NCBI RefSeq assembly: GCF_000317225.1
Contig: NZ_AJLL01000090.1
Coordinates: 1 to 64,000, forward strand
Direction of reading: 5' to 3'
DNA length: 64,000 bases
From: Fischerella thermalis PCC 7521
GTDB taxonomy: Bacteria; Cyanobacteriota; Cyanobacteriia; Cyanobacteriales; Nostocaceae
Shown here: positions 1 through 64,000 of the stretch, in pieces
Position numbering within the stretch: position 1 is the first letter of the stretch
Layout: every line of letters starts with the position of its first letter
Notes under the pieces: generated by a model
The model's input: only the letters and a program-made list of their open reading frames with translations
Told to the model about the DNA's origin: nothing
Database searches by the model: none
Made by a program: the position numbers and the translations under genes

Positions 1-2
1 AT

Positions 3-209
3 TCAAACCCACCTACTTCAACTGGGGTAAACCCAACACCAGTAGAAACACCAACACCTCCAGTAGAAACACCAACACCTCCAGTAGAAACACCAACACC
101 TCCAGTAGAAACACCAACACCCCCAACCCCAATTGAGTCTACTGGTGTCAATAAAACTCCACTTCCGGAGGAAACACCAACACCTCCAGGCCCTCCACAA
201 AATCAATAG
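3..209 (+). CDS. C-terminal end of a Pro/Thr-rich protein (partial)
   Basis: The reading frame is open from the window edge to a TAG at 207-209, so only the last 68 residues are visible. They are very rich in Pro, Thr, Glu and Val and contain four near-identical 7-residue units (PVETPTP) encoded by a 21-bp tandem repeat at 39-122, then a looser stretch ending PPGPPQNQ. Such tails are usually extended linkers in secreted or cell-surface proteins, but the functional domain lies outside the window and nothing can be said about it. The minus-strand frame over the same bases reads as a Cys/Trp-rich string and is an artefact of the repeat. A good hairpin terminator follows at 247-275, which supports this strand. 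Confidence 0.6.
   Translation, partial: SNPPTSTGVNPTPVETPTPPVETPTPPVETPTPPVETPTPPTPIESTGVNKTPLPEETPTPPGPPQNQ
39..122 (+). repeat. 21-bp tandem repeat, four units, in coding sequence
   Basis: Four consecutive 21-bp units begin at 39, 60, 81 and 102 and are nearly identical; the last differs only at its final base. Each encodes PVETPTP in the plus-strand frame. A multiple of three keeps the frame open, so copy number can vary without breaking the gene. Confidence 0.9.
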
Positions 210-246
210 CTCAAGGGGAGAAGTGCTAATTTTTACAATCAAATTA

Positions 247-275
247 AAAGCCCTCGATTCAAAATCGGGGGCTTT
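247..275 (+). terminator. Hairpin terminator after the Pro/Thr-rich gene
   Basis: A 13-bp stem (AAAGCCCTCGATT paired with AATCGGGGGCTTT, one G-T pair) with a short A-rich loop lies 37 bp after the stop codon. The run of T on the 3' arm is short, so it is a plausible rather than textbook intrinsic terminator. Confidence 0.55.
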
Positions 276-287
276 GCGTAAGTACTA

Positions 288-390
288 ATACCGATTTGAA
301 AAAAGAATGCGACAAATAGATATTGTAGAGACGAGCTGTTTGAAGCATCTCTACATCAGGATATGTTGCAAATATTTATTGAATCGGTAT
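288..390. mobile_element. MITE-like element with nested hairpin
   Basis: A 103-bp segment is bounded by perfect 9-bp terminal inverted repeats (ATACCGATT and AATCGGTAT). Its centre is a second hairpin, GTAGAGACG to CATCTCTAC at 325-354, of a family seen repeatedly in this window. It fills much of the 342-bp gap between the first gene and the kinase. It encodes nothing and looks like a non-autonomous element; the rest of the gap (391-551) shows no gene. Confidence 0.5.
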
Positions 391-551
391 GAGGCGAGTA
401 CATTCCGATAGGACTAAAAGCTTTGCCATATAAGGCTGATAAAATGTGCAAGTTAGGAGCGCCTTAGCGCTAAAGCGCTTACTAAGATCTAATTTCCAGG
501 CTTTACTTTTCTTTACATGGTTAGATTTTTCTCGCCTACTTACTTAGTACG

Positions 552-2945
552 TCAGCTTTTATCTGTTCCGTCTTCTTGCTGTCTATTTTCTTGTATTAAA
601 GTTTCTTTTGGGACTTCAACCCAAGGTGTAGTAGGGATTTCCGACTCTATAAAATAAACAGAATTTAACAATGATTGATTGTGGGGTGAAGTATATCTGT
701 TTTGACGAGTAATTAAGCTGTTGAGTGCTTGTAGTGGTTCTGTTGCGGATTGATATCGCTGTTGAAAGTCTTCCTGCACCATTTTAGAGATAATTTCAGC
801 AAAGGCAGGGCTAATATTTGCTCTGTGCATCCATTGCAATTCACCATTAGGATCTTTTTCCAGTTCGTGAGGAGGGATGCCGGTTAGCGCTTTAATGGCA
901 ATCATACCAATTGCATAAATGTCACTATTATATTGCGGACGCCCAAAACATTGCTCAGTAGGTGCATAACCTTTAGTACCAATGCCAATTGTAAAGGCGG
1001 TTTGTTCTTGACTACCCAATATTTGAGTGGTTACTTCTTTAACAGCACCGAAGTCAATCAGTATCAACTTGTTATCTGATTCTCGGCGGATGATATTGCT
1101 AGGTTTAATATCTCGGTGAATCACACCATTTTGGTGAACAAATATCAATATTTGCAATAATTCTCGCAAAATCTCGATCACTTCGTCTTCTGCAAGTTGT
1201 TTGCCCGGTAGCATTTCTTGACTGAGAGCATGACCATCAATGTATTCTTGAACTAAATAGAATTCTTCATCTTGTTCAAAATAAGCCAACAGTTGGGGTA
1301 TTTGATCGTATGTTCCCAATTTTTGCAATGTTTGAGCTTCTGCGTTAAATAATCGTCTGGCAACTGCCAATTGTTCTGGTTTATGAGTAGCTGGTTTTAG
1401 TTGTTTGACTACACACAAAGGATTACCTGGGAGTTGGATATCTTCAGCTATGTATGTTTCGCTGAATCCTCCTGCGCCAAGTACTTTGACAATTTTATAG
1501 CGTCCGCCCAAGATTTTTCCTGATAATGCTATGTCCAGTTGTTGAAGTAAATCTTGTAAGTCATCTTGCTGGCTGATAATTTCTTGAACAACAGGAGAAG
1601 ATTTGTATTTATTAAAAATGATTAATAATTGATGTTTTCTCAAAATTTCCTTAGCTGCTTCCGTTGCCAAATAGGAGAATCCAATTCCAGCGATCGCTAT
1701 GATTGGGATGCTAGCAGGGAAAATTAACTGACCGTAGATAAATAATACATAACAAATTCCTCCCCAACTAATAGCAAGAATTAAACTGTACAAAAATCTT
1801 CTAATTACATGCTTGCTTTTAGCAATAACTATTGCACATATGCCTACTAAACTAAACACGAATAAACCACGTAAAGGTGCAGTGTGAATAGCTTGGGCAA
1901 TGCTTTTTCCTTCCATCAAAGTTGCGATCGCATTGGCATGAATTTCTACTCCTGACATTGGTTCTGGATATAACCAACTAGAAGCCGCTGGTACTAAGTA
2001 ATAATCTTTCGCTGATTGGGATGTGACTCCAATCAGGACAATTTTGTCTTTGAATACCTTGCCTTGTTGTAAATAAGTATTCCAATTTTCTGGGTCGAGT
2101 ACATGCCAAAATGGATACATTTCAAAAGTACCCGCACTACCATAAAAATATATGCGATCGCCTTTTGGTCGAGGATAATTGATTTGAGCTGCCCTTAAAA
2201 CTGCTTCAGTAAAAGAGGGAATTTTATCGGTAGGAACAAAACCTTCTTGAGCCTCTAATAATTTGGGAAACTCACTAGCTAAACGGTGTACTTTATCATC
2301 AACCTCTTTAGGAAAATTCACTGAACCTATTGACACTGAACCTGTGCGAAACATCTGATGAGGTTGGGTTAATTGCCAAAAAACACCTTGGTGAGTTTCA
2401 GAATTTTCGTAAATTGCCGCTAAGGAAACCTTATTTCCATAACGTTGCAAAACCGCCTGTAATTCGCGATCGTTTTTATTATTACTTGGTAAGTCGAATA
2501 ATATATCTACGGCTACATGACGCGCTCCTGCTTGCACTAACTTTTCGATGACTTGGGCATATGCTACACGTCGAAAAGGAAAGACTTGCAGGGGTTCTAA
2601 GTAAGCATAGGCTTGCGGATTTGTTTTGTAATACTGTCCTGGTACTGATATCGACTGTTCGTCAATTGCCAAAATCACGATGTCTTCGTTGGGAACTACA
2701 GACCCTCGGACAATAAAAAAGACAGAATATGCTTGATTTTCTAGTAATTCTACCCAGCCAACACTGGAAGCACTCAGCAGTGCTGCTGCAATTGCCCAAC
2801 TACCAGCAAGTAAATTACCTAAGCGCCCCATTAGCTTTGTCTGGCGTACTGATGTAGTCAGAGTTGCTTTTGTTGATTTACTTGAGGTTTGATTAGCAGC
2901 TGAGACATCTTTTTTAGCTAATGTATATATAGGTTCTTCCGGCAT
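552..2945 (-). CDS. CHASE2-domain transmembrane Ser/Thr protein kinase
   Basis: A 797-residue membrane receptor kinase. After a polar N-terminus there is one membrane segment (about 44-64), an extracytoplasmic CHASE2 sensor domain (about 70-345), three closely spaced membrane segments (about 358-377, 383-405 and 409-427) and a cytoplasmic Hanks-type kinase domain (about 480-740). The kinase motifs are intact: glycine loop GAGGFS at 490-495, lysine 514 (VVK), HRD at 610-612 with Asn 617, DFG at 631-633 and the APTEQ variant of the APE motif at 661-665. CHASE2 kinases are common in cyanobacteria and are thought to link an extracellular cue to protein phosphorylation; the ligand is unknown. It is a single gene with long flanking gaps. 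The ATG at 2945 gives a full domain set. Confidence 0.9.
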   Translation of the reverse strand: MPEEPIYTLAKKDVSAANQTSSKSTKATLTTSVRQTKLMGRLGNLLAGSWAIAAALLSASSVGWVELLENQAYSVFFIVRGSVVPNEDIVILAIDEQSISVPGQYYKTNPQAYAYLEPLQVFPFRRVAYAQVIEKLVQAGARHVAVDILFDLPSNNKNDRELQAVLQRYGNKVSLAAIYENSETHQGVFWQLTQPHQMFRTGSVSIGSVNFPKEVDDKVHRLASEFPKLLEAQEGFVPTDKIPSFTEAVLRAAQINYPRPKGDRIYFYGSAGTFEMYPFWHVLDPENWNTYLQQGKVFKDKIVLIGVTSQSAKDYYLVPAASSWLYPEPMSGVEIHANAIATLMEGKSIAQAIHTAPLRGLFVFSLVGICAIVIAKSKHVIRRFLYSLILAISWGGICYVLFIYGQLIFPASIPIIAIAGIGFSYLATEAAKEILRKHQLLIIFNKYKSSPVVQEIISQQDDLQDLLQQLDIALSGKILGGRYKIVKVLGAGGFSETYIAEDIQLPGNPLCVVKQLKPATHKPEQLAVARRLFNAEAQTLQKLGTYDQIPQLLAYFEQDEEFYLVQEYIDGHALSQEMLPGKQLAEDEVIEILRELLQILIFVHQNGVIHRDIKPSNIIRRESDNKLILIDFGAVKEVTTQILGSQEQTAFTIGIGTKGYAPTEQCFGRPQYNSDIYAIGMIAIKALTGIPPHELEKDPNGELQWMHRANISPAFAEIISKMVQEDFQQRYQSATEPLQALNSLITRQNRYTSPHNQSLLNSVYFIESEIPTTPWVEVPKETLIQENRQQEDGTDKS

Positions 2946-3710
2946 ATCGTATTGCTGATTGACTTACTGTGATTTTATTTAATTACGCACTCTTTTAGGA
3001 CAATAATCTTGAAATAAGGCTTAAATGGAAATCTTACACATTTGTAAACTAACCTCTATTTATCATCAAAGTTGCATTAGCACTGAACAGAAAATATCTG
3101 ACATATTAGCTAGACAATACCTGAATTTTGACTTAACTTAGCCATTTGAGTTATTTTTGCAAACAGACATGGGTTGCAGCGAAATATTACTGCTATGAAG
3201 TAAGCTGCTATTCCATACCAAGGGATACACTTCTACAGAAGTTGCTCCCGAACCTACACTATTAGCTGTATGTAACAGTGCAATCCTTGGTCTACCTGAA
3301 GAAGTATTCTCTGTTTATAGGCTTTACTGAAAAGTAATCTCGTATCGTGTGCAATCCTTGCTCTGTCCCAAAAAATATTCTCAACCTCAACTTTACACTA
3401 AGCCTGATTACACCACTTTAGGAGTAAACTTAATTGATATACAGCCCAAGGTAAGCTGTTACTTAGTCAATTTGATTGGTAGATTTTGACTAGAGGGTGC
3501 AATTAACAGCGCCGAGTGTGAAAAATGTTAAGCACCCGGTTATCCTTAATAACTATGTTTCTAGCAATTTTATACTTTAAGAGGGGTTAAATATAACTTA
3601 TATATGACATTATAATTTATAGATAATAGCAAGTCTTTCATTTTATAATTGCTATAATCTATTGTTCAATCTAAATTCTTCTTTATCTATATTTTAGGTG
3701 TAACTTTACT
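2946..3710. other. 765-bp gap without a convincing gene
   Basis: AT-rich sequence between two divergent genes. A plus-strand segment near 3219-3330 reads without stops for about 36 codons and includes EVAPEPTLLAV, faintly like the end of a PEP-CTERM protein, but it has no start or ribosome site and I treat it as noise or a relic. An imperfect direct repeat (GTGCAATCCTTG) occurs at about 3278 and 3349. The promoters of both flanking genes must lie here, but no clear box could be chosen. Confidence 0.4.
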
Positions 3711-4235
3711 ATGGGTTCCTCTATGAATCGTCTGTCTATTTTTGTAGACGGAAATAATATGTTCTATGCTCAACAAAAAAATGGCTGGTTTTTTGATCCG
3801 CGGCGAGTTTTAGAATACTTCAGACATGAACAGCCAGACACAACCTTAATAAATGCATTCTGGTACACTGGCTTAAAAGATCAACAAGATCAGCGAGGTT
3901 TTAGAGATGCTTTAATAAGTTTAGGATATACAGTTAGAACTAAAGTTCTTAAAGAATATTATGATGATTCTTCTGGTCGTTATTCCCAAAAAGCGAATTT
4001 AGATATAGAAATTGTAGTAGATATGTTTAATACAGTAGATCAATATGACCGAGTTGTTTTATTTAGTGGAGATGGAGATTTTGAGAGAGCAATAGAGTTA
4101 TTACGTTCAAAAAATACTCATATTACAGTGGTATCAACAGAGGGGATGATTGCTAGAGAATTACGGAATGCTACGGATAGATATATAGATTTAAATGATA
4201 TTCGTGATCAAATAGAAAAAGTAGACGCGTTATAA
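3711..4235 (+). CDS. LabA-like NYN/PIN-fold protein (DUF88)
   Basis: A 174-residue single-domain NYN protein. Conserved acidic motifs of the PIN-like fold are visible: FVDGNNMFYA near the N-terminus (Asp 13), DIEIVVDMF in the middle, and SGDGDFERAIELL, with ESELR-like ARELRNATDRYIDL at the end. NYN proteins of this type are predicted metal-dependent ribonucleases; the founding cyanobacterial member LabA affects circadian output amplitude in Synechococcus. Whether this copy is LabA itself or one of several paralogues cannot be decided from sequence alone. A second ATG at 3723 would remove four residues and is an equally good start. It is 90 bp upstream of leuA on the same strand, possibly co-transcribed but with no obvious functional link. 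Confidence 0.8.
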   Translation: MGSSMNRLSIFVDGNNMFYAQQKNGWFFDPRRVLEYFRHEQPDTTLINAFWYTGLKDQQDQRGFRDALISLGYTVRTKVLKEYYDDSSGRYSQKANLDIEIVVDMFNTVDQYDRVVLFSGDGDFERAIELLRSKNTHITVVSTEGMIARELRNATDRYIDLNDIRDQIEKVDAL

Positions 4236-4325
4236 TTTTAATACTTTATTTACAAATTATAAAAGCACAAAAATAAGTTTTAAGGTATTTTAAACCTCAA
4301 GTAAACACTAAACAACAAACAGCCA

Positions 4326-5921
4326 ATGAAAACTCAACCAGAAAAAATTATTATCTTTGACACCACGCTTAGAGATGGTGAACAATGCCCGGGCGCAACT
4401 TTGAATATTGATGAAAAGCTTGTTATTGCTAAGCAACTAGCGCGCTTGGGTGTAGATGTAATTGAAGCTGGTTTTGCCTTTGCAAGTCCTGGAGATTTTG
4501 AAGCAGTTAATAAAATTGCTCAAATTGTAGGGACAGAAAATGGGCCTGTAATTTGTAGTTTAGCAAGAGCAATACAAGAAGATATTAAAGCTGCTGCCCA
4601 AGCCATCGAACCAGCTGCAAAAAAGAGAATTCACACTTTTATAGCTACTTCTGATATTCACCTCAAATACAAACTGAGAAAAAGTAGGCAAGAGGTGTTA
4701 GCGATCGCAGAAGAAATGGTGGCTTATGCAAAAAGTTTTACTGATGATATAGAATTTTCTCCTGAAGATGCGGGACGTTCTGATCCAGAATTTCTCTATG
4801 AAGTTTTAGAAAAAGCGATCGCAGCTGGGGCGACAACAGTTAATATTCCTGATACTGTTGGTTACACAACTCCAACAGAATTTGGAGCATTGATCAAAGG
4901 AATTAAAGAAAACGTTCCCAATATTGACCAAGCAATTATTTCTGTTCACGGACATAATGACTTAGGTTTAGCCGTTGCTAACTTTTTAGAAGCAGTCAAA
5001 AATGGTGCGAGACAGTTAGAATGTACCATTAATGGCATTGGGGAAAGAGCCGGAAATGCAGCCCTAGAAGAATTAGTCATGGCATTGCATGTGCGGCGGC
5101 AATATTTTAATCCCTTCTTGGGACGCCCAGCAGAATCTGAAGAACCACTCACAAATATCGACACCAAGCAGATATATAGAACCTCACGCATGGTTTCTAA
5201 TTTAACAGGAATGCTGGTGCAACCAAACAAAGCAATTGTCGGTGCAAATGCCTTTGCTCACGAATCAGGAATTCATCAAGATGGTGTCTTGAAAAACAAG
5301 CTCACCTATGAAATTATGGATGCCCAATTAATTGGTTTGACAGAAAATCAAATTGTATTGGGTAAGCATTCTGGTAGAAATGCTTTCCGTACACGCTTGC
5401 GAGAATTGGGTTATGAACCAACAGAAACAGAATTAAATAAAGCATTCGTCAGATTCAAAGAAGTAGCAGATAAAAAGAAAGAAATTACAGATTGGGATTT
5501 GGAAGCTATAGTTAATGATGAAATCCAACAAGCTCCTGATTTGTTTAAATTAGAGTTGGTACAAGTTTCCTGTGGTAGCAACGCCAAACCCACCGCCACA
5601 GTCACCCTACGTAACCCAGAAGGTGATGAATTAATTGATGCTGCGATTGGTACAGGCCCTGTAGATGCAGTTTACAAAGCTATTAACCGTGTTATCAATG
5701 TACCCAACCAATTAATAGAATTTTCTGTGCAGTCAGTCACAGCTGGAATTGATGCTATCGGGGAAGTGACAATCCGTCTGCGCTATCAAGATAGAGTCTT
5801 TTCTGGTCATGCAGCAAATACAGATATTATAGTGGCATCGGCGCAGGCGTACGTTAACGCGTTGAATAGACTATATGCTTGGCTGCAAAATCAACCCAAG
5901 CAAGAAGAAGTCACTGCTTAG
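4326..5921 (+). CDS. leuA: 2-isopropylmalate synthase
   Basis: A 531-residue enzyme condensing acetyl-CoA with 2-oxoisovalerate, the first committed step of leucine synthesis. The HMGL-like TIM barrel carries DTTLRDGEQ at residues 12-20 (metal-binding Asp and catalytic Arg) and the metal ligands HGHND with His 208 and His 210. A linker and the C-terminal LeuA allosteric domain (about 395-520), where leucine feedback inhibition acts in the family, follow. Length and motif order are those of a full-length bacterial LeuA, not homocitrate or citramalate synthase, although homocitrate synthase (NifV) is a relative in nitrogen-fixing cyanobacteria. The ATG start gives the usual short N-terminus before the barrel. 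Confidence 0.94.
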
Positions 5922-6591
5922 AAAATACTAAGATTGTAGTGAGGACTAGAGGTCTGATAAACAATATCAATTTACTGATGGAAGTTCAGCAATATAGAAA
6001 CGATCTGGGTATCGCCCTCACTTATAACTGATACCTAGACGTTCCAGCAGTTGCGATCAGCCCGCTTTGGTTGTAAACTGCATTTCCCGATAGCAATGAG
6101 CGATCGCACTGTTGTCTCCACTGACTTTGAAAACCTGCACCTTGTCATTGAACTTGATTTGGCAATGGCATTAAGCCGTTGTGCCAAGTTGGAAGATATT
6201 GATTCTAGTTTGTTAGTGGTTGGTTGTTGATGGTTGTACCAGACGTGCCATGGCACGTCTGGTACATTGGTTAGTGGTTAGTAGTTATGGCTACTACTCC
6301 ACCCTACGGGTTCGCCAGGTGACGCCACGTGCTACAACTCTTGGAACCCCCAAGGGCGCAGTGGCTCCTTAATGCCGGGGAAAGAGTCCACCGCACTGGC
6401 TCACCGGTACGCGTCTACACACTCCTCACACCCCTACACCCTCACAGCTATTTTCAAGACAGATTTGGCAAGCTGGTGTTTTTACCCATACAATCAAGTA
6501 CAGGCTTGGTTGCATCCAACACAAGCCTGAATGTATTTCACTGATTTTTCGATTAATAATTTCGGCTGAAAAGCGATTGCACTTTCCCCAA
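5922..6591. other. 670-bp repeat-rich gap
   Basis: No convincing gene. A 44-codon plus-strand frame at 6096-6230 (starting MSDRTVVSTDFENLHLV) has no ribosome site and ends in a heptamer repeat; it may be a relic. From 6205 the sequence is a patchwork of cyanobacterial repeats: TTAGTGGTTAGT heptamers, a 32-bp perfect palindrome (6235-6266), and a G/C-rich dispersed element at about 6293-6435. Confidence 0.5.
6235..6266. repeat. 32-bp perfect palindrome (GACGTGCCATGGCACGTC core)
   Basis: Every base pairs with its partner across the NcoI-like centre CCATGG, giving a 32-bp perfect inverted repeat. The same 20-bp core recurs at 26052-26071. It lies inside heptamer repeats, as do the other hairpins of this type. 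Confidence 0.85.
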
Positions 6592-7461
6592 ATGATGGTA
6601 AACAGAGTCAATGACATTGCTTGGCAAGCACGTCAGGGTAGCGTTGCTGCAATTATTCAAGTGTTAAATGAAAGATTAGCCAATTCTGGTGTGAGAACCA
6701 GAGCAATTTATCATGATGGTGTATTACAAATTTTGTGTGAGGCTTCCACGCTAGATAAACTAGAGCAATCAACTTTAGTGAAGCAAATTCAGCAAATTCT
6801 CGAATCAATCCAACCTCGTAATCTTCGTAAAGTTAATATCAACAGTCGCATAGTCCAGGAACAGCAATTGTTATGGTTAGAAGAAATTATCCGTGATCCA
6901 GAAAACCAATTGCTATGGTCAGAAGAAATCATATTAGAACAGCCTAATATTTTCCAAAAATTAATTAAGAATTACCAAGAGCAAAAAACTGAAGCAGGAA
7001 AAATACACTTAAGTAAAACTCAATTATCTAAACCAATACCAATTAATAATAAATCCAAAAATTATGCTTGGAACTGGAGATTATTTTCTTTAAGTTTAAG
7101 TTTATTGTTACTCTTATCAAGCTTGATTATTTATGCAGTGTTAAATGGTAAATTACAAAATCCCTGGCTACCAGAAACAACAAGTTCTCTCACCCCAACA
7201 GCAAAATCTTCAAATTCAGAAGACTCATTTACAATAGCAGTAAGGATTGCTAACCAAGCTTCCGACGCAGGGAAAATAGCTAAAACTTCAACTCAATGGT
7301 TAGAAATAGCAGCCAACTGGCAAAGAGCTTCCGATTTAATGGCTAATGTCCCACCCAGTCACAGTCGTTATCAAGAAGCACAAATTCGGACTAAATTATA
7401 TAAGAAATATAGTGAAGCGGCGCAGAAAGAAGCGGAGAAGAGTAAGGATGTAGGGATGTAG
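6592..7461 (+). CDS. One-pass membrane protein with C-terminal W..AI.LM helical motif
   Basis: A hypothetical protein of 289 residues from this ATG (the frame also allows TTG at 6577 and ATG at 6595). The N-terminal 85 residues form a mixed alpha/beta domain starting VNDIAWQARQGSVAAIIQVLNERL, found in other cyanobacterial proteins of unknown role. Then comes a tandem duplication (NQLLWSEEII and QQLLWLEEII), a linker, one membrane segment (about residues 163-184 from this start) and a periplasmic or cytoplasmic tail with the pattern WLEIAANWQRASDLMANVPPS. That tail resembles one in the retropepsin-like protein at 62150-63247. No function can be assigned. It converges with nadA across a hairpin. 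Confidence 0.65.
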   Translation: MMVNRVNDIAWQARQGSVAAIIQVLNERLANSGVRTRAIYHDGVLQILCEASTLDKLEQSTLVKQIQQILESIQPRNLRKVNINSRIVQEQQLLWLEEIIRDPENQLLWSEEIILEQPNIFQKLIKNYQEQKTEAGKIHLSKTQLSKPIPINNKSKNYAWNWRLFSLSLSLLLLLSSLIIYAVLNGKLQNPWLPETTSSLTPTAKSSNSEDSFTIAVRIANQASDAGKIAKTSTQWLEIAANWQRASDLMANVPPSHSRYQEAQIRTKLYKKYSEAAQKEAEKSKDVGM

Positions 7462-7522
7462 GAAGAGTCATATTTTCATGTTTGGTTGTGAGATTTTCTC
7501 GTGAATGGCTAACTTAAAAAAT

Positions 7523-7550
7523 AGAGATGCGACAACAAAACCGCATCTCT
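7523..7550. terminator. Hairpin between convergent genes
   Basis: A perfect 9-bp stem (AGAGATGCG with CGCATCTCT) lies between the one-TM protein gene and the end of nadA. It could terminate both transcripts. Its sequence also matches the GTAGAGACG hairpin family of this window, so it may be a recruited repeat. Confidence 0.5.
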
Positions 7551-7565
7551 ACCAACCAAACTTAA

Positions 7566-8540
7566 CTAAACACTCATCTCCAACATCCGTTGAATTGGAC
7601 GCAACGCCGCTAGGCGTATCTCTTCAGACATCGTGATTTCCGGCGCACGATTTTTCATGGCCAAATACAATTTTTCCAAAGTATTCAACCGCATAAATGG
7701 ACACTCATTGCAGTTGCAATTATTGATTGGTGGCGCAGGAATAAAATGTTTTGATGGTGCAGCTTTCTGCATCTGATGAATAATTCCCGGTTCTGTAGCC
7801 ACAATAAATTCTTGAGTTGGACTTTGTTGACAATATTTAAGTAAAGCGGCTGTAGAACCGATGAAACTAGCGTGACGCAAAACAGCAGGTTCACATTCTG
7901 GGTGAGCGATCGCTTCTGCTTCTGGATGTGCTATTTTCAACTGGACGATTTTCTTTTCTGAAAAAGTCTCATGGACGATACAGCTACCTTGCCATAACAC
8001 CATATCTCGCCCAGTCTGTTCCATCACATACCGTCCCAAATTCCGATCTGGAGCAAAAATTATCGGCACATCTTCGGGTATCTGCTGCACAATTTTGACA
8101 GCGTTGGAACTGGTACAAATAATATCGCTCATCGCCTTAATTTCGGCAGAGCAATTGATATAAGAAACTACTAAATGTCCGGGATGGGCTGCTTTAAATT
8201 CTGCAAACTCTTTTGGCGGACAGGTATCTGCTAAAGAACAGCCAGCATTCACATCTGGTAACAGCACTATTTTATCGGGATTGAGAATCTTGGCTGTTTC
8301 AGCCATGAAGTGAACGCCAGCGAAGACGATCACATCAGCATTGGTATCAGCTGCTGCTTTAGAAAGTTGTAGAGAATCGCCAATAAAGTCTGCAATATCT
8401 TGAATATCTGGCTCTTGATAATAATGAGCCAGGATTACCGCATTCAATTGTTTTTTTAAACTCTCGATCGCTGCAAATAAATCTAGTGGTAATGCACCCG
8501 GTTGGGTTTGATCTCGTTGAATAAGTGCAGTTGTAAACAC
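7566..8540 (-). CDS. nadA: Quinolinate synthase A
   Basis: A 324-residue 4Fe-4S enzyme that condenses iminoaspartate with dihydroxyacetone phosphate to quinolinate in NAD synthesis. The three cluster ligands expected for the family are present: Cys 101 (AGCSLAD), Cys 216 (HPECEP) and Cys 280 (NECPFM). The N-terminal [21 protein letters not shown] motif is also typical. The length is normal. The gene lies 259 bp downstream of the dihydroorotase homologue on the same strand; the gap makes a shared transcript uncertain. Confidence 0.97.
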
Positions 8541-8799
8541 AGTTAGGCGTAGCTTGATTTTACGAATTGTTGTCTTGTCTAAGTAATTATAGTAGTTTTT
8601 ACCAAAAATGGAAGGAGGGTAACAGTCCTTAGACTCGAATTAAAGATGACGCTTCATGTAAATTCAAGCGGTGACAAAAATCATGTTTTATTATTCGACC
8701 ACCGTACAAGGTGATACACACCGATAGACACAGATAGATTATCTGTTGGTAGTCCAGTGGTGTGTGTCTGGGTAATCGTGGCTAATATACCGATAATTA

Positions 8800-10107
8800 T
8801 TAAGGTATCCAAATTTTCACTACCCTACCCGTCAACTGTTGTCCCAACCAAGGCGTATTCTGTGAGAGGGTACGAAGATTTTGTCTGTCAACTTTCCAGC
8901 TTTGCTGCGGATCAAATAGTGTTAATTCTGCCTTTTGACCAGGAGCGATCGCACTCAAATTCTGTTTTAAACACTCCGCCGGACGGCTACTCAGTGCTTG
9001 CCACAATTGTAGGGCGCTAAATTCACCAGTTTCTACCAAATGTTGCCATAACAAAGGTAGCGCTAACTCTAAACCTATTGCCCCCGGTGGTGCTTCGGCA
9101 AATGCTACAGTTTTTTCTTCGTAGGTATAGGGAGCGTGGTCAATAGCGATCGCATCTACAATACCTGTGCGTACTGCTTGCCGCAATGCTAACAAATCAC
9201 TCGGATTACCCAAGGGCGGATCTAAATTTAGGTTTGGATTATAGCTTTTAAGTGATTCTGTGTCAAGTAAAACATGCATCCAAGTGGTGCTAGCGGTGAT
9301 TGGTAAGCCTTGACTTTTTGCCGATGCGATTAGTTCGACGCTGCGGGCTGTGGAAACGCGCATAATGTGTACAGGCGTCTCTGTAGCAGCTACCAATTCT
9401 ATTAAAGCAGCGATCGCAGAGGTTTCAGAAGTAGCAGGATTCCCTGGCAAGCCAAAGCGGAGCGAGTCTGGGCCTTCGCGCATGACTCCATTAGACTTGA
9501 GTTGGCGATCGCAACACCACAGTGCCACAGGCTTTCCCAAGGGCTGGAGATACTCTAACACGCGCCGTACCAGTGCCGTATTTTCCAAAGGCTGACCATC
9601 AGCAAAACCGACTACCCCCGCCACCGCTAAATCGGCGAACTCCGTCATTTGCTTACCAGCAACATCAAAGGTGATTGCGCCCCAGATGTTGAGATGGGGG
9701 GGAGATAAGGGAGAAAAATTGCTTCCTTGTCCCCCGTGTCCCTTTTTTCCTCCTTGCTCCCGCATCTTTTCCCAAAACTGCGCCACTACCGCCGGATTAT
9801 CTACAACCGGGGATGTGTCGGGTAAGATGCTAATTCTTGTGAAGCCACCAGCCGCCGCTGCTTTTAGTAGAGAACAAAGGGTTTCCCGTTCTTCAAATCC
9901 CGGTTCTCCGGAATGGCTATACAAATCTATCAACCCTGTTCCTAAGACTAATCCACTACAGTCTTGGATGTAAGTGTCTTGTGGCACATCAGAAATATTA
10001 TTGTTTACTGATTGGATATAACCATCCTCAATCAGCACATCAGCTACTTGGTCAGTACCAGAAACCGGGTCAATAATCCGTACTTGTTGTAATAATTCAC
10101 TTGTCAT
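8800..10107 (-). CDS. pyrC: Dihydroorotase-family protein with missing metal ligands
   Basis: A 435-residue amidohydrolase that aligns along its length with cyclic amidohydrolases of the PyrC/AllB type: DLYSHSGEPGFEERETL (61-77), DPPLGNPSDLLALRQA (296-311) and DHAPYTYEEKT (323-333). Several positions that bind zinc in active dihydroorotases are changed. The DxHxH motif reads D61-L-Y63-S-H65, the HCED region reads CCDR (198-201), and the HVST His is Arg 250. By inspection it may be an inactive, PyrX-like partner of aspartate carbamoyltransferase or a changed enzyme; most annotations would call it dihydroorotase. Residues about 118-139 are an in-frame repeat insert. The stop of the double phosphatase gene upstream is 10 bp from this start, so the two are probably one operon. 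Confidence 0.75.
   Translation of the reverse strand: MTSELLQQVRIIDPVSGTDQVADVLIEDGYIQSVNNNISDVPQDTYIQDCSGLVLGTGLIDLYSHSGEPGFEERETLCSLLKAAAAGGFTRISILPDTSPVVDNPAVVAQFWEKMREQGGKKGHGGQGSNFSPLSPPHLNIWGAITFDVAGKQMTEFADLAVAGVVGFADGQPLENTALVRRVLEYLQPLGKPVALWCCDRQLKSNGVMREGPDSLRFGLPGNPATSETSAIAALIELVAATETPVHIMRVSTARSVELIASAKSQGLPITASTTWMHVLLDTESLKSYNPNLNLDPPLGNPSDLLALRQAVRTGIVDAIAIDHAPYTYEEKTVAFAEAPPGAIGLELALPLLWQHLVETGEFSALQLWQALSSRPAECLKQNLSAIAPGQKAELTLFDPQQSWKVDRQNLRTLSQNTPWLGQQLTGRVVKIWIP
9691..9756 (-). repeat. G-rich repeat inserted in the dihydroorotase-like gene
   Basis: About 66 bp encode residues 118-139 (including GHGGQGSNFSPLSP). The minus strand reads GGGGGACAAGGAAGCAATTT followed by TTCTCCCTTATCTCC, nearly the same as the insert in trpD (61354-61419). 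The frame is preserved. Confidence 0.75.
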
Positions 10108-10117
10108 AGCATAACTC

Positions 10118-11473
10118 TTACAAAGCCCCTGCTGCGGTTTTATCTAGCACCCCTCCACCCAAATGAGTGGTAATATTCATTGCTTGCAACACTGGTACAC
10201 CATTCAATCCTGAAGGGTAATCTATAACACTGACTGCGCCATTACCCTGACGGAAATTCCAGAAATTATCTGGTGATAGACCTAGAATATGGCAAAGCAG
10301 AGTTTTGTTAGTAGCATCATGAGCAACAACTATACCGGTTTGGAGTTGATTTGCCAATGCTGCTTCTACAACTGATTGCCAAGTTGCGACGCTGCGTTCC
10401 CATACCTGTTGCAAATTTTCCCCTGCGGGCATTTGTACTTGGGCTGGTATTGTTCGCCAACGTTCTAGCTCTCCCGGAAATTCTTGTTCAATTTCCGATT
10501 CTAATTTTCCTTCCCAAAGTCCGTGGCTAATTTCTCTAAAACCATCTTGCAATTCTAACTTGATACTGTTGTGGTTCTGTAAGATAATTTCAGCTGTTTC
10601 CTTGGGACGTAGCATCGGACTGCTAACGGCAAAATCAAGTTTCACATCTTTGAGAAATGCGGCAGCTTTTTGTGCCTGTAGTCTACCATTTTCGTTGAGA
10701 GGAACATCAATTTGACCTTGAAATTTACCTTGGCGATTCCACTCGGTTTCGCCGTGACGGATTAGCAATAAACGTACACCATGATGATTTGGTCGCACAG
10801 AGGGGAGAATATCTCCTAAGTGTTGCGTTTGGTTCATGGATTCTAGCTGAACTGCATCTCCTAAATTACCCGCAAAATTAAGCACACTGACGCCGCAGTT
10901 AGATTGCTGGATGGAATGATAGCGAGATGGAGAAATTCTCAGTGCTGTGCTGATTAATGCTCGATTAATGCCGTTATGTCCTACTATTAAGATCGTTTGC
11001 CCCGGATGGCGGGGCAGAATTTCTTGCCAAAATTGCCGTGCTTGTTCGTACAAAGCTAAGACAGGATAATGTTCTCGGCTATCTCCCTCACTGTTTGGAA
11101 CAAGCATCTGGAATTGATGGGGCGACTGTTTCCAAATGCGGTAATCTTCAGGAAACTTCTGCTTAACTTCTGCTACAAGCATTTTCTCCCACAAAGGTAA
11201 GTCAATCTCTAGCAGCAGATCAGAAGTTTGAGGAACAACAGACTGTGCAGAATTGTTTTCTTGCGATCGCCAGATGATCTGTGCTGTTTGTTTGGCTCGC
11301 TGTAGAGGACTACTATAAATAGCATTGAATGAAATATTGCTGAGGGCTTTGCCGACTAAACTGGCATCGTTACAACCTTTTTCAGTTAATTTAGACGCAT
11401 CGGTGCGCCCTTGAATACGTTTTTCAGTGTTATATGTGCTTTGACCGTGGCGCACGATGATGACCCGAGTCAC
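10118..11473 (-). CDS. Tandem-domain histidine phosphatase (phosphoglycerate mutase family)
   Basis: A 451-residue protein made of two complete histidine-phosphatase domains. The first opens with IVRHGQSTYN (His 9) and the second, around residue 235, with LIRHGETEWN. Each has its later conserved His in a VGHNGINRALI or VAHDATNKTLL motif. The family covers cofactor-dependent phosphoglycerate mutases and broad phosphatases; cyanobacterial members include phosphoserine phosphatases, so a glycolytic role should not be assumed. The second domain keeps the RHGETEWN signature better than the first, suggesting some divergence. It is 10 bp upstream of the dihydroorotase homologue and begins divergently from der. 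Confidence 0.85.
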   Translation of the reverse strand: MTRVIIVRHGQSTYNTEKRIQGRTDASKLTEKGCNDASLVGKALSNISFNAIYSSPLQRAKQTAQIIWRSQENNSAQSVVPQTSDLLLEIDLPLWEKMLVAEVKQKFPEDYRIWKQSPHQFQMLVPNSEGDSREHYPVLALYEQARQFWQEILPRHPGQTILIVGHNGINRALISTALRISPSRYHSIQQSNCGVSVLNFAGNLGDAVQLESMNQTQHLGDILPSVRPNHHGVRLLLIRHGETEWNRQGKFQGQIDVPLNENGRLQAQKAAAFLKDVKLDFAVSSPMLRPKETAEIILQNHNSIKLELQDGFREISHGLWEGKLESEIEQEFPGELERWRTIPAQVQMPAGENLQQVWERSVATWQSVVEAALANQLQTGIVVAHDATNKTLLCHILGLSPDNFWNFRQGNGAVSVIDYPSGLNGVPVLQAMNITTHLGGGVLDKTAAGAL

Positions 11474-11546
11474 TTTTTGCCCTCCTCTCTCTAAAGGACT
11501 AATTCTACTGCAAAGTGTTCCAAAATATTCTCTTTACGAGATTTTG

Positions 11547-11741
11547 TCAGTTATGGTTAATCCAAACATAATCTTGTCTCAAATCAGAATGAAATACATA
11601 AAAACAGCCTCGATCAAATCCAAAATCAAACTCTTGATCCAAACGACTCTTAAAAATATCATCCTGTATAAAACTAATATCTAAACCTTCTTCCTTAGCC
11701 TTACTGTCAGCCTGAGTGATAGCAGCTTCAAAAATAGTCAA
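11547..11741 (-). pseudogene. Fragment of a class I SAM-dependent methyltransferase
   Basis: A 64-codon minus-strand frame without an ATG (only TTG at 11741) encodes [20 protein letters not shown], then DDIF and EFDFGFDRGCFYVF. This is the middle of a Rossmann-fold methyltransferase: the helix after motif I, the motif II/III acidic region and the FDxxxDRGCF motif IV. The N-terminal SAM-binding glycine motif and the whole C-terminal half are missing. I read it as a decayed gene fragment lying in the promoter-side gap between the phosphatase gene and der. The rest of this 328-bp gap holds nothing else I can support. Confidence 0.6.
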
Positions 11742-11801
11742 CAGACAAAAAGCTCATCTCTAATCGCTACAATAAAGATTTGCAGTATTCTGCATCAGCT
11801 T

Positions 11802-13163
11802 ATGAGACTTCCTATCGTAGCTATTATTGGTCGCCCAAATGTGGGCAAATCGACTCTTGTTAATCGTTTGGCAGGGGAGCAATCTGCTATTGTTTATGAT
11901 CAACCAGGAGTAACACGCGATCGCACTTATTTACCCGCCTTTTGGCGTGATCGTGAATTTATGGTTGTCGATACTGGTGGTTTAGTTTTTAATGATGATA
12001 CTGAATTTTTACCACTAATTCGTCAACAAGCTATGGCAGCCCTTGCGGAAGCCAGTGCAGCTATTTTTGTAGTTGATGGTCGCACTGGTCCAACAGCCGC
12101 TGACGAAGAAATCGCTACATGGTTGCGACAACAACCCGTACCCGTACTGTTGGCTGTGAATAAATGTGAATCTCCAGAACAAGGTTTAATCCAAGCTGCC
12201 GAATTCTGGAATTTAGGGTTAGGTGAACCTTTCCCTGTCTCTGCTATTCATGGTAGTGGTACGGGAGATTTACTAGATAAGCTGATCAATTATTTACAGC
12301 CAGTCCAGGATCTTCCAGATATCAATGAAATCAAAATTGCAATTGTCGGACGCCCAAATGTAGGCAAATCCAGCTTATTGAATGCTTTTGTTGGTGAAGA
12401 AAGAGCAATTGTTAGCCCAATTTCCGGTACTACTCGTGATGCAATTGATACTGAGATTGAACGTAACGGACAAACCTATCGTTTGATCGACACCGCCGGA
12501 ATTCGCAAAAAGAAAAACGTAGAATACGGTCCGGAATTTTTTAGTATCAATCGGGCTTTTAAAGCAATTCGTCGCGCCGATGTCGTTTTATTGGTCATCG
12601 ATGCTATTGATGGTGTCACCGAACAAGACCAAAAGTTAGCCGGACGGGTAATCGAAGAAGGTCGGGCTTGTGTTGTTGTGGTGAATAAGTGGGATGCGGT
12701 AGACAAAGACTCTTACACCATCTACGATTACGAAAAACATTTACAAGAAAGGCTGCATTTTACTGAGTGGTCAGAAACTATCTTTGTCAGTGCTTTGACT
12801 GGACAAAGGGTAGAGAAGATATTGGAATTAGTAAACCAGGCAGCTGAGGAACACAAGCGCCGCGTCAGTACCTCAGTCATCAACGAAGTTCTCGAAGAAG
12901 CAGTTCGCTGGCATTCCCCACCAGTCAGTCGCAGTGGCAAACAGGGCAAAATTTATTACGGTACGCAAGTTAGCACTCAGCCACCTACAATAGCATTGTT
13001 TGTCAATGATGCTAAACGTTTTAACGATAACTACCGTCGTTATATTGAGCGACAATTCCGGCAACAACTGGGATTTAAGGGTACTCCAATCCGATTGATC
13101 TGGCGGAGTAAAAAAGCTCGAGATGTGGAAAATGTTAATAACAACAGAGCTGCCCGCGTATAA
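11802..13163 (+). CDS. der: Ribosome biogenesis GTPase Der (EngA)
   Basis: A 453-residue double GTPase needed for 50S ribosome assembly. It has two Era-like G domains, each opening with GRPNVGKS (residues 10-17 and about 183-190), each with DTxG (DTGG and DTAG) and NKxD-type motifs (NKCE and NKWD), followed by the KH-like C-terminal domain (about 355-445) ending in [13 protein letters not shown]. Length and order are typical. It is followed 73 bp later by the EcfT-type gene, an arrangement I recall from other cyanobacteria; the spacer contains AATTCATAATTC repeats. Confidence 0.97.
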
Positions 13164-13236
13164 AATTATGAATTCTGAATTATGAATTCTCAATTCAGCA
13201 ATTCATAATTCATCACTCATCATTCATAATTTCACA

Positions 13237-14178
13237 ATGGATTTACTGCGATCGCTACCAATAGGTCTTTATCTAGAACAACCACAAACTTGGTTACACA
13301 AACTCGATCCGCGTATCAAGTTTATCTGGTTGATGAGCTTTCTAACTACCTACATTTTTGCTAACAACTTGTGGCGGGTTTTACTGGTTGTATTGTTGAT
13401 TATTGCTACCTTAATCGCCAGAATTCCCAAGCGAGTTTGGCAGCAGCAGATGGGTTGGTTATTAATGCTATGCTTTTTTGTGTTAGTGATTGCTGCTATT
13501 AGCCCTGATGGTTTGGGTATAAGCTATCAACCCCGCCTACCAGAAAACGATCTTATCTCAACCGAACAATCAAATCCTGCTACTTCTACTACTCCAACTC
13601 CAACTATTGAAACTTCACCTACTCACGATCAGCAGAAATATAGTTACGTACTATTTGAAAAAGGGGCAATTAAAGTAACTCGTCGTTCTTTGGATTTAGC
13701 AATTAGCCTAAGTACAATATTATTTACTGTTATTTATAGTACAAATTTATACTTACTGACAACCGCAGCAGAAGAAATCACAGCTGCACTTGAAAGCTTG
13801 ATGCAACCACTACAAAGGTTTAATATACCTGTCACTGAAATCACATTAATGTTAACATTGTCGTTACGTTTTATACCTTTAGTGCTAGAAGAAGTACAGA
13901 ATTTAGTTCGCTCGATCATGACAAGAGCTATCAATTGGAAAAAATTAGGATTAAAAGGAGCAGTTAAAGTTTGGATGCTTGTAGCAGAGAGACTTTTGCA
14001 GAACCTGCTACTGAGAGCAGAACAAATGGCAAACGCCATGATGGTCAGAGGTTTTACTAGTCCTAATGAACATCGAGTCCAATGGCACGACTTACGCCTC
14101 AAAAGACGCGACTGGCTAGCGATCGCTACTTTAATTCTGTTTTGGGGAGTGCGGCTGGCGATAGGTAATGAAGTTTAG
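13237..14178 (+). CDS. EcfT/CbiQ-type energy-coupling factor transporter membrane protein
   Basis: A 313-residue membrane protein of the T-component family that links the substrate-binding S component of ECF transporters to the paired ATPases. It has about five or six membrane helices, the amphipathic coupling helices and two Arg motifs (VRSIMTRA and MMVRGF near residues 225 and 270) that normally contact the ATPase grooves. Between helices there is a Ser/Thr/Pro-rich loop (about 108-130, ending TPTPTIETSPTHDQ) that is longer than usual. No ATPase or S gene is nearby, so the substrate is unknown; cobalt or a vitamin would be guesses. Probably co-transcribed with der. Confidence 0.8.
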   Translation: MDLLRSLPIGLYLEQPQTWLHKLDPRIKFIWLMSFLTTYIFANNLWRVLLVVLLIIATLIARIPKRVWQQQMGWLLMLCFFVLVIAAISPDGLGISYQPRLPENDLISTEQSNPATSTTPTPTIETSPTHDQQKYSYVLFEKGAIKVTRRSLDLAISLSTILFTVIYSTNLYLLTTAAEEITAALESLMQPLQRFNIPVTEITLMLTLSLRFIPLVLEEVQNLVRSIMTRAINWKKLGLKGAVKVWMLVAERLLQNLLLRAEQMANAMMVRGFTSPNEHRVQWHDLRLKRRDWLAIATLILFWGVRLAIGNEV

Positions 14179-14414
14179 TGGAAGTAGTGGAGATGGGGTG
14201 GTGAGGAGTGTGTAGACGCGCTTTGCGCGGCTTCCCGTAAGGGTGGAGTGTGAGGAGTGTGGAATAACTACTAACTACTAACCACTAACCAATGACAATT
14301 GAGAATTGACAATTGACCAATGACAAATAATCTTGCTTAGGAATGACCAGAAAATCCAGCAAAAAAGGCAAAATAACGAGACAGATAGGCTGTCGTGCTG
14401 GATTCTCCTAGCTT

Positions 14415-15506
14415 ATGAAAATTAATTGGGTTCACTTTTACGTGGAAGATGCCAAAGCTTGGCGTGATTGGTTTGTCAGTCATCTTGGTTTTCAGGTGGT
14501 TGAAAGTTGGGCAGTTTTAACCCCCTTTATAAATACAAACAACGGGAGTTGTTTTCACACTTGTACAGAAGCAGTCAAAAGTGGTTCAGTTTGCTTTTTG
14601 TTATCTTCACCACTTTTACCCATCAGTCCAGTGGCAGATTTTCTGCATCAGCATCCCCCCGGTGTAGCAGATGTTGCTTTTGTCATTGAAGATGTAGAAG
14701 CTGTGATCGCTCGCGCTCAAGCATACGGTGCTAAAGTCTTACAACCCATCCAACACTATCAACAAGGAGACAGATACATTAAGTGGAGCAAAATAGCTGC
14801 TTGGGGTTCTCTGACACATACGTTGATAGAACAATGGGAAGATAGGGAGAAGATTTCACTCACCACCCCACCACCCCACCACCCGATCACCGCCATAGAT
14901 CACATTGTCCTCAATGTTGCAGTGGGTGATCTTGAGCGTGCAGTGACTTGGTATGAAAAAATTCTGGATTTTCAACCCCAGCAGACATTTAAAATTCAAA
15001 CCGATTACTCGTCTCTGTACAGCCAAGTGATGGTTTCTCGCCACGGTGATGTCCAATTTCCGATTAATGAACCTGCTTCAGCTAATTCGCAAATTCAGGA
15101 ATTTCTCAATGTTAATCGAGGCCCAGGAATTCAACATATTGCTTTACGAACTGCAAATATTGTAAGTGCGATCGCTCAATTTCGTGGTTGTGGTTTATCT
15201 TTGCTCCCAGTTCCCCAAAGCTATTATTTACAGCTTAAAGAACGTCTAGAGTTTCCCCTTTCTAGTGCAGAACTAGAAGCGATCGCTCAACAAGAAATTT
15301 TGGTGGACTGGAACCAAAAGACTCCCGATGCTTTACTACTGCAAATTTTCACCCAGCCTATATTTGGACAACCCACTTTTTTCTTTGAATTTATAGAACG
15401 CCGTCGCCAAGCTCAAGGTTTCGGTGAAGGCAATTTTCAAGCTTTATTTGAAGCGATCGAACGAGAACAAATTAAACGGGGTAGCTTGTTAGAACCTAAG
15501 GAGTAG
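14415..15506 (+). CDS. hppD: 4-hydroxyphenylpyruvate dioxygenase
   Basis: A 363-residue non-haem Fe(II) enzyme converting 4-hydroxyphenylpyruvate to homogentisate, the head-group precursor of tocopherol in cyanobacteria. It has two vicinal-oxygen-chelate domains; the second holds the iron ligands His 163 (DHIVLNV), His 241 (QHIALRT) and Glu 325 (FFEFIERR). The GSVCFLLSSPL motif of the first domain is also present. Between the domains, residues about 142-157 (DREKISLTTPPPHHPI) look like a repeat-derived insert rich in Pro and His. The gene stands alone, after a repeat-filled gap. Confidence 0.88.
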   Translation: MKINWVHFYVEDAKAWRDWFVSHLGFQVVESWAVLTPFINTNNGSCFHTCTEAVKSGSVCFLLSSPLLPISPVADFLHQHPPGVADVAFVIEDVEAVIARAQAYGAKVLQPIQHYQQGDRYIKWSKIAAWGSLTHTLIEQWEDREKISLTTPPPHHPITAIDHIVLNVAVGDLERAVTWYEKILDFQPQQTFKIQTDYSSLYSQVMVSRHGDVQFPINEPASANSQIQEFLNVNRGPGIQHIALRTANIVSAIAQFRGCGLSLLPVPQSYYLQLKERLEFPLSSAELEAIAQQEILVDWNQKTPDALLLQIFTQPIFGQPTFFFEFIERRRQAQGFGEGNFQALFEAIEREQIKRGSLLEPKE

Positions 15507-15711
15507 GGGAAGTGTAGTTCAGTTATCAGTTATCAAATTCTATTACTCACTGCGGCTCCTACTAACCAACCACTAACCACTAACTACTAACAGTCAATAA
15601 CCAACAACCATCTGATTAGTAATTCTAAACACATTCATCAAATATTTAAAACTCAAACACCACTGCATCTGGGCTAGTCTGAAGGTAAATTTTAATGTTG
15701 TTTTTAAAAAA

Positions 15712-16416
15712 ATGTTAAGACTTATTACAGACTTCGACGGCCCGATTATGGATGTCTCAGAACGATATTACCGCGTATATCAGTTCTGCCTAGAGGAGAT
15801 CCGCCGTCCGGGTCAAAAAGTGCAAGAACTTTCTAAAGCAGAATTTTGGCAAATGAAGCGTGAACGTGTGCCAGAAACACAAATCGCTATAATTTCTGGT
15901 TTAGATGAGTTACAAGCACAAGAGTTTTCTAGCCTGCGTCGCAAAACAGTACATACAGAACCTTATTTCCAGTATGATTGCTTAGCAGTTGGCGCTGTGG
16001 ATGCGCTGTTAAAAATTCAACAAGCTGGCGTTGATTTAGCGGTTATGACTATGCGCCGAGTTTGGGAGCTAGATTATGCTTTTAAACAGTATGATTTAGG
16101 TAAGTTTTTCCCCGAGAATCGCTGTTATTGTTTGAGTAATAACTATGTAAAAACCCGTGACATTGATGATAAACCCTTATTAATGACACGAGCATTAAAA
16201 GAACTACCAGCTGCTACAGATACATGGATGGTAGGAGACACAGAAGCGGATATTACTGCTGCCAAAAAACACGGTATAAAAGCGATCGCTGTGGAAAGTG
16301 GTATTCGCGATCGCTCGCAGTTAAAACTTTATCAGCCAGATTTTATTGTTAAGGATTTCAGGGTAGCTGTTGATTTAGTTTTAGAGCAAGCGTTACAACT
16401 GGCTGGAACCTGGTAA
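15712..16416 (+). CDS. HAD-superfamily hydrolase
   Basis: A 234-residue haloacid dehalogenase-fold protein. Motif I is DFDGPIMD (nucleophile Asp 7, acid Asp 9, with Pro where Thr or Val is usual), motif II lies around MTMRR, and motif IV is VGDTEADITAAKKHG. A helical cap domain occupies about residues 15-90. The phosphoglycolate phosphatase-like subgroup fits best, but the substrate cannot be read from the sequence. The gene ends against the CPP1-like gene in a convergent pair separated by an inverted repeat. Confidence 0.8.
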   Translation: MLRLITDFDGPIMDVSERYYRVYQFCLEEIRRPGQKVQELSKAEFWQMKRERVPETQIAIISGLDELQAQEFSSLRRKTVHTEPYFQYDCLAVGAVDALLKIQQAGVDLAVMTMRRVWELDYAFKQYDLGKFFPENRCYCLSNNYVKTRDIDDKPLLMTRALKELPAATDTWMVGDTEADITAAKKHGIKAIAVESGIRDRSQLKLYQPDFIVKDFRVAVDLVLEQALQLAGTW

Positions 16417-16462
16417 TAGGTAATGGTAATAGGCGCTCTACCAATTACCTATTACCTATTAC
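16414..16462. terminator. Inverted TAATAGGTAAT repeat between convergent genes
   Basis: The 42-bp gap between the HAD gene and the CPP1-like gene consists of direct TAATAGGTAATGG units facing their inverted copies, ATTACCTATTACCTATTA. The structure could form a hairpin that terminates both genes. The same GGTAATAGGTAAT unit occurs near 22440-22640. Confidence 0.5.
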
Positions 16463-17088
16463 TTAAGGAAACTACTAATCAACCACAATAATACAAAAGT
16501 CAATACCGTAGAAAACTGATTTGGTGTCAGACTCACAAATTGCTGTATTTGTGGTATTGCCCAACCAGCAATCATTCCTCCGGCAATTAAACCTGTGATT
16601 AAACCAAATAGGATAAATAAAACTGCTCTACCAAACTTACCTTCCTTGCGATTGATGAAGTAAATGCTAATACCTACGCCAACTACTAACGCCATCGATA
16701 AAACTTGATCGCCGCCACCTGGATAAAATACGCTGATCGCACTTAAACCCAGATACCAAATACCAGGTAAAAGTACATCGGTTGGTGTTGGTTTATCTAG
16801 AAATTTTTGCAGCCAGGTAGGTGACTGTTCGCGAGAGACAGGAGTTTCTTTAGGTGGTGCTTGTACAAGGCGTTCTGGAAATCGGATACGTTCTGGGACT
16901 TTAATCTTTCCTTCTTGGCGCATCCGCAAGCGATCCATCAAAATCGCATCGTAAGCTGCTTCGATGACTTCTACACGCTTGCTATCGCCGCTATATTGCT
17001 GCAAGAGGCGATTACGAACATCTTGAATTTCATCGAAGCTAGCTTCTTCAGATACCCCAAGTTTTTCGTAGGGACTTTGCTCGCTCAT
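16459..17088 (-). CDS. CPP1-like (J-like domain) membrane protein
   Basis: A 209-residue protein. The N-terminal 70 residues (SPYEKLGVSEEASFDEIQDV onward) resemble a J-domain without the HPD tripeptide. A linker rich in Pro and Arg leads to three or four hydrophobic segments (about 105-205) ending in a short tail. This is the architecture of the CPP1-like family: the chloroplast founding member is a holdase for protochlorophyllide oxidoreductase, and cyanobacterial copies are generally thought to sit in thylakoid or plasma membranes. The function here is inferred from family membership only. Confidence 0.8.
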   Translation of the reverse strand: MSEQSPYEKLGVSEEASFDEIQDVRNRLLQQYSGDSKRVEVIEAAYDAILMDRLRMRQEGKIKVPERIRFPERLVQAPPKETPVSREQSPTWLQKFLDKPTPTDVLLPGIWYLGLSAISVFYPGGGDQVLSMALVVGVGISIYFINRKEGKFGRAVLFILFGLITGLIAGGMIAGWAIPQIQQFVSLTPNQFSTVLTFVLLWLISSFLK

Positions 17089-17638
17089 GGTGAGTTTATT
17101 AATTTAGCCTTACTCGGCAGCAGTCTTTAAATTTGCAGAAAAATAACTCGAGATTTTGTGTCAGTCGAAACCAATGTTTCGGTCGATTTATATATCATAC
17201 CTGGATAGTAGCATGGGTAAGCAGAATCGACCTGGCAGTTTTAACTATAGACACTTTAACATATTGCCATAACTCCGTGTATCCCCTCATGTCGTTCATA
17301 ATTTCAAGCTCTACTCTAGAATTTGAGTTAAAAATACCTAAAAGCCTTTCTTTTATGAAAGAAATACCTTTTATATTTCAAATTTGGTTGTTGACTGTAC
17401 CTTGATTCAGTTTTAATTAGGAAGTCTGACATTCTCTTGTGTCATAAAGCCGCATATGGATTTAAAATTGATAGCGTTGAAAATACTAAGTAAGTGAAAT
17501 ACAAAAGTATTTTACTTGACTTAGCTTTGCGGCTGAAGTGAGAGCATCTACTTAACTATAAACCAAGGTTAACAACTATTAGCCTAAAACACTTCAGGGT
17601 GGCATTATGATAATATTCGCACTCTAGTTGTCGAAAAT

Positions 17639-17668
17639 CCTGATTAACCTAATATTTGGATTATCAGG
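17639..17668 (+). other. Inverted repeat in the response-regulator leader
   Basis: CCTGATTAACC pairs imperfectly with GGATTATCAGG around an AT-rich loop. It is the first of two hairpins within 135 bp of the response regulator start. Confidence 0.4.
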
Positions 17669-17709
17669 AAATTTATGCCTTAACCTTGTAGATTTAATTT
17701 TCTCCTAAG

Positions 17710-17737
17710 CAGGTAATGCGTTATTTAACGCAACCTG
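17710..17737 (+). other. Hairpin just upstream of the response regulator
   Basis: CAGGT and GCGTT pair with AACGC and ACCTG around an ATTT loop, leaving small AAT/A bulges. TTGTTT follows it, 33 bp before the chosen start. It could be an attenuator, a processing site, or the end of an upstream RNA. Confidence 0.45.
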
Positions 17738-17770
17738 TTGTTTATCCTAATTAACTTTTTGTGCAAAGTG

Positions 17771-18496
17771 ATGGTCATGGCTCCCGCCAAGATTCTTGTA
17801 GTTGATGACGACCCTGCGGTTCGGAATTTAATCCAACGCTTTTTGATGAAGCAGAACTATCAGGTGGAGGCTGCTGAAGATGGTAAAGCTGCTCTAGCTC
17901 TGTTTGAGCAATTTAATCCAGATTTGGTCATTCTGGATGTTAATTTACCAGACGTAATCGGCTTTAACCTCTGCCAAGAAATGCAAAGCCGCAATGGTGT
18001 TTTTGTTCTGATGTTAACTAGCCGTGCAGATGAAGCTGACAAGATTCGCGGCTTTTCTAAAGGTGCTGATGACTATCTCACCAAGCCATTTGGTCTGGGA
18101 GAATTGGAAGTCAGAGTTGCAGCTATTTTGCGGCGTCAGCGGGTTGTAACCACAGCAGAACAAAAACGCCTCATCTTTGAAAAGTTGATGATTGACCCGG
18201 TGCGGCGAGAGGTGACGCTCAACCATGAACCAGTACCTTTAACCGCCCTAGAGTTTGACTTATTACATTTTTTGGCTAGTCATCCAGGTCGAGTTTGGCG
18301 AAGAGCTGAACTAATCCAGGAAGTGTGGGATTATGAATACGTCGGCGACCAACGGGTTGTGGATGTACACATAGGTCAAATTCGCAAGAAAATAGAAGCT
18401 GATGCTAGCCAACCAGCATTAATTCAGACTGTACGTGGTGTAGGCTATAAATTTGAATGTCCTCCTCAATCTCAACAGCCTGACAAGCCACAGTAG
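17771..18496 (+). CDS. OmpR/PhoB-family response regulator
   Basis: A two-component transcription regulator of 241 residues from this ATG; upstream-extended TTG starts add only residues without homology, and ATG at 17777 is equally possible. The receiver domain has the acidic cluster VVDDD (12-14), phospho-acceptor Asp 56 (VILDVNLPD), the switch Thr/Ser in MLTSR and the conserved Lys in LTKPFG. A winged-helix DNA-binding domain follows (about 135-230, VWRRAELIQEVWDYEYVGDQ). No histidine kinase is adjacent, so the partner is elsewhere; I cannot tell which cyanobacterial orthologue it is. It is followed by heptamer repeats and a strong hairpin. Confidence 0.93.
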   Translation: MVMAPAKILVVDDDPAVRNLIQRFLMKQNYQVEAAEDGKAALALFEQFNPDLVILDVNLPDVIGFNLCQEMQSRNGVFVLMLTSRADEADKIRGFSKGADDYLTKPFGLGELEVRVAAILRRQRVVTTAEQKRLIFEKLMIDPVRREVTLNHEPVPLTALEFDLLHFLASHPGRVWRRAELIQEVWDYEYVGDQRVVDVHIGQIRKKIEADASQPALIQTVRGVGYKFECPPQSQQPDKPQ

Positions 18497-18543
18497 TCAT
18501 TAGTTGTTAGTTGGTAGTTGGTAGTTGGTAGTTGGTAGTTATT
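18497..18543 (+). repeat. TAGTTGG heptamer tandem repeat
   Basis: Several direct copies of TAGTTGG (one TTAGTTG) follow the response regulator stop codon. This is the short tandemly repeated repetitive type known from heterocystous cyanobacteria. Confidence 0.85.
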
Positions 18544-18580
18544 TGTCATCATAATCAACAATCAACAATGTATAAGCTGT

Positions 18581-18601
18581 GAGCGGCGGAAGCCGCCGCT
18601 C
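18581..18601 (+). terminator. Perfect GC-rich hairpin
   Basis: GAGCGGCGG pairs perfectly with CCGCCGCTC around a 3-base loop. It is strong enough to terminate transcription from the response regulator, although no T-run follows directly. From 18602 to 18959 I see no gene. Confidence 0.6.
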
Positions 18602-18959
18602 AATTATCAAATTTGTCTTTTTGGTAGATAGCTACATCTAAGCACTCTTAACGACATTTGGGTGATTGGCACTTGAATTTTACAGATACTTATACAGGTG
18701 CAATCAAAGAGTCAGTTGTTTTGCTACCTAAAGTAACTACTTGAAATTTCATACAGCTTTGCTTGATTTTTTGGTTTCGATGCTTACCCTAAACCAATGG
18801 CCGCTTCTATTCACGAAAATCTAGCTTTTTTAGGATCCTAAGTGTTAAATGTGACCTAAAGAGCATAATCCATCTATAGCACTACTTATTGAAGCACCCA
18901 TGATCAAGCTGTCTACTATATTAGCTTCTGGGCATACATTTAGTCAAAAGTATTTCTAC

Positions 18960-19157
18960 TTAGCAGTGATGGAATAAAGTTTCCAAGTATACACGAGCAG
19001 CGCGGCGATCGCTATCCCCATTTTGGAGCAAAAACAACGATAGCGCTGCCGTTAAGACTCGGTTTTGATCCCAATCAGGATGCTTTTCTAAGTAGATTTT
19101 GAGTGATTCGTGTAGTGTTTCAGGAATTTCTGTAAAAATGCTGACAGTTGTATTCAT
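18960..19157 (-). CDS. DUF2811 family small protein
   Basis: A 65-residue protein starting MNTTVSIFTEIPETLHESL. I chose the ATG at 19157 because AAGGAGA lies 8 bases before it on the coding strand; an upstream in-frame ATG (19184) has none. The pattern of an acidic N-terminus, a central LEKHPDWDQNRVLTAALSLF helix and a C-terminal ARVYLETLF matches the cyanobacterial DUF2811 family, whose function is unknown. It looks like a compact helical, possibly DNA- or protein-binding module. Its promoter side faces the DnaA-box cluster. Confidence 0.75.
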   Translation of the reverse strand: MNTTVSIFTEIPETLHESLKIYLEKHPDWDQNRVLTAALSLFLLQNGDSDRRAARVYLETLFHHC

Positions 19158-19702
19158 GAGGTTTTTCTCCTTGGCAGTGTCCATTGACTAGAAAATCTTG
19201 CTTTGAGTTAGAGCCACAGGATGAGAGTGTGTAGTCCTTTGCCTGTCCAATAATTCTGTTGTCAGGTCAATGGTCATTTCACACAGACATCAGAGCAGAC
19301 TAAAAAGGTAAGCCGCATCATTTTGCGGCAAAGGGGGGTGGGGTTGTCAATGCTGCGAAATGTTAAAAATAAGTTTATGAAAAGTATATACTTACGAAAG
19401 TATAGGACTTTTAAGCATTTTTTTTAAAGTTCTTAACATAAACTCAGTCTTATATATCTTCACCCGTTGTGAATAAACAATCCCCAGGCAAGAGTTAGGA
19501 AGCCCATACCATCGTCGAGTCTCTGTGGAAAACTAGGAAAAAGCCTGTGGAAACTCTGTGGAATCAGTGAGGAAAATTTCATAGAATAATTAAGAATTAC
19601 AAAAAGATTAGATTAATTTATTTGGGTGATTACTTTTTAGTTATAGGTCTCTGACCAAAGGCGACTACGTAATTAGTGATCAGTGATCAATCATTTCACT
19701 GG
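19158..19702. other. 545-bp AT-rich region, candidate DnaA-binding region or oriC
   Basis: Within 98 bp (19468-19565) lie four same-orientation 9-mers resembling the complement of the bacterial DnaA box: TGTGAATAA (19468), TGTGGAAAA (19524), TGTGGAAAC (19546) and TGTGGAATC (19557). The second is the exact complement of TTTTCCACA, the form reported for cyanobacterial DnaA boxes. The last three are spaced 22 and 11 bp apart, that is, on one face of the helix. An AT-rich stretch follows at 19566-19645. Neither dnaA nor dnaN is in the window, so a role as replication origin or DnaA-titration site is only inferred. Confidence 0.45.
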
Positions 19703-20353
19703 TTAGCGACGACGCTCCTGTAACTTGCGATACACCGATTTCAAGTCAACTTGATGGTGAGCAAGAGCGACCAGGGTATGATAAAACAAATCTGCAACTT
19801 CTGCTGCGATCGCATCGTCATCACGATCCTTAAACGCCATGACGACCTCTGCGCTTTCCTCGCCAATTTTTTTCAAAATCTTGTTATCACCACCTGCCAA
19901 TAGTTTACAAGTGTAGGAACTTTCCTGAGGATGATCACGGCGATCGCAAATCACAGCAAATAATTGTGACAAAGTATCAGCAGGTGGTGGAGTGATTTTC
20001 CCTTCTACCTGATGAAAACAACTACGTTCACCAGTATGGCAGGCAATATCTCCCACCTGTTCAACTCCAATTAATAGTGCATCACTGTCACAGTCATAAC
20101 GAAGACTTTGCACCTTCTGAACGTGACCAGAAGTTCCTCCCTTGTGCCATAACTCCTGACGGGAACGACTCCAAAACCAAGTTTCCCCTGTTTCTAAGGT
20201 CTTTTGTAATGACTCCCGATTCATCCACGCCATCATCAAAACAGTGCCATCTAGATAGTCTTGGACAATTGCTGGGACAAGACCATGGGAATCGTAGCGA
20301 ATTTGATCAACAGGGATAACTTGGTGTTCAGGATTGCTTGCAGAAAAAAACAT
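19703..20353 (-). CDS. hisIE: Bifunctional phosphoribosyl-AMP cyclohydrolase / phosphoribosyl-ATP pyrophosphohydrolase
   Basis: A 216-residue fusion enzyme catalysing steps two and three of histidine synthesis. The N-terminal HisI domain (about 10-115) shows [32 protein letters not shown] and the zinc-binding DCDSD and HTGERSCF segments. The C-terminal HisE domain (about 120-214) has the MazG-like [22 protein letters not shown] motif. The order and length are the standard bacterial fusion. It stands next to the small ChaB-like gene on the same strand. Confidence 0.95.
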
Positions 20354-20452
20354 ACCAGCTGCTAAAAAAAGCGAGAATGATTCATGGGTTCACGATACCA
20401 TTCTAAAGAGAGCAACTGGCATTGTTCGTCTGAAAATATTTTCTATTCAGCC

Positions 20453-20641
20453 TTAGACAACAGAACTCTTATGCACAGCAGACTGCATCTTAACAGCACT
20501 TAAAGCGACTTGATGAGCCTTTGTAGCTTCACCATACCAATGAATAGCCGAATTGTAAGCCGCCCGGTAAATATCCTGGTATGCCTCGGACAAGCGAGTG
20601 CGAATCTCCACAGGCAAGTCTTGGTTGGACTTGTATAACAT
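20453..20641 (-). CDS. ChaB-like small protein
   Basis: A 62-residue protein beginning MLYKSNQDLPVEIRTRLSEA and continuing YQDIYRAAYNSAIHWYG. This is the pattern of the ChaB family (YKSxxDLPxxVxxxLPxxAQDIYxxAFNxAxxxY), small acidic proteins first linked to the ChaA cation antiporter of E. coli, whose real role is unclear. The ribosome site is weak. It lies upstream of hisIE on the same strand and is divergent from hemL, with 108 bp between the two starts. Confidence 0.75.
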   Translation of the reverse strand: MLYKSNQDLPVEIRTRLSEAYQDIYRAAYNSAIHWYGEATKAHQVALSAVKMQSAVHKSSVV

Positions 20642-20737
20642 ATTGTTATTTTCTTGGTTCGGGTGATTTTATACGATATAAGTTCTGAGAAGACTTTACG
20701 CCTATCCCAAGACAGACCTTTATTATTTCCCACCGTT

Positions 20738-20744
20738 TAGGAGA
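20738..20744 (+). promoter_or_regulatory. Shine-Dalgarno for the hemL TTG start
   Basis: AGGAGAG sits five bases before the TTG at 20750. It decides the start: no ATG or GTG lies in the right place, and the N-terminus from TTG (MVNTTIK) matches the family. Confidence 0.7.
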
Positions 20745-20749
20745 GAACC

Positions 20750-22048
20750 TTGGTAAATACAACAATTAAAACAACAAAATCACAAGAAATCTTCGCTGCT
20801 GCTCAAAACCTCATGCCAGGAGGGGTAAACTCTCCAGTTCGCGCCTTTAAATCTGTGGGAGGACAACCGATAGTTTTTGATCATGTTAAAGGCGCATACA
20901 TTTGGGATGTAGATGGTAATCAATACATCGACTATGTGGGTACTTGGGGACCAGCTATTTGTGGTCATGCTCACCCAGAGGTTATTGCAGCCCTGCATGA
21001 AGCCCTAGAAAAAGGCACCAGTTTTGGTGCGCCTTGTGTGCTGGAAAATGTCTTAGCAGAAATGGTGATCGATGCTGTTCCTAGCATTGAAATGGTAAGA
21101 TTTGTTAACTCCGGCACTGAAGCTTGTATGGCAGTATTACGATTGATGCGGGCTTTTACCGGACGGGAAAAAGTTATCAAATTTGAAGGTTGCTACCACG
21201 GTCATGCTGATATGTTTCTGGTAAAAGCAGGTTCCGGTGTTGCAACCCTGGGTTTACCAGACTCCCCTGGTGTTCCCAAATCGGTAACAAGTAATACTCT
21301 AACTGCGCCGTTCAATGATTTAGAAGCCGTCAAAGCTTTATTTGAAGAAAACCGTGACCAAATCGCTGGAATCATTCTAGAACCAGTAGTAGGTAATGCT
21401 GGGTTCATTCCTCCTGATGCTGGATTTTTAGAAGGCTTACGGGAACTTACGCAGGAACATGGTGCTTTATTGGTATTCGATGAGGTAATGACAGGCTTCC
21501 GTATCGCCTACGGTGGCGCCCAAGAAAAGTTTGGTATTACCCCTGATCTGACAACCTTAGGCAAAGTTATCGGTGGTGGTTTACCCGTAGGAGCCTATGG
21601 TGGTCGTCGGGATATCATGTCAATGGTCGCCCCTGCTGGTCCGATGTATCAAGCAGGGACTCTTTCTGGTAACCCCTTAGCCATGACTGCGGGTATTAAG
21701 ACCCTGGAATTACTGCAAAAATCTGGTACTTACGAGTACTTAGATAAGATTACCAAGAAGCTGGCAAATGGTTTGTTGCAAATTGCTCAAGAAACTGGTC
21801 ATCCAGCTTGTGGCGGTTCCATCAGTGCTATGTTTGGTTTGTTCTTTACTGCTGGTCCGGTTCATAACTACGAAGATGCCAAGAAATCTGATCTGGCTAA
21901 ATTTGCTCGTTTCCATCGCGGGATGTTAGAGCATGGTATTTACTTGGCACCATCACAATTTGAAGCTGGATTCACTTCTTTTGCGCACACAGAGGAAGAT
22001 ATTGACAGAACGCTAGAAGCGGCTAGGGATGTCATGTCTCAACTGTAA
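20750..22048 (+). CDS. hemL: Glutamate-1-semialdehyde 2,1-aminomutase
   Basis: A 432-residue PLP enzyme that converts glutamate-1-semialdehyde to 5-aminolevulinate, the common precursor of haem, chlorophyll and phycobilins in the C5 pathway. Typical motifs are [18 protein letters not shown] (21-38), [15 protein letters not shown] (118-132), FDEVMTGFR (243-251) and the Schiff-base lysine 272 in [14 protein letters not shown]. It begins at TTG, supported by a good ribosome site. A strong hairpin follows the stop codon. It forms a single gene, divergent from the ChaB-like gene. Confidence 0.97.
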
Positions 22049-22055
22049 AAATATT

Positions 22056-22083
22056 CAACCCCGCCTACTAATGGGCGGGGTTG
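22056..22083. terminator. Strong bidirectional hairpin terminator
   Basis: CAACCCCGCC pairs with GGCGGGGTTG around a short loop 8 bp after the hemL stop. It is placed to end both hemL and the convergent metallothionein gene. Confidence 0.85.
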
Positions 22084-22112
22084 AAGTTTATATAGGCAGG
22101 AATAACAGCTAA

Positions 22113-22274
22113 CTAACAGCCACAACCAGTGTGACCACAGCCTTTAGTGGTTTGATGACCGTCAGCGCAGGCTTCAGAGCAGTAGTATTTATTATCTTTT
22201 TGAATCGCATCTTCAATAGAAACGATGCATAGGCAAGATTCACAAGCACATTTCATTTGGGTTACGGTAGTCAT
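22113..22274 (-). CDS. smtA: Bacterial metallothionein (SmtA/BmtA family)
   Basis: A 53-residue Cys-rich protein: N-terminal KCACESCLC (Cys 9, 11, 14, 16), the zinc-finger-like core YYCSEACADGH (Cys 32, Cys 36, His 40) and the tail KGCGHTGCGC (Cys 46, His 48, Cys 51, Cys 53). This gives nine Cys and two key His, the ligand set of the zinc/cadmium-binding SmtA of Synechococcus, with the YYCSEACADGH and GCGHTGC strings identical. The ribosome site AAAGGAGAG lies directly upstream of the ATG at 22274. An SmtB-type operator lies 44 bp before the start. The protein probably buffers cytosolic zinc. No smtB-like repressor gene lies nearby. The gene converges on hemL. Confidence 0.93.
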   Translation of the reverse strand: MTTVTQMKCACESCLCIVSIEDAIQKDNKYYCSEACADGHQTTKGCGHTGCGC

Positions 22275-22301
22275 TGCTCTCTCCTTTATGTCCTCTAGTC
22301 A

Positions 22302-22331
22302 ATTATAGTACTATATCTGAACATATATTCA
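22302..22331 (-). promoter_or_regulatory. Promoter with SmtB-type operator for the metallothionein gene
   Basis: TGAACATATATTCA at 22318-22331 is an inverted repeat of the form TGAA-N6-TTCA, the core of the SmtB operators of Synechococcus. On the minus strand a TATAAT box (22302-22307) follows 10 bp downstream, so the operator covers the -35/spacer region, where binding of an ArsR/SmtB repressor would block transcription until zinc rises. Confidence 0.7.
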
Positions 22332-22866
22332 TACATTTGCTTAATAAAAGTTTAATTGGTAACATAATCTACTTGGTGCAATAGATGTTTGATCTTAGGG
22401 CATGGGCAAATTACCTATCATATCATGTTCTGTTGAATACTTATACTGTCGCCTAGGCTGGTAATAGGTAATTGGTGAGACTACTTGCCGTCTTGGCTTA
22501 TGCCGAGATGGCAAAGTAGCGAACCCGAAGGGTAATGGGGAAAAACCAATGACCAAAAGCGAAGCATAATCATAATATCGTAAGCAATTAGCCGAACTTG
22601 ATATTACCCATTACCCGTTACCCATTACCTATTACCAAAGCGACGGGAAACACTATCCCCTCGTGAGTGGGGGGAAACCGTCCCGCCGCTTTTAATAAAA
22701 TTACGTAAGTCTACTATTGCTTCACATCAGCTTAGCCTAGCTTTAGCAACTCTTCAAAGGATTTCCAGCAAAAATAACCTGGTGAAAGTAGCTTTTAATA
22801 TAAATAATTGAGATTGGAGTGAGTGTACCACTCCCCATGAATCTTCGTGCAGCGAGTTGACAGTGC
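22332..22866. other. Repeat-filled gap before the kinase gene
   Basis: No gene. It holds GGTAATAGGTAAT repeats around 22460 and their inverted copies around 22600-22636, and a long imperfect hairpin (22481-22519). The combined outer and inner inverted repeats suggest a nested non-autonomous element spanning about 22460-22636. Confidence 0.5.
22481..22519. repeat. 39-bp hairpin repeat
   Basis: CTACTTGCCGTCTTGGC pairs with GCCGAGATGGCAAAGTAG with few mismatches around TTAT. It sits between inverted copies of GGTAATAGGTAAT. Confidence 0.7.
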
Positions 22867-24483
22867 ATGAGCTACTGCGTAAATCCTAACTGTCCCAATC
22901 CAGAAAACTTGGCATATAGCGAGAGGTGCCAGTCTTGTGGCTCGCGATTGCTGCTACGTTCGCGCTACCGAATAGTGAAAGCTTTAGGCCAAGGTGGTTT
23001 TGGAGCAACCTTTTTAGCCAGCGACGAAGCTCTACCAGGCGAACCAAGTTGCGTAATCAAGCAATTACGTCCATCAGGAACCGCACCCCACGTTTTAAAA
23101 ATGGCACGGGAGTTGTTTGAAAGAGAAGCAGTGACTTTAGGCAATATTGGCAATCATCCGCAAGTGCCACGCTTGCTAGATTACTTTGAAGAGCGTGAAC
23201 AATTCTATTTAGTTCAGGAATACATTAGCGGTTCCACCATACAGCAAGAGGTTAAACATACAGGAGTATTCACTGAAGCAGGAGTGAAGCAATTTTTGAG
23301 CGAGATTCTGCCATTACTGCAATATATACATGAACGCAAGGTAATACATCGCGATATCAAACCTGCTAATATAATCCGCCGTGCTCAAGATAGTAGACTA
23401 GTTCTCATAGACTTTGGTGCTGTTACCAATCAAGTCAGACAAGCTGTGGTAAATCAATCAGAACACACAGCATTAACTGCATATGCAATTGGTACTCCTG
23501 GTTTTGCCCCTCCCGAGCAAATGGCAATGCGTCCAGTCTACGCCAGTGATATTTATGCCTTGGGAATTACATGTATTTATCTACTAACTAGCAAATCTCC
23601 TAAAGATTTAGACTATAACCCCACAACAGGGGAAATTATGTGGGAACATCACGTACATGTGAGTAACCATCTAGCAGACGTTTTGCGGAAAATGCTGGAA
23701 GTTTCTGTACGCAATCGCTACCAAACAGCTGAAGAAGTACTCAGAGCATTAGAACTAGAACCGTATCTAGAGAGTTTGTCGAAAAGTTTGGTTTCTCAAC
23801 CAAGCGGCGGCGTTAAAGAACGAACAGTTCACCGTTTAGAAGATTCTGGTATTTACAGCAGCAGTCCTTCCGGTGTTTCTGGTATGAGTGTGGCGCAGGT
23901 AGCAGCAGCAATTCGAGCAAGACGGGCTAAAATCGCAGAAGCTGCTGGTGTTACCTATGCAGGGGAAACACGACGACGAATGCTAACAACAAAATCAACG
24001 ACTTTGGCTAGTAGTTGTGGTAGTTCTCAAGGTCAAAAAGCTCAGGCTATGCGCCAATTAGATAGCCAAAATTTGATTGCAGCTTATCTAAAAGGGAGAC
24101 GGGATTTTGCCCTACACAATTTAAATCTGCTTAACTTACAAGGTGCCAATCTATCAGAAACAAATTTCCATTCTTCTCAACTGCAAAGAGTCAACCTCCA
24201 AGGAGCTAATCTCCACAATAGTGACTTTGGCAGAGCTAGTCTCAATCGAGCGAATCTTAGAGATAGTAATTTAACCAAAGCTTACTTGAATAATGCTGAT
24301 TTAGAAGGAGCAGACTTACGAGGCGCGGATCTCAGCTATGCTTATCTGCAAAACGCTAACTTGCGGGGAGCTAATTTGTGTGGCGCTAATTTGACTGGTG
24401 CGAAAATTTCTGAAGAACAACTAGCACAAGCCAAAACGAATTGGATGACGGTACGTCCCAATGGCAGACGAGGGTTGTTGTAA
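22867..24483 (+). CDS. Zinc-ribbon / Ser/Thr kinase / pentapeptide-repeat protein (SpkB-like)
   Basis: A 538-residue protein in four parts. Cys 4, 9, 21 and 24 form a short zinc-ribbon-like knuckle. A Hanks-type kinase domain (about 34-300) has GQGGFG (41-46), Lys 65, HRD (161-163), DFG (182-184) and APPEQ (214-218). A low-complexity linker (305-395) leads to a pentapeptide-repeat beta-helix (about 418-515; ANL, ADL and ANLR units). The same layout is known from SpkB of Synechocystis, linked there to motility and oxidative stress. It has no membrane segment, so it is probably cytoplasmic, and no cognate phosphatase is adjacent. The kinase domain resembles that of the CHASE2 kinase at 552-2945. 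Confidence 0.9.
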   Translation: MSYCVNPNCPNPENLAYSERCQSCGSRLLLRSRYRIVKALGQGGFGATFLASDEALPGEPSCVIKQLRPSGTAPHVLKMARELFEREAVTLGNIGNHPQVPRLLDYFEEREQFYLVQEYISGSTIQQEVKHTGVFTEAGVKQFLSEILPLLQYIHERKVIHRDIKPANIIRRAQDSRLVLIDFGAVTNQVRQAVVNQSEHTALTAYAIGTPGFAPPEQMAMRPVYASDIYALGITCIYLLTSKSPKDLDYNPTTGEIMWEHHVHVSNHLADVLRKMLEVSVRNRYQTAEEVLRALELEPYLESLSKSLVSQPSGGVKERTVHRLEDSGIYSSSPSGVSGMSVAQVAAAIRARRAKIAEAAGVTYAGETRRRMLTTKSTTLASSCGSSQGQKAQAMRQLDSQNLIAAYLKGRRDFALHNLNLLNLQGANLSETNFHSSQLQRVNLQGANLHNSDFGRASLNRANLRDSNLTKAYLNNADLEGADLRGADLSYAYLQNANLRGANLCGANLTGAKISEEQLAQAKTNWMTVRPNGRRGLL

Positions 24484-25135
24484 GTCCTCTGTTAAGAAAG
24501 AAGGCAGAGGGCAGAGGGCAGAGGGCAGAAGGGAAGAAGATTTGCTTTGTTTCTTTCATTCGTAGCGGGTAGTGTACCACCAGTGCGCCTGCTGCTAAAA
24601 AACATTTCTGTTTCTTTAACGTGAGTTTGATTAATATTATCAGACTAAAAAATTGAATTGTCCGCAAGTAAATAAGTGAACAGTTATCACCCTCGTCACC
24701 AGGTTGAACCTGGTAACAAGTTGGGAATTGCTTCGTGTAAATTCAATTGTTTAATCAATATTATTTAAATAAACTGTCATATAGCATTCCTAAATCATTC
24801 GTGAAAGGCAATATCCCCAAATTCTGAAAGAAGTCGGGGATCTGGGCTTTGCTATTCTCACAAATCATATAGGACTGCTATATATTATATATTATTGTTA
24901 AACTAACTAAAGCAAATATTCTAAATCTTTTCTCAACATTAAGTAGTATTGCGGTTACTTTAAACTGGAGAGAAACTTTAATCTGGGATAGGGAAAACTT
25001 CATAATGTATGTTACTTGATGCTCAAACTCACAGCATCAAGTATGTCAGACACTATTTCAAATTATAAAATTCAGAATAATTGTTCATAACTGACTTCAA
25101 AAATAGATATTTGTTAGCAATATAAAGGCTAAGCT
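24484..25135. other. 652-bp gap with repeats and a MITE-like element
   Basis: It starts with GGCAGAG heptamers (24505-24530). At 24780-24882 lies a MITE-like element. The rest is AT-rich and no gene was recognised; the promoter of the FHA gene is presumably within 24890-25130. Confidence 0.5.
24780..24882. mobile_element. MITE-like element with TATAGCA(T/G)TCCTA ends
   Basis: The left end TATAGCATTCCTAAATCATT and the inverted right end (read outward as TATAGCAGTCCTATATGATT) match at about 16 of 20 positions, and the match continues as CGTGA/TGTGA. A smaller hairpin (ATCCCCAAATTCTG... to AGTCGGGGAT) lies inside. The 103-bp length and lack of coding potential suit a non-autonomous element. Confidence 0.65.
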
Positions 25136-25864
25136 ATGATTGCTGAATTTTCAGAAAAGGAATTAGAAAAGCGGCTGAGTTTATATCAAGTATTCCTTAA
25201 GTTGTATGAACACCATAGTAGCTTTTTAGATGAAATTCTTCAGTTAGAAAATTTACCTCAGCCATTGTCTACAGGAGTGCAGGGGTGTTACCTACAAGGT
25301 GTAATCGATAGTTCTGATGTTTATGTCATTACTAATTTATCTGAGGGTAAGACGCAGAAATTATTACAACCACAGTATATTTGGACTATAGGCCGCGATC
25401 GCACCTGTGGTATTTGTGTTTGTGACAGACGCGTGTCTCGTCGTCATGCAGCTATTCAGTATATTGAAAATGCTGATTACTCAGGCTTTTACCTAGTTGA
25501 CTTTAGTAGTACCAATGGTACTTTTGTGAATGGTGAACCTGTTTATCGCCCAATCAAACTACAAGATGGTGATCATATTCGGCTAGGTAGCATGACTTTT
25601 TCTTTTTATATGAATTTGACACCACCCCAAGTATTGCCTAGAGTTGCAGTTGAGTTATTGATGCAACTAGTTACACGCAAAAGTGGTGATGAGGTACAAA
25701 TAAATAGAAAAGTATCTCTGGAGAACTTAGATCATACTTTAGAAGCTTTTAGACAGATTCCAATACTTAATAGTGAAGAAATTGCGGTATCGCTAAGTCA
25801 AAAACAGCAATCAGAAATTTTAGATAATTTCTTTAGCAAACAAATGCCTAGTAATTCTAGATAA
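25136..25864 (+). CDS. FHA-domain protein
   Basis: A 242-residue protein. A helical N-terminus (1-75) is followed by a forkhead-associated domain (about 80-158) with the conserved GRDRTCGICVCDRRVSRRHA, DFSSTNGTFVNG and LQDGDHIRLGS motifs that bind phosphothreonine. The C-terminal 80 residues are helical and not recognised. FHA proteins read the output of Ser/Thr kinases; one such kinase lies just upstream (22867-24483), separated by a 652-bp gap, so a functional link is possible but not shown. A hairpin follows the gene. Confidence 0.85.
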   Translation: MIAEFSEKELEKRLSLYQVFLKLYEHHSSFLDEILQLENLPQPLSTGVQGCYLQGVIDSSDVYVITNLSEGKTQKLLQPQYIWTIGRDRTCGICVCDRRVSRRHAAIQYIENADYSGFYLVDFSSTNGTFVNGEPVYRPIKLQDGDHIRLGSMTFSFYMNLTPPQVLPRVAVELLMQLVTRKSGDEVQINRKVSLENLDHTLEAFRQIPILNSEEIAVSLSQKQQSEILDNFFSKQMPSNSR

Positions 25865-25912
25865 TAGCTGTTTTTACAGATTTGATGATTATTTTATTAA
25901 CTTTGACTACAT

Positions 25913-25942
25913 AACCCCGACTTCTGAAAAAAAGTCGGAGTT
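25913..25942. terminator. Hairpin between FHA gene and recA
   Basis: AACCCCGACTT pairs with AAGTCGGAGTT (one mismatch), followed by CGTATTTTTC. It is a plausible terminator for the FHA gene and may be derived from the CCCCGACTT hairpin family found at three other sites. Confidence 0.6.
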
Positions 25943-25998
25943 CGTATTTTTCTGACAGAAAATCCTTAGCACTTAGCAGTTAGTTTTTGACTAATAAT

Positions 25999-26028
25999 GT
26001 ACAGACGCGAGGAACATCGCGTCTGTAC
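25999..26028. repeat. GTACAGACGCGA palindromic repeat
   Basis: A perfect 12-bp stem (GTACAGACGCGA with TCGCGTCTGTAC) surrounds a 6-base loop. The same element occurs in inverted orientation at 63753-63782. Confidence 0.85.
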
Positions 26029-26047
26029 CCACTAACTAATAACTACT

Positions 26048-26075
26048 GTACAGACGTGCCATGGCACGTCTCTAC
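26048..26075. repeat. Second copy of the GACGTGCCATGGCACGTC palindrome
   Basis: The 20-bp palindromic core AGACGTGCCATGGCACGTCT is identical to that at 6235-6266 and is flanked by GTA and TAC, with one C/C mismatch. It lies 20 bp after the related hairpin and just past the end of recA. Confidence 0.85.
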
Positions 26076-26090
26076 AACCACTAACCAATA

Positions 26091-27170
26091 CTATTCTTCT
26101 TCAGAAGCATCATCCATATCTTCGTCTTCCTCTTCGTTTGTCTTCCTGACAGAGTTAGCAGAAACAACAGCTCCTTTTTCTAATTTTTCCCGTACTAGTT
26201 GCTTAATTTGTTCAGCAAATTCTGGTTTTTCGTCTAAGTATTTAATGGCGTTATCTCGACCTTGAGAAATATTGTCGCCATTGTAGCTATACCATGCTCC
26301 CTTGCGGTTGAGTACGCCAGTTTCTTCTGCTAAATCTACAAGACAACCCAAAGTAGAAATACCTCTACCAAAAATAATGTCAAATTCTGCAACTCTAAAA
26401 GGTGGGGCGACTTTATTTTTAGCAACTTTGACTTTGACGCGATTACCGAATTCCTCAGTTCCTTTTTTCAGGGTTTGAATCCGACGGATATCCAAGCGTA
26501 CCGAAGCGTAATATTTGAGAGCATTACCACCAGTTGTAGTTTCGGGATTACCGTAGCTGACACCAATTTTTTGTCGTAACTGGTTGAGGAAAATTACTGT
26601 GCAGCCAGATTTACCAATATTACCAGTGATTTTACGCAGAGCTTGGCTCATCAATCTTGCCTGAAGACCAACGTGGGCATCGCCCATATCACCTTCGATT
26701 TCCGCACGGGGTACTAGGGCTGCTACCGAGTCAATGACGACTATATCTACTGCTGCTGAGCGAACGAGTTGATCAACAATTTCTAAGGCTGCTTCTCCTG
26801 TATCTGGTTGAGAAACCAATAAGTTTTCTATATCTACGCCTAAAGCCGCAGCGTAAGTGGGGTCGAGGGCGTGTTCTGCATCAACGTAGGCAGCAATACC
26901 GCCATTTTTTTGTACTTCTGCAACGGCATGTAGTGCTAAGGTTGTTTTACCAGAACTTTCTGGACCATAAATCTCTATGACTCGACCTTTGGGTAAACCA
27001 CCGCCTAATGCCAAATCCAATGTCAGCGCCCCACTGGAAATGGTTTCTACCCGCATCCGGGTAGCGTCGCCCAAGCGCATGATTGTTCCTTTGCCAAAAG
27101 TACGCTCAATCTGGTTGAGTACCATGTTGAGCGCTTTTTGCTTGCCAGCATTATCAGTATTAACAGCCAT
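26091..27170 (-). CDS. recA: Recombinase RecA
   Basis: A 359-residue strand-exchange ATPase. Walker A is GPESSGKT (69-76), Walker B lies in [15 protein letters not shown], and the L1/L2 DNA-binding loops ([35 protein letters not shown]) are intact. The C-terminus is strongly acidic ([14 protein letters not shown]), as in other RecA proteins, where it tempers DNA binding. A candidate LexA box lies 52 bp upstream. xseA-xseB diverges from it, so two recombination/repair transcripts share the intergenic region. Confidence 0.99.
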
Positions 27171-27221
27171 TCCTACCTCTATATATATGGATTTAGGGAG
27201 TGTTGCTTGGGAAGATTTAAT

Positions 27222-27237
27222 AGAACAGATATACTAT
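27222..27237 (-). promoter_or_regulatory. Candidate LexA (SOS) box upstream of recA
   Basis: On the minus strand the site reads TAGTATATCTGTTCTA. Compared with the cyanobacterial LexA consensus RGTACNNNDGTWCB it has one mismatch (T for C in GTAC), and its outer bases match TAGTAC..GTTCTA of Anabaena-type boxes. It lies 52 bp before the recA start, a fitting distance for repression. Confidence 0.55.
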
Positions 27238-27556
27238 TTTGACATTTTCCTGCGGCTAATCGCTACATAGTTTAACGCGGGCTGATCAATATTGCTAGGA
27301 CAGGGGATCATGCCATTTTAGATTTTGGATGAGGACACCTGATCTGGGTATAGGTTCTGTAGATTTATATCTGTTGCAATCATTTCTAAAATTGGTATTT
27401 GGTATTAAATTTTGTATTGTCTATCTTGGTTATTATGCAACATGTAGTAGCAATATGCCTGCTCAAACGCTACTACGATGATATTTTTACTTTTATTTAC
27501 AGAACTTTATGGGTATATACCCTGAAATCAATTAAAAACCAAAAATCCAAAATCAA

Positions 27557-28825
27557 ATGACTGCTGATGTTACTGACTTTTTGATTCCTGATACAGCTGT
27601 TAGCGTCGCCGGTTTAACTGAGTATATCCGCTCGCTACTAGAACAAGATGAACAATTGCGGCAAATTTGGGTAATTGGAGAAGTTTCTAGTGCTAACAAC
27701 CACCGCAGTGGCTTATTTTTTACTTTGCAAGACCCCGATGGGCAAGCAGCAATTAAATGTGTGGTGTGGAATGGGCAATTACCTAAACTAATGCAAAGAC
27801 CAACTGTAGGGGAGCAGTTGATTGTTTTAGGTAGTATAAGGCTATACCCAGCACGGGGTGAATATCAACTGTCTGTTTGGCAAGCTTTACCTGCTGGTGT
27901 GGGTTTGCAGGCGCTACGTTACCAACAACTGCGAAACCGTCTAGAAGCAGAAGGGTTACTTGATCCACAAAGGAAGCGATCGCTTCCTTCTCATCCCCAA
28001 ACGATTGCTGTTGTCACTTCACCTACTGCTGCTGCTTGGGGGGATATCCAAAAGACTCTCAGACAAAGATACCCTGGTTTACATGTTTTATTTGCTCCTG
28101 CTACCGTTCAGGGTGAGCAAGCACCGGAGTCTATTGTTAAGGCTATTGAACGGGTAGAAAAAGATGGACGAGCCGAGGTGATAATTTTATCGCGGGGAGG
28201 GGGTGCGGTGGAGGAATTGGCTTGTTTTAATGATGAACGAGTAGTGCGAGCAGTGGCTAATTGTACAATCCCTATTATTACTGGAATTGGGCATCAAAGG
28301 GATGAGTCTTTGGTAGATTTAGTTGCAGATGAGAATGTGCATACTCCCACTGCGGCGGCAGAACGAATTGTTCCGGCACTGGCGGATCTATATAATCAGC
28401 ATCAACAGAGAGTTGTGAGTTTGCAGCAAGCTGTGCAACGGGAGTTGGAAACTGCTGATGATCAACTGCAAGGACTGCGAGAACGTTTGCAGCGTTTACG
28501 CTTGGATAAGCAGGTACAGCAACAAATGCAGGCGCTGATTTGGCAACGTCAGAAATTGGTGCAAATCACGTCTGTTAAGTTACAACAAGCAACTCAGCAT
28601 TTAGAGATGTTACGACAGAAGTTAACAGCTCTTGACCCCAAGGCTGTGTTACAACGTGGTTATGGGGTGGTCAGGCAAGAAGATGGGATGATTGTTCGCA
28701 ATGCGAGTGAGTTAGCTATGGGGCAGGAGTTGGTGATACAGTTGGGTCAGGGTGAGGTGAAAGTAAGGGTTACGGAATTAATTAAACCACCAAGGCGCCA
28801 AGGACGCCAAGATTTGCATGGTTAA
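27557..28825 (+). CDS. xseA: Exodeoxyribonuclease VII large subunit
   Basis: A 422-residue catalytic subunit of exonuclease VII, which degrades single-stranded DNA in repair. The N-terminal OB fold (about 10-105; [24 protein letters not shown]) is followed by the catalytic domain with [30 protein letters not shown] and [16 protein letters not shown], then a long coiled coil (about 275-365). The last dozen residues ([13 protein letters not shown]) are encoded by a dispersed AAGGCGCCAAGGACGCCAAG repeat, so the native C-terminus has probably been replaced or extended. The stop overlaps the xseB start by 8 bp. Confidence 0.95.
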
Positions 28826-29057
28826 GCGTAATAGTTCTTCTAATTCTAAGTCTGTGGAGGCTGAGGTCTGGAATTATGAGGCGAAGGTTGCTGAGATAGA
28901 GGGTATTATTAATCGGATTGAGGGGGGTGAGTTGGATTTGGCTGATGTGTTCGAGCAATTTGCTCAAGCTGTTGAGTATTTGCGTGAGTGTGAAAGTTTT
29001 TTACGTCAACGACAACAGCAAGTAGATTTGTTGATTGAAACTTTGGATGATCAGTAG
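28818..29057 (+). CDS. xseB: Exodeoxyribonuclease VII small subunit
   Basis: A 79-residue helical protein with the family pattern [40 protein letters not shown] and a C-terminal [11 protein letters not shown]. It packs on the XseA coiled coil and is required for the complex. Its ATG lies inside the end of xseA (overlap ATGGTTAA), consistent with translational coupling. The first 15 residues ([14 protein letters not shown]) are polar and variable. Confidence 0.9.
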
Positions 29058-29103
29058 TTGGGGATTTGGTTTGAGTAATTGACTGTAGATGCTACGAGTT
29101 GAG

Positions 29104-29277
29104 TCAGTTGTTTGTAGAGGTGGAGGTAACTATTGATACTGGCTCTTCTATTCCACTGGTAGGAGCGGGTTTCATTTCGCCGCGAAAGTCTAGTATTTGC
29201 ACCAGAAGCAGATAGGCGATCGCTAAAATTAAAGAAAAAACGCCTGTAATAATTGCGACAATTTTTGAACGATTCAT
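29104..29277 (-). CDS. Small single-pass membrane protein (57 aa)
   Basis: A short gene converging on xseB. Reading from the ATG at 29277 gives MNRSKIVAIITGVFSLILAI, then AYLLLVQILDFRGEMKPAPT and a Ser/Thr tail; the in-frame ATG at 29283 would add two residues. AGGA lies seven bases before the chosen ATG. It has one clear N-terminal membrane helix (about 6-27) and a short conserved-looking DFRGEMKPAP segment. I recall similar short proteins next to xseB in other cyanobacteria, but the function is unknown. The longer minus-strand frame overlapping it is a shadow. Confidence 0.6.
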   Translation of the reverse strand: MNRSKIVAIITGVFSLILAIAYLLLVQILDFRGEMKPAPTSGIEEPVSIVTSTSTNN

Positions 29278-29340
29278 TTGCATTTCCTATATGGAAGTTA
29301 GAATGAGAGAGCAGCTTCATTGGGTTCTATTTTCTACTAA

Positions 29341-30348
29341 CTATGATATTACACTGAATTTTCTTTTTGTGTTGAGCAAGTATTGATTCAGGGAACTGAT
29401 AATATTTTTGATAAACAACATTATAAAAAATATTCTTTCTGTATGTCTAAATCCAAAAACATTTTGAATCAAATTATATGCTGTTCGTTGACTGTTATGT
29501 TTAAAATCAGGAGATAATATTAAAGTTTTTTCCAAGAATTGCAGGTACATTCCATAGTCAAATTTTAATGATTCTCGTGCCAATTCAAAATAAGATAAAG
29601 CTAATGCACGACGATACTTAATTGTTAATTGGTTTGACTGTATTAGCTTGTTTTGTGCTTTTTGTAATACTAAATTTTGGCATTCTATCCAACGAGATTT
29701 GCTACAAGTGGAAACTGTCACATTGCCGTATCTTCTATACACTGAATAGCAACCTGGTTGATATACTACTTTAGCACGATTCATTACTACTGATAAGAAA
29801 AAATCTCGATCCTGTGCAGCTGATAAGCTTTCATCCCATCCACCACTGTTTTCGATGGCGCTTCTTCTGTAGAGTAAAGAAGCAACCGCAGTCCACCAAT
29901 TTGCTAGTAACGACTCAAGAATATCAGCTTGTGTCGCAGCAATTTCTATGGAACCTAAAAAACTTGTTCCATCTCCATTGTGATATTGATGTCTCCAATC
30001 ACCATAAACAACATCTGCTCCAGTTGTTTCTAAATAACTTACTTGTCTGGCAATTTTTTCAGGTAATATGTAGTCATCTGCATCTAGGTACTGGATATAC
30101 TCTCCTTTTGATATCTGAAAGCCATAGTTTCTGACATGATTTCCGCCTTGATGAGGTAGAGATTTCCAGATAAGTTTATCACCGTAGCTTTTGATAATTT
30201 CTAATGAATTATCAGTTGAACCATCATCAATAACAATAATTTCGATATGAGGATATGTCTGCTGTAAGCAGCTATCAATCGCTTCCCTTAACCATTTTTC
30301 TGCATTAAAACAAGGAATGATGATTGAGACAAGTTTTGGCATTTGCAT
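29341..30348 (-). CDS. Family 2 glycosyltransferase
   Basis: A 335-residue GT-A fold inverting glycosyltransferase. Nucleotide-sugar binding is indicated by VSIIIPCFNAEKWLREAIDS (7-26), VIDDGSTD (about 39-46) and the metal-binding YLDADDYI. It has no membrane segment long enough for insertion, so it probably works at the inner face of the membrane. It is the last gene of a minus-strand polysaccharide cluster that runs down from 36745. The sugar added cannot be predicted. Confidence 0.88.
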   Translation of the reverse strand: MQMPKLVSIIIPCFNAEKWLREAIDSCLQQTYPHIEIIVIDDGSTDNSLEIIKSYGDKLIWKSLPHQGGNHVRNYGFQISKGEYIQYLDADDYILPEKIARQVSYLETTGADVVYGDWRHQYHNGDGTSFLGSIEIAATQADILESLLANWWTAVASLLYRRSAIENSGGWDESLSAAQDRDFFLSVVMNRAKVVYQPGCYSVYRRYGNVTVSTCSKSRWIECQNLVLQKAQNKLIQSNQLTIKYRRALALSYFELARESLKFDYGMYLQFLEKTLILSPDFKHNSQRTAYNLIQNVFGFRHTERIFFIMLFIKNIISSLNQYLLNTKRKFSVIS

Positions 30349-30485
30349 TTGACTGGATGTGTTGGAATATATTCATCAGTAATTAAAAACACAGAAATAA
30401 TATGGTTCTGAAATTATGCAAGATACAGTTAATATTTTGAATATAGCAATGTTAAACTGGGAAATATGATTGGGTGCAGTACTAT

Positions 30486-31763
30486 TTAATTCATAACTTT
30501 CCATTCTCGGGGTTGATAAAACAAAGATTGACTAGTAATCGTATTTGATTTCACTGTGAATCTAAAAGATTCGACTGCATCAAAAGAGTAAGCACCTTCT
30601 TTAATAAAAACTTTAGTATTGTAGACACCAGGATTCAAACAGCAAAAAGGCATATACATTTGTAGTTCATTTTTGCCTGGTAAAACCTCTAAATACTCAT
30701 TATCGTTGGCAGCAGTGAGATATAAGATCCGTCCATTTTCTCCACCAACATCTGTAATTGTGATGCATAAATTAGCATTAGTGACTCTCCGATGCGCTTT
30801 GCATTCTACACATAGAGAAATAGGCTCACCGCTTGTAGGTGTTGCTACGATATTGCCTTGTGCATCTTTAAAATATACAGAAGTAATATCTATACCTGTA
30901 CTTTCATTCTGAGATTTCTCTGGCAAAACTAAATAACCTGGAGATTTTTCTGTCCCAGCTAGACACAAATCTTCTTCATATTTACGCACTACAGTATCTA
31001 TATCGCCGGTAGTAATTAATTTACCTTTTGATATATATACTGCCGAAGTACAGACATTTAAAATTGCTGGTGGATTATGAGAAACTAAAATAAAAGCAGT
31101 GCCGTTATCTCGAAGTTTTGCTAGTCTGCGATGGCATTTCATTCTAAACTTAATATCCCCAACTGCTAAGACTTCATCAATTAGTAAAATGTCTGGCTCG
31201 ATATGGACAGCACAAGCAAATCCTAGTCGTGCTGCCATACCAGAACTATAGGTTTGTACAGGTGCATCAATAGCATCGGCAATTTCAGCAAAATCTATGA
31301 CATCCTGAAATCTTTCTTCAATTTCTTTGGTAGATAGACCCAAAATTGACATATTGGCATAAATATTTTCTCGACCCGTCAAAATTGGATTAAATCCTGC
31401 TCCCAGGGCAATTAATGGTGCTATTCTACCTCTGACTCTGACTCTACCAGTATCAGGCTTAATCAAACCACTAATAATGCGTAGTATGGTACTTTTGCCA
31501 GCTCCATTTGACCCGATTAACGCTAGCGCTTCTCCTCGTCTGAGTTGAAAGCTAATATCTTTCAATGCCCAAAATTCTTTTGGTCTTAAGACATCACTAT
31601 TTCTATTGACGCCAAACAATTCTGTAGTGATATCTTGCACACCATATAATAAAGATTGTTTTAAGTTTCTACAAAATTTTTTAGAAACATTCTCTACTGA
31701 GATGACTACCTCAGAATCGTCTGGAGGCTGGATAGAAATCTTTTTTTCGATTAAATCAGTCAT
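30486..31763 (-). CDS. Polysaccharide ABC exporter ATPase (Wzt-like)
   Basis: A 425-residue ATP-binding subunit of an O-antigen/teichoic-acid type exporter. It has Walker A GSNGAGKST (84-92), signature YSSGMAARLGFA, Walker B ILLIDEVLAVGD and the switch His in VSHN. Unlike minimal TagH-type ATPases, it has a C-terminal domain of about 140 residues (285-425) like the carbohydrate-binding domain of Wzt, which recognises the modified end of the polymer before export. The gene starts 2 bp after the permease gene ends, a clear transcriptional unit. Confidence 0.92.
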   Translation of the reverse strand: MTDLIEKKISIQPPDDSEVVISVENVSKKFCRNLKQSLLYGVQDITTELFGVNRNSDVLRPKEFWALKDISFQLRRGEALALIGSNGAGKSTILRIISGLIKPDTGRVRVRGRIAPLIALGAGFNPILTGRENIYANMSILGLSTKEIEERFQDVIDFAEIADAIDAPVQTYSSGMAARLGFACAVHIEPDILLIDEVLAVGDIKFRMKCHRRLAKLRDNGTAFILVSHNPPAILNVCTSAVYISKGKLITTGDIDTVVRKYEEDLCLAGTEKSPGYLVLPEKSQNESTGIDITSVYFKDAQGNIVATPTSGEPISLCVECKAHRRVTNANLCITITDVGGENGRILYLTAANDNEYLEVLPGKNELQMYMPFCCLNPGVYNTKVFIKEGAYSFDAVESFRFTVKSNTITSQSLFYQPREWKVMN

Positions 31764-31765
31764 GA

Positions 31766-32638
31766 TTAAGAACTTACTCTTTCAACTACGAAAGGCATGG
31801 CAAGACGAAAGGCGATCCAAGTCAGTAGTAAACCAATAATAGTAATTGCACTGACTACCCAAAATCCTAAAGGTTCTGATACTACTCCTGTGGTTGCTAA
31901 CTCTCGAGTTGTGACTAATAGAGGAGTTACAGGATTAAGCTTAACTAAATATCCAAATGTTCCTTCATTAGGAACTGCATAAACTACTGGAGTTAAAAAC
32001 AGCCAAAATCCTGTGATTAAACTTAGCCCTTTAGATACATCTTGATATAAAACTCCAAAAGGGGCTAATAAAATACCGATGAATGTTCCTAGTAAAACTA
32101 AGTGAATTAATGCTACTGGCGCTATAATCACCGTCCAACTTACGGAAACACGAAAGAATATAAATAATGCCACTATCAATATTGTTTTAATGCCAAAGTT
32201 AAAAAACACTTCACCTAGCTTTGCTAAAATCAGTGCTTCTCGGGGGAAATTAACTCTGGCTAACATCGGCTTGGCAACTGTCACTGCTTGCACTGGGCCG
32301 TTTAATGCTTCTACAAATGTTTGCCACAGAGCAGTGCTGAACATGACGTAAGCTGGGTAGGGTATATCTGTCACCCCGACATTGATAACTTGGGCACCCT
32401 TGGCAAGGGTAAAGCTAGCTGCCATAACAATAGGGGGTAAGAAAGCCCAGGCTATTCCTAAAAATGATTGACGATACTGGGCGCTAATATCACGTACCAT
32501 TAGCCGCCAAGCGAGTTCACGAGAAGCAAGTAAGTCTCGCCACATTTGTTGGAGTAATCGGAGGGGATGCTTCAGACTACTTTCTGGTGTATGAATCACC
32601 TCGGGTAGCTGATGTTTTGAATGCATGTTTGGCTTCAA
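31766..32638 (-). CDS. Polysaccharide ABC exporter permease (Wzm-like)
   Basis: A 290-residue ABC-2 type membrane protein with about six helices. The N-terminal amphipathic segment ELAWRLMVRDISAQYRQSFL is characteristic of Wzm/TagG permeases. It forms the export channel together with the ATPase encoded immediately downstream. Genes on both sides encode glycosyltransferases, which supports transport of a lipid-linked polysaccharide made in the cytoplasm. Confidence 0.92.
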   Translation of the reverse strand: MKPNMHSKHQLPEVIHTPESSLKHPLRLLQQMWRDLLASRELAWRLMVRDISAQYRQSFLGIAWAFLPPIVMAASFTLAKGAQVINVGVTDIPYPAYVMFSTALWQTFVEALNGPVQAVTVAKPMLARVNFPREALILAKLGEVFFNFGIKTILIVALFIFFRVSVSWTVIIAPVALIHLVLLGTFIGILLAPFGVLYQDVSKGLSLITGFWLFLTPVVYAVPNEGTFGYLVKLNPVTPLLVTTRELATTGVVSEPLGFWVVSAITIIGLLLTWIAFRLAMPFVVERVSS

Positions 32639-32777
32639 AGTTTTTCACCCTACTACACTGTAATACATTGCCAATCACAGGTGGGTTTTATCCACTATAT
32701 CTATATGACTGAGATATTCTCAATTTAGACTGTGATGTGGCAAAATTTGGATTTTTATTTACTGACAATAAAAAAGA

Positions 32778-34268
32778 CTACCGCGATCGCAGTTTTCTGG
32801 CAACGATCCGGGGTATATATAAAGGGTCATATGAAGATTTGATGATCATTGCCCGTAGTTTGCCAAAATATTCGTCACTGGGGTTGCAAGGGTAACAAGA
32901 TATTTGAGGGACGGCTTGAGAAATCAAATCGAGCTGATACTTGGCATTGAGGCGGCGGTTTTCGGCAATGCTAAGCATTAAGGCATAGGTGCGGGCAGCG
33001 TTAACAATGGGGATTCTCTGGATATTACTGAGGTCATACAACTGTTCTTTGGAACTTTGCCACCCAGCTAGGCGTTGTTCGATGTAAAACCTATCTCGCC
33101 AATCCATGTGTGCTTGGGGAGTTTGCTTCACCCATTCTAACCACTGACGCATACCTGCGATCGCACTTGAGTTTAACGGTTCCCCATAATTTCGGGCAAT
33201 TTGTTGAGCGCAGATTTCGGTGTCGTCTATGGTATCAGGTAGGGAATTACGCCACATTGCTTTACCCACTTCCATGCACCAACCACCAACAGAAATACCC
33301 TCTAGGGAATCTCGTACACTTTGAAGAAAAGGCAAGGCGTCACCCTGTGAGACATGTCCTGCGCTATGTTCTGTAACGAGATGCTGACGGTTGGCTAGAC
33401 TGTTGCGTCCATGCAAAAAGATGTGCTGATATCCGAGTTTTTTTGCTAGGGTAGCTGGGAGAATGCGATCGGCTACTGACATTCTGGCAGCAATCCGGGT
33501 AAAAGGTGCGATGTTGACACTGCCACGATATGCCATTGCTAGTACCAATCGTGAGTCAACACCCGCCGAAAGTCCCAGCCACAGTTTGCTCTGTTTTTGA
33601 TAAAGTCGTCGCAGTGCTGTGATCATACTTTGGCTCAAAAGTTCCAAAGCCTCTTCATAGTTAAGATCAGGATTGATTGGCGGTAGCAAAGGTCGGGGTT
33701 GAATGCTACCGTCTTTGAGTTCAATAACTTGACTAGGTAAAAGCCGACTGATGTCTACAAAGCGCGAAAGTGGTGGTGTAAACCACGATAGCCCTTGTTG
33801 GTAATATAACTGCCGAGAATCAGCCTTGGGTGAAAGTATATCAGCAAGTAAAGCTGGACTGCTCGATACCCAAACTTGACCGTCGCGTGTTGTACCATAA
33901 AAGCAACCGAGAAGTCCCGAGGCATCCATATGTACCTTGCCATTACCGATTAACACCCAACGACCTGCCCAACTGGCATAGAGGTTAGGTACATCGGCGC
34001 TGGCTGTCTGAGCAATCTCTGCTAATGGTTCGGAACGGGATTCTAGGGTTTCCACAGCCACTCCCAAGATTACCCAAGTAGTCCCGTTGGCATCGATTGT
34101 CCAACTAGCAAGGAGTTCGGGACAATAGGAAATCCATGTGGAGGCATCCAACTGGCAACAATGCCAATCGTCATACACACGAAAACTTTCTGATCCAATC
34201 ACAAACTGGCGACGGTGAGGCCGCATCATTAATGGGGAATTAGTAGTAAGCACAGATTCTTTTTGCAT
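32778..34268 (-). CDS. Asparagine-synthetase-like amidotransferase, no glutaminase Cys
   Basis: A 496-residue protein. The C-terminal half is an ATP-pyrophosphatase domain of the asparagine synthetase type with the PP-loop LGLSAGVDSRLVLAMAY (234-240 core). The N-terminal half resembles the Ntn fold (DASGLLGCFYGTTRDGQVWVSSSP at 115-138), but there is no Cys at position 2 and no RGPD-type motif, so it cannot hydrolyse glutamine. Such enzymes use ammonia or activate a carboxylate as in beta-lactam synthetase and lasso-peptide cyclases. Within this cluster a role in amidating a sugar acid is an attractive guess. It is 139 bp upstream of the permease gene, on the same strand. Confidence 0.75.
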   Translation of the reverse strand: MQKESVLTTNSPLMMRPHRRQFVIGSESFRVYDDWHCCQLDASTWISYCPELLASWTIDANGTTWVILGVAVETLESRSEPLAEIAQTASADVPNLYASWAGRWVLIGNGKVHMDASGLLGCFYGTTRDGQVWVSSSPALLADILSPKADSRQLYYQQGLSWFTPPLSRFVDISRLLPSQVIELKDGSIQPRPLLPPINPDLNYEEALELLSQSMITALRRLYQKQSKLWLGLSAGVDSRLVLAMAYRGSVNIAPFTRIAARMSVADRILPATLAKKLGYQHIFLHGRNSLANRQHLVTEHSAGHVSQGDALPFLQSVRDSLEGISVGGWCMEVGKAMWRNSLPDTIDDTEICAQQIARNYGEPLNSSAIAGMRQWLEWVKQTPQAHMDWRDRFYIEQRLAGWQSSKEQLYDLSNIQRIPIVNAARTYALMLSIAENRRLNAKYQLDLISQAVPQISCYPCNPSDEYFGKLRAMIIKSSYDPLYIPRIVARKLRSR

Positions 34269-34304
34269 GGAGGTTGTGTCCTTGGTTTGGCAGGCACACC
34301 CTGA

Positions 34305-35378
34305 TTAACTCTGGGATGAGGCTGTCATGGTAGATGTTGGCGGCTGTTGTGGAGGGATTTGATTTGGCAGTCCTTGCAAGTATTTTTTGGCATAGCGAGA
34401 GGTAAGATAATGGTTTAACACCTTATCTATTTGTCGCAGAATTTTGCCCACTACTCGAGAACCAAGTTTGCCAAGGGGAATTTTACGGACGAGGGGGTTG
34501 ACAATTGTCATATCTCGCCGCCATCCTAAGCGTTTGTACTTGTTTTGGAAGTACTCATCTTCGCTGAGATTCCACTTGTCACGTAGATGTTTCAAGCTTG
34601 CTAGTTCCCAAGCATCACTCCACCGCAGCATATAAAAGTGTAGGTCTGTCCATTTTAAGGGCGGGCCTGGTACATAGGTTACTAAGGATTCAGGTTCCAA
34701 GTAGACTGTACCGCCAGCCTCGTTAACCATAATACACAAATCTACGTGTTCTTTCGTATTCAACAGTCCTTCATCTAAAAGACCAATCTGAGCAAATATT
34801 TCTGTGCGTACCATCATACAGTGAAACTCTGCTAACCCGGTTTGTTGCCGTTGCAGTTGGGGACGTACATCTGCTACTTTCCGTCCTTGTTTGTAAATTT
34901 TTTCAATTATTCGCCGTCTGGTAGTCTCGCCTTTAGTTTCTACTTTCACACCAGATTCTCCACCTGCACAATGCACTTCTGTGTGTAGTGGTAGGTATTG
35001 ACAGATGAGGGGACTAACTATAGTGGCCCCAGTTGCTTCAGCACAATCTACTAATGGCTGCAACCAACCAGGTGTAACCACAACATCGTTGTCTATAAAG
35101 ACAACATATTTACTGTTAACTTGACGTAAACCGATGTTTCTTGCATGGTTGGGGGAAAGGTAGTGATCAGTGCGAATTAGTTGAAATTTCTTCTCAACTG
35201 CTTGAGTAGCGAGGTAATTTTTGATGTGAGTAGGTGAACCTCCATCAACATAGATTAACTTGAAAGGGTAATTTGTGTTTTCGTAAATACTTTCCAAGGA
35301 TTCGCGAGTGTAGCTAAAACGCTCACGAGGAACAACGACAATAGTAACTTCTGGCTCAAGAAATTGAGATTGATTCAT
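34305..35378 (-). CDS. Family 2 glycosyltransferase
   Basis: A 357-residue GT-A glycosyltransferase. TIVVVPRERFSYTRESLESI opens the fold, VDGGS is the nucleotide-binding strand end, and VVFIDNDVVVTPGWL is the DXD-like metal site. The motif HARNIGLRQV is typical of the rhamnosyltransferase-like subgroup. A C-terminal Pro/Ser/Thr-rich tail (IPPQQPPTSTMTASSQS) is unusual and looks dispensable. It is co-directional with its neighbours, with 36 bp to the next gene. Confidence 0.87.
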   Translation of the reverse strand: MNQSQFLEPEVTIVVVPRERFSYTRESLESIYENTNYPFKLIYVDGGSPTHIKNYLATQAVEKKFQLIRTDHYLSPNHARNIGLRQVNSKYVVFIDNDVVVTPGWLQPLVDCAEATGATIVSPLICQYLPLHTEVHCAGGESGVKVETKGETTRRRIIEKIYKQGRKVADVRPQLQRQQTGLAEFHCMMVRTEIFAQIGLLDEGLLNTKEHVDLCIMVNEAGGTVYLEPESLVTYVPGPPLKWTDLHFYMLRWSDAWELASLKHLRDKWNLSEDEYFQNKYKRLGWRRDMTIVNPLVRKIPLGKLGSRVVGKILRQIDKVLNHYLTSRYAKKYLQGLPNQIPPQQPPTSTMTASSQS

Positions 35379-35455
35379 GGTTTCAGCCTTTTTGAAATAT
35401 GCAGAAAAAAGTTAAGTGAACTGTTGTGAAGAATTTTGACCAGCCTTTATCTGTT

Positions 35456-36745
35456 TTAGGTGTATTTAGGGCTAGCAGCCGAATCTATGCTTTGCTCTGA
35501 GCATGGCTGTAATTTATCTACTATGACTTGCTGATAAATTTTTACTAGTTCATCATTGAGGTGATTAATGTCGTAATGTTTTTCTACATAAGCACGACCA
35601 GCTTTACCCATTTGTTCCCATAACTCGGGATGCTCAATTAAATAAGTCAATTTATCTGCGATCGCATCTGCATCTCGCTCTGGAACTAATAATCCAGAAA
35701 TACCATCTTGAACTAGTTCTGGAATGCCACCGTGCCGAGTAGCAATGACTGGTAAACCCATAGCCATTGCTTCTTTGAGGGTATTTACAGGAGCATCTTG
35801 ATTACCATCTTTAGCGGTGACACTGGGAGCAATAAAAATGTGGGTATTATCGATAATTTGAATAATCTCTTCTTGATTTTTCCAACCTAAGAGTTTGACT
35901 TTATCTGCCACACCCAGTTCTGTAATTACTTGCTGCAAATGTGCTTTTAAGTGTCCATCGCCAATGATATTGTATTCTAGACTGGGATAGTTTTTTAAAA
36001 CTTGGGCGACGGCACGAATCGCATACTCTATGCCTTTCTTTTCAACCAAGCGACCAGTCGTAGCAATATAAATTTTACCATCTGCTAGAGGCTTGCGTAC
36101 TCGAAAATTAAACCGACTACAATCTATTCCAGAACCATGAACAATTATCCTCTTTTGATCACAACCTAGTTGAATTGCTCGCTGACGAAAAAACTCACAA
36201 TTTGATAGAAAAAAATCTCCTTTGATAAACAACTGATTGTAAACTTTCTCTCCATACTCTTTGACATACCAGCTGATATCATAGCCCCGAAAAGAAGTGA
36301 CTAACTTACCTTTGATAGCACCAATGTCACGATAAATTATTCCTGCGTTGCCCAGGATACCAAATTGACAGTGAATGATATCGTATGGTTCTGCACCTAA
36401 CAAAGGAATAATTGAGTATAAAATTTTTAGAGCTGGTGTATCTTTATTGGACTTTAAAAATTTGAGCGATCGCAATATTACTAATGGAGCTTTATGAAAA
36501 TTGATAATAACTAGCCACAGTGCTTTGAGCAGCCGCCAGACTTTATTATGAGGTATTTGAGGGGCATAAAAAGTATATTTTAGCAAGTCATACTTTTCTA
36601 CATCTGGATGAAATTTAGCGTGATCATCAGGTCTATCACCGTAAATGTGAACTTCATGCCCTCGACAAATTAAGCCTGTAATCTGATTCAAAATAAATGT
36701 TTCCGATATGACCGGAAACTTATTAACTATGAAAGCTATTTTCAT
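35456..36745 (-). CDS. Family 4 glycosyltransferase
   Basis: A 429-residue retaining GT-B glycosyltransferase. The N-terminal domain starts MKIAFIVNKFPVISETFILN, a pattern of polysaccharide colanic-acid-type transferases (AmsK/WcaL). The C-terminal domain has GRLVEKKGIEYAI, DGNQDAPVNTLKEAMAMGLP (the EX7E region) and ATRHGGIPELV. It is the first gene of the minus-strand cluster; a 492-bp gap separates it from the divergent CruP-like gene. Confidence 0.9.
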   Translation of the reverse strand: MKIAFIVNKFPVISETFILNQITGLICRGHEVHIYGDRPDDHAKFHPDVEKYDLLKYTFYAPQIPHNKVWRLLKALWLVIINFHKAPLVILRSLKFLKSNKDTPALKILYSIIPLLGAEPYDIIHCQFGILGNAGIIYRDIGAIKGKLVTSFRGYDISWYVKEYGEKVYNQLFIKGDFFLSNCEFFRQRAIQLGCDQKRIIVHGSGIDCSRFNFRVRKPLADGKIYIATTGRLVEKKGIEYAIRAVAQVLKNYPSLEYNIIGDGHLKAHLQQVITELGVADKVKLLGWKNQEEIIQIIDNTHIFIAPSVTAKDGNQDAPVNTLKEAMAMGLPVIATRHGGIPELVQDGISGLLVPERDADAIADKLTYLIEHPELWEQMGKAGRAYVEKHYDINHLNDELVKIYQQVIVDKLQPCSEQSIDSAASPKYT

Positions 36746-37237
36746 ATGCTGATGTCATCACTCACTAGTTGTTGATCAACAGACAAACTGTTTAGTTGCA
36801 CTATATTACATGTACTTTTAAACCTAATTATTTTTTGCTAATCAGAAATACTATCAAACACATCTTCATTATTTTTTTACAAAAAAGCAGAATAATTAAA
36901 TCTTTTTTGAATTAAAAAAAACATGTTGATAAAATACCGATATGTGATAGATACAATGTTCAAAATCAAAATATTTGTGGAAAAATCGCGTAATTCAATA
37001 CGGTTAGATTAAAGGCTAAGGGGAATTCAATGTATTTGTCTGTTGTTATTTTTTAACCCAAGCTCAACTTTTTCATAACCATTACTTTTAGACACAAACC
37101 GTATTGAGTCATTATCTAGCAGTGTCAAGATGATATCTGAATAAAAAATTTATGCACGTTTTTTGTGCTCTGCTGGTTTAATAATCATTTTTTAACCACG
37201 AAGACACGAAGTTCACAAAGGTAACAGTCACGACCTT
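36746..37237. other. 492-bp AT-rich gap, shared promoter region
   Basis: The region lies between divergent genes and must hold promoters for the polysaccharide cluster and the CruP-like gene. The end (37193-37222) is a dispersed repeat, AACCACGAAGACACGAAG and AAGG, which provides the purine-rich stretch before the CruP-like start. No gene was recognised. Confidence 0.45.
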
Positions 37238-38854
37238 ATGCTTGTGGAGTCGCTACGATCAAGATCAATGACTTTGCTGGAATCAAGTTCTATGTCTTTA
37301 ACCGAGGAAATTCTTTCGCAATTACCAGGTGATGTTTTAGGGGGGTTGCGTCGTAGCGATCGCCTTTTATCATCCATCAGAGAAGGTAAAGTCCCAGTAC
37401 CGACGGTAGTCAGAGAAAATCAACAAGAGTTGGGTGCTGTCGATTGGGATGTTTTAATTTGCGGTGGTACTTTAGGGATTTTAATTGGCTGCGCCCTTGC
37501 CCTGCAAGGATTACAGGTAGCATTGATAGAACGGGGTAGATTGCGGGGGAGAGATCAAGAATGGAATATTTCCCGTAAAGAATTGCAAGTATTCTTAGAA
37601 TTATCTCTATTAACAGATGCAGAATTAGAAAAAGCGATCGTAACAGAATATAACCCTGCCAGAGTCGGCTTTGATAACGGTGTCGAAATGTGGGTAGAAA
37701 ATGTATTAAATATTGGTATAGATCCAGTATATTTACTAGAAACTTTAAAACAAAAATTTCTGGCAGCTGGTGGAAATTTATTTGAAAACACACCTTTTAA
37801 ACAAGCAGTAGTTCACCCAGATGGAGTGATGATCAACAATCAATACAAAGCTAGATTGTTAATCGATGCAATGGGACACTTTTCTCCCATTACCCAACAA
37901 GCACGACAAGGACAAAAACCGGATGCAGTGTGTTTGGTAGTTGGTAGTTGCGCCCAAGGTTTTCCAGAAAATCACACTGGCGATTTAATCTTGTCTTTTA
38001 CACCGATTCAAAAGCAGTGCCAATACTTTTGGGAAGCTTTTCCTGCTAGGGATGGCAGAACTACTTACATGTTTACCTATATGGATGCAGATCCACAACA
38101 CATAGGATTAGAAACTTTGTTTGAAGAATATCTGCGTTTAATGCCAAAATATCAAAGCGTGGAATTACCACAACTAACATTCCAACGGGCGCTATTTGGC
38201 TTCTTTCCCTCCTATCGTCAAAGCCCCCTACATACACCTTGGAGTCGCATTCTTCCCATAGGAGATAGTAGTGGGAATCAATCTCCTTTAAGTTTTGGTG
38301 GCTTTGGGGCGATGGTGCGTCACTTGCACAGATTAACCCAAGGTATTCATGAAGCACTACAAACTGATCAATTATCTGCCAGCGCATTAGCACTACTGCA
38401 ACCATATCAACCCAGCTTGAGTGTAACTTGGCTATTTCAAAAAGCCATGAGTGTTGGAGTCAATCAAAAAATTGCCCCCGAACAAATCAACGAATTGCTA
38501 TCAGCAGTATTTCGGCAAATGCAACAGTCAGGTGACATGGTTTTAAAACCATTTTTACAAGATGTGGTACAGTTCCCAGCCCTAACGCAAACCTTGTTAA
38601 AAACAAGTATTGCCCATCCAGGCATTGTTGCTAAAGTTATTCCCCAAGTAGGTTTACCAGCCTTATTAAATTGGATGGTACATTACGGAAACTTAGGCAT
38701 TTATTCTGCATTATTTTGGCTCAGTCAAAGATTAGAACCGTGGGAAAAATATTTACCCAGCATTTCTCAATACTATTGGCATCGCTGGATTGATACTTGG
38801 AAATATGGTTCTGGTAGTGATTATTTGGATTGCTGTAGGGGTGTAAGAATGTAA
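37238..38854 (+). CDS. cruP: CruP-like FAD-dependent oxidoreductase (lycopene cyclase family)
   Basis: A 538-residue flavoprotein with a Rossmann dinucleotide-binding motif at 70-100 (DVLICGGTLGILIGCALALQ and a terminal Glu in LIER). The N-terminal LPGDVLGGLRRSDRLLSSIR and the WNISRKELQ, LPIGDSSGNQSPLSFGGFGAM and C-terminal hydrophobic helical segments agree with the CruA/CruP branch of lycopene cyclases rather than CrtL. CruP is widespread in cyanobacteria and plants; its cyclase activity is disputed and a role in limiting carotenoid epoxides is reported for plants. ATGs at 37268 and 37292 are alternative starts. Confidence 0.75.
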   Translation: MLVESLRSRSMTLLESSSMSLTEEILSQLPGDVLGGLRRSDRLLSSIREGKVPVPTVVRENQQELGAVDWDVLICGGTLGILIGCALALQGLQVALIERGRLRGRDQEWNISRKELQVFLELSLLTDAELEKAIVTEYNPARVGFDNGVEMWVENVLNIGIDPVYLLETLKQKFLAAGGNLFENTPFKQAVVHPDGVMINNQYKARLLIDAMGHFSPITQQARQGQKPDAVCLVVGSCAQGFPENHTGDLILSFTPIQKQCQYFWEAFPARDGRTTYMFTYMDADPQHIGLETLFEEYLRLMPKYQSVELPQLTFQRALFGFFPSYRQSPLHTPWSRILPIGDSSGNQSPLSFGGFGAMVRHLHRLTQGIHEALQTDQLSASALALLQPYQPSLSVTWLFQKAMSVGVNQKIAPEQINELLSAVFRQMQQSGDMVLKPFLQDVVQFPALTQTLLKTSIAHPGIVAKVIPQVGLPALLNWMVHYGNLGIYSALFWLSQRLEPWEKYLPSISQYYWHRWIDTWKYGSGSDYLDCCRGVRM

Positions 38855-38914
38855 AGTATTCCTGTCAATGCATAGCTTCCCGAATAAAATTTTCTTGGTG
38901 TCTTAGTGTCTTTG

Positions 38915-38967
38915 TGTTTCAAAAATAATTCTTTTCACCACCAAGACACAAAGACACTAAGAAGAAA
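38915..38967. repeat. CTTGGTGTCTTAGTGTC inverted repeat
   Basis: The segment near 38895-38963 reads TTCTTGGTGTCTTAGTGTC then, after a short AT-rich spacer, CACCAAGACACAAAGACAC, so it folds into a long hairpin. Related repeats occur at 37193-37222, 48477-48532, 52000-52051 and 54245-54312. It lies between the convergent CruP-like and argD genes and may act as terminator. Confidence 0.75.
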
Positions 38968-39004
38968 ACTGTTTGTAGTAAGCGCCAAGGCGCTTACTAC
39001 GAAG

Positions 39005-40291
39005 TTATAAAGTAGTAAGACTCGCCATTACGCGATCAACAATCTGCAACGCTGTATCTACTTCTTTTTCACTGACAATTAGGGGTGGTACAAACCGGAT
39101 GACTTTAGGTCCGGCTGGTACAAGTAATAAACCTTCGTTAATAGCTGCTGTGACAACATCGCCTGCGGTAAGTTCAATGTCTGCTTTTAATTCCATACCG
39201 TTGATTAAACCCCAACCGCGTACATCAACGATGTGATTTGGATATTTGCTAGCCAAAACTCTTAAACCAGTTCGCAGTTGTTCACCCCGTTGTTGGACAT
39301 TGTGTAAGATATTTTCTTGTTCTAATGTCTGGCAGACAGCTAAAGCCACACCACAAGCTAAAGGATTGCCCCCAAAGGTGCTAGCATGTTCTCCCGGTTG
39401 AAAGACATCACAGAATTTTTTGCTGATCATTGCGCCGATGGGAACACCACCACCCAAACCTTTGGCACTGGTAAAGATATCTGGTTCTACGCCAAGATAT
39501 TCATAACCCCATAACTTGCCACTGCGCCCCATTCCGACTTGCACTTCATCGAAAATTAGTAAGACGCCTGTCTCATCGCAAATTTGCCGTAGTTTCTGGA
39601 AGTAGTCCACATCTCCTGGACGAACTCCGCCTTCTCCTTGTAATGGTTCAATTAGAATTGCGGCAACGCGGTAATCGCCTTCATCTAATTCGCTAATTGC
39701 TGCTTCTACTGCTGCAATATCGTTGTAAGGTACATAGTGGAATCCCGGTACTAGGGGATCAAAGTTCTTTTGATACTTCGGCTGTCCTGTGGCGGTAATA
39801 GTTGCTAGTGTACGTCCATGGAAGCTGGAGTGAGTGGTGAGAATAATAGGACGTTCGATTTGTAGTACTGTATGTGCGTATTTCCGCGCCAGTTTAATTG
39901 CAGCTTCGTTGGCTTCTGCCCCCGAATTGCAGAAAAACACGCGATCGCCACAGGAATGCTCAACTATCCATTTTGCCAATTCTCCCTGTTCGGGGATGTA
40001 GTATAAGTTAGAAACATGATGCAGTTTTTGCATCTGGCGTGTCACCGCTTCTACCATTGCTGGATGAGCATGTCCCAAGGTACATGTAGCGATTCCTGCC
40101 ACAAAATCCAGATATTCCCGTCCTTGGGTATCCCAAACGCGGCAGCCTGCACCCCGTTCTAAAGCGAGGGGAAACCGCCCATAGGTAGACATCACAACCG
40201 CATCAAAACTATCAGCATCAAAGGCGCTAGATAATGTAGAACCTGACTCTGAAGTAATGGGGTGTTGTTGAACAAGAGTTTCTAGGCTCAC
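39005..40291 (-). CDS. argD: Acetylornithine aminotransferase
   Basis: A 428-residue class III PLP aminotransferase of arginine synthesis, producing N-acetylornithine. Recognised motifs are GAGCRVWDTQGREYLDFVAG, FCNSGAEANEAAIKLARKY, LLIFDEVQVGMGRSG and the Schiff-base lysine in FTSAKGLGGGVPIGAM. The N-terminal 20 residues (METLVQ-type, Ser/Thr-rich) precede the usual start. The ornithine/acetylornithine choice is by closest resemblance; a role in succinylornithine metabolism is unlikely in a cyanobacterium. It is divergent from the potassium channel gene. Confidence 0.92.
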   Translation of the reverse strand: MSLETLVQQHPITSESGSTLSSAFDADSFDAVVMSTYGRFPLALERGAGCRVWDTQGREYLDFVAGIATCTLGHAHPAMVEAVTRQMQKLHHVSNLYYIPEQGELAKWIVEHSCGDRVFFCNSGAEANEAAIKLARKYAHTVLQIERPIILTTHSSFHGRTLATITATGQPKYQKNFDPLVPGFHYVPYNDIAAVEAAISELDEGDYRVAAILIEPLQGEGGVRPGDVDYFQKLRQICDETGVLLIFDEVQVGMGRSGKLWGYEYLGVEPDIFTSAKGLGGGVPIGAMISKKFCDVFQPGEHASTFGGNPLACGVALAVCQTLEQENILHNVQQRGEQLRTGLRVLASKYPNHIVDVRGWGLINGMELKADIELTAGDVVTAAINEGLLLVPAGPKVIRFVPPLIVSEKEVDTALQIVDRVMASLTTL

Positions 40292-40432
40292 CTGCTTAGC
40301 TCCCTAAATTCTTTATTGTAGGGTGATTCACTGGTCTGATAGAAATCTGTCAAAATTTCTTATCCTTACCTAATAGTTCATCTTAAGCTGTCACTCAGCT
40401 ATCCTCAAAACGAGTGGCGATGGTGAATAATT

Positions 40433-41497
40433 GTGTACTCAACTCTGGAACAGAAATATCAACGCATTCAAAAAGAGTTAATGGCAGGAGCACTTGCTCT
40501 TGCTGGTGTCTTTCTGATTGGTACTCTATGGTACGCCTTAGTTGAGGGCTGGTCATGGCAAGATGCAGCATATATGACAATCATAACTTTAGCTACTGTG
40601 GGTTATGGTGAAACAAGACCACTAGGCGATCGAGGACGATTATTTACCATCGCCCTAATTTTAATGGGTGTAATCACTATAGGTTACATCGTCAACCGAT
40701 TTACAGAAGCAATCATTCAAGGCTACTTTCAAGAAGGAATTCGACTTCGACAACTGCGGCGGGCAATGGAATCTTTATCAGGGCATTACATCATCTGTGG
40801 ATTTAGTCGGACTGGTCGGCAAATTGCTATAGAATTTCAAGCAGAAGGGGTCTGTTTTGTAGTTATTGACTCTGATGTCGAATCTGTACGGAAGGCACAG
40901 GAGCAGGGTTATACCATATATCAGGGCGATGCAACGTTAGATGAAACTCTCATAAGAGTCGGCGTTGAAAGAGCAATTTGTATAGTCGCAGCCCTTCCTT
41001 CTGATGCAGAAAATTTATACATAGTCCTTTCAGCAAAATATCTAAACCCAGGTATTCGAGCGATCGCCCGCGCTAGTACAGAAGAAGCTTTGCAAAAGTT
41101 GCAACGCGCTGGTGCAGATGCTGTTATTTCTCCTTATATCACCGGTGGGAAGCGCATGGCGGCAGCTGCCCTCAGACCCCAAGTGATGGACTTCGTTGAT
41201 GGAATTATCTCAGGTACAGACCGACAGTTATACATGGAAGAATTTTTGCTTGACCCAAAAGTTTGTCCGGTAGTAGGAATGACTTTAGGACAAGCCAGGT
41301 TGCGGGCGCAAACAGGTGCATTAATACTTGCTGTCCGACGCAATGATGGCACTCTCATCGGCGGCCCCACCCCTGATACAGTATTTATGCCCGCAGATGT
41401 GTTAATTGCTATGGGTACACCAGAACAGCTGCGCACCCTCAATCAACTTTTGGGGCCAATTGGTTCTAAGCAGTTAAGGAGACCAAAAAAGATTTAA
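40433..41497 (+). CDS. Two-TM potassium channel with RCK/TrkA domain
   Basis: A 354-residue ion channel subunit starting at GTG. It has TM1 (about 17-36), the pore loop with selectivity filter TVGYGE (55-60), TM2 (about 68-88) and a cytoplasmic RCK domain (about 117-240) with a nucleotide-binding GFSRTG turn and acidic D146 at the end of strand two. A TrkA-C domain (about 270-345) ends the protein. It is the layout of MthK-like ligand-gated channels, though the filter ends in Glu rather than Asp. In the family Ca2+ or a nucleotide gates the pore; the gating ligand here is not known. Confidence 0.9.
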   Translation: MYSTLEQKYQRIQKELMAGALALAGVFLIGTLWYALVEGWSWQDAAYMTIITLATVGYGETRPLGDRGRLFTIALILMGVITIGYIVNRFTEAIIQGYFQEGIRLRQLRRAMESLSGHYIICGFSRTGRQIAIEFQAEGVCFVVIDSDVESVRKAQEQGYTIYQGDATLDETLIRVGVERAICIVAALPSDAENLYIVLSAKYLNPGIRAIARASTEEALQKLQRAGADAVISPYITGGKRMAAAALRPQVMDFVDGIISGTDRQLYMEEFLLDPKVCPVVGMTLGQARLRAQTGALILAVRRNDGTLIGGPTPDTVFMPADVLIAMGTPEQLRTLNQLLGPIGSKQLRRPKKI

Positions 41498-41669
41498 GAC
41501 TCTCTCTTATTGCCCTCTGCCTTCTTGGGATGTTGATATTGAATGGTAAATCAGTCAGTTAACTCAATTAAGGAAAAATCATTAGATCTTTACATTATGA
41601 AAATATTTTTACCATATCAATTCGTATTTACTAACTAATCGGATTGATAGTATTCCAATGCCAAATCAA

Positions 41670-41778
41670 CTAGTAGTCCGCTAAACAAATTATGAAAGGT
41701 CATAGATCCCCGACTTTTTGAAAAAATCCGGGATCTGAACAACCGCAACCTCTCAAAATCAATTGGGTGGACTACTAG
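41670..41778. mobile_element. MITE-like element with CTAGTAGTCC ends
   Basis: Perfect 10-bp terminal inverted repeats (CTAGTAGTCC and GGACTACTAG) enclose 109 bp. The centre is a hairpin, AGATCCCCGACTTTTT against AAAAATCCGGGATCT. A diverged copy of the same element lies at about 63425-63537, sharing the central hairpin and the right-hand TCAAAATCAATT sequence. No coding capacity. Confidence 0.7.
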
Positions 41779-42133
41779 ATTTATTTTTAAATAATTATTT
41801 GTTGTTTTATTCTCAAAGTTCAGAATTTCACAAGGATTTACTTTCTATATATCCTTAAACAAGGAAAAATAAATGCTTAACTGGCTTATCTGTTCTTGCA
41901 TTCAGTTTCAATATTCATCAAAAATTACAATATCTATCAAATAGATGATTATCAAAAATCAGCAATGCTGGTAAGGTGTTTGATAGCAGTCCCACGCAAG
42001 CTAGTAAGTTTAGTTTTTTAACCTTTGTCTACTAGATATTTATTTCTAACCTACTATATTAATCACTTATGACAAAGATAAATATATCCAACGGATAATC
42101 AGTGAAAGGCTTTAACTAAAAGGATTTTTAGCT

Positions 42134-42167
42134 TTTGTAGAGATGCGATGAACTGCGTTTCTACAAA
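42134..42167. repeat. GTAGAGATGCG hairpin upstream of transaldolase
   Basis: TTTGTAGAGATGCG pairs with GCGTTTCTACAAA with one or two mismatches. It belongs to the GTAGAGACG family found also at 325-354, 7523-7550, 25999-26028 and 63753-63782. Confidence 0.7.
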
Positions 42168-42191
42168 CTTTTGACTTTAGGGTATGGAAAG

Positions 42192-43421
42192 ATGTCTAAA
42201 ACTTGGCTAGAGCAACTACAGCAAATAACCATTGTGGTTGCAGATGCGAGGGATATCAGAGCAATTGAAAATTTGAAGCCGCAAGATGCTATAACTAATC
42301 CTGCTTTGATTACTGCTGCTGCTCAAATGCCTGAATACAAAGATATATTTCACCAAACTTTGTTGCAAGCAAAGCAAGACGCAGGTGCAGGAGCGACAAT
42401 TGATCAGATTGTGTCTCTGGCAGTGGATCGTTTGCTTGTGTGGTTTGGACAGAAAATTCTCAAAACAATCACAGGTCGAATATCAACACAAGTTGATGCA
42501 CGGTTGTGCTATGATACGGAAGCAATTATTGCCAAAGCGCGTTATCTTGTTTCTCTGTACGAAGCAAATAATATTTCCAGAGAAAGAATTTTAATGAAAA
42601 TAGCCTCTACCTGGGAGGGCATTCGTGCTGCTGAGGTTCTAGAAAAAGAAGGGATTCATTGTCATTTAAATTTACTATTTGGTATTCATCAAGCGATCGC
42701 CTGTGCGGAAGCTGGTGTGACTTTAGTTTCTACTTTGGTGGGGCGAATTGGAGATTGGTTCAAAAAAGAATCGGGACGTGAATTTTATCCAGCCACTAGA
42801 GATCCGGGAGTCTTATCAATCAGCCAATTCTATAACTACTATAAAAAATTTGGCTATCAAACCCAAATCATGGTGGCTGGCTTTCGTAACATTGACCAAA
42901 TTGCAGAGTTAGCAGGTTGTGACTTACTAGCAATTTCACCTGTGCTGCTGAAAAAATTGCAATCCACAACAGGAGAATTACCGCGTCAACTTGTTCCCGC
43001 CCATGCAGCCGAAGCTCATTTCAGAAAAATACATATTGATAAATACACTTTTTACAATATGCATGAAGCCGATCGCATGGCATACCAAAAACTAGAAGAG
43101 GGAATTGTTGGTATGTCCAAAACACTGGTTGCTCTGGAACAACTTTTAGCGCAGTGGTTGGAATGTTTGGAAAACAAGTATATAAATAGCTGTAGTTGTC
43201 TCAGTTTGGGAAATATCTTTCGAGTTTACGACTTTGACGGTGATGGCTTCATCAGCCGTGAAGAGTGGACAGGAATCGATGCAGTATTTGATGCTCTTGA
43301 TGTAAACCATGATGGGATCATCACTCCTGAAGAAATGGCAGGTGGATTAGGAGCAGCCTTTCACTTGTCATTCAATTCCCTTGGGTTCGCTAACAAAAGT
43401 TATGAGATGAAAAATTTATAG
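42192..43421 (+). CDS. tal: Transaldolase fused to a C-terminal EF-hand pair
   Basis: A 409-residue protein from this ATG (a TTG at 42171 would add seven residues; numbers below use that longer form). The transaldolase barrel (about 10-335) exchanges a dihydroxyacetone unit between sedoheptulose-7-P and glyceraldehyde-3-P. It has ITNPALI near 41, the Schiff-base Lys 143 in LMKIASTWEG and SISQFYNYYKKFGY. The last 70 residues hold two EF-hands: DFDGDGFISREE (354-365) and DVNHDGIITPEE (377-388), each with Asp/Asn at positions 1, 3 and 5 and Glu at 12. Calcium may therefore regulate the enzyme. It is 10 bp upstream of a phosphatase gene, with ackA following. Confidence 0.9.
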   Translation: MSKTWLEQLQQITIVVADARDIRAIENLKPQDAITNPALITAAAQMPEYKDIFHQTLLQAKQDAGAGATIDQIVSLAVDRLLVWFGQKILKTITGRISTQVDARLCYDTEAIIAKARYLVSLYEANNISRERILMKIASTWEGIRAAEVLEKEGIHCHLNLLFGIHQAIACAEAGVTLVSTLVGRIGDWFKKESGREFYPATRDPGVLSISQFYNYYKKFGYQTQIMVAGFRNIDQIAELAGCDLLAISPVLLKKLQSTTGELPRQLVPAHAAEAHFRKIHIDKYTFYNMHEADRMAYQKLEEGIVGMSKTLVALEQLLAQWLECLENKYINSCSCLSLGNIFRVYDFDGDGFISREEWTGIDAVFDALDVNHDGIITPEEMAGGLGAAFHLSFNSLGFANKSYEMKNL

Positions 43422-43431
43422 AGGAAATTCT

Positions 43432-44070
43432 GTGGTTTTAAAACTATATTTGCTACGGCACGGCGAAACAATTTACAGCCAAACCGGAGGATACTGTGGC
43501 GAACTAGACCCAGAGTTAACACCAGAAGGAACACTCATGGCTAAAGCATTCGCCGAAGCACACAGTTCCATACCTTGGACAGCAATTTATGCCAGTCCCA
43601 AAAAGCGAACTGTTGCTACAGCTAAACCATTGTGTGATGCCATAGGGATGAAAATGGAACTGCGCGATGGGCTAAAAGAAATTAACTATGGCAAATGGGA
43701 AGGTCAAGATGTCGATTTTGTCAAACAGTACTACCTAGATGATTATCTGCGTTGGTTAGCTGAACCAGCTTGGAACCCACCTACAGGAGGAGAAACAGCA
43801 GTACAGATTGCTAGTCGTGCTTCCCTTGTGATTGCAGAAATTCGGGAAAAATATTCAGATGGTAATGTTTTAGTAGTTTCTCACAAAGCAACCATCCGAA
43901 TTATACTTTGCAACTTATTAGGTATTGATTTAGGACGCTATCGCGATCGCATCGATATGCCAGCTACCTCAGTCAGCATCGTCAAATTTGATACTCATGG
44001 TCCGATGCTGCAAGTCTTAGGCGATCGTAATTACATGCCAGAAGAATTGCGCTTACGACCAGGGACTTAG
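43432..44070 (+). CDS. Histidine phosphatase family protein (phosphoglycerate mutase-like)
   Basis: A 212-residue single-domain histidine phosphatase. It begins at GTG 43432, with GAGG eight bases upstream. It has LLRHGETIYSQTGGYCG (catalytic His in RHGE), ASPKKRTVATA, EINYGKWEGQ with the catalytic acid Glu, and the second His in VVSHKATIRIIL. Without the extended loops of dPGM, a phosphatase for a sugar or carboxylic phosphate is more likely than a mutase. It lies 10 bp after transaldolase and 83 bp before ackA, probably one operon. Confidence 0.85.
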   Translation: MVLKLYLLRHGETIYSQTGGYCGELDPELTPEGTLMAKAFAEAHSSIPWTAIYASPKKRTVATAKPLCDAIGMKMELRDGLKEINYGKWEGQDVDFVKQYYLDDYLRWLAEPAWNPPTGGETAVQIASRASLVIAEIREKYSDGNVLVVSHKATIRIILCNLLGIDLGRYRDRIDMPATSVSIVKFDTHGPMLQVLGDRNYMPEELRLRPGT

Positions 44071-44090
44071 GAGGTGGGGAGTAAGAGATA

Positions 44091-44150
44091 ACAACTAACA
44101 ACCAACAACTAACTACTAACTACTAACTACTAACAAATGACAAATGACTA
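44091..44150 (+). repeat. AACTACT heptamer repeat
   Basis: ACAACTAACAACCAACAACT is followed by AACTACT units in tandem, filling the gap between the phosphatase gene and ackA. Similar heptamer arrays occur at about 6205-6290, 14260-14300, 15560-15612, 45378-45418, 61026-61060 and 63716-63812. Confidence 0.8.
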
Positions 44151-44153
44151 ATT

Positions 44154-45377
44154 ATGAAAATTTTAGTACTCAATTCTGGGTCGAGTAGCCAGAAAAGTCG
44201 TTTATATGAAATAGTTGGGGATCAATTATCAGAGCATCCGCCAAAACCTATTTGGCAAGCTAGTGTAGACTGGACTCATCATCAAGGATTTGCTGAACTC
44301 GAAGTTAAAACTGCTGAGAACGCGGTTTTCAAAGAAAAAATTCAGGCTGATTCCTATGCATCTGCAACTGAACGTCTGTTGCAGACTCTGCTTGAGGGTG
44401 AAACACAGGTAATCAAAGCAGCTAGGGAAATTGATGCTGTTGGTCATCGGGTAGTACATGGTGGTCAAGAATATAATCAGGCAACTTTAGTGACAGAAGA
44501 AGTCAAAGCAGCCATTAGACGTTTAGCAAGTTTTGCCCCAATTCACAATCCAGCCAACTTAGAGGGAATAGAAGCAACTGAGAAGGTATTTCCTGAGGCT
44601 GCCCAAGTGGCAGTATTTGATACAGGCTTTCACAGCCACATCCCTCTAAGCGCGGCTATTTATCCCGGCCCCTATGTGTGGTACGAAAAAGAAGGTATCC
44701 GTCGTTACGGTTTTCACGGTATTAGTCATCAGTACTGTTCCCAACGGGCAGCGCAATTATTAGGAAAAGACTTAAATTCCTTGCGACTGATTACATGTCA
44801 TTTGGGCAACGGTTGCTCTTTGACAGCAATTAAAGATGGCAAGAGTATCGATACAACAATGGGATTTACCCCCTTGGATGGGTTGATGATGGGTACTCGT
44901 AGCGGTTCCCTGGATCCTGGTATTTTAATTTACCTTTTACGTAAGCAAGGGATAGATGCTGACAAAATAGATGATATTCTCAATTACGACTCTGGATTGA
45001 AAGGTATTTCGGGCATATCTGGTGATATGCGTGCTATTCAAACTGCCATTGGTGAAGGTAATACCCGCGCCCAGTTAGCTTTTGATATGTATATTCATAG
45101 ATTGCGATCGCACATTGGTTCGATGTTGGCTGTACTGGGAGGATTAGACGCGATTGTCTTTACTGGTGGTATCGGGGAAAATCATTCTTTAACGCGATCG
45201 TCAGCCTGTGAAGCCTTTGCCTTCTTAGGACTAAAACTTGATGAAACCAAAAATCAAGCTTCACCCAAAGATCAAGATATTGCAGCAGTAGATTCCAGTA
45301 TTCGCGTTTTAGTCATCCAAACTCAAGAAGATTGGGCGATCACGCAGGAATGCTGGCATTTATTGTACAAAAGTTAA
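44154..45377 (+). CDS. ackA: Acetate kinase
   Basis: A 407-residue ASKHA-fold enzyme interconverting acetyl phosphate plus ADP with acetate plus ATP. It has LVLNSGSSSQKSRLYE at the N-terminus, GHRVVHGGQEY, AVFDTGFHSHIP, CHLGNGCSLTAIKDG, DTTMGFTPLDGLMMGTRSGSLDPG and FTGGIGENHS. In several cyanobacteria ackA pairs with phosphoketolase; here the upstream genes are a transaldolase and a phosphatase, which still ties the unit to pentose phosphate carbon flow. The usual NAGSSS motif reads NSGSSS. The length is typical. Confidence 0.96.
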   Translation: MKILVLNSGSSSQKSRLYEIVGDQLSEHPPKPIWQASVDWTHHQGFAELEVKTAENAVFKEKIQADSYASATERLLQTLLEGETQVIKAAREIDAVGHRVVHGGQEYNQATLVTEEVKAAIRRLASFAPIHNPANLEGIEATEKVFPEAAQVAVFDTGFHSHIPLSAAIYPGPYVWYEKEGIRRYGFHGISHQYCSQRAAQLLGKDLNSLRLITCHLGNGCSLTAIKDGKSIDTTMGFTPLDGLMMGTRSGSLDPGILIYLLRKQGIDADKIDDILNYDSGLKGISGISGDMRAIQTAIGEGNTRAQLAFDMYIHRLRSHIGSMLAVLGGLDAIVFTGGIGENHSLTRSSACEAFAFLGLKLDETKNQASPKDQDIAAVDSSIRVLVIQTQEDWAITQECWHLLYKS

Positions 45378-45879
45378 TAGTTAGTGGTTTGTCGTTAGTG
45401 GTTAATAGTTGGTTGTTACTCCTGCCGTTAAGTCAGGGCTGGCAAAGAAAGGTGTACGATTTGCGATCGCTTTCACGTTTATAGCAAATGTTGTCGTGTT
45501 AATAAACAACTCTGCGTTCAAAAAGATTACGACTTTACGCAAAACTGTACTAAGACACCAAGCATTTTTAAGACATTTATAGAAAAATCTCACAACACTT
45601 ACCTCACCCCATCCTATCGGACACCCCTCTCCGATCTCGCGGAGAGGGGCGGGGGTGAGGTTTTTTATTGGAACTACCTTGATTCAATACAAATTTATGC
45701 AAACTTCTACTAAGTTTTGCAATTTGGAAACAATCAGAACAAACAAATTGCTAAACTTTTTTGATTAAAAACCAAGTTATAACTATGGCTATTGCTGTAA
45801 ATCGAAAATTCACGGCTGTCCTACGTAGTAACTAACTAATAACTCATAACCGACAACTGATAACAGCGTGGGAATTAGT
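45378..45879. other. 502-bp gap before the dynamin-like gene
   Basis: After heptamer repeats (45378-45418) and a G/C-rich hairpin (45601-45666) there is AT-rich sequence. No gene was recognised. The promoter of the three-gene unit starting at 45880 probably lies in 45667-45870. Confidence 0.45.
45601..45666 (+). terminator. Large GC-rich hairpin followed by T6
   Basis: CCTCACCCC and CCCCTCTCCG on the left pair with CGGAGAGGGG and GGGGTGAGG on the right, with an unpaired bulge, then TTTTTT. It is an intrinsic-terminator-like structure 224 bp after ackA, and resembles repeats seen in many cyanobacterial genomes. Confidence 0.7.
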
Positions 45880-48435
45880 ATGAAAAGTGACATGGCGATC
45901 GCACAACTAAGGCAGTACAAAGAATATGGGGAATCCGTTCTCCAAAGCCTGGAGTTAGTATCACAAAATCCACCTCCCCAGGAAAGCTGGTTTCCTAATA
46001 GTATCCATGAAAACATTCAAAGGTTAAAAGCATCTGCACAAAGGGTAGTAGAAATTGCTTCTTCACCTGTGAAAATAGGCGTCATGGGTGAATTCAGTAG
46101 TGGCAAAACTTTATTAATTGGAAGTCTCATTGGCTACGCCGATGCTTTACCTGTCAGTGAAACCCCTACCACTGGCAACGTTACCGCAATTCATTTGCGT
46201 CAGCAACCAGACTTACAAACAACACAAATTGGTAAGTACACCGTTCATTATCTCTCAGACGAGGGTGTGAAAGAGTGTCTGCGCTTTATGCTACAGGAAG
46301 TTGAAGTCCGAGCCAAAGCAGCTGAGTTATCCTTGGAATTGCTGGCTAGTCTCAAAAACTTGCACCCCACCAAAATTGTGGATAGCAACGGAATTTTGAG
46401 ATGGTGTGAACAAGCTTGGAATCAGACGCAAAGTTTAGAACTGCGATCGCTACTGCGCGAGTTAGTAGTGTATATGCGTACCTACAACGCTTACGGTAAA
46501 TATATTGGCGGTAAAAGCTACGAAATCGATCATACTACTGCCAAAAAAGGGTTGAGACTGGCTGAACCGCCGATGAATATCTTAGAACTCAGCTTTGATC
46601 AACTACCAGCACCTCCCCAACCTTGGGCAAATTTTGCTCAACCATCAGCCGTAGACTTACACAAAAGCTTTTCTTTGATTCGCCGCATTGATGTCACCGT
46701 CGAAGTATGCAAAGAAATTTGGGATTTATCTGCACTCCAGGGAACAAATGAATTTGTCTTGTTAGACTTTCCTGGTTTGGGTTCAGCCGACTCTGGCGTA
46801 CGAGATACCTTTTTGTCACTGCGCGAACTTACAGATGTGCAAACTCTGCTGCTGCTACTCAACGGTAGATATCCTGGTGGTGCGATCGCTTCCAAAATTC
46901 GCACAATGTTGGAACGCGACAAAGGACAAGACTTAAGAGATAGAATTATTGTTGGTGTCGGACGCTTCAATCAACTTCCCCTTACCCAGAGTGACGAACG
47001 CGCCCTTGATGAACTCATAGACGAACCATTACTTTCCGAAGCAAATATATTAGAAAGCCTGGGCATTCTCCAACTTACCATTGCCAGTGCCAGCAACTTA
47101 ACCACAGAGAAAAAAAATATAGTTCTACTATCCCAGCTCCACGGTTTAGCCAAACTTGCCGAACTTTCCTCCCTCATCCAAGTTTCATCCCCAGAGTTTT
47201 TGCCAGAATTAGACATACCCAACAAACTTTCAGAAGTCGAATTGCGGGAAAAATGGCAGCAACTAAGTAAAAAGCTACCACCATCCAGCACCCTGCACAA
47301 ACAACTGAGTGACTTTGCAGAAGACGGTGGAATTAGTAGATTGCGATCGCTACTCAAAGAACACGTAGCACAACACGGCTTAAAACAACTTGTCGAAGAT
47401 ACCCAAAGAACCGTCAAAGCACTGCAAAAAGAACAAGATAACCTCAAAATCCTCCTCGAACAACTTCCCACCTATATCCCCGTCGAAGAAAACCCAAAAT
47501 TTATCGAACTGCGCCACGGAATAGAAAACCTAGTAACAATTTACCGACAATTTCAAGAAGAACTAGAAAAACAACCAATACTAAAAAACCGCGACGGAGT
47601 CGCCGTGAGTGATGTGGTCAAAGACGAATTAACAAATAAAATCTTCTTTGAATGGAGCGAATGGACACTACTATTCGATCGCACCAAAAACGGAACAATT
47701 TCCCTCACCAAAGCCGACAGCATTTTTGGTGACGAAGAAGTAGAAGACACCATCCCCACCAAAAGCGATGATTTCCACTCCGCCTTCGTCCAAACCATTC
47801 AAGAAATGCAAACCTTTGCTCACGATCGCACCACCGAAGCAGTAACCGACTTTTTCAAAAAACTATCCATCGAAGTCGCCGACGAACGTACCACAGTCAA
47901 TTCTGTCCTGTCACCAGACATCGAACAGTACATTCAAAACAACTTTGGCAAAAATCAACTCCGCTTATTTCGTAACCTTTTGCGCGCCGTTGATCCCATC
48001 AACAAATGGCAAAAGCTCATTATTGAACACAGTGGATTAGCCACCAATCATCATACCATCAACGCCGACACCTTATTTCCCCTAGCGCGCCAAGATGAAA
48101 AACACCCCAACGGACAAATCTTCGACTGGAGTCCCGATAAAAAATATCCGACTCCTCCCAGACCATTCAATCATCAAATAGCCGTTTTACGACTGCGGGA
48201 CGAAATCACCGCCAGCGCAGGCTTACACCTAGTGCAATACGTCAGTCAACTAACCAAACAAGTAAAATTTTCCTTTTCTCGGGCCCTCAAAGAAATCGTA
48301 GATAGTCTACAAGAACTATTAAAAACCAAACACGAACCCTTACTTCGATATATCGCCGACACAGACAAAGATAAATCTACATCCATTCCCCCTTGGTTAG
48401 AAACCCTTTCTCAAGTAGCGACGATTAGGGATTAA
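45880..48435 (+). CDS. Dynamin-like large GTPase (first gene of a three-gene module)
   Basis: An 851-residue protein from this ATG (a GTG at 45868 adds four residues; numbering uses the longer form). A dynamin-type G domain occupies about 65-420: P-loop GEFSSGKT (74-81), switch I Thr in ETPTTGN (98-104) and G3 LLDFPGLGSAD (298-308). The G4 site is unusual: IVGVGRFNQLP (361-371) has no TKxD/NKxD. A roughly 130-residue helical insert (about 135-265) separates G2 from G3. Long helical segments (about 480-850) could form a stalk, but no membrane segment is evident. Followed 99 bp later by the Hsp70-like gene; the arrangement recalls SrfC-SrfB pairs. The function is not known. Confidence 0.7.
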   Translation: MKSDMAIAQLRQYKEYGESVLQSLELVSQNPPPQESWFPNSIHENIQRLKASAQRVVEIASSPVKIGVMGEFSSGKTLLIGSLIGYADALPVSETPTTGNVTAIHLRQQPDLQTTQIGKYTVHYLSDEGVKECLRFMLQEVEVRAKAAELSLELLASLKNLHPTKIVDSNGILRWCEQAWNQTQSLELRSLLRELVVYMRTYNAYGKYIGGKSYEIDHTTAKKGLRLAEPPMNILELSFDQLPAPPQPWANFAQPSAVDLHKSFSLIRRIDVTVEVCKEIWDLSALQGTNEFVLLDFPGLGSADSGVRDTFLSLRELTDVQTLLLLLNGRYPGGAIASKIRTMLERDKGQDLRDRIIVGVGRFNQLPLTQSDERALDELIDEPLLSEANILESLGILQLTIASASNLTTEKKNIVLLSQLHGLAKLAELSSLIQVSSPEFLPELDIPNKLSEVELREKWQQLSKKLPPSSTLHKQLSDFAEDGGISRLRSLLKEHVAQHGLKQLVEDTQRTVKALQKEQDNLKILLEQLPTYIPVEENPKFIELRHGIENLVTIYRQFQEELEKQPILKNRDGVAVSDVVKDELTNKIFFEWSEWTLLFDRTKNGTISLTKADSIFGDEEVEDTIPTKSDDFHSAFVQTIQEMQTFAHDRTTEAVTDFFKKLSIEVADERTTVNSVLSPDIEQYIQNNFGKNQLRLFRNLLRAVDPINKWQKLIIEHSGLATNHHTINADTLFPLARQDEKHPNGQIFDWSPDKKYPTPPRPFNHQIAVLRLRDEITASAGLHLVQYVSQLTKQVKFSFSRALKEIVDSLQELLKTKHEPLLRYIADTDKDKSTSIPPWLETLSQVATIRD

Positions 48436-48476
48436 GTCGATCAAACTCTCACCTCTCCTCTCTGTGTACTCTGCGT

Positions 48477-48532
48477 CTCTGCGGTTAAATAAATAATTTA
48501 TCAACCGCAGAGACGCAGAGAACGCAGAGGAA
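48477..48532. repeat. Inverted CGCAGAGACGCAGAG repeat supplying an RBS
   Basis: Between the GTPase and Hsp70-like genes, GCGTCTCTGCGGTT is followed after a short AT-rich loop by AACCGCAGAGACGCAGAGAA and CGCAGAGG. The last AGAGG stands six bases before the ATG of the Hsp70-like gene, so the repeat itself provides its ribosome site. Confidence 0.8.
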
Positions 48533-48534
48533 AA

Positions 48535-51500
48535 ATGAAACAAAATTTTATATTTGAGAAAATGCCAATCAAAATAGAACTATTTAATCGTTACCAACTA
48601 CGTACCCATCCCAACGATTCATCTTTATTACTATTACCAGCAATTGAAATTAGACCAGTTCCTAATCCTCATTTTCCTCATATTTTCCGCATTAATATAT
48701 TTGTTACTGGTATCCCAGAAGACTTAGCAGCAGCGATGCAATCTGCTTATAAAAGTGTAAACTTTGGTACTAACAAGCTATTACAGCTTACTACTCCCCA
48801 GCGATTAAGGCAAAGTGATTGTCGCTGGAATGAACCATTACCAACAGGTGTCAATTGTAACTTACAAGTCACGATCGAGTATTTTGAATCCGGGGCGACG
48901 GGTGATCCTCTTTTATCTATTAGCAAACACATCAGCGCTGAATGCAATATCTGGACTTATCCCATCAAAGAATATTCAATCAAAAATCCACTCATGTCTT
49001 TTACAGATTCAGTCATCAACTCATTTAAAAGTACAACACCCCAAACTTTACTAGATGAGGAAGTAAAGTTAGATGTTGAGACAGTTAAGCAAGTTGAGCA
49101 ACAACCAGAAATTACTTATCCTGGTTGGTTTGCGATCGATTTTGGCACATCTAATTCCACAGTCACGCTTTACGATCCGAAGGTTATTGTGACACCCCAT
49201 AGTTTACCTAGTGAACAAGAGGTGAGGTTACGCGATCGCCTATCGACATGGTTAACTCAACGTCCCGTGGATAATATTGCTGGTGTGACTCAGGATGCGT
49301 GGGCGCAGGAATGGCAAAGATTTTTAATTGAAGTGAGTAAGAATTTCCAGGGTGAGAGTAATGTCAATTTACGCAATTTAAACGGAGAGCAATTTTTAGA
49401 AGCAATTCGCCAAATTGAAATTGCCCTGAGTAAGCGTTTACCTTGGTTTCGTCGGGCTGCTAGTAAACGTTTAAATCAAATTTATCATGAAGTGTTTCGG
49501 GTTCCACCTTTGGAATGGCAAAGTTTGATATCGGTAGAGTTAGATAAAGACCGACGTTTGAGTGAAATTGCTAGCGAGTTGGAAGTTGTTGGCTTAGAAC
49601 CGTTTTTACCAACCAACGATCCGCTAAAAGTCAAAGTTAGTTTGGGTGAACAAGCAAAACAACATCGTCTGGATGCAATTAGACAAGGCGAAGGAATAGA
49701 TAGCAGGTTTTTGCATTCACCAAAACGCTATTTTGGACAAGAACGTTCTTTTCAAATTACTCTCAATGGTAAAGAAGCTTCCATCCCTGTTAACAAGTTG
49801 TTGCAAGCGGCGTATGCGCAATTAATCGAGTTAACAGAAAAATATCGCCAGCGTTCCGGTAAGTGTTCCCAGGGTAAATTTTATCGCACGGTGGTAACTT
49901 ACCCTACGATCGCTTCACCTTTTGTCCGGCGGGAAATTGAACAGTTGGTAAAACAGCTAGATATCGAAGACGTGCAAATGGCTTATGACGAAGCTGTTTC
50001 GGTAGCGATATTTTTCCTGTGGCGAGAATTTGGTGGCGATTTAAATTTAGGAATCGAATCTTTCAAGACTCGCTGTCGCCGGGATGGGGACAAGTGGTGG
50101 CAAAATGTCATGGTGTTGGATATTGGCGGTGGTACTACCGACTTAGCCTTAATTCGTCTTTCCCTAGAAGAAATCAACCCCTTTGAACCAGGAGAAGACC
50201 GAGGCGACGGCGGACGCTACTATAAACTTACACCGAAGTTACTTGGTTCCTCTGGACATCTGCAACTGGGCGGCGAACTCATAACCCTGCGCCTATTCTT
50301 ATTGTTAAAAGCAGCGATCGCCGACTGTTTACTGACTGCCATTGTAGACGAAACCCTACCCAGAGACATCTTAAAAGTCCAACCAGAAGAACTAAGCGAT
50401 CGCTTCCTGCAAAACGGAAAATTCCAACCAGGTTCCCTCTTAGCTTGTGTCGATAACGAAGTCCGCGAAGGCGAAGCCTACAAAGAAGCACTCAACGACG
50501 CCGAAAAAGTCCTACCTACCCGGTGGAAAAACGCCCCATCCCGCGCCCAAACATTCTACACCCTTTGGGAACACGCCGAAGCAGCCAAACTCACCTTCGG
50601 ACAGAAACACCAAACCCTCGATACACCAGTATTTATCCTCGATGGGCAAAAAATCTCCGAACTCCTACTACACAACGATATTACCTTACCTACCAGCACC
50701 AGCGATCGCCTCAGCGTCACCCTCACCGTCGAACAATTTGAAAAAGCAGTCGCACCCGTAGTTCGGGAAGCCGTCGGTATCGCCCAAGGATTAATCGAAA
50801 ACGCCTTTAAAAACCAATCCCTCAACCCTGGTAACTCCCCCGAAACAGTCGATTGGCTCATCCTCTCCGGGAAAACCTGCAACTTAGAAATCGTCGAACG
50901 CGAACTCTACCGCGTCTTCAGCAAATCCGACTACTTCCTTTGGAACGAAGAACGCGTCACCTTTGAACCAGAATACACCAAACTCGCCACATCCGCCGGC
51001 GCTTGCTTCGCCGAAAAACTCCGCCAACTCAGCTTCTCCCCCCAACAAGCCAAAGACTTACTCAAAAAAGGCGCCAACCAACTATACATAGACGTCAAAA
51101 ACCTGTTTTACTTTCTTCCCTGTTCCTTCGTCCGCGAAGTCATCGGCGGTAGTCCCGATCCCATCTTCCACGCCGGACAAGAACTATATCAACTGCAAGC
51201 CACAGATGCGATCGCCAAATATCGCAGTCGCTGGATGGGGATGCAATTAACCAACAACATCAGGCGTCAAGACTTCGAGAACATGAAACTGCAACTTTGG
51301 GGTAGCTACAACGGCGACATCCTGATGAAAAAATTAGGCATGAACGAAGAAGACTTCAAAAACCACATTCAAGTTCAATTTGAAATAAACCAAAAACTAG
51401 ACATAGATCTATTATTATCCCGAGGCAAACCCCATTATCTCATCCCCGTCAATATACCTTGCCTTGATGCAGCCCAAGCGATCGGTACACAAACAGTAAT

Positions 51501-51978
51501 TTCTGATCAAGGCGAAGTCGTTTGTGACATCGCCGTCAACGTCGCCGAATCAGCCAACGTCTTCAAAACCGATGCTCACACAGTACTCTTTTCCAGCAAT
51601 CAAAACCAAGACCTACACACCTTCCGCTACAACGAAGCCGACACCCAAATCCAAGGACTAGGCTTAATCGCAGAATTACCCCCTTTCCCCGCCAGTGGTA
51701 AACACACATTTTACTTCCAATTTCGTCACCCAGAATCCAACAAATGGGAACTCATCGGTGAACTTCCCCAACCAGAAATTCAATCAGAATATCCTTGTAA
51801 ATATTACGTTTCCCTCAACAAACAAGGTATCCTGCGCATCCACCCCTTTGAAGTACCATACTGGACATCAACAAACCCCGAATGTCTGAAAATAGAGGGA
51901 TGTGTTTATCGAGATTCCCTCCAAGCCCAGTCTAACAACGTCGAGACAGAACGCGATCCATTTTGCGGATTGCATTAA
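48535..51978 (+). CDS. Giant Hsp70/actin-fold ATPase (second gene of the module)
   Basis: An 1147-residue protein. About 190 unrecognised N-terminal residues precede an Hsp70-like ATPase core: phosphate-1 motif WFAIDFGTSNSTVTL (198-212), phosphate-2 VLDIGGGTTDLALI (527-540) and the adenosine-binding DWLILSGKTCNLEIV (773-787). The lobes are widened by inserts of more than 100 residues, and the C-terminal 300 residues do not resemble the DnaK substrate-binding domain. SrfB of enterobacteria is a protein of comparable size with this fold. Codon use shifts to C-ending Asn, Asp, Phe and Lys-rich blocks in the second half (after about 50300). It is expected to act with the GTPase upstream and the protein downstream; the role is unknown. 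Confidence 0.75.
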   Translation: MKQNFIFEKMPIKIELFNRYQLRTHPNDSSLLLLPAIEIRPVPNPHFPHIFRINIFVTGIPEDLAAAMQSAYKSVNFGTNKLLQLTTPQRLRQSDCRWNEPLPTGVNCNLQVTIEYFESGATGDPLLSISKHISAECNIWTYPIKEYSIKNPLMSFTDSVINSFKSTTPQTLLDEEVKLDVETVKQVEQQPEITYPGWFAIDFGTSNSTVTLYDPKVIVTPHSLPSEQEVRLRDRLSTWLTQRPVDNIAGVTQDAWAQEWQRFLIEVSKNFQGESNVNLRNLNGEQFLEAIRQIEIALSKRLPWFRRAASKRLNQIYHEVFRVPPLEWQSLISVELDKDRRLSEIASELEVVGLEPFLPTNDPLKVKVSLGEQAKQHRLDAIRQGEGIDSRFLHSPKRYFGQERSFQITLNGKEASIPVNKLLQAAYAQLIELTEKYRQRSGKCSQGKFYRTVVTYPTIASPFVRREIEQLVKQLDIEDVQMAYDEAVSVAIFFLWREFGGDLNLGIESFKTRCRRDGDKWWQNVMVLDIGGGTTDLALIRLSLEEINPFEPGEDRGDGGRYYKLTPKLLGSSGHLQLGGELITLRLFLLLKAAIADCLLTAIVDETLPRDILKVQPEELSDRFLQNGKFQPGSLLACVDNEVREGEAYKEALNDAEKVLPTRWKNAPSRAQTFYTLWEHAEAAKLTFGQKHQTLDTPVFILDGQKISELLLHNDITLPTSTSDRLSVTLTVEQFEKAVAPVVREAVGIAQGLIENAFKNQSLNPGNSPETVDWLILSGKTCNLEIVERELYRVFSKSDYFLWNEERVTFEPEYTKLATSAGACFAEKLRQLSFSPQQAKDLLKKGANQLYIDVKNLFYFLPCSFVREVIGGSPDPIFHAGQELYQLQATDAIAKYRSRWMGMQLTNNIRRQDFENMKLQLWGSYNGDILMKKLGMNEEDFKNHIQVQFEINQKLDIDLLLSRGKPHYLIPVNIPCLDAAQAIGTQTVISDQGEVVCDIAVNVAESANVFKTDAHTVLFSSNQNQDLHTFRYNEADTQIQGLGLIAELPPFPASGKHTFYFQFRHPESNKWELIGELPQPEIQSEYPCKYYVSLNKQGILRIHPFEVPYWTSTNPECLKIEGCVYRDSLQAQSNNVETERDPFCGLH

Positions 51979-51999
51979 CTCTACATCTTGGCGTTCTTG

Positions 52000-52051
52000 G
52001 CGCCTTGGCGGTTTATATAAATAACCGCCAAGACGCCAAGACGCCAAGGAA
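52000..52051. repeat. Inverted CGCCAAGACGCCAAG repeat between module genes 2 and 3
   Basis: TTGGCGTTCTTGGCGCCTTG and GCGGTTTATATAAATAACCGC form a hairpin with a right arm of tandem CGCCAAGA units. It is built like the repeat at 48477-48532, from a different 8-base unit. The same unit is found inside the 3' end of xseA (28787-28812). Confidence 0.8.
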
Positions 52052-52101
52052 GAAAGAAGAGAGGGATTTTGCGTTAGTTTTGCAGAAATAATGGAGAGAA
52101 C

Positions 52102-53241
52102 ATGCAGCACCTCAGCAAGTTATTGGAAATAGAGGATTCACAATTAGCTTGGGTACTGCGGTTAGGTTTACATGGACTGCGGACTCAATTACAAGAAGCA
52201 CTTAAGGAAGCAAAAACAGATTCCGGTCAAAGTTCTTGTCAGGAACTTGTACGCGAATTAGATCAACTTCTGCAACCACAAAAATTAGAGGTTATTACCC
52301 CCCCCACTCCCCCCACCTGGGAGGAGGTATTTGAACCAATTCACTTGGAATTATCAGGGGAACAGAAACTGAAACACATTGCTGATGCTTTGTTGGCTGA
52401 TCAAGAATTGTTGCAACATATTGGTGCATACAAGTTTCACAGCAACAATGATGTTGATTTGTGGAATGAAATTCAACGCTTGCTGCTACGGGTTCCGGAA
52501 AAACTTGCTCATACTTGGCGGGAATGTATTTTGGCGGAGGCGAGTCAGTTAGGCGCTTTGGAAGATAAGCTGGCTGTACAACAGTTTGGTTTTAGTCGGA
52601 ATGAGCATGTTTACTCTGGTTTGCAGGGGAGTGTTTATGCAACTGGATTGTGTCTATCAGATCAGGTCGGTTTTGATCCCCGATTGCAAGTAGAAACAAG
52701 GGGCGGGGAGTTAGATTTATTGGCGGGAATTGTATCTGTTTGTTTAAAGTTTATCGATATAGATACGTGTTTACACCATGCTCTAAAAAGTGTAGATCGT
52801 TTTGGTGTCAGGTCTTTAAATTCGGAGTCGGAAAAGTCTAAGTATGTTACGGCACTTCTCGACCGATTTCAGCGTGTCCTTATCACTACCGATGCTGACC
52901 CAGCGATCGCACTCCGTGCCAGACTAGATTTAGATGAGGCAATTCATTCTTTGGTATATTTGCCACCGTGCGATCGCTTTTCTTGGTGGGGGAAACTCCA
53001 ACAAGAAGCGCGGCGCACTCTTGATAGTGTGGTGGAAAAAGCGCGTGATGCAGGTTATCAAGTGCAAATACGGCCATTGTGGGGAACCTACGCCGATATC
53101 TACACTTGGTCAAAAGACGATTTACAACTAAATATTGGTGGTGTACCAGGAGAAGTTTCCGCCTGTCTACGGGTGTGTGCCAAGATCAACGATGAGGTAA
53201 TTCCAGGACGTGTTTTGTTCCGTTCTTCTTCGGAGGCGTAA
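52102..53241 (+). CDS. Protein of unknown function (third gene of the module)
   Basis: A 379-residue soluble protein I do not recognise. The N-terminal 70 residues are amphipathic helix (LLEIEDSQLAWVLRLGLHGL), then a Pro-rich linker (about 73-83, ITPPTPPTWEE). The middle has a conserved-looking VYSGLQGSVYATGLCLSDQVGFDP and LDLLAGIVSVCLKF. The C-terminal part (about 290-379) ends with VQIRPLWGTYADIY and GEVSACLRVCAKINDEVIPG. There is no signal peptide or membrane helix. It lies 123 bp after the Hsp70-like gene and shares its direction, so probably its transcript. By position it would be the third partner, as SrfA is in srfABC, but I see no sequence match to claim that. Confidence 0.6.
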   Translation: MQHLSKLLEIEDSQLAWVLRLGLHGLRTQLQEALKEAKTDSGQSSCQELVRELDQLLQPQKLEVITPPTPPTWEEVFEPIHLELSGEQKLKHIADALLADQELLQHIGAYKFHSNNDVDLWNEIQRLLLRVPEKLAHTWRECILAEASQLGALEDKLAVQQFGFSRNEHVYSGLQGSVYATGLCLSDQVGFDPRLQVETRGGELDLLAGIVSVCLKFIDIDTCLHHALKSVDRFGVRSLNSESEKSKYVTALLDRFQRVLITTDADPAIALRARLDLDEAIHSLVYLPPCDRFSWWGKLQQEARRTLDSVVEKARDAGYQVQIRPLWGTYADIYTWSKDDLQLNIGGVPGEVSACLRVCAKINDEVIPGRVLFRSSSEA

Positions 53242-53272
53242 GGTGAAATAATTCACTTGCAACTATACAATT

Positions 53273-53667
53273 CTAATCTGAATTTTTATCCTGTAAATTT
53301 TTCAGATAACTTGTCAATACAACAATACTAAACACACCCAGTATTGTCCCAATGGGAATACTAATTAAATTTAGGGATGCTGCAACCCAGTTGATAGTCT
53401 GAGGCTTTGAACGCCAGTAGTTGTAACCAGAAAACAGGTTAGTAATTGCATATAAAGCCATAAATAGCAGCATAAAGATACTAAGAAACACAATCCAAGT
53501 GTCACATGATTTACCTACAAAAGGTTCCCGAATGCACATAGAAGAACCATACTTTGCCATAAACGCTCTGACGCAGAAAAATAAGCTAACAAAATTCCTA
53601 CAAAATAAAAGCTCCAAAATCCACCCCAGATGTAATGTAAAATGCTCAATAATTTCCGATATTTCAT
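53273..53667 (-). pseudogene. Frameshifted small membrane-protein gene
   Basis: Two overlapping minus-strand frames together look like one gene. From ATG 53667 the first frame reads MKYRKLLSILHYIWGGFWSF, a membrane helix and LWQSMVLLCAFGNLL, then stops at 53515. The other frame continues with SCDTWIVFLSIFMLLFMALY, a loop with YNYWRSKP, and TINWVAASLNLISIPIGTIL to 53273, ending NLQDKNSD. The joined product would have three or four membrane helices and fits small cyanobacterial membrane proteins. A one-base change near 53515-53560 would restore it. It is either a real pseudogene or a sequencing error. Confidence 0.5.
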
Positions 53668-54339
53668 AAAATTACCAGCCTCTCATCAAGCTTGAATTTG
53701 TTTATAACTCATCTCCAGAAAATATTTAATTAACTTTTACACTGGCTTTTGAAGGCGTTCAAACACAACATACTCATTCCCTAATAATTGTGTTGCTCAT
53801 CACAATTTAACGTTTGACAACTGTATTAAATTCGACTGATAGCCTCATTCATCTATGCCAGCTTTAAAGGGATGTTTTAATCCTTAAAAAGAAAAACTCA
53901 TGCCGGTTAAGGTAGAGGTTTTAGTCAAAGTCGGTAATCTCATTGTTAAAGTTCGTGTCTTGGTCAAAGAAGGCGTCGGCGTTCGAGTTAACGTTATAGT
54001 CAAAGATAAGTCAAAAATGAATGATCACGTAGAAAAGAAGGACACGGGGGACAAGGGAGACTTTGTAACTAATTTTCCGGGCGATCGCATTTAAGAAAAA
54101 TATGGAAACGCGAATAATCTTACTTCTTTCACAAAATTATTGATACAAATTCTCTCCCTTGTCTTCCAGTTCGCCAAGTCTATCAGACTTATGGTGAAAT
54201 GGTATCACTACCCTTGTTACAGTCCTGTTTTGAAATGAATCTTTCTTGGAGTCTTGGAGTCTTTGTGGTGAAAAGGATAACCATTGAACCACCAAGACAC
54301 TAAGACACGAAGAATTTGATGGTGTTTTCTACGCTGGAA
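53668..54339. other. 672-bp gap with a small Val-rich frame and repeats
   Basis: Contains the uncertain small gene at 53900-54094 and a CTTGGAGTCTTTGTGG / CCACCAAGACACTAAGACAC inverted repeat at 54245-54312. Nothing else was recognised. Confidence 0.5.
53900..54094 (+). CDS. Possible small Val-rich protein with repeat-derived tail
   Basis: A 64-codon frame. The first 37 residues alternate hydrophobic and charged residues (VKVEVLVKVGNLIVKVRVLV), as in amphipathic beta strands. The tail (EKKDTGDKGDFVTNFPGDRI) is encoded by the same GGACACGGGGGACAAGG string as the insert in the dihydroorotase homologue. There is no good ribosome site and no recognised family, so I rate it as possible only; it may be a decayed gene overrun by a repeat. 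Confidence 0.25.
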   Translation: MPVKVEVLVKVGNLIVKVRVLVKEGVGVRVNVIVKDKSKMNDHVEKKDTGDKGDFVTNFPGDRI

Positions 54340-56181
54340 CTAAATCAACGCCATCACCCCAGCAGGGGAACCGGAACCATCTCTTAATCTCAAAATTCCA
54401 ATCACGAGAGTTGCACCCTTGGGTGGTAGTTGATCTAAATTGGTGAGATTTTCCAAGACAATACGCGGTTTTGCTAATACAAGATTGTTGATTGTAAAAT
54501 TAGTGTCTTGTCCAGAGTCTATGCCGTGAGTATCAATTCCAACTCCGGTAATGTGACGCTCATTCAATAGAAATTCAGCTGCATCGCTGCCAAATCCAGG
54601 AAAATGCATGTTTCCTTGAGCATCTTGATTTATGAAGGCAGTGCGATCGCACCATTTTTCTTGCCAACCTGTGTACAATAATACTAAATTTCCAAGGGGA
54701 ATTTCTCCGTGTTGCTTCTCCCACAACAGAATATCAGCAACAGTGAGGCTATAGTCCGGGTTAATTGCTACTTGCTGTTGTATGTTAATTACCACCGCAG
54801 GTAAAACTAGTGATTCTGCGGCGTATTGATCAATGGCAGCACCAGAATTATAAAAACTCTTTGGGGCATTAACATGGGTGGCGCTGTGTTCACCTAAGGA
54901 AAAGCGTCGGAGATAATACCCATCTGTTTCTATTTCTGCGACGGTCTCAAACTCTACCGCAGGATCACCCCGCCATTGGGGAATGTTGGTATCTATAACA
55001 TGACTCAGATGGATGACTCGTGAATAAGTAATTGTTTGTATTTGAGAAGATAAATCACTATTTTCTCCCCGATCTCCCCACCTCCTACTCAACTTCTCCA
55101 GTGTCGCCTCCATCACAGCGCTTGTCTGCCCAGTGACGGTAAATACCAGTGCTTCTCTGTAAACGCGCTGTGCAGGATGATGTAAATAATTAGCAGCACC
55201 ACTAGAAACGGTGACGGCTGCGTGAGCAATGCGTGTTGCTAAATCAATTGCCCAGGCTCGTAGTTGTAGTTTTTGTGACAGCTGGGCGTGGGTATTTTTC
55301 TGTAGCTGACGAATGGCAGTGCGACAGTGGTTTAATTCTTGTTGCAAAGCGGTCAAAGCCGCCGCGATCGCAGGCAATGATTTTGTCTGTAGGGCGGATT
55401 CGATAATATCTAAACCAGCGAAGGCGCAACCTGTAGCTAAAAAGGTGGCACGAAGGATGTTATTTTTGTCGTTTTCATGAATCCATCCGCCTGGTTTAAT
55501 GGAAACTACGCGCTCTTGAGGTAGAAAGTAGTTATTTAAGTTGGCTGTGACGGTATTGGTTGATGTCATTGCTGCTAGTTCAGCTGGGGAGGTAAATGTA
55601 ATCTTGCTTGTTGAGTTTTGGTAGGTGTCTTGAAAAGGAACTACGCCGAAAACAGCACGCCCATCGGGAAGGGTAGCAGCAACAATAAAATCATCAAACA
55701 TTCCCCAGCCTGTTACCCAAGGTACGATTCCATCTAATTGATACCCTCCTGGAACAAGTTTAGCTATTGTTAGCGGTTCACCTCCCCGCCTTAACTGCGA
55801 AAAGCCGACACCAATTAAAAGTTCACCTTTACCTATACGTGGTAAATACTCCTGCTTCAGAACAGAATTACTGCTAGCAACTAGCATTGCAGCAGCGCTT
55901 TGGTGTTGAGTTTGCAAAAAAGCTAAAGCACCAGAGTATCTTGCTACCAGTTCTTGAAAATCACTAAAGGTTTCTTCACTGATTTCCTTACCACCCCAAT
56001 TCTGGGGAACACGTAACGCCAGCAAGCCTAAATCTCTAAGTCCTTGCAGTGCGTGCATCAGCGCATCCGGGTTGCTGTCTATCTCGTTAGCTTTGACTGC
56101 AACTGAGTTGAGCAAGTAGGAATGGGCTATTTCTAAAACAGAATGGTTTTCCTTGGGTGACACTTGGCGATCGCAATTCAT
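54340..56181 (-). CDS. Fusion of an acyl-CoA dehydrogenase-like and a cyclase (KynB-like) domain
   Basis: A 613-residue protein. Residues 1-362 match an acyl-CoA dehydrogenase: N-terminal helices (LRDLGLLALRVPQNWGGKEI at 48-67), the middle beta domain (LLIGVGFSQLRRGG, 121-134), and a C-terminal helical bundle ending in YREALVFTVTGQTSAVMEAT (341-360). Residues 382-613 are a metal-dependent cyclase/formamidase domain (RVIHLSHVIDTNIPQWRGDP). The HxGTHxDxPxHF motif reads H432-S-A-T-H436-V-N438-A-P-K-S442-F. The Asp and last His metal ligands are therefore Asn and Ser, while Glu 577 (VLENL) remains. The linker (363-381) has repeat-like DNA. The substrate is unknown. Confidence 0.8.
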   Translation of the reverse strand: MNCDRQVSPKENHSVLEIAHSYLLNSVAVKANEIDSNPDALMHALQGLRDLGLLALRVPQNWGGKEISEETFSDFQELVARYSGALAFLQTQHQSAAAMLVASSNSVLKQEYLPRIGKGELLIGVGFSQLRRGGEPLTIAKLVPGGYQLDGIVPWVTGWGMFDDFIVAATLPDGRAVFGVVPFQDTYQNSTSKITFTSPAELAAMTSTNTVTANLNNYFLPQERVVSIKPGGWIHENDKNNILRATFLATGCAFAGLDIIESALQTKSLPAIAAALTALQQELNHCRTAIRQLQKNTHAQLSQKLQLRAWAIDLATRIAHAAVTVSSGAANYLHHPAQRVYREALVFTVTGQTSAVMEATLEKLSRRWGDRGENSDLSSQIQTITYSRVIHLSHVIDTNIPQWRGDPAVEFETVAEIETDGYYLRRFSLGEHSATHVNAPKSFYNSGAAIDQYAAESLVLPAVVINIQQQVAINPDYSLTVADILLWEKQHGEIPLGNLVLLYTGWQEKWCDRTAFINQDAQGNMHFPGFGSDAAEFLLNERHITGVGIDTHGIDSGQDTNFTINNLVLAKPRIVLENLTNLDQLPPKGATLVIGILRLRDGSGSPAGVMALI

Positions 56182-56539
56182 CAGCTTTCGCTAGCTTAAC
56201 AAAATTTAGAAGCAGGACAATAAACACCGATCACGGATTCCCAATCTCCAATCCCACAAAAGAATCCCCCCAAATCCTGTAAGTCACAGGTTTTAGAGGG
56301 TTCAAATGTTGCAGCAAAAAGTGAATTAGTAATAGGTTAGCAGCCTGTAAGTTAATTTTTGACTAAACTTTAATTAAATTTACGTAAAAAGTTTGTTTTT
56401 TTTGCGTACACTATAAGTCATATAGAGAAAAATCTAATACTTAATTTACTGGAAATATTACTATTATTCTATTTAAGTAAACTTTTGTTATTAACTTGGA
56501 AATTTAGTTTTGAGCGGAATAGATCACGTTTATCTAAGA
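56182..56539. other. 358-bp AT-rich gap
   Basis: An AT-rich region between two minus-strand genes. It should contain the promoter of the fusion gene. No gene or clear repeat was recognised apart from a short hairpin CCTGTAAGTCACAGG at about 56275-56289. Confidence 0.4.
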
Positions 56540-59500
56540 TTATGACTGCTGTTGAGGAATCGCAACAATAAACTCAGTACCTTGACCAGGTGCTGAAATA
56601 CACTTAATTTTGCCTTGATGCTTTTCAACAATAATTTTGTAGCTAATTGACAAACCCATACCCGTACCTTTACCTACGGGTTTAGTAGTGAAGAAGGGAT
56701 CAAATATTTTTTGCCGCACATCTTCAGTCATTCCTATGCCGTTATCGGCTATACAAACTAACACCACATCATCCTTAATTTCGGTGCGGATGCGAATCGT
56801 AGGAGTTTGGGATTGTTGATCAGGAAAAAAGGCAGAAATGCTTGTTTGTCCTCCCTGTCCCCTAAGTCGTCCCTCTTCCAAAGCATCGATCGCATTTGCC
56901 AACAGATTCATAAACACTTGATTGAGCTGTCCTGGATAACAATCTACCAGTGGTAGGTTGGAGTATTCTTTAATAACCTGAATTTCTGGATGATCCGGTT
57001 TTGCTTTCAGGCGATGTTGTAACAATAGCAAAGTACTGTCAATGCCTTCATGGATATCAACCGCTTTCATTTCTGCTTCATCCAAGCGGGAGAAATTACG
57101 TAAAGACAGAACAATCTGACGAATGCGATCAGTGCCAATCTTCATTGAAGCCAACAGTTTAGGCAAATCTTGGCAGAGAAACTCTAGATCGATCGCTTCG
57201 ATTTCCTCTGCTATTTCCGCCACTGGTTGAGGATAGTGTTGTTGGTAAAGTTCCACTAAATGCAGTAAGTCTTGGGCGTAGTTACTAGCGTGTGTAATGT
57301 TTCCGTGAATAAAGTTCACTGGGTTATTAATTTCATGAGCAATACCAGCCACCAACTGTCCCAAACTCGACATTTTCTCGGTTTGGACTAACTGTGCTTG
57401 GGTTGCTTGCAGTTCCTGTAAAGTTTCTTCTAATTGTTGCGCTTTTTCTTGGGCAGTTTGAGCGGCAATCCGGCTTTGTTTGTAGAGTTCTGCTTGATCA
57501 ATTGCTATGGCAATTTGATCTGTAACTGCAAGCAATAATTCTACTTCACCATCCAGCCAAGTTCGACAACCAGTAAACTGATTGCACGATAAACCGCCAA
57601 TTTCACCAGATTGGGTATGGACTGGTAAAATCACTGAGGCTTTAAAGCCCAAACTTAGAAAAAACTGTCGCGATACAGGATCGGATATTGCTTCAACATC
57701 ATCAAATCTGATAATTGCTTTTTGCAAAACTTTTTGAGCAATTGGCCCTACTTCTTCTGTTGTTGGTCGTAGATCTAGCAAACTTGGTACAGCAGGATTT
57801 TTAGCCTCTTGAACATTTTCCCAGTAAGGCGGTTCGGCTTCAGCACGATACCAGCTGAAAACACACATATCAAGTTGTAATAAATTGCGAACTTCTGTAA
57901 CGGCATTTTCCAGAATTTGATTAATATCCAAAGAAGCCCGAATCTGACTGGCAAGACGATTCAGCAGTGTTTCTTTGGAAGCCAGTTCGCGAAACTGGCG
58001 TTCAGATTGCCGCAGTGCGTCTTCTGTACGCTGGCGTTGAAGTTCTGCTGTGGCACGGGCAGCAAAAATACTCAGAATTGCTTTAGCCCGTTCCTCTGCC
58101 AGCAGTGGCTTTGTATCAAAGACAGCAATGTGACCGATCGCTACTCCAGAGGTATCGAGAAATGCCGCTCCCAAGTAACTTTCTGCCTGCATGGCCGCTA
58201 AGTCTTGGTTGAGAGGAAAAACTTGCTGTAACCCATAGGGATAGTAAGCAATACCCTCTTGAATCGCAATTTCACAAGGAGTATGAGCTAAATCAAACTC
58301 AAAATTTTCTTTGAGGTTGTCGTCTATCCAGAATGCCAAAACTCGGGCTTTAGTATATTCTGTACCAATTCTTTCCGCTACCATCGCATAGCGAACCCCT
58401 AAGGCTGCTGCTAGATGGCGCACCAGAACCGGAAAAAATTCTTCACCCGTTACAGAAGCAGTCCCAGCAACAAGTGCTTGCAAAGCTGCTTCGGCTTTTT
58501 TGCGATCGCTAATCTCGCGGACAATAGCTAAAATTTCATCCTCACCGCTTGGTACTATTCGTGCTTCATAGTCGTGTAGTTCTCCTTCGATTGGCAGCTG
58601 GTACTCAAAAATCTGGATGCTGTGTTGAGCAAGAGCTTGTTCGGTGTAGTACATTACTTGCTGCGCCAAACTGGGCGGTAAGAGTTCATGGACAGATTTA
58701 CCGATGATTTCATTGGCTGGTGCTACTAATTTTGCGTCTTTTGCTGCTACGTAATCTAGATAAGTACCTTTTCTGTCAAAGCGAAAAATTAAATCTGGAA
58801 TCGCGTTGAGCATGGCCCTATTTCTAGCCTCGCTTTTTTGCAAAGCTTCTTCAGCAAGTTTGCGATCAGTAATATCTGTAAGCATCCCTAAAGTGCCAAC
58901 ATAATGCCCAGCAGCATCATGGATCGGATTAGTAGCAATCATTGTCCACAGTTCGGAACCATCCTTGCGGCGGAATTTCAAATCGTGTTGTTCAGCAATA
59001 CCATGGCGACGACGTTCTAATTGTTCAGTGGCGATCGCTTGCCCTTGTGCATCCATAAAGGCAAACAAAGGCATTCCGATCATTTCCTCTACTGTGTATC
59101 CAAGCATTTGGGCCATTTTCGGATTGACAAAACTCGTCTTACCTTCTGTGTCCAGTATCCATATACCCTCTGCTGCTGTCTCAATTAAGCGGCGATATTG
59201 GGCTTCGCTTTCATGTAAGGCTGCTTCAGCACTTTTACGTTCTGTAATATCACGGGCTATACCAATTACGCCGATAATGTTACCTTGAGCATCCCGCCAA
59301 GGACTTTTGGTTGATAAAAAAATGCGTATGACTCCGTTATCGGGTATATATTCTTCACTGGTATTAGAAATACCAGTATTGATGATTCTGTTGTCTGCTG
59401 CTTGAAGCTCAGCAGCAATATCTGCTGGAAACAAATCTATGTCTTTCTTACCAATGATTTCCTTAATTGGTTTTTTCAAAAAATTTGCAAAACTAGAGTT

Positions 59501-60832
59501 AACCATCACATGGCGTCCCTCTAAATCTTTGGCAAAAATTAAATCCGAGGTACTGTCAATGACAGAATGTAAAAGACTATAGCTGGCTTGCAAAGCTTTT
59601 TCTGCCCGTCTGCGATCGCTAATATCAGTATGGATGCCAATTAAACCGATTATTCGGCCATTCGTGTCTTTGATCGCATCAGCACGGAGGTCGATTTGGA
59701 TCAATTTACCACTGCGATTTTTCATCGTCAGTACACCATTCCACGACTGACCTGTTTGAATCGTGGTGAAAACCGTAGCCGCTTCTGTCACATTAACATA
59801 GACCGCGCTAGCCCCTCCAACGGCTTGCATCTCCTCAACGGTGTACCCGAATAAATCAATAAAAGCTTGGTTGTGATAAATTGGTTTACCTGTGATATCG
59901 GTAATCGCGATCGCATCGCTAGTACTTTCGATGGCTTGATTGATGGGGATTAATTCTGCTGTGCGTTCTGCAATGCCAGTTTCTAGCTGTTGTTTGGCTT
60001 CTTCCACAGCTAGTTCCCCTAGTTTACGCTCGGTGATGTCTAAGAGTGTACCCATCATCCGGGTTACTTGTCCGGTATGATCCCGTAAAACATCTCCTTT
60101 GCCTCTGAGCCAGCGCACACTACCATCTTGCCACACCCGAAAATCAGCATCATAGCTAGTTTTTGAGTGTAAAGTATTCCGAATTGCCCGGCTGACAATT
60201 GAGCGATCGCTTTTGTAAACTTGCTTGAGAAAAGCTTTGTAGTTTGTAGGTAAATAATTAGGAGTCCAGCCCAAAATCTGCTCTACTTGCTCAGAGCAAC
60301 TAACTTGCTTGGTTTTAAAATTCCAATCCCAAACTCCTATTTCGGCTAGCCGCAGTCTGGTTTCACTCTGAGTGAAAGAAAACTTTTTTACTTCTATATC
60401 AGTAATATCTACACAATAGCCTATGTAACCAGCAAAGCAGCCATTTGCTGTAAATCGTGAGGTAATTGTATCTAAAATCCAGCGATATTCCCCATCAGCT
60501 CGACGTAGACGATACTGTCTGCTAAACTTTTTGTGTCTCTTCAAAGCTGAAATATAATGATACTGACATTGCTGTCTATCTTCAGGATGTACCCCCTCTA
60601 ACCAACCTACCCCTACTTCCACCGAGTGCGATCGACCAGTAAATTCTAGCCAAGCAGGGTTAAAATAATTACAAACTGCGTCACACCCAGCCATCCAAAT
60701 CATTACAGGTGCTGTATCTGCCAGTGCGCACAACAGTTCTTCAACTTGTGGCATGGCTGTTACTAACACCCTATATTCTGCGCTTTTGCTGTGAGCAATG
60801 TCATCTTGCAGCTTTTCAGGGAACATTTTCAC
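56540..60832 (-). CDS. Multi-PAS/GAF hybrid sensor histidine kinase
   Basis: A 1430-residue cytoplasmic sensor kinase without membrane segments. The N-terminal part is a row of about six PAS domains with PAC motifs ([32 protein letters not shown] junctions), then two GAF domains (about 800-960 and 980-1120), a coiled coil (about 1120-1155), HisKA with phospho-acceptor His 1166 ([15 protein letters not shown]) and HATPase with N box MNLLANAID (N1309), DNGIG (1363-1367) and [11 protein letters not shown]. Residues about 1321-1342 ([20 protein letters not shown]) are a repeat-derived insert inside the ATPase domain. No receiver domain and no adjacent regulator gene were seen, so the target is unknown. 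Confidence 0.92.
56807..56872 (-). repeat. G-rich repeat inserted in the histidine kinase ATPase domain
   Basis: The coding strand contains GGGACGACTTAGGGGACAGG and GAGGACAAAC, related in composition and GGGGACA motif to the inserts in trpD and the dihydroorotase homologue. It lies between the N box and the next beta strand and keeps the frame. Confidence 0.55.
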
Positions 60833-61116
60833 CTGCCTGTAAGGATCACGGATCAGGGATTGGGTCAGGGACTGGGGAATAGATTTTTATGCCTTTGTTG
60901 TGGGGTCTAGCTAGTTACTCTACCCTGAAATTTTTGTAATTTATTTAACTCTACGTTTGCCATAGTAAATTTACGGTAATTCTGGTAGTAAGGTAAGGAA
61001 ATTGGCAGGAAAATAATCTAGGTTTGAACAACCAACCACCAACCACTAACTACTAATTACCTTTTCGAGTTAATTTGATTTATGGCGACTAAATTTTAAT
61101 TAGATAAAATCTGTAT
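60833..61116. other. 284-bp gap between divergent genes
   Basis: Shared upstream region of the histidine kinase and trpD. It has ACGGATCAGGGATTGGG-type G-rich repeat near 60848-60880 and CCACTAACTACTAA heptamers at 61026-61060. No gene recognised. Confidence 0.4.
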
Positions 61117-62220
61117 ATGAACCATTCTTCGCAGCCTGTACAAGAATCTTCTGCGATTTGGTCTAACCTGCTCCAACAACTACTAGAACGTCAGTCTTTG
61201 TCTCGCACTCAAGCAGAAAAATTGATGCAAGGATGGCTAAGTGAGGCTATTCCTCCGGAATTATCGGGAGCTATTTTAGCTGCACTACATTGCAAAGGTG
61301 TATCTGCTGAGGAACTAGCAGGTATGGCTGGAGTATTGCAAGCTCAGTCTCTAGGAAGAGGTGGGGACAAGGGGATAAGGGGACAAGGAAGTAATTTTTC
61401 TTCGTTATCTCCTCACACTCCCCTGATCGACACCTGCGGTACTGGAGGAGACGGAGCATCAACATTTAATATCTCTACAGCAGTTGCTTTTGTTGCTGCT
61501 GCTAGTGGTATACCTGTTGCGAAACATGGTAATCGTTCGGCATCAAGTCGTGTTGGGAGTGCGGATGTATTAGAAGCTTTGGGTATAAATCTTAGCTGTG
61601 CTAGTGAGAAGGTAGAAGCAGCACTCAAAGAAGTGGGGATCACTTTTTTGTTTGCTCCTGGTTGGCATCCAGCCCTCAAGGCGGTTGCTTCGTTGCGGCG
61701 GAACCTTAAGGTGCGGACTGTATTTAATTTACTCGGACCGTTAGTTAATCCCTTACGTCCCACAGGGCAAGTGATTGGTGTATTTGATCCTCAATTATTA
61801 ACAACAATTGCTCAAGCCTTACAGCAACTGGGTACACAAAAAGCGATCGTGCTGCACGGACGAGAAAAATTAGATGAAGCAGGTTTGGGCGATGTTACTG
61901 ACTTGGCTGTGTTGTCAAAAGATGAAGTCACAATCACTACCATTGATCCTGTACAATTCGGTATAAATACTGCTCCCATTACGGCGCTCGTAGGTGGCGA
62001 TCTCCAAGAGAATGCCGAAATCCTTAAGGCAGTGTTGCAAGGTAAAGGAACACAAGCACAACAGGATGTAGTAGCGCTAAATGCAGCCTTAGCATTGCAA
62101 GTGGGTGAAGCAGTACCACTGTTGGATCACGCTCAAGGTGTACAATTGGCTAGGGATATCCTCCAGAGTGGTGCGGCTTGGACGAAGTTGGAACAGTTAG
62201 TCCAGTTTCTGAAGGATTGA
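61117..62220 (+). CDS. trpD: Anthranilate phosphoribosyltransferase
   Basis: A 367-residue enzyme transferring phosphoribose from PRPP to anthranilate in tryptophan synthesis. Motifs are [20 protein letters not shown] (107-126; PRPP and anthranilate site), [21 protein letters not shown] and [17 protein letters not shown]. Residues about 80-101 ([20 protein letters not shown]) interrupt the usual short link between the N-terminal helical domain and the CGTGGDG loop; the DNA resembles the insert in the dihydroorotase homologue. The 3' end overlaps the convergent aspartic-protease-like gene by 71 bp. The TrpD C-terminus ([10 protein letters not shown]) looks normal. Confidence 0.95.
61354..61419 (+). 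repeat. G-rich repeat inserted in trpD
   Basis: GGGGACAAGGGGATAAGGGG is followed by ACAAGGAAGTAATTTTTCTT and CGTTATCTCCTC, encoding [12 protein letters not shown]. The ACAAGGAAG(T/C)AATTTTTCT core is shared with 9691-9756. Confidence 0.75.
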
Positions 62221-63247
62221 GTTGCTCAGAGTGGGATGGTGGACGAAATTCTACAACATCACGCTTGATTGTGATCTCGTATTCACCAAAAAAATCGTGT
62301 CCCAAAAGCCCTGTTTCTAGTTCTGTGCCAGCGATCGCAACTGGAATTTTGTTGACTGTTACTCCACCAGCTTCAATTGAATTTACGTAACCAATAGGGA
62401 ATTCTACCGCTTTCGCACTGGCAGTATTTGCTTTGGCTTTCCCAAAAGGTACTATTCCCAGGGCATCTGCCATACCCTGGGTGATAACTGTACCACTTGC
62501 TCCTGTATCCAAAATCATTTCAAATTGCTGATTGCCATTAAAAGTAACATCAATAATTGGTGTACCCCCTATTCGTCGTTTGATGGGGGCGACAAACACT
62601 ACAGATTCATGGCGCTGCTGTGTAGTGGGTGCTGCAAAGACCTGTTGTTTGCTGTTGGTTGGTGGTTGGTAGTTGTTGATTGGTGCTTGTTGGGTTTTTG
62701 GTACAATCGCTGGTTTAGTAGAAGGTTGAGGAACCACAAGTACTATTTTAGAAGGTTGTGCTTTAGAAGCTTGTACCTGTGTGACTAATTGTGGTGGTGG
62801 CTCCTTGCGAGAGAAAGCTTGCTGTTGGGCGTATTTGATGCGGCGTTGATATTGAATGATGTTATCTTGAGCCCTGGAAAAATAGGAACTTTGTCGATCT
62901 ACTTGTTTCATCAACGCGATCGCATCTTGATACTGAGTAACTACTAAATTCCAATCTTCTGTTGATTGAGCAGATTGACTAATCGCATCAGCACTAGCTG
63001 CTTTATCTAGTCCCAGTTCAAATGTACTGGGTTGAAGTTCAGAAGCTTGATATTGCTGTGGTTGTGGACTTATTGTTGGTAATGGTGTGTTCTCACCAGA
63101 AGCGATCGCACTTTTTTGTGTTGCTTTTGGTTGTTGTTGCTCATGATTCACAACAGCCTGTTTGTCTTCACGACAGGCAACAGTAAAAATCGCCAGTGTG
63201 GTGGAAAGAAATATTAGCGTAGCCTGGGATAAAAAAGACTGAAGCAT
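62150..63247 (-). CDS. Retropepsin-like aspartic protease, probable membrane-anchored protein
   Basis: A 365-residue protein with a hydrophobic N-terminal signal ([20 protein letters not shown]); Cys 25 could be a lipid site, though the lipobox TVAC is not canonical. Next come a helical segment (about 98-145; [20 protein letters not shown]) like the tail of the protein at 6592-7461, a Pro/Gln-rich linker (150-210), and a single retropepsin-type domain (about 225-335) with DTGAS at 247-251 and [14 protein letters not shown] at 314-327. One domain suggests it works as a homodimer. The substrate is unknown. Its last 24 codons overlap trpD on the opposite strand. Confidence 0.8.
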
Positions 63248-63424
63248 AATTGTTTAGAACGCATACCTTCCCCTACACCCACGATATTTGGAATAGTTCC
63301 TGTATCCGGCTGGATAAAGTAGACACTACATCTTTAATATAATGCCGTAACCGATAAACATTCGAGAGCATTTTTATCTTTTGCTATTGTAATGCAAGCA
63401 GACAAAGCAATTCAAATAAAGTAG

Positions 63425-63537
63425 TACAGTACTCGACCAAATAAGTTTTGACTCTTTAGTGAGGCGTCAGATCCCCGACTTTTCAAAAAAGTCGGGGATC
63501 TGGCTCACCTATCAAAATCAATTTGGTGAACTAGTAG
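63425..63537. mobile_element. Second copy of the CTAGTAGTCC/GATCCCCGACTT MITE-like element
   Basis: Shares the AGATCCCCGACTTTT hairpin (here perfect, 63471-63502) and the right-hand TCAAAATCAATTTGGTGAAC with the copy at 41670-41778, and ends in ACTAGTAG. The left end is more diverged, so the exact left border is uncertain. Confidence 0.5.
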
Positions 63538-63752
63538 AAAGCAAAAGGAAAAAGGCTGTCAGAAAATTAACCTAAAAATTTTCTCATGGGAACTCTAACG
63601 AAAATACAGGTAATAAAGCTATGAATTACAATCCTTAATTATCTGTTAACGTCATATATGAAATAGACAAATCTAAATTTATGGGATAATAATGCTTCGC
63701 AGTGGACAGGATAGTAATTAGTGGTTGTTTGTTGGTTGTTGATTGTTGATGG

Positions 63753-63782
63753 GTAGAGACGCGATGTTCCTCGCGTTTGTAC
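63753..63782. repeat. GTAGAGACGCGA palindromic repeat
   Basis: GTAGAGACGCGA pairs with TCGCGTTTGTAC with two G-T/A mismatches around TGTTCC, the inverted counterpart of 25999-26028. It is flanked by heptamer repeats. Confidence 0.75.
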
Positions 63783-63879
63783 ATTGGTAATTAGTGGTTG
63801 TTTGTTGGTTGTTATCCCTTGTCTCCCCGATCCCTGATCCCCAATCCCCTATACCTATTTTTTTTGACTTATATAATCT

Positions 63880-64000
63880 ATGGCTCTGTTTGAAGCAATA
63901 CCTGCCTTACTCGTCCTTGCTGATGGAACCACTTATCGCGGTTGGTCTTTTGGTGCTACAGGCACTGCGATCGGGGAAGTGGTATTTAACACTGGTATGA
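63880..64000 (+). CDS. carA: Carbamoyl-phosphate synthase small subunit (N-terminal part)
   Basis: The first 40 residues of a gene cut by the window end: [20 protein letters not shown] then [20 protein letters not shown]. The LxLxDGTxxxGxxFG and GEVVFNTxM patterns are the signature of the CarA N-terminal domain, which delivers ammonia from glutamine for carbamoyl phosphate synthesis in arginine and pyrimidine pathways. The glutaminase domain is outside. The ATG at 63880 follows an AT-rich stretch without a clear ribosome site. Confidence 0.88.

Follow-up and report, generated by a model that had tools for sequence, protein, structure and literature searches.

The dynamin-like proteins described from cyanobacteria include NosDLP/BDLP of Nostoc punctiforme and SynDLP of Synechocystis. 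According to a 2018 review, the genes of these proteins have partners other than those described below; the same review describes a cyanobacterial dynamin 'chaperone clade', in which a gene with a DnaK domain lies downstream of the dynamin-like gene, and mentions no third gene for the clade (PMC5827413). A second point of comparison is the proteobacterial SrfABC set, made up of a giant Hsp70-like ATPase, a P-loop protein and one further protein; its function is disputed, and it has been called a toxin in Xenorhabdus (PMC6950479). Here we describe a three-gene module, T-H-P, in a window of 64,000 nucleotides (the whole stretch of Fischerella thermalis PCC 7521 DNA that was analysed) and compare it with these systems.

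Organization of the locus

Three open reading frames, all on the plus strand, occupy positions 45880–53241, exactly as the first-pass annotation had described in claiming three co-directional genes. Gene T (45880..48435) encodes an 851-aa dynamin-superfamily GTPase from an ATG codon, or 855 aa if the GTG at 45868 is used; gene H (48535..51978) encodes a giant, SrfB-like Hsp70-type ATPase of 1147 aa; and gene P (52102..53241) encodes a 379-aa partner that belongs to no recognised family. Both spacers, read on the same strand, contain a long palindrome. The one between T and H (48436..48534) is predicted to form a hairpin of −50.2 kcal/mol (z −10.7) and is a repeat dispersed in the genome, with an exact 18-mer at four places, and the one between H and P (51979..52101) holds a second palindrome of −53.6 kcal/mol (z −7.2).

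As read from the sequence, the upstream neighbours encode a transaldolase, a phosphatase and an acetate kinase, and the downstream neighbours an acyl-CoA-dehydrogenase-like protein, a PAS histidine kinase and TrpD. As had been noted at the outset, neither chaperone nor division genes lie among them. Across genera no conserved fourth gene accompanies T-H-P, the flanks differing from clade to clade, and no J-domain or exchange-factor gene recurs among the neighbours examined. Neither a conserved NtcA site nor a TCCGGA site was found upstream of the module. The motif GTAN8TAC is present in 23 of 88 upstream regions (14.4 in shuffled sequences), at scattered positions.

The three proteins

T matches the Pfam Dynamin_N model at 34.4 bits (cut-off 27), and the same match was found in all 17 members scanned. 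The GEFSSGKT and DFPGLG motifs from which a dynamin-type GTPase had been called are the G1 motif at aa 70 and the G3 motif at aa 296; G2 is T98, about 195 aa before G3, and K76, T98, D296, P298 and G299 are invariant across the aligned members. The canonical G4 motif (N/T-K-x-D) is not present. At the expected place (aa 362) there is RFNQ or RFDQ, conserved as such, and GTP is therefore only the putative nucleotide of T. No clear transmembrane segment is predicted in T and no paddle is recognisable. Although T shares a dynamin-superfamily GTPase domain with NosDLP/BDLP and SynDLP, it matches none of their PDB chains by sequence or profile, and profile searches of the PDB gave no match of note. 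It also departs from the P-loop extension GKS/T-x-L/I-NALL/I that, according to the review, nearly all but not all cyanobacterial dynamin-like proteins carry (PMC5827413); T reads GKTLLIGSLIG. Among PADLOC components its single match is to LeoA of the LeoA/LeoBC (Eleos) system, weak (E 3e-5) and confined to about 60 residues of the P-loop region.

Three regions are distinguished in H. An N-terminal beta-rich domain (48559..48960, about aa 9–142; local AlphaFold2 pLDDT about 70–80) is missing or separately encoded in Nostoc sensu stricto and some others; its likeness to gasdermin (E 0.6) is weak and was taken as chance. The Hsp70-type ATPase core (49120..51060, about aa 196–842) is marked by invariant columns and a weak DnaK profile match, and a C-terminal beta-rich region (51460..51924, about aa 976–1130) has a low-confidence AlphaFold2 model and no Pfam match. 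DnaK carries KRLIG at its catalytic site, and the corresponding segment of H is SPKRYFG (aa 395–401). With DFGTSNS (aa 202), YDEAV (aa 484–488), DIGGGTTD (aa 529–536), LILSGK (aa 775–780) and TSAGAC (aa 819–824), assigned by eye from the alignment, the phosphate-1, catalytic KR-x-x-G, connect-1, phosphate-2 and adenosine motifs are all present and near-invariant. Profile searches of the PDB returned weak DnaK and MreB matches and nothing else, the DnaK chains scoring E 0.04–0.1, and the Pfam HSP70 model gives a short match at phosphate-2, below the cut-off where displayed in full. No DnaK-type substrate-binding domain is detectable with Pfam, so that the original description of an Hsp70-fold ATPase lacking this domain holds. 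From these invariant motifs T and H are both predicted to be active NTPases.

P, which had been called unplaceable, is indeed without a family in Pfam or NCBIfam, and Pfam searches with 19 + 3 members gave nothing at a meaningful E-value. Its N-terminal half is helical and its C-terminal part strongly conserved, with the motifs SWWGKLQ, G-YADI, SKDDLQL-GG-PGEV-CLR and PGRV. PDB profile searches gave no match of note for P. The AlphaFold2 models of H and P are poor (mean pLDDT 52 and 65, respectively), and Foldseek comparison of both with the PDB returned nothing below E 0.01.

The general plan of SrfABC, proposed from the sequence at the outset, is shared in part. The three genes are adjacent and on one strand, and the best Pfam match of H is SrfB (PF07520) rather than Hsp70. 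SrfB also ranks first for all 17 members scanned, as well as for the most divergent members. This match is borderline, however (22.6 bits for H itself and 20–28 bits across members against a cut-off of 27.1, mostly just below it and above it in 4 of 25 genomes), and partial, spanning about 70–130 of the 992 model positions between connect-1 and phosphate-2 only. No SrfC model was among the matches of T (17 proteins, E up to 5; three divergent ones, E up to 1), nor was a SrfA model among those of P (E up to 5), although it is not certain that Pfam contains one. In the 'chaperone clade', as in T-H-P, the dynamin-like gene is followed by a gene of the Hsp70/DnaK kind. The partners in the clade are said to carry DnaK domains (PMC5827413), Pfam does not call H a DnaK, and T-H-P has P as a third gene. 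The two may or may not be the same group.

Conservation and co-inheritance

Across the phylum T, H and P are each present in the same 25 of 194 genomes. Of the 218 genomes of the heterocyst-forming family, 212 contain H and 210 contain P, and the two that are discordant are fragmented or incomplete assemblies. The complete T-H-P order is present in 89 of 101 loci and is found again in unrelated neighbourhoods. It also occurs in eight other cyanobacterial families, at identities down to 35–41%, with order and strand kept in 16 of 18 genomes (the exceptions being an eroded copy and a contig edge). These 18 carriers are distributed patchily among 391 genomes of the order. As hundreds of genomes carry the genes together and the many loci examined keep their order and strand, the arrangement is not due to chance, and T-H-P is one unit, inherited as such in nine families, all belonging to one cyanobacterial order. 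The first-pass annotation's stand-alone module is borne out by this conserved adjacency and by the lack of independent occurrence in the survey.

The module is nearly universal in the heterocyst-forming family, and it decays or disappears jointly. All three genes are absent from five genomes (G224, G232, G357, G358 and G369), and in G228 all three are pseudogenes, at two distant sites; in G174 and G051 P is relocated and the module still retained. It is mostly single-copy in the 218 genomes, with second copies in some, and its tree broadly follows taxonomy. None of the three proteins was found on plasmids, and T was not found in viral contigs.

Relation to nitrogen and heterocysts

T, H and P very probably correspond to alr1146–alr1148 of Anabaena PCC 7120, an assignment made from length, adjacency, strand and distribution. 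The latter are adjacent, on one strand and limited to heterocyst formers, alr1146 being an 847-aa Nostocales signature protein (PMC2823733), and two published tables list them, with no function assigned, as genes of the Nostocales or of the heterocyst clade (PMC2823733, PMC4365693). Their dynamin-Hsp70 nature is not recognised in these tables, and we found no functional study of them in the literature. The suggestion that this is an undescribed system is not quite accurate: the genes themselves were already listed, and the 'chaperone clade' may or may not be the same group. After nitrogen step-down alr1146, alr1147 and alr1148 are induced up to 9-fold, 2.5-fold and 9-fold, the T and P counterparts by 5–9 fold at 12 and 21 h (PMC4365693). 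The module thus appears to be expressed upon nitrogen exhaustion. The H counterpart is induced more weakly than the other two.

A strict role in nitrogen fixation was rejected: nifH, whole or interrupted, persists in the genomes that have no T-H-P, and it is missing from two non-heterocystous carriers. Given these two carriers, the core function cannot be heterocyst-specific. Among the genomes without T, H and P is that of the diatom symbiont Richelia intracellularis (G357; 3.2 Mb in 90 contigs, no GOGAT). No additional envelope surrounds the outer membrane of Richelia heterocysts, and their membranes are often found throughout the cell rather than concentrated at the poles; Richelia nonetheless makes heterocysts, some with honeycomb membranes (PMC8969518). 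Richelia has also lost many other genes.

Possible functions

We tentatively propose, with a probability of about 0.36, that T, H and P form one machine, in which T works on membranes, H acts on T and P is an adaptor, and which operates mostly in differentiating heterocysts. By analogy with its dynamin relatives T would bind nucleotide, oligomerise and act on membranes; this membrane action is our best guess, against which stand the lack of a clear transmembrane segment and of a recognisable paddle. H may act as a clamp of the Hsp70 type, powered by ATP, that has T or a T assembly as its client rather than unfolded protein generally and that loads or disassembles it, while P would link T and H or provide an address. 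With lower confidence, the machine may in heterocyst formers be at work mostly while cells differentiate following nitrogen step-down, rearranging thylakoid membranes or constructing the envelope; we found no report of a dynamin in either process in heterocysts. Joint inheritance, joint loss and the invariant NTPase motifs speak for one machine, and the features of Richelia heterocysts for the heterocyst part. The poor structure models of H and P and the non-canonical G4 of T weigh against this reading in general; the retention of nifH in genomes without the module and of heterocysts in Richelia, the two carriers without nifH, the lack of a conserved NtcA or TCCGGA site upstream and the weaker induction of the H counterpart weigh against the heterocyst part. 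The module could be an aid to free-living life that nitrogen fixation does not need. A more specific form of the proposal, in which H is a dedicated dynamin partner through P and the resulting two-nucleotide machine reorganises the internal membrane or envelope of heterocysts, is itself rather unlikely.

Two other explanations are improbable. First, H could chaperone a large assembly in a lineage-specific quality-control or assembly machine with T as a GTP-dependent switch, membranes not being the target. Septal junctions, the cell envelope and secretion complexes are examples of such assemblies. The intact Hsp70 catalytic set of H and the lack of a visible membrane anchor in T agree with this, but H lacks a detectable DnaK substrate-binding domain, no J-domain or exchange-factor gene is recurrently linked, and T is of the dynamin type rather than a small-switch GTPase. 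Second, and no less doubtful, the module could have a general stress, motility or envelope-repair role in filamentous cells, its step-down induction being part of a wider response. Its patchy occurrence outside the family, the two carriers without nifH and its loss from obligate symbionts that still make heterocysts are consistent with such a role; near-universality limited to the heterocyst-forming family and the 5–9 fold induction of the T and P counterparts at both 12 and 21 h argue against it.

Anti-phage defence, with the dynamin acting on phage-induced membrane damage as has been proposed for LeoA/Eleos-type systems, is quite unlikely. The LeoA match of T, the patchiness outside the family and the occasional second or eroded copies would fit, but the module is near-universal, mostly single-copy and broadly taxonomic in its tree, and is absent from the plasmids and, for T, the viral contigs searched. 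In other families it is flanked mainly by genes for metabolism and photosynthesis, defence genes do not recur among the neighbours examined, and PADLOC gave no match to a known defence component beyond the weak one of T to LeoA; to our knowledge LeoA/LeoBC has no Hsp70-like partner. Finally, a cyanobacterial SrfABC branch sharing whatever SrfABC does is very unlikely, since the like three-gene plan and the consistent first rank of SrfB for H are offset by the restriction of that match to one segment and by the lack of SrfC and SrfA matches.

If the more specific form of the proposal were correct, it would, as far as we know, represent a form of dynamin regulation not yet described in bacteria and link a dynamin to heterocyst differentiation for the first time. 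The module may also serve as a tractable and harmless model in which to study the biochemical role of SrfB-like ATPases. Near-universal in heterocyst formers, apparently induced at the right time and pairing a dynamin with an Hsp70-type ATPase, it is a testable candidate that had hitherto stood as three 'unknown' table entries. Whichever function it proves to have, the evidence for its co-inheritance is strong.

A conserved three-gene module

The window contains three co-directional genes, as laid out in the first-pass annotation. T (45880-48435) encodes an 851-aa dynamin-superfamily GTPase, H (48535-51978) an 1147-aa Hsp70-type ATPase for which SrfB is the best Pfam match, and P (52102-53241) a 379-aa protein with no family match. 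The linkage of the three genes that had been proposed holds in our neighborhood survey, and there are several pertinent features. First, H, P and T are each present in the identical 25 of 194 genomes searched phylum-wide (E-values here and below are per genome), which represent every listed member of the window's family; two additional marginal matches to T are other dynamins in unrelated contexts. This family includes relatives of Fischerella, Calothrix, Trichormus and Nostoc among the named loci and, as circumscribed in GTDB, we take it to be that of the heterocyst formers. Second, in a survey of 218 genomes of the family, H is present in 212 and P in 210, and the two with H alone are poor assemblies (in G217 H runs off the contig, and G366 is 84% complete). 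Third, all three genes are present, co-directional and ordered T-H-P, at 89 of the window plus 100 loci compared; the remainder are at contig ends or have P sited elsewhere, and in two genomes (G174 and G051) P is far from T-H yet retained. Finally, H is found in 88 of 391 genomes of the order, and 18 of these are outside the family and span eight other families. Sixteen of the 18 have T-H-P in the same order and strand (of the other two, one is an eroded copy and the second is truncated at the end of a contig), and the arrangement is still kept at identities of about 35–43%.

The genes flanking the module vary between clades. Loci of the Nostoc clade nonetheless share with the window trpD, the gene that follows it and a PAS kinase, indicating that the locus descends from a common ancestor. 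A D12-class adenine methylase (cluster c0) adjoins trpD near P at 38 Nostoc-clade loci (L088, L147, L168 and 35 others) and is absent from loci of other clades. In the H tree, a Fischerella/Scytonema/Calothrix/Rivularia clade is apart from a Nostoc/Anabaena clade, and with a midpoint root Oscillatoria, Symploca and Argonema are on the Nostoc/Anabaena side, although two have long branches and their placement is unsure. Some very large genomes have a second T-H-P set (G244-G247 and G250, which belong to one genus and are 10-12 Mb in size; L240, L241). At the second locus of G246 and of G284, T, H and P are all present, with T partial in G246. Elsewhere in the window are a transaldolase-like ORF (42171-43421) whose C-terminal extension reads as a calcium-binding EF-hand, and a 613-aa ORF (54340-56181), an unusual fusion with halves that read as acyl-CoA-dehydrogenase-like and cyclase-like.

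The T-H (48436-48534) and H-P (51979-52101) spacers are long palindromes, each with a predicted folding energy of about -50 kcal/mol. That of the T-H spacer has an 18-mer core that occurs at four genomic sites, so it is a dispersed repeat; such a repeat could decouple the three genes transcriptionally. In Nostoc sensu stricto (L086, L145, L146, L148, L153, L158 and others) an insertion of 1-1.5 kb separates T from H, and contains an ORF (cluster c11) that is nuclease- or transposase-like by eye.

Joint loss and decay

All three genes are missing from five genomes (G224, G232, G357, G358 and G369), with the exception of one marginal dynamin match in G224. Another, G228, has broken remnants of all three. 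Those of T-H are at 3.775 Mb and that of P is at 0.335 Mb, and the genes have decayed together although P is not linked to the other two. The G228 assembly (C1; L212, L213) is near-closed at 4.9 Mb compared with 7.8-7.9 Mb in its genus-mates, and it is therefore probably a reduced symbiont. G357 (3.2 Mb, 90 contigs), which shares its genus with G358, is the sole genome of eight tested without full GOGAT, and fits Richelia intracellularis HH01 (3.24 Mb, GOGAT missing; PMC8969518).

Sequence features of the proteins

Dynamin_N matches T with 34.4 bits (Pfam cut-off 27) and is present in 17 of 17 T relatives scanned. The P-loop K76, the G2 T98, and D296, P298 and G299 of DFPGLG are invariant in alignments down to 34-35% identity, with about 195 residues between G2 and G3. 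The G4 position is RFNQ or RFDQ rather than the expected N/T-K-x-D, and GTP is thus at most the likely nucleotide. In H, DFGTSN (202-207), SPKRY-FG (395-401), DEA (485-487), DIGGGTTD (529-536) and LILSG (775-779) are invariant or nearly so; as judged from the alignment, this set corresponds to the residues required by an Hsp70-type ATPase, and we read SPKRY-FG as the counterpart of the DnaK KRLIG loop. In a search of the PDB, a profile built from divergent H members had weak matches to DnaK chains (E 0.04-0.1), and no DnaK substrate-binding domain was found in the C-terminal region. The N-terminal domain (about 150 aa) is beta-rich; in Nostoc sensu stricto it is missing or split off, being missing at the loci with the T-H insertion. 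No Pfam, NCBIfam or PADLOC model matched P, and nothing convincing was found among 19 P relatives. Structure models of H and P were of low confidence with no structural match, and a search of all three window proteins revealed no clear transmembrane segment.

Comparison with known systems

The first-pass annotation likened the module to SrfABC, and this stands in part. SrfB is the best Pfam match of H in all members, ahead of the Hsp70 and MreB models, but exceeds the cut-off in only 4 of 25 genomes (22.6 bits against 27.1 for the window protein, over residues 477-545 only), and T and P match no Srf model by sequence. The ATPase match is thus borderline, and we do not class the module as SrfABC. 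A 2018 review describes a 'chaperone clade' of cyanobacterial dynamins with a DnaK-domain gene downstream (PMC5827413), and the T-H pair may already have been noticed there. However, T does not have the L/I-NALL/I P-loop extension given there for nearly all cyanobacterial dynamins, and Pfam does not identify H as a DnaK.

Probable function

The firm part is that T, H and P represent a three-protein unit with two nucleotide-driven proteins that look active by their residues. A membrane role is suggested by the membership of T in the dynamin superfamily, and a heterocyst role by induction data, near-universality in heterocyst formers, and a correlation in Richelia. The induction data concern alr1146-alr1148 of Anabaena PCC 7120, which are very probably T, H and P, as judged from length, adjacency, strand and distribution and not from sequence comparison. 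Anabaena-type T relatives are about 846-854 aa, and the order T-H-P-x-dam-trpD-x-carA at related Nostoc loci agrees with the PCC 7120 numbering, in which we take trpD to be alr1153 and carA to be alr1155. These genes are induced up to 9-fold, 2.5-fold and 9-fold, respectively, upon nitrogen step-down, according to a second-hand account that credits the data to Flaherty et al. 2011 (PMC4365693); no further mention was found in the literature searched. As to Richelia intracellularis, its heterocysts lack the additional envelope external to the outer membrane, and internal membranes are often throughout rather than polar, with honeycomb membranes in one specimen (PMC8969518). The correlation of these traits with absence of the module is suggestive, but weak because Richelia intracellularis has lost much else.

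A strict heterocyst role is argued against by three observations. First, genomes without the module have retained nifH, either whole or interrupted. Second, two carriers are missing nifH. Third, the carriers outside the family include Oscillatoria sp. PCC 10802, O. princeps, Symploca sp. and Argonema antarcticum, which we take to be non-heterocystous. In several genomes nifH is split near codon 133 (G357:C76:10473-20438; G393:C1:4236572-4241900; G224:C52 and C379; G387:C250), with the halves 4.5 to 9 kb apart where they are on one contig, and there are probably excision elements inside nifH, Richelia included. A role in anti-phage defence is unlikely, as the module is near-universally inherited and mostly single-copy, its neighbors are ordinary genes, none of the three genes was found on plasmids, and T was not found in viral contigs. 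Given the evidence against a strict heterocyst role, we favor the interpretation that the module is a machine with a general role in the membrane or envelope, and is heavily used by heterocyst formers during differentiation.
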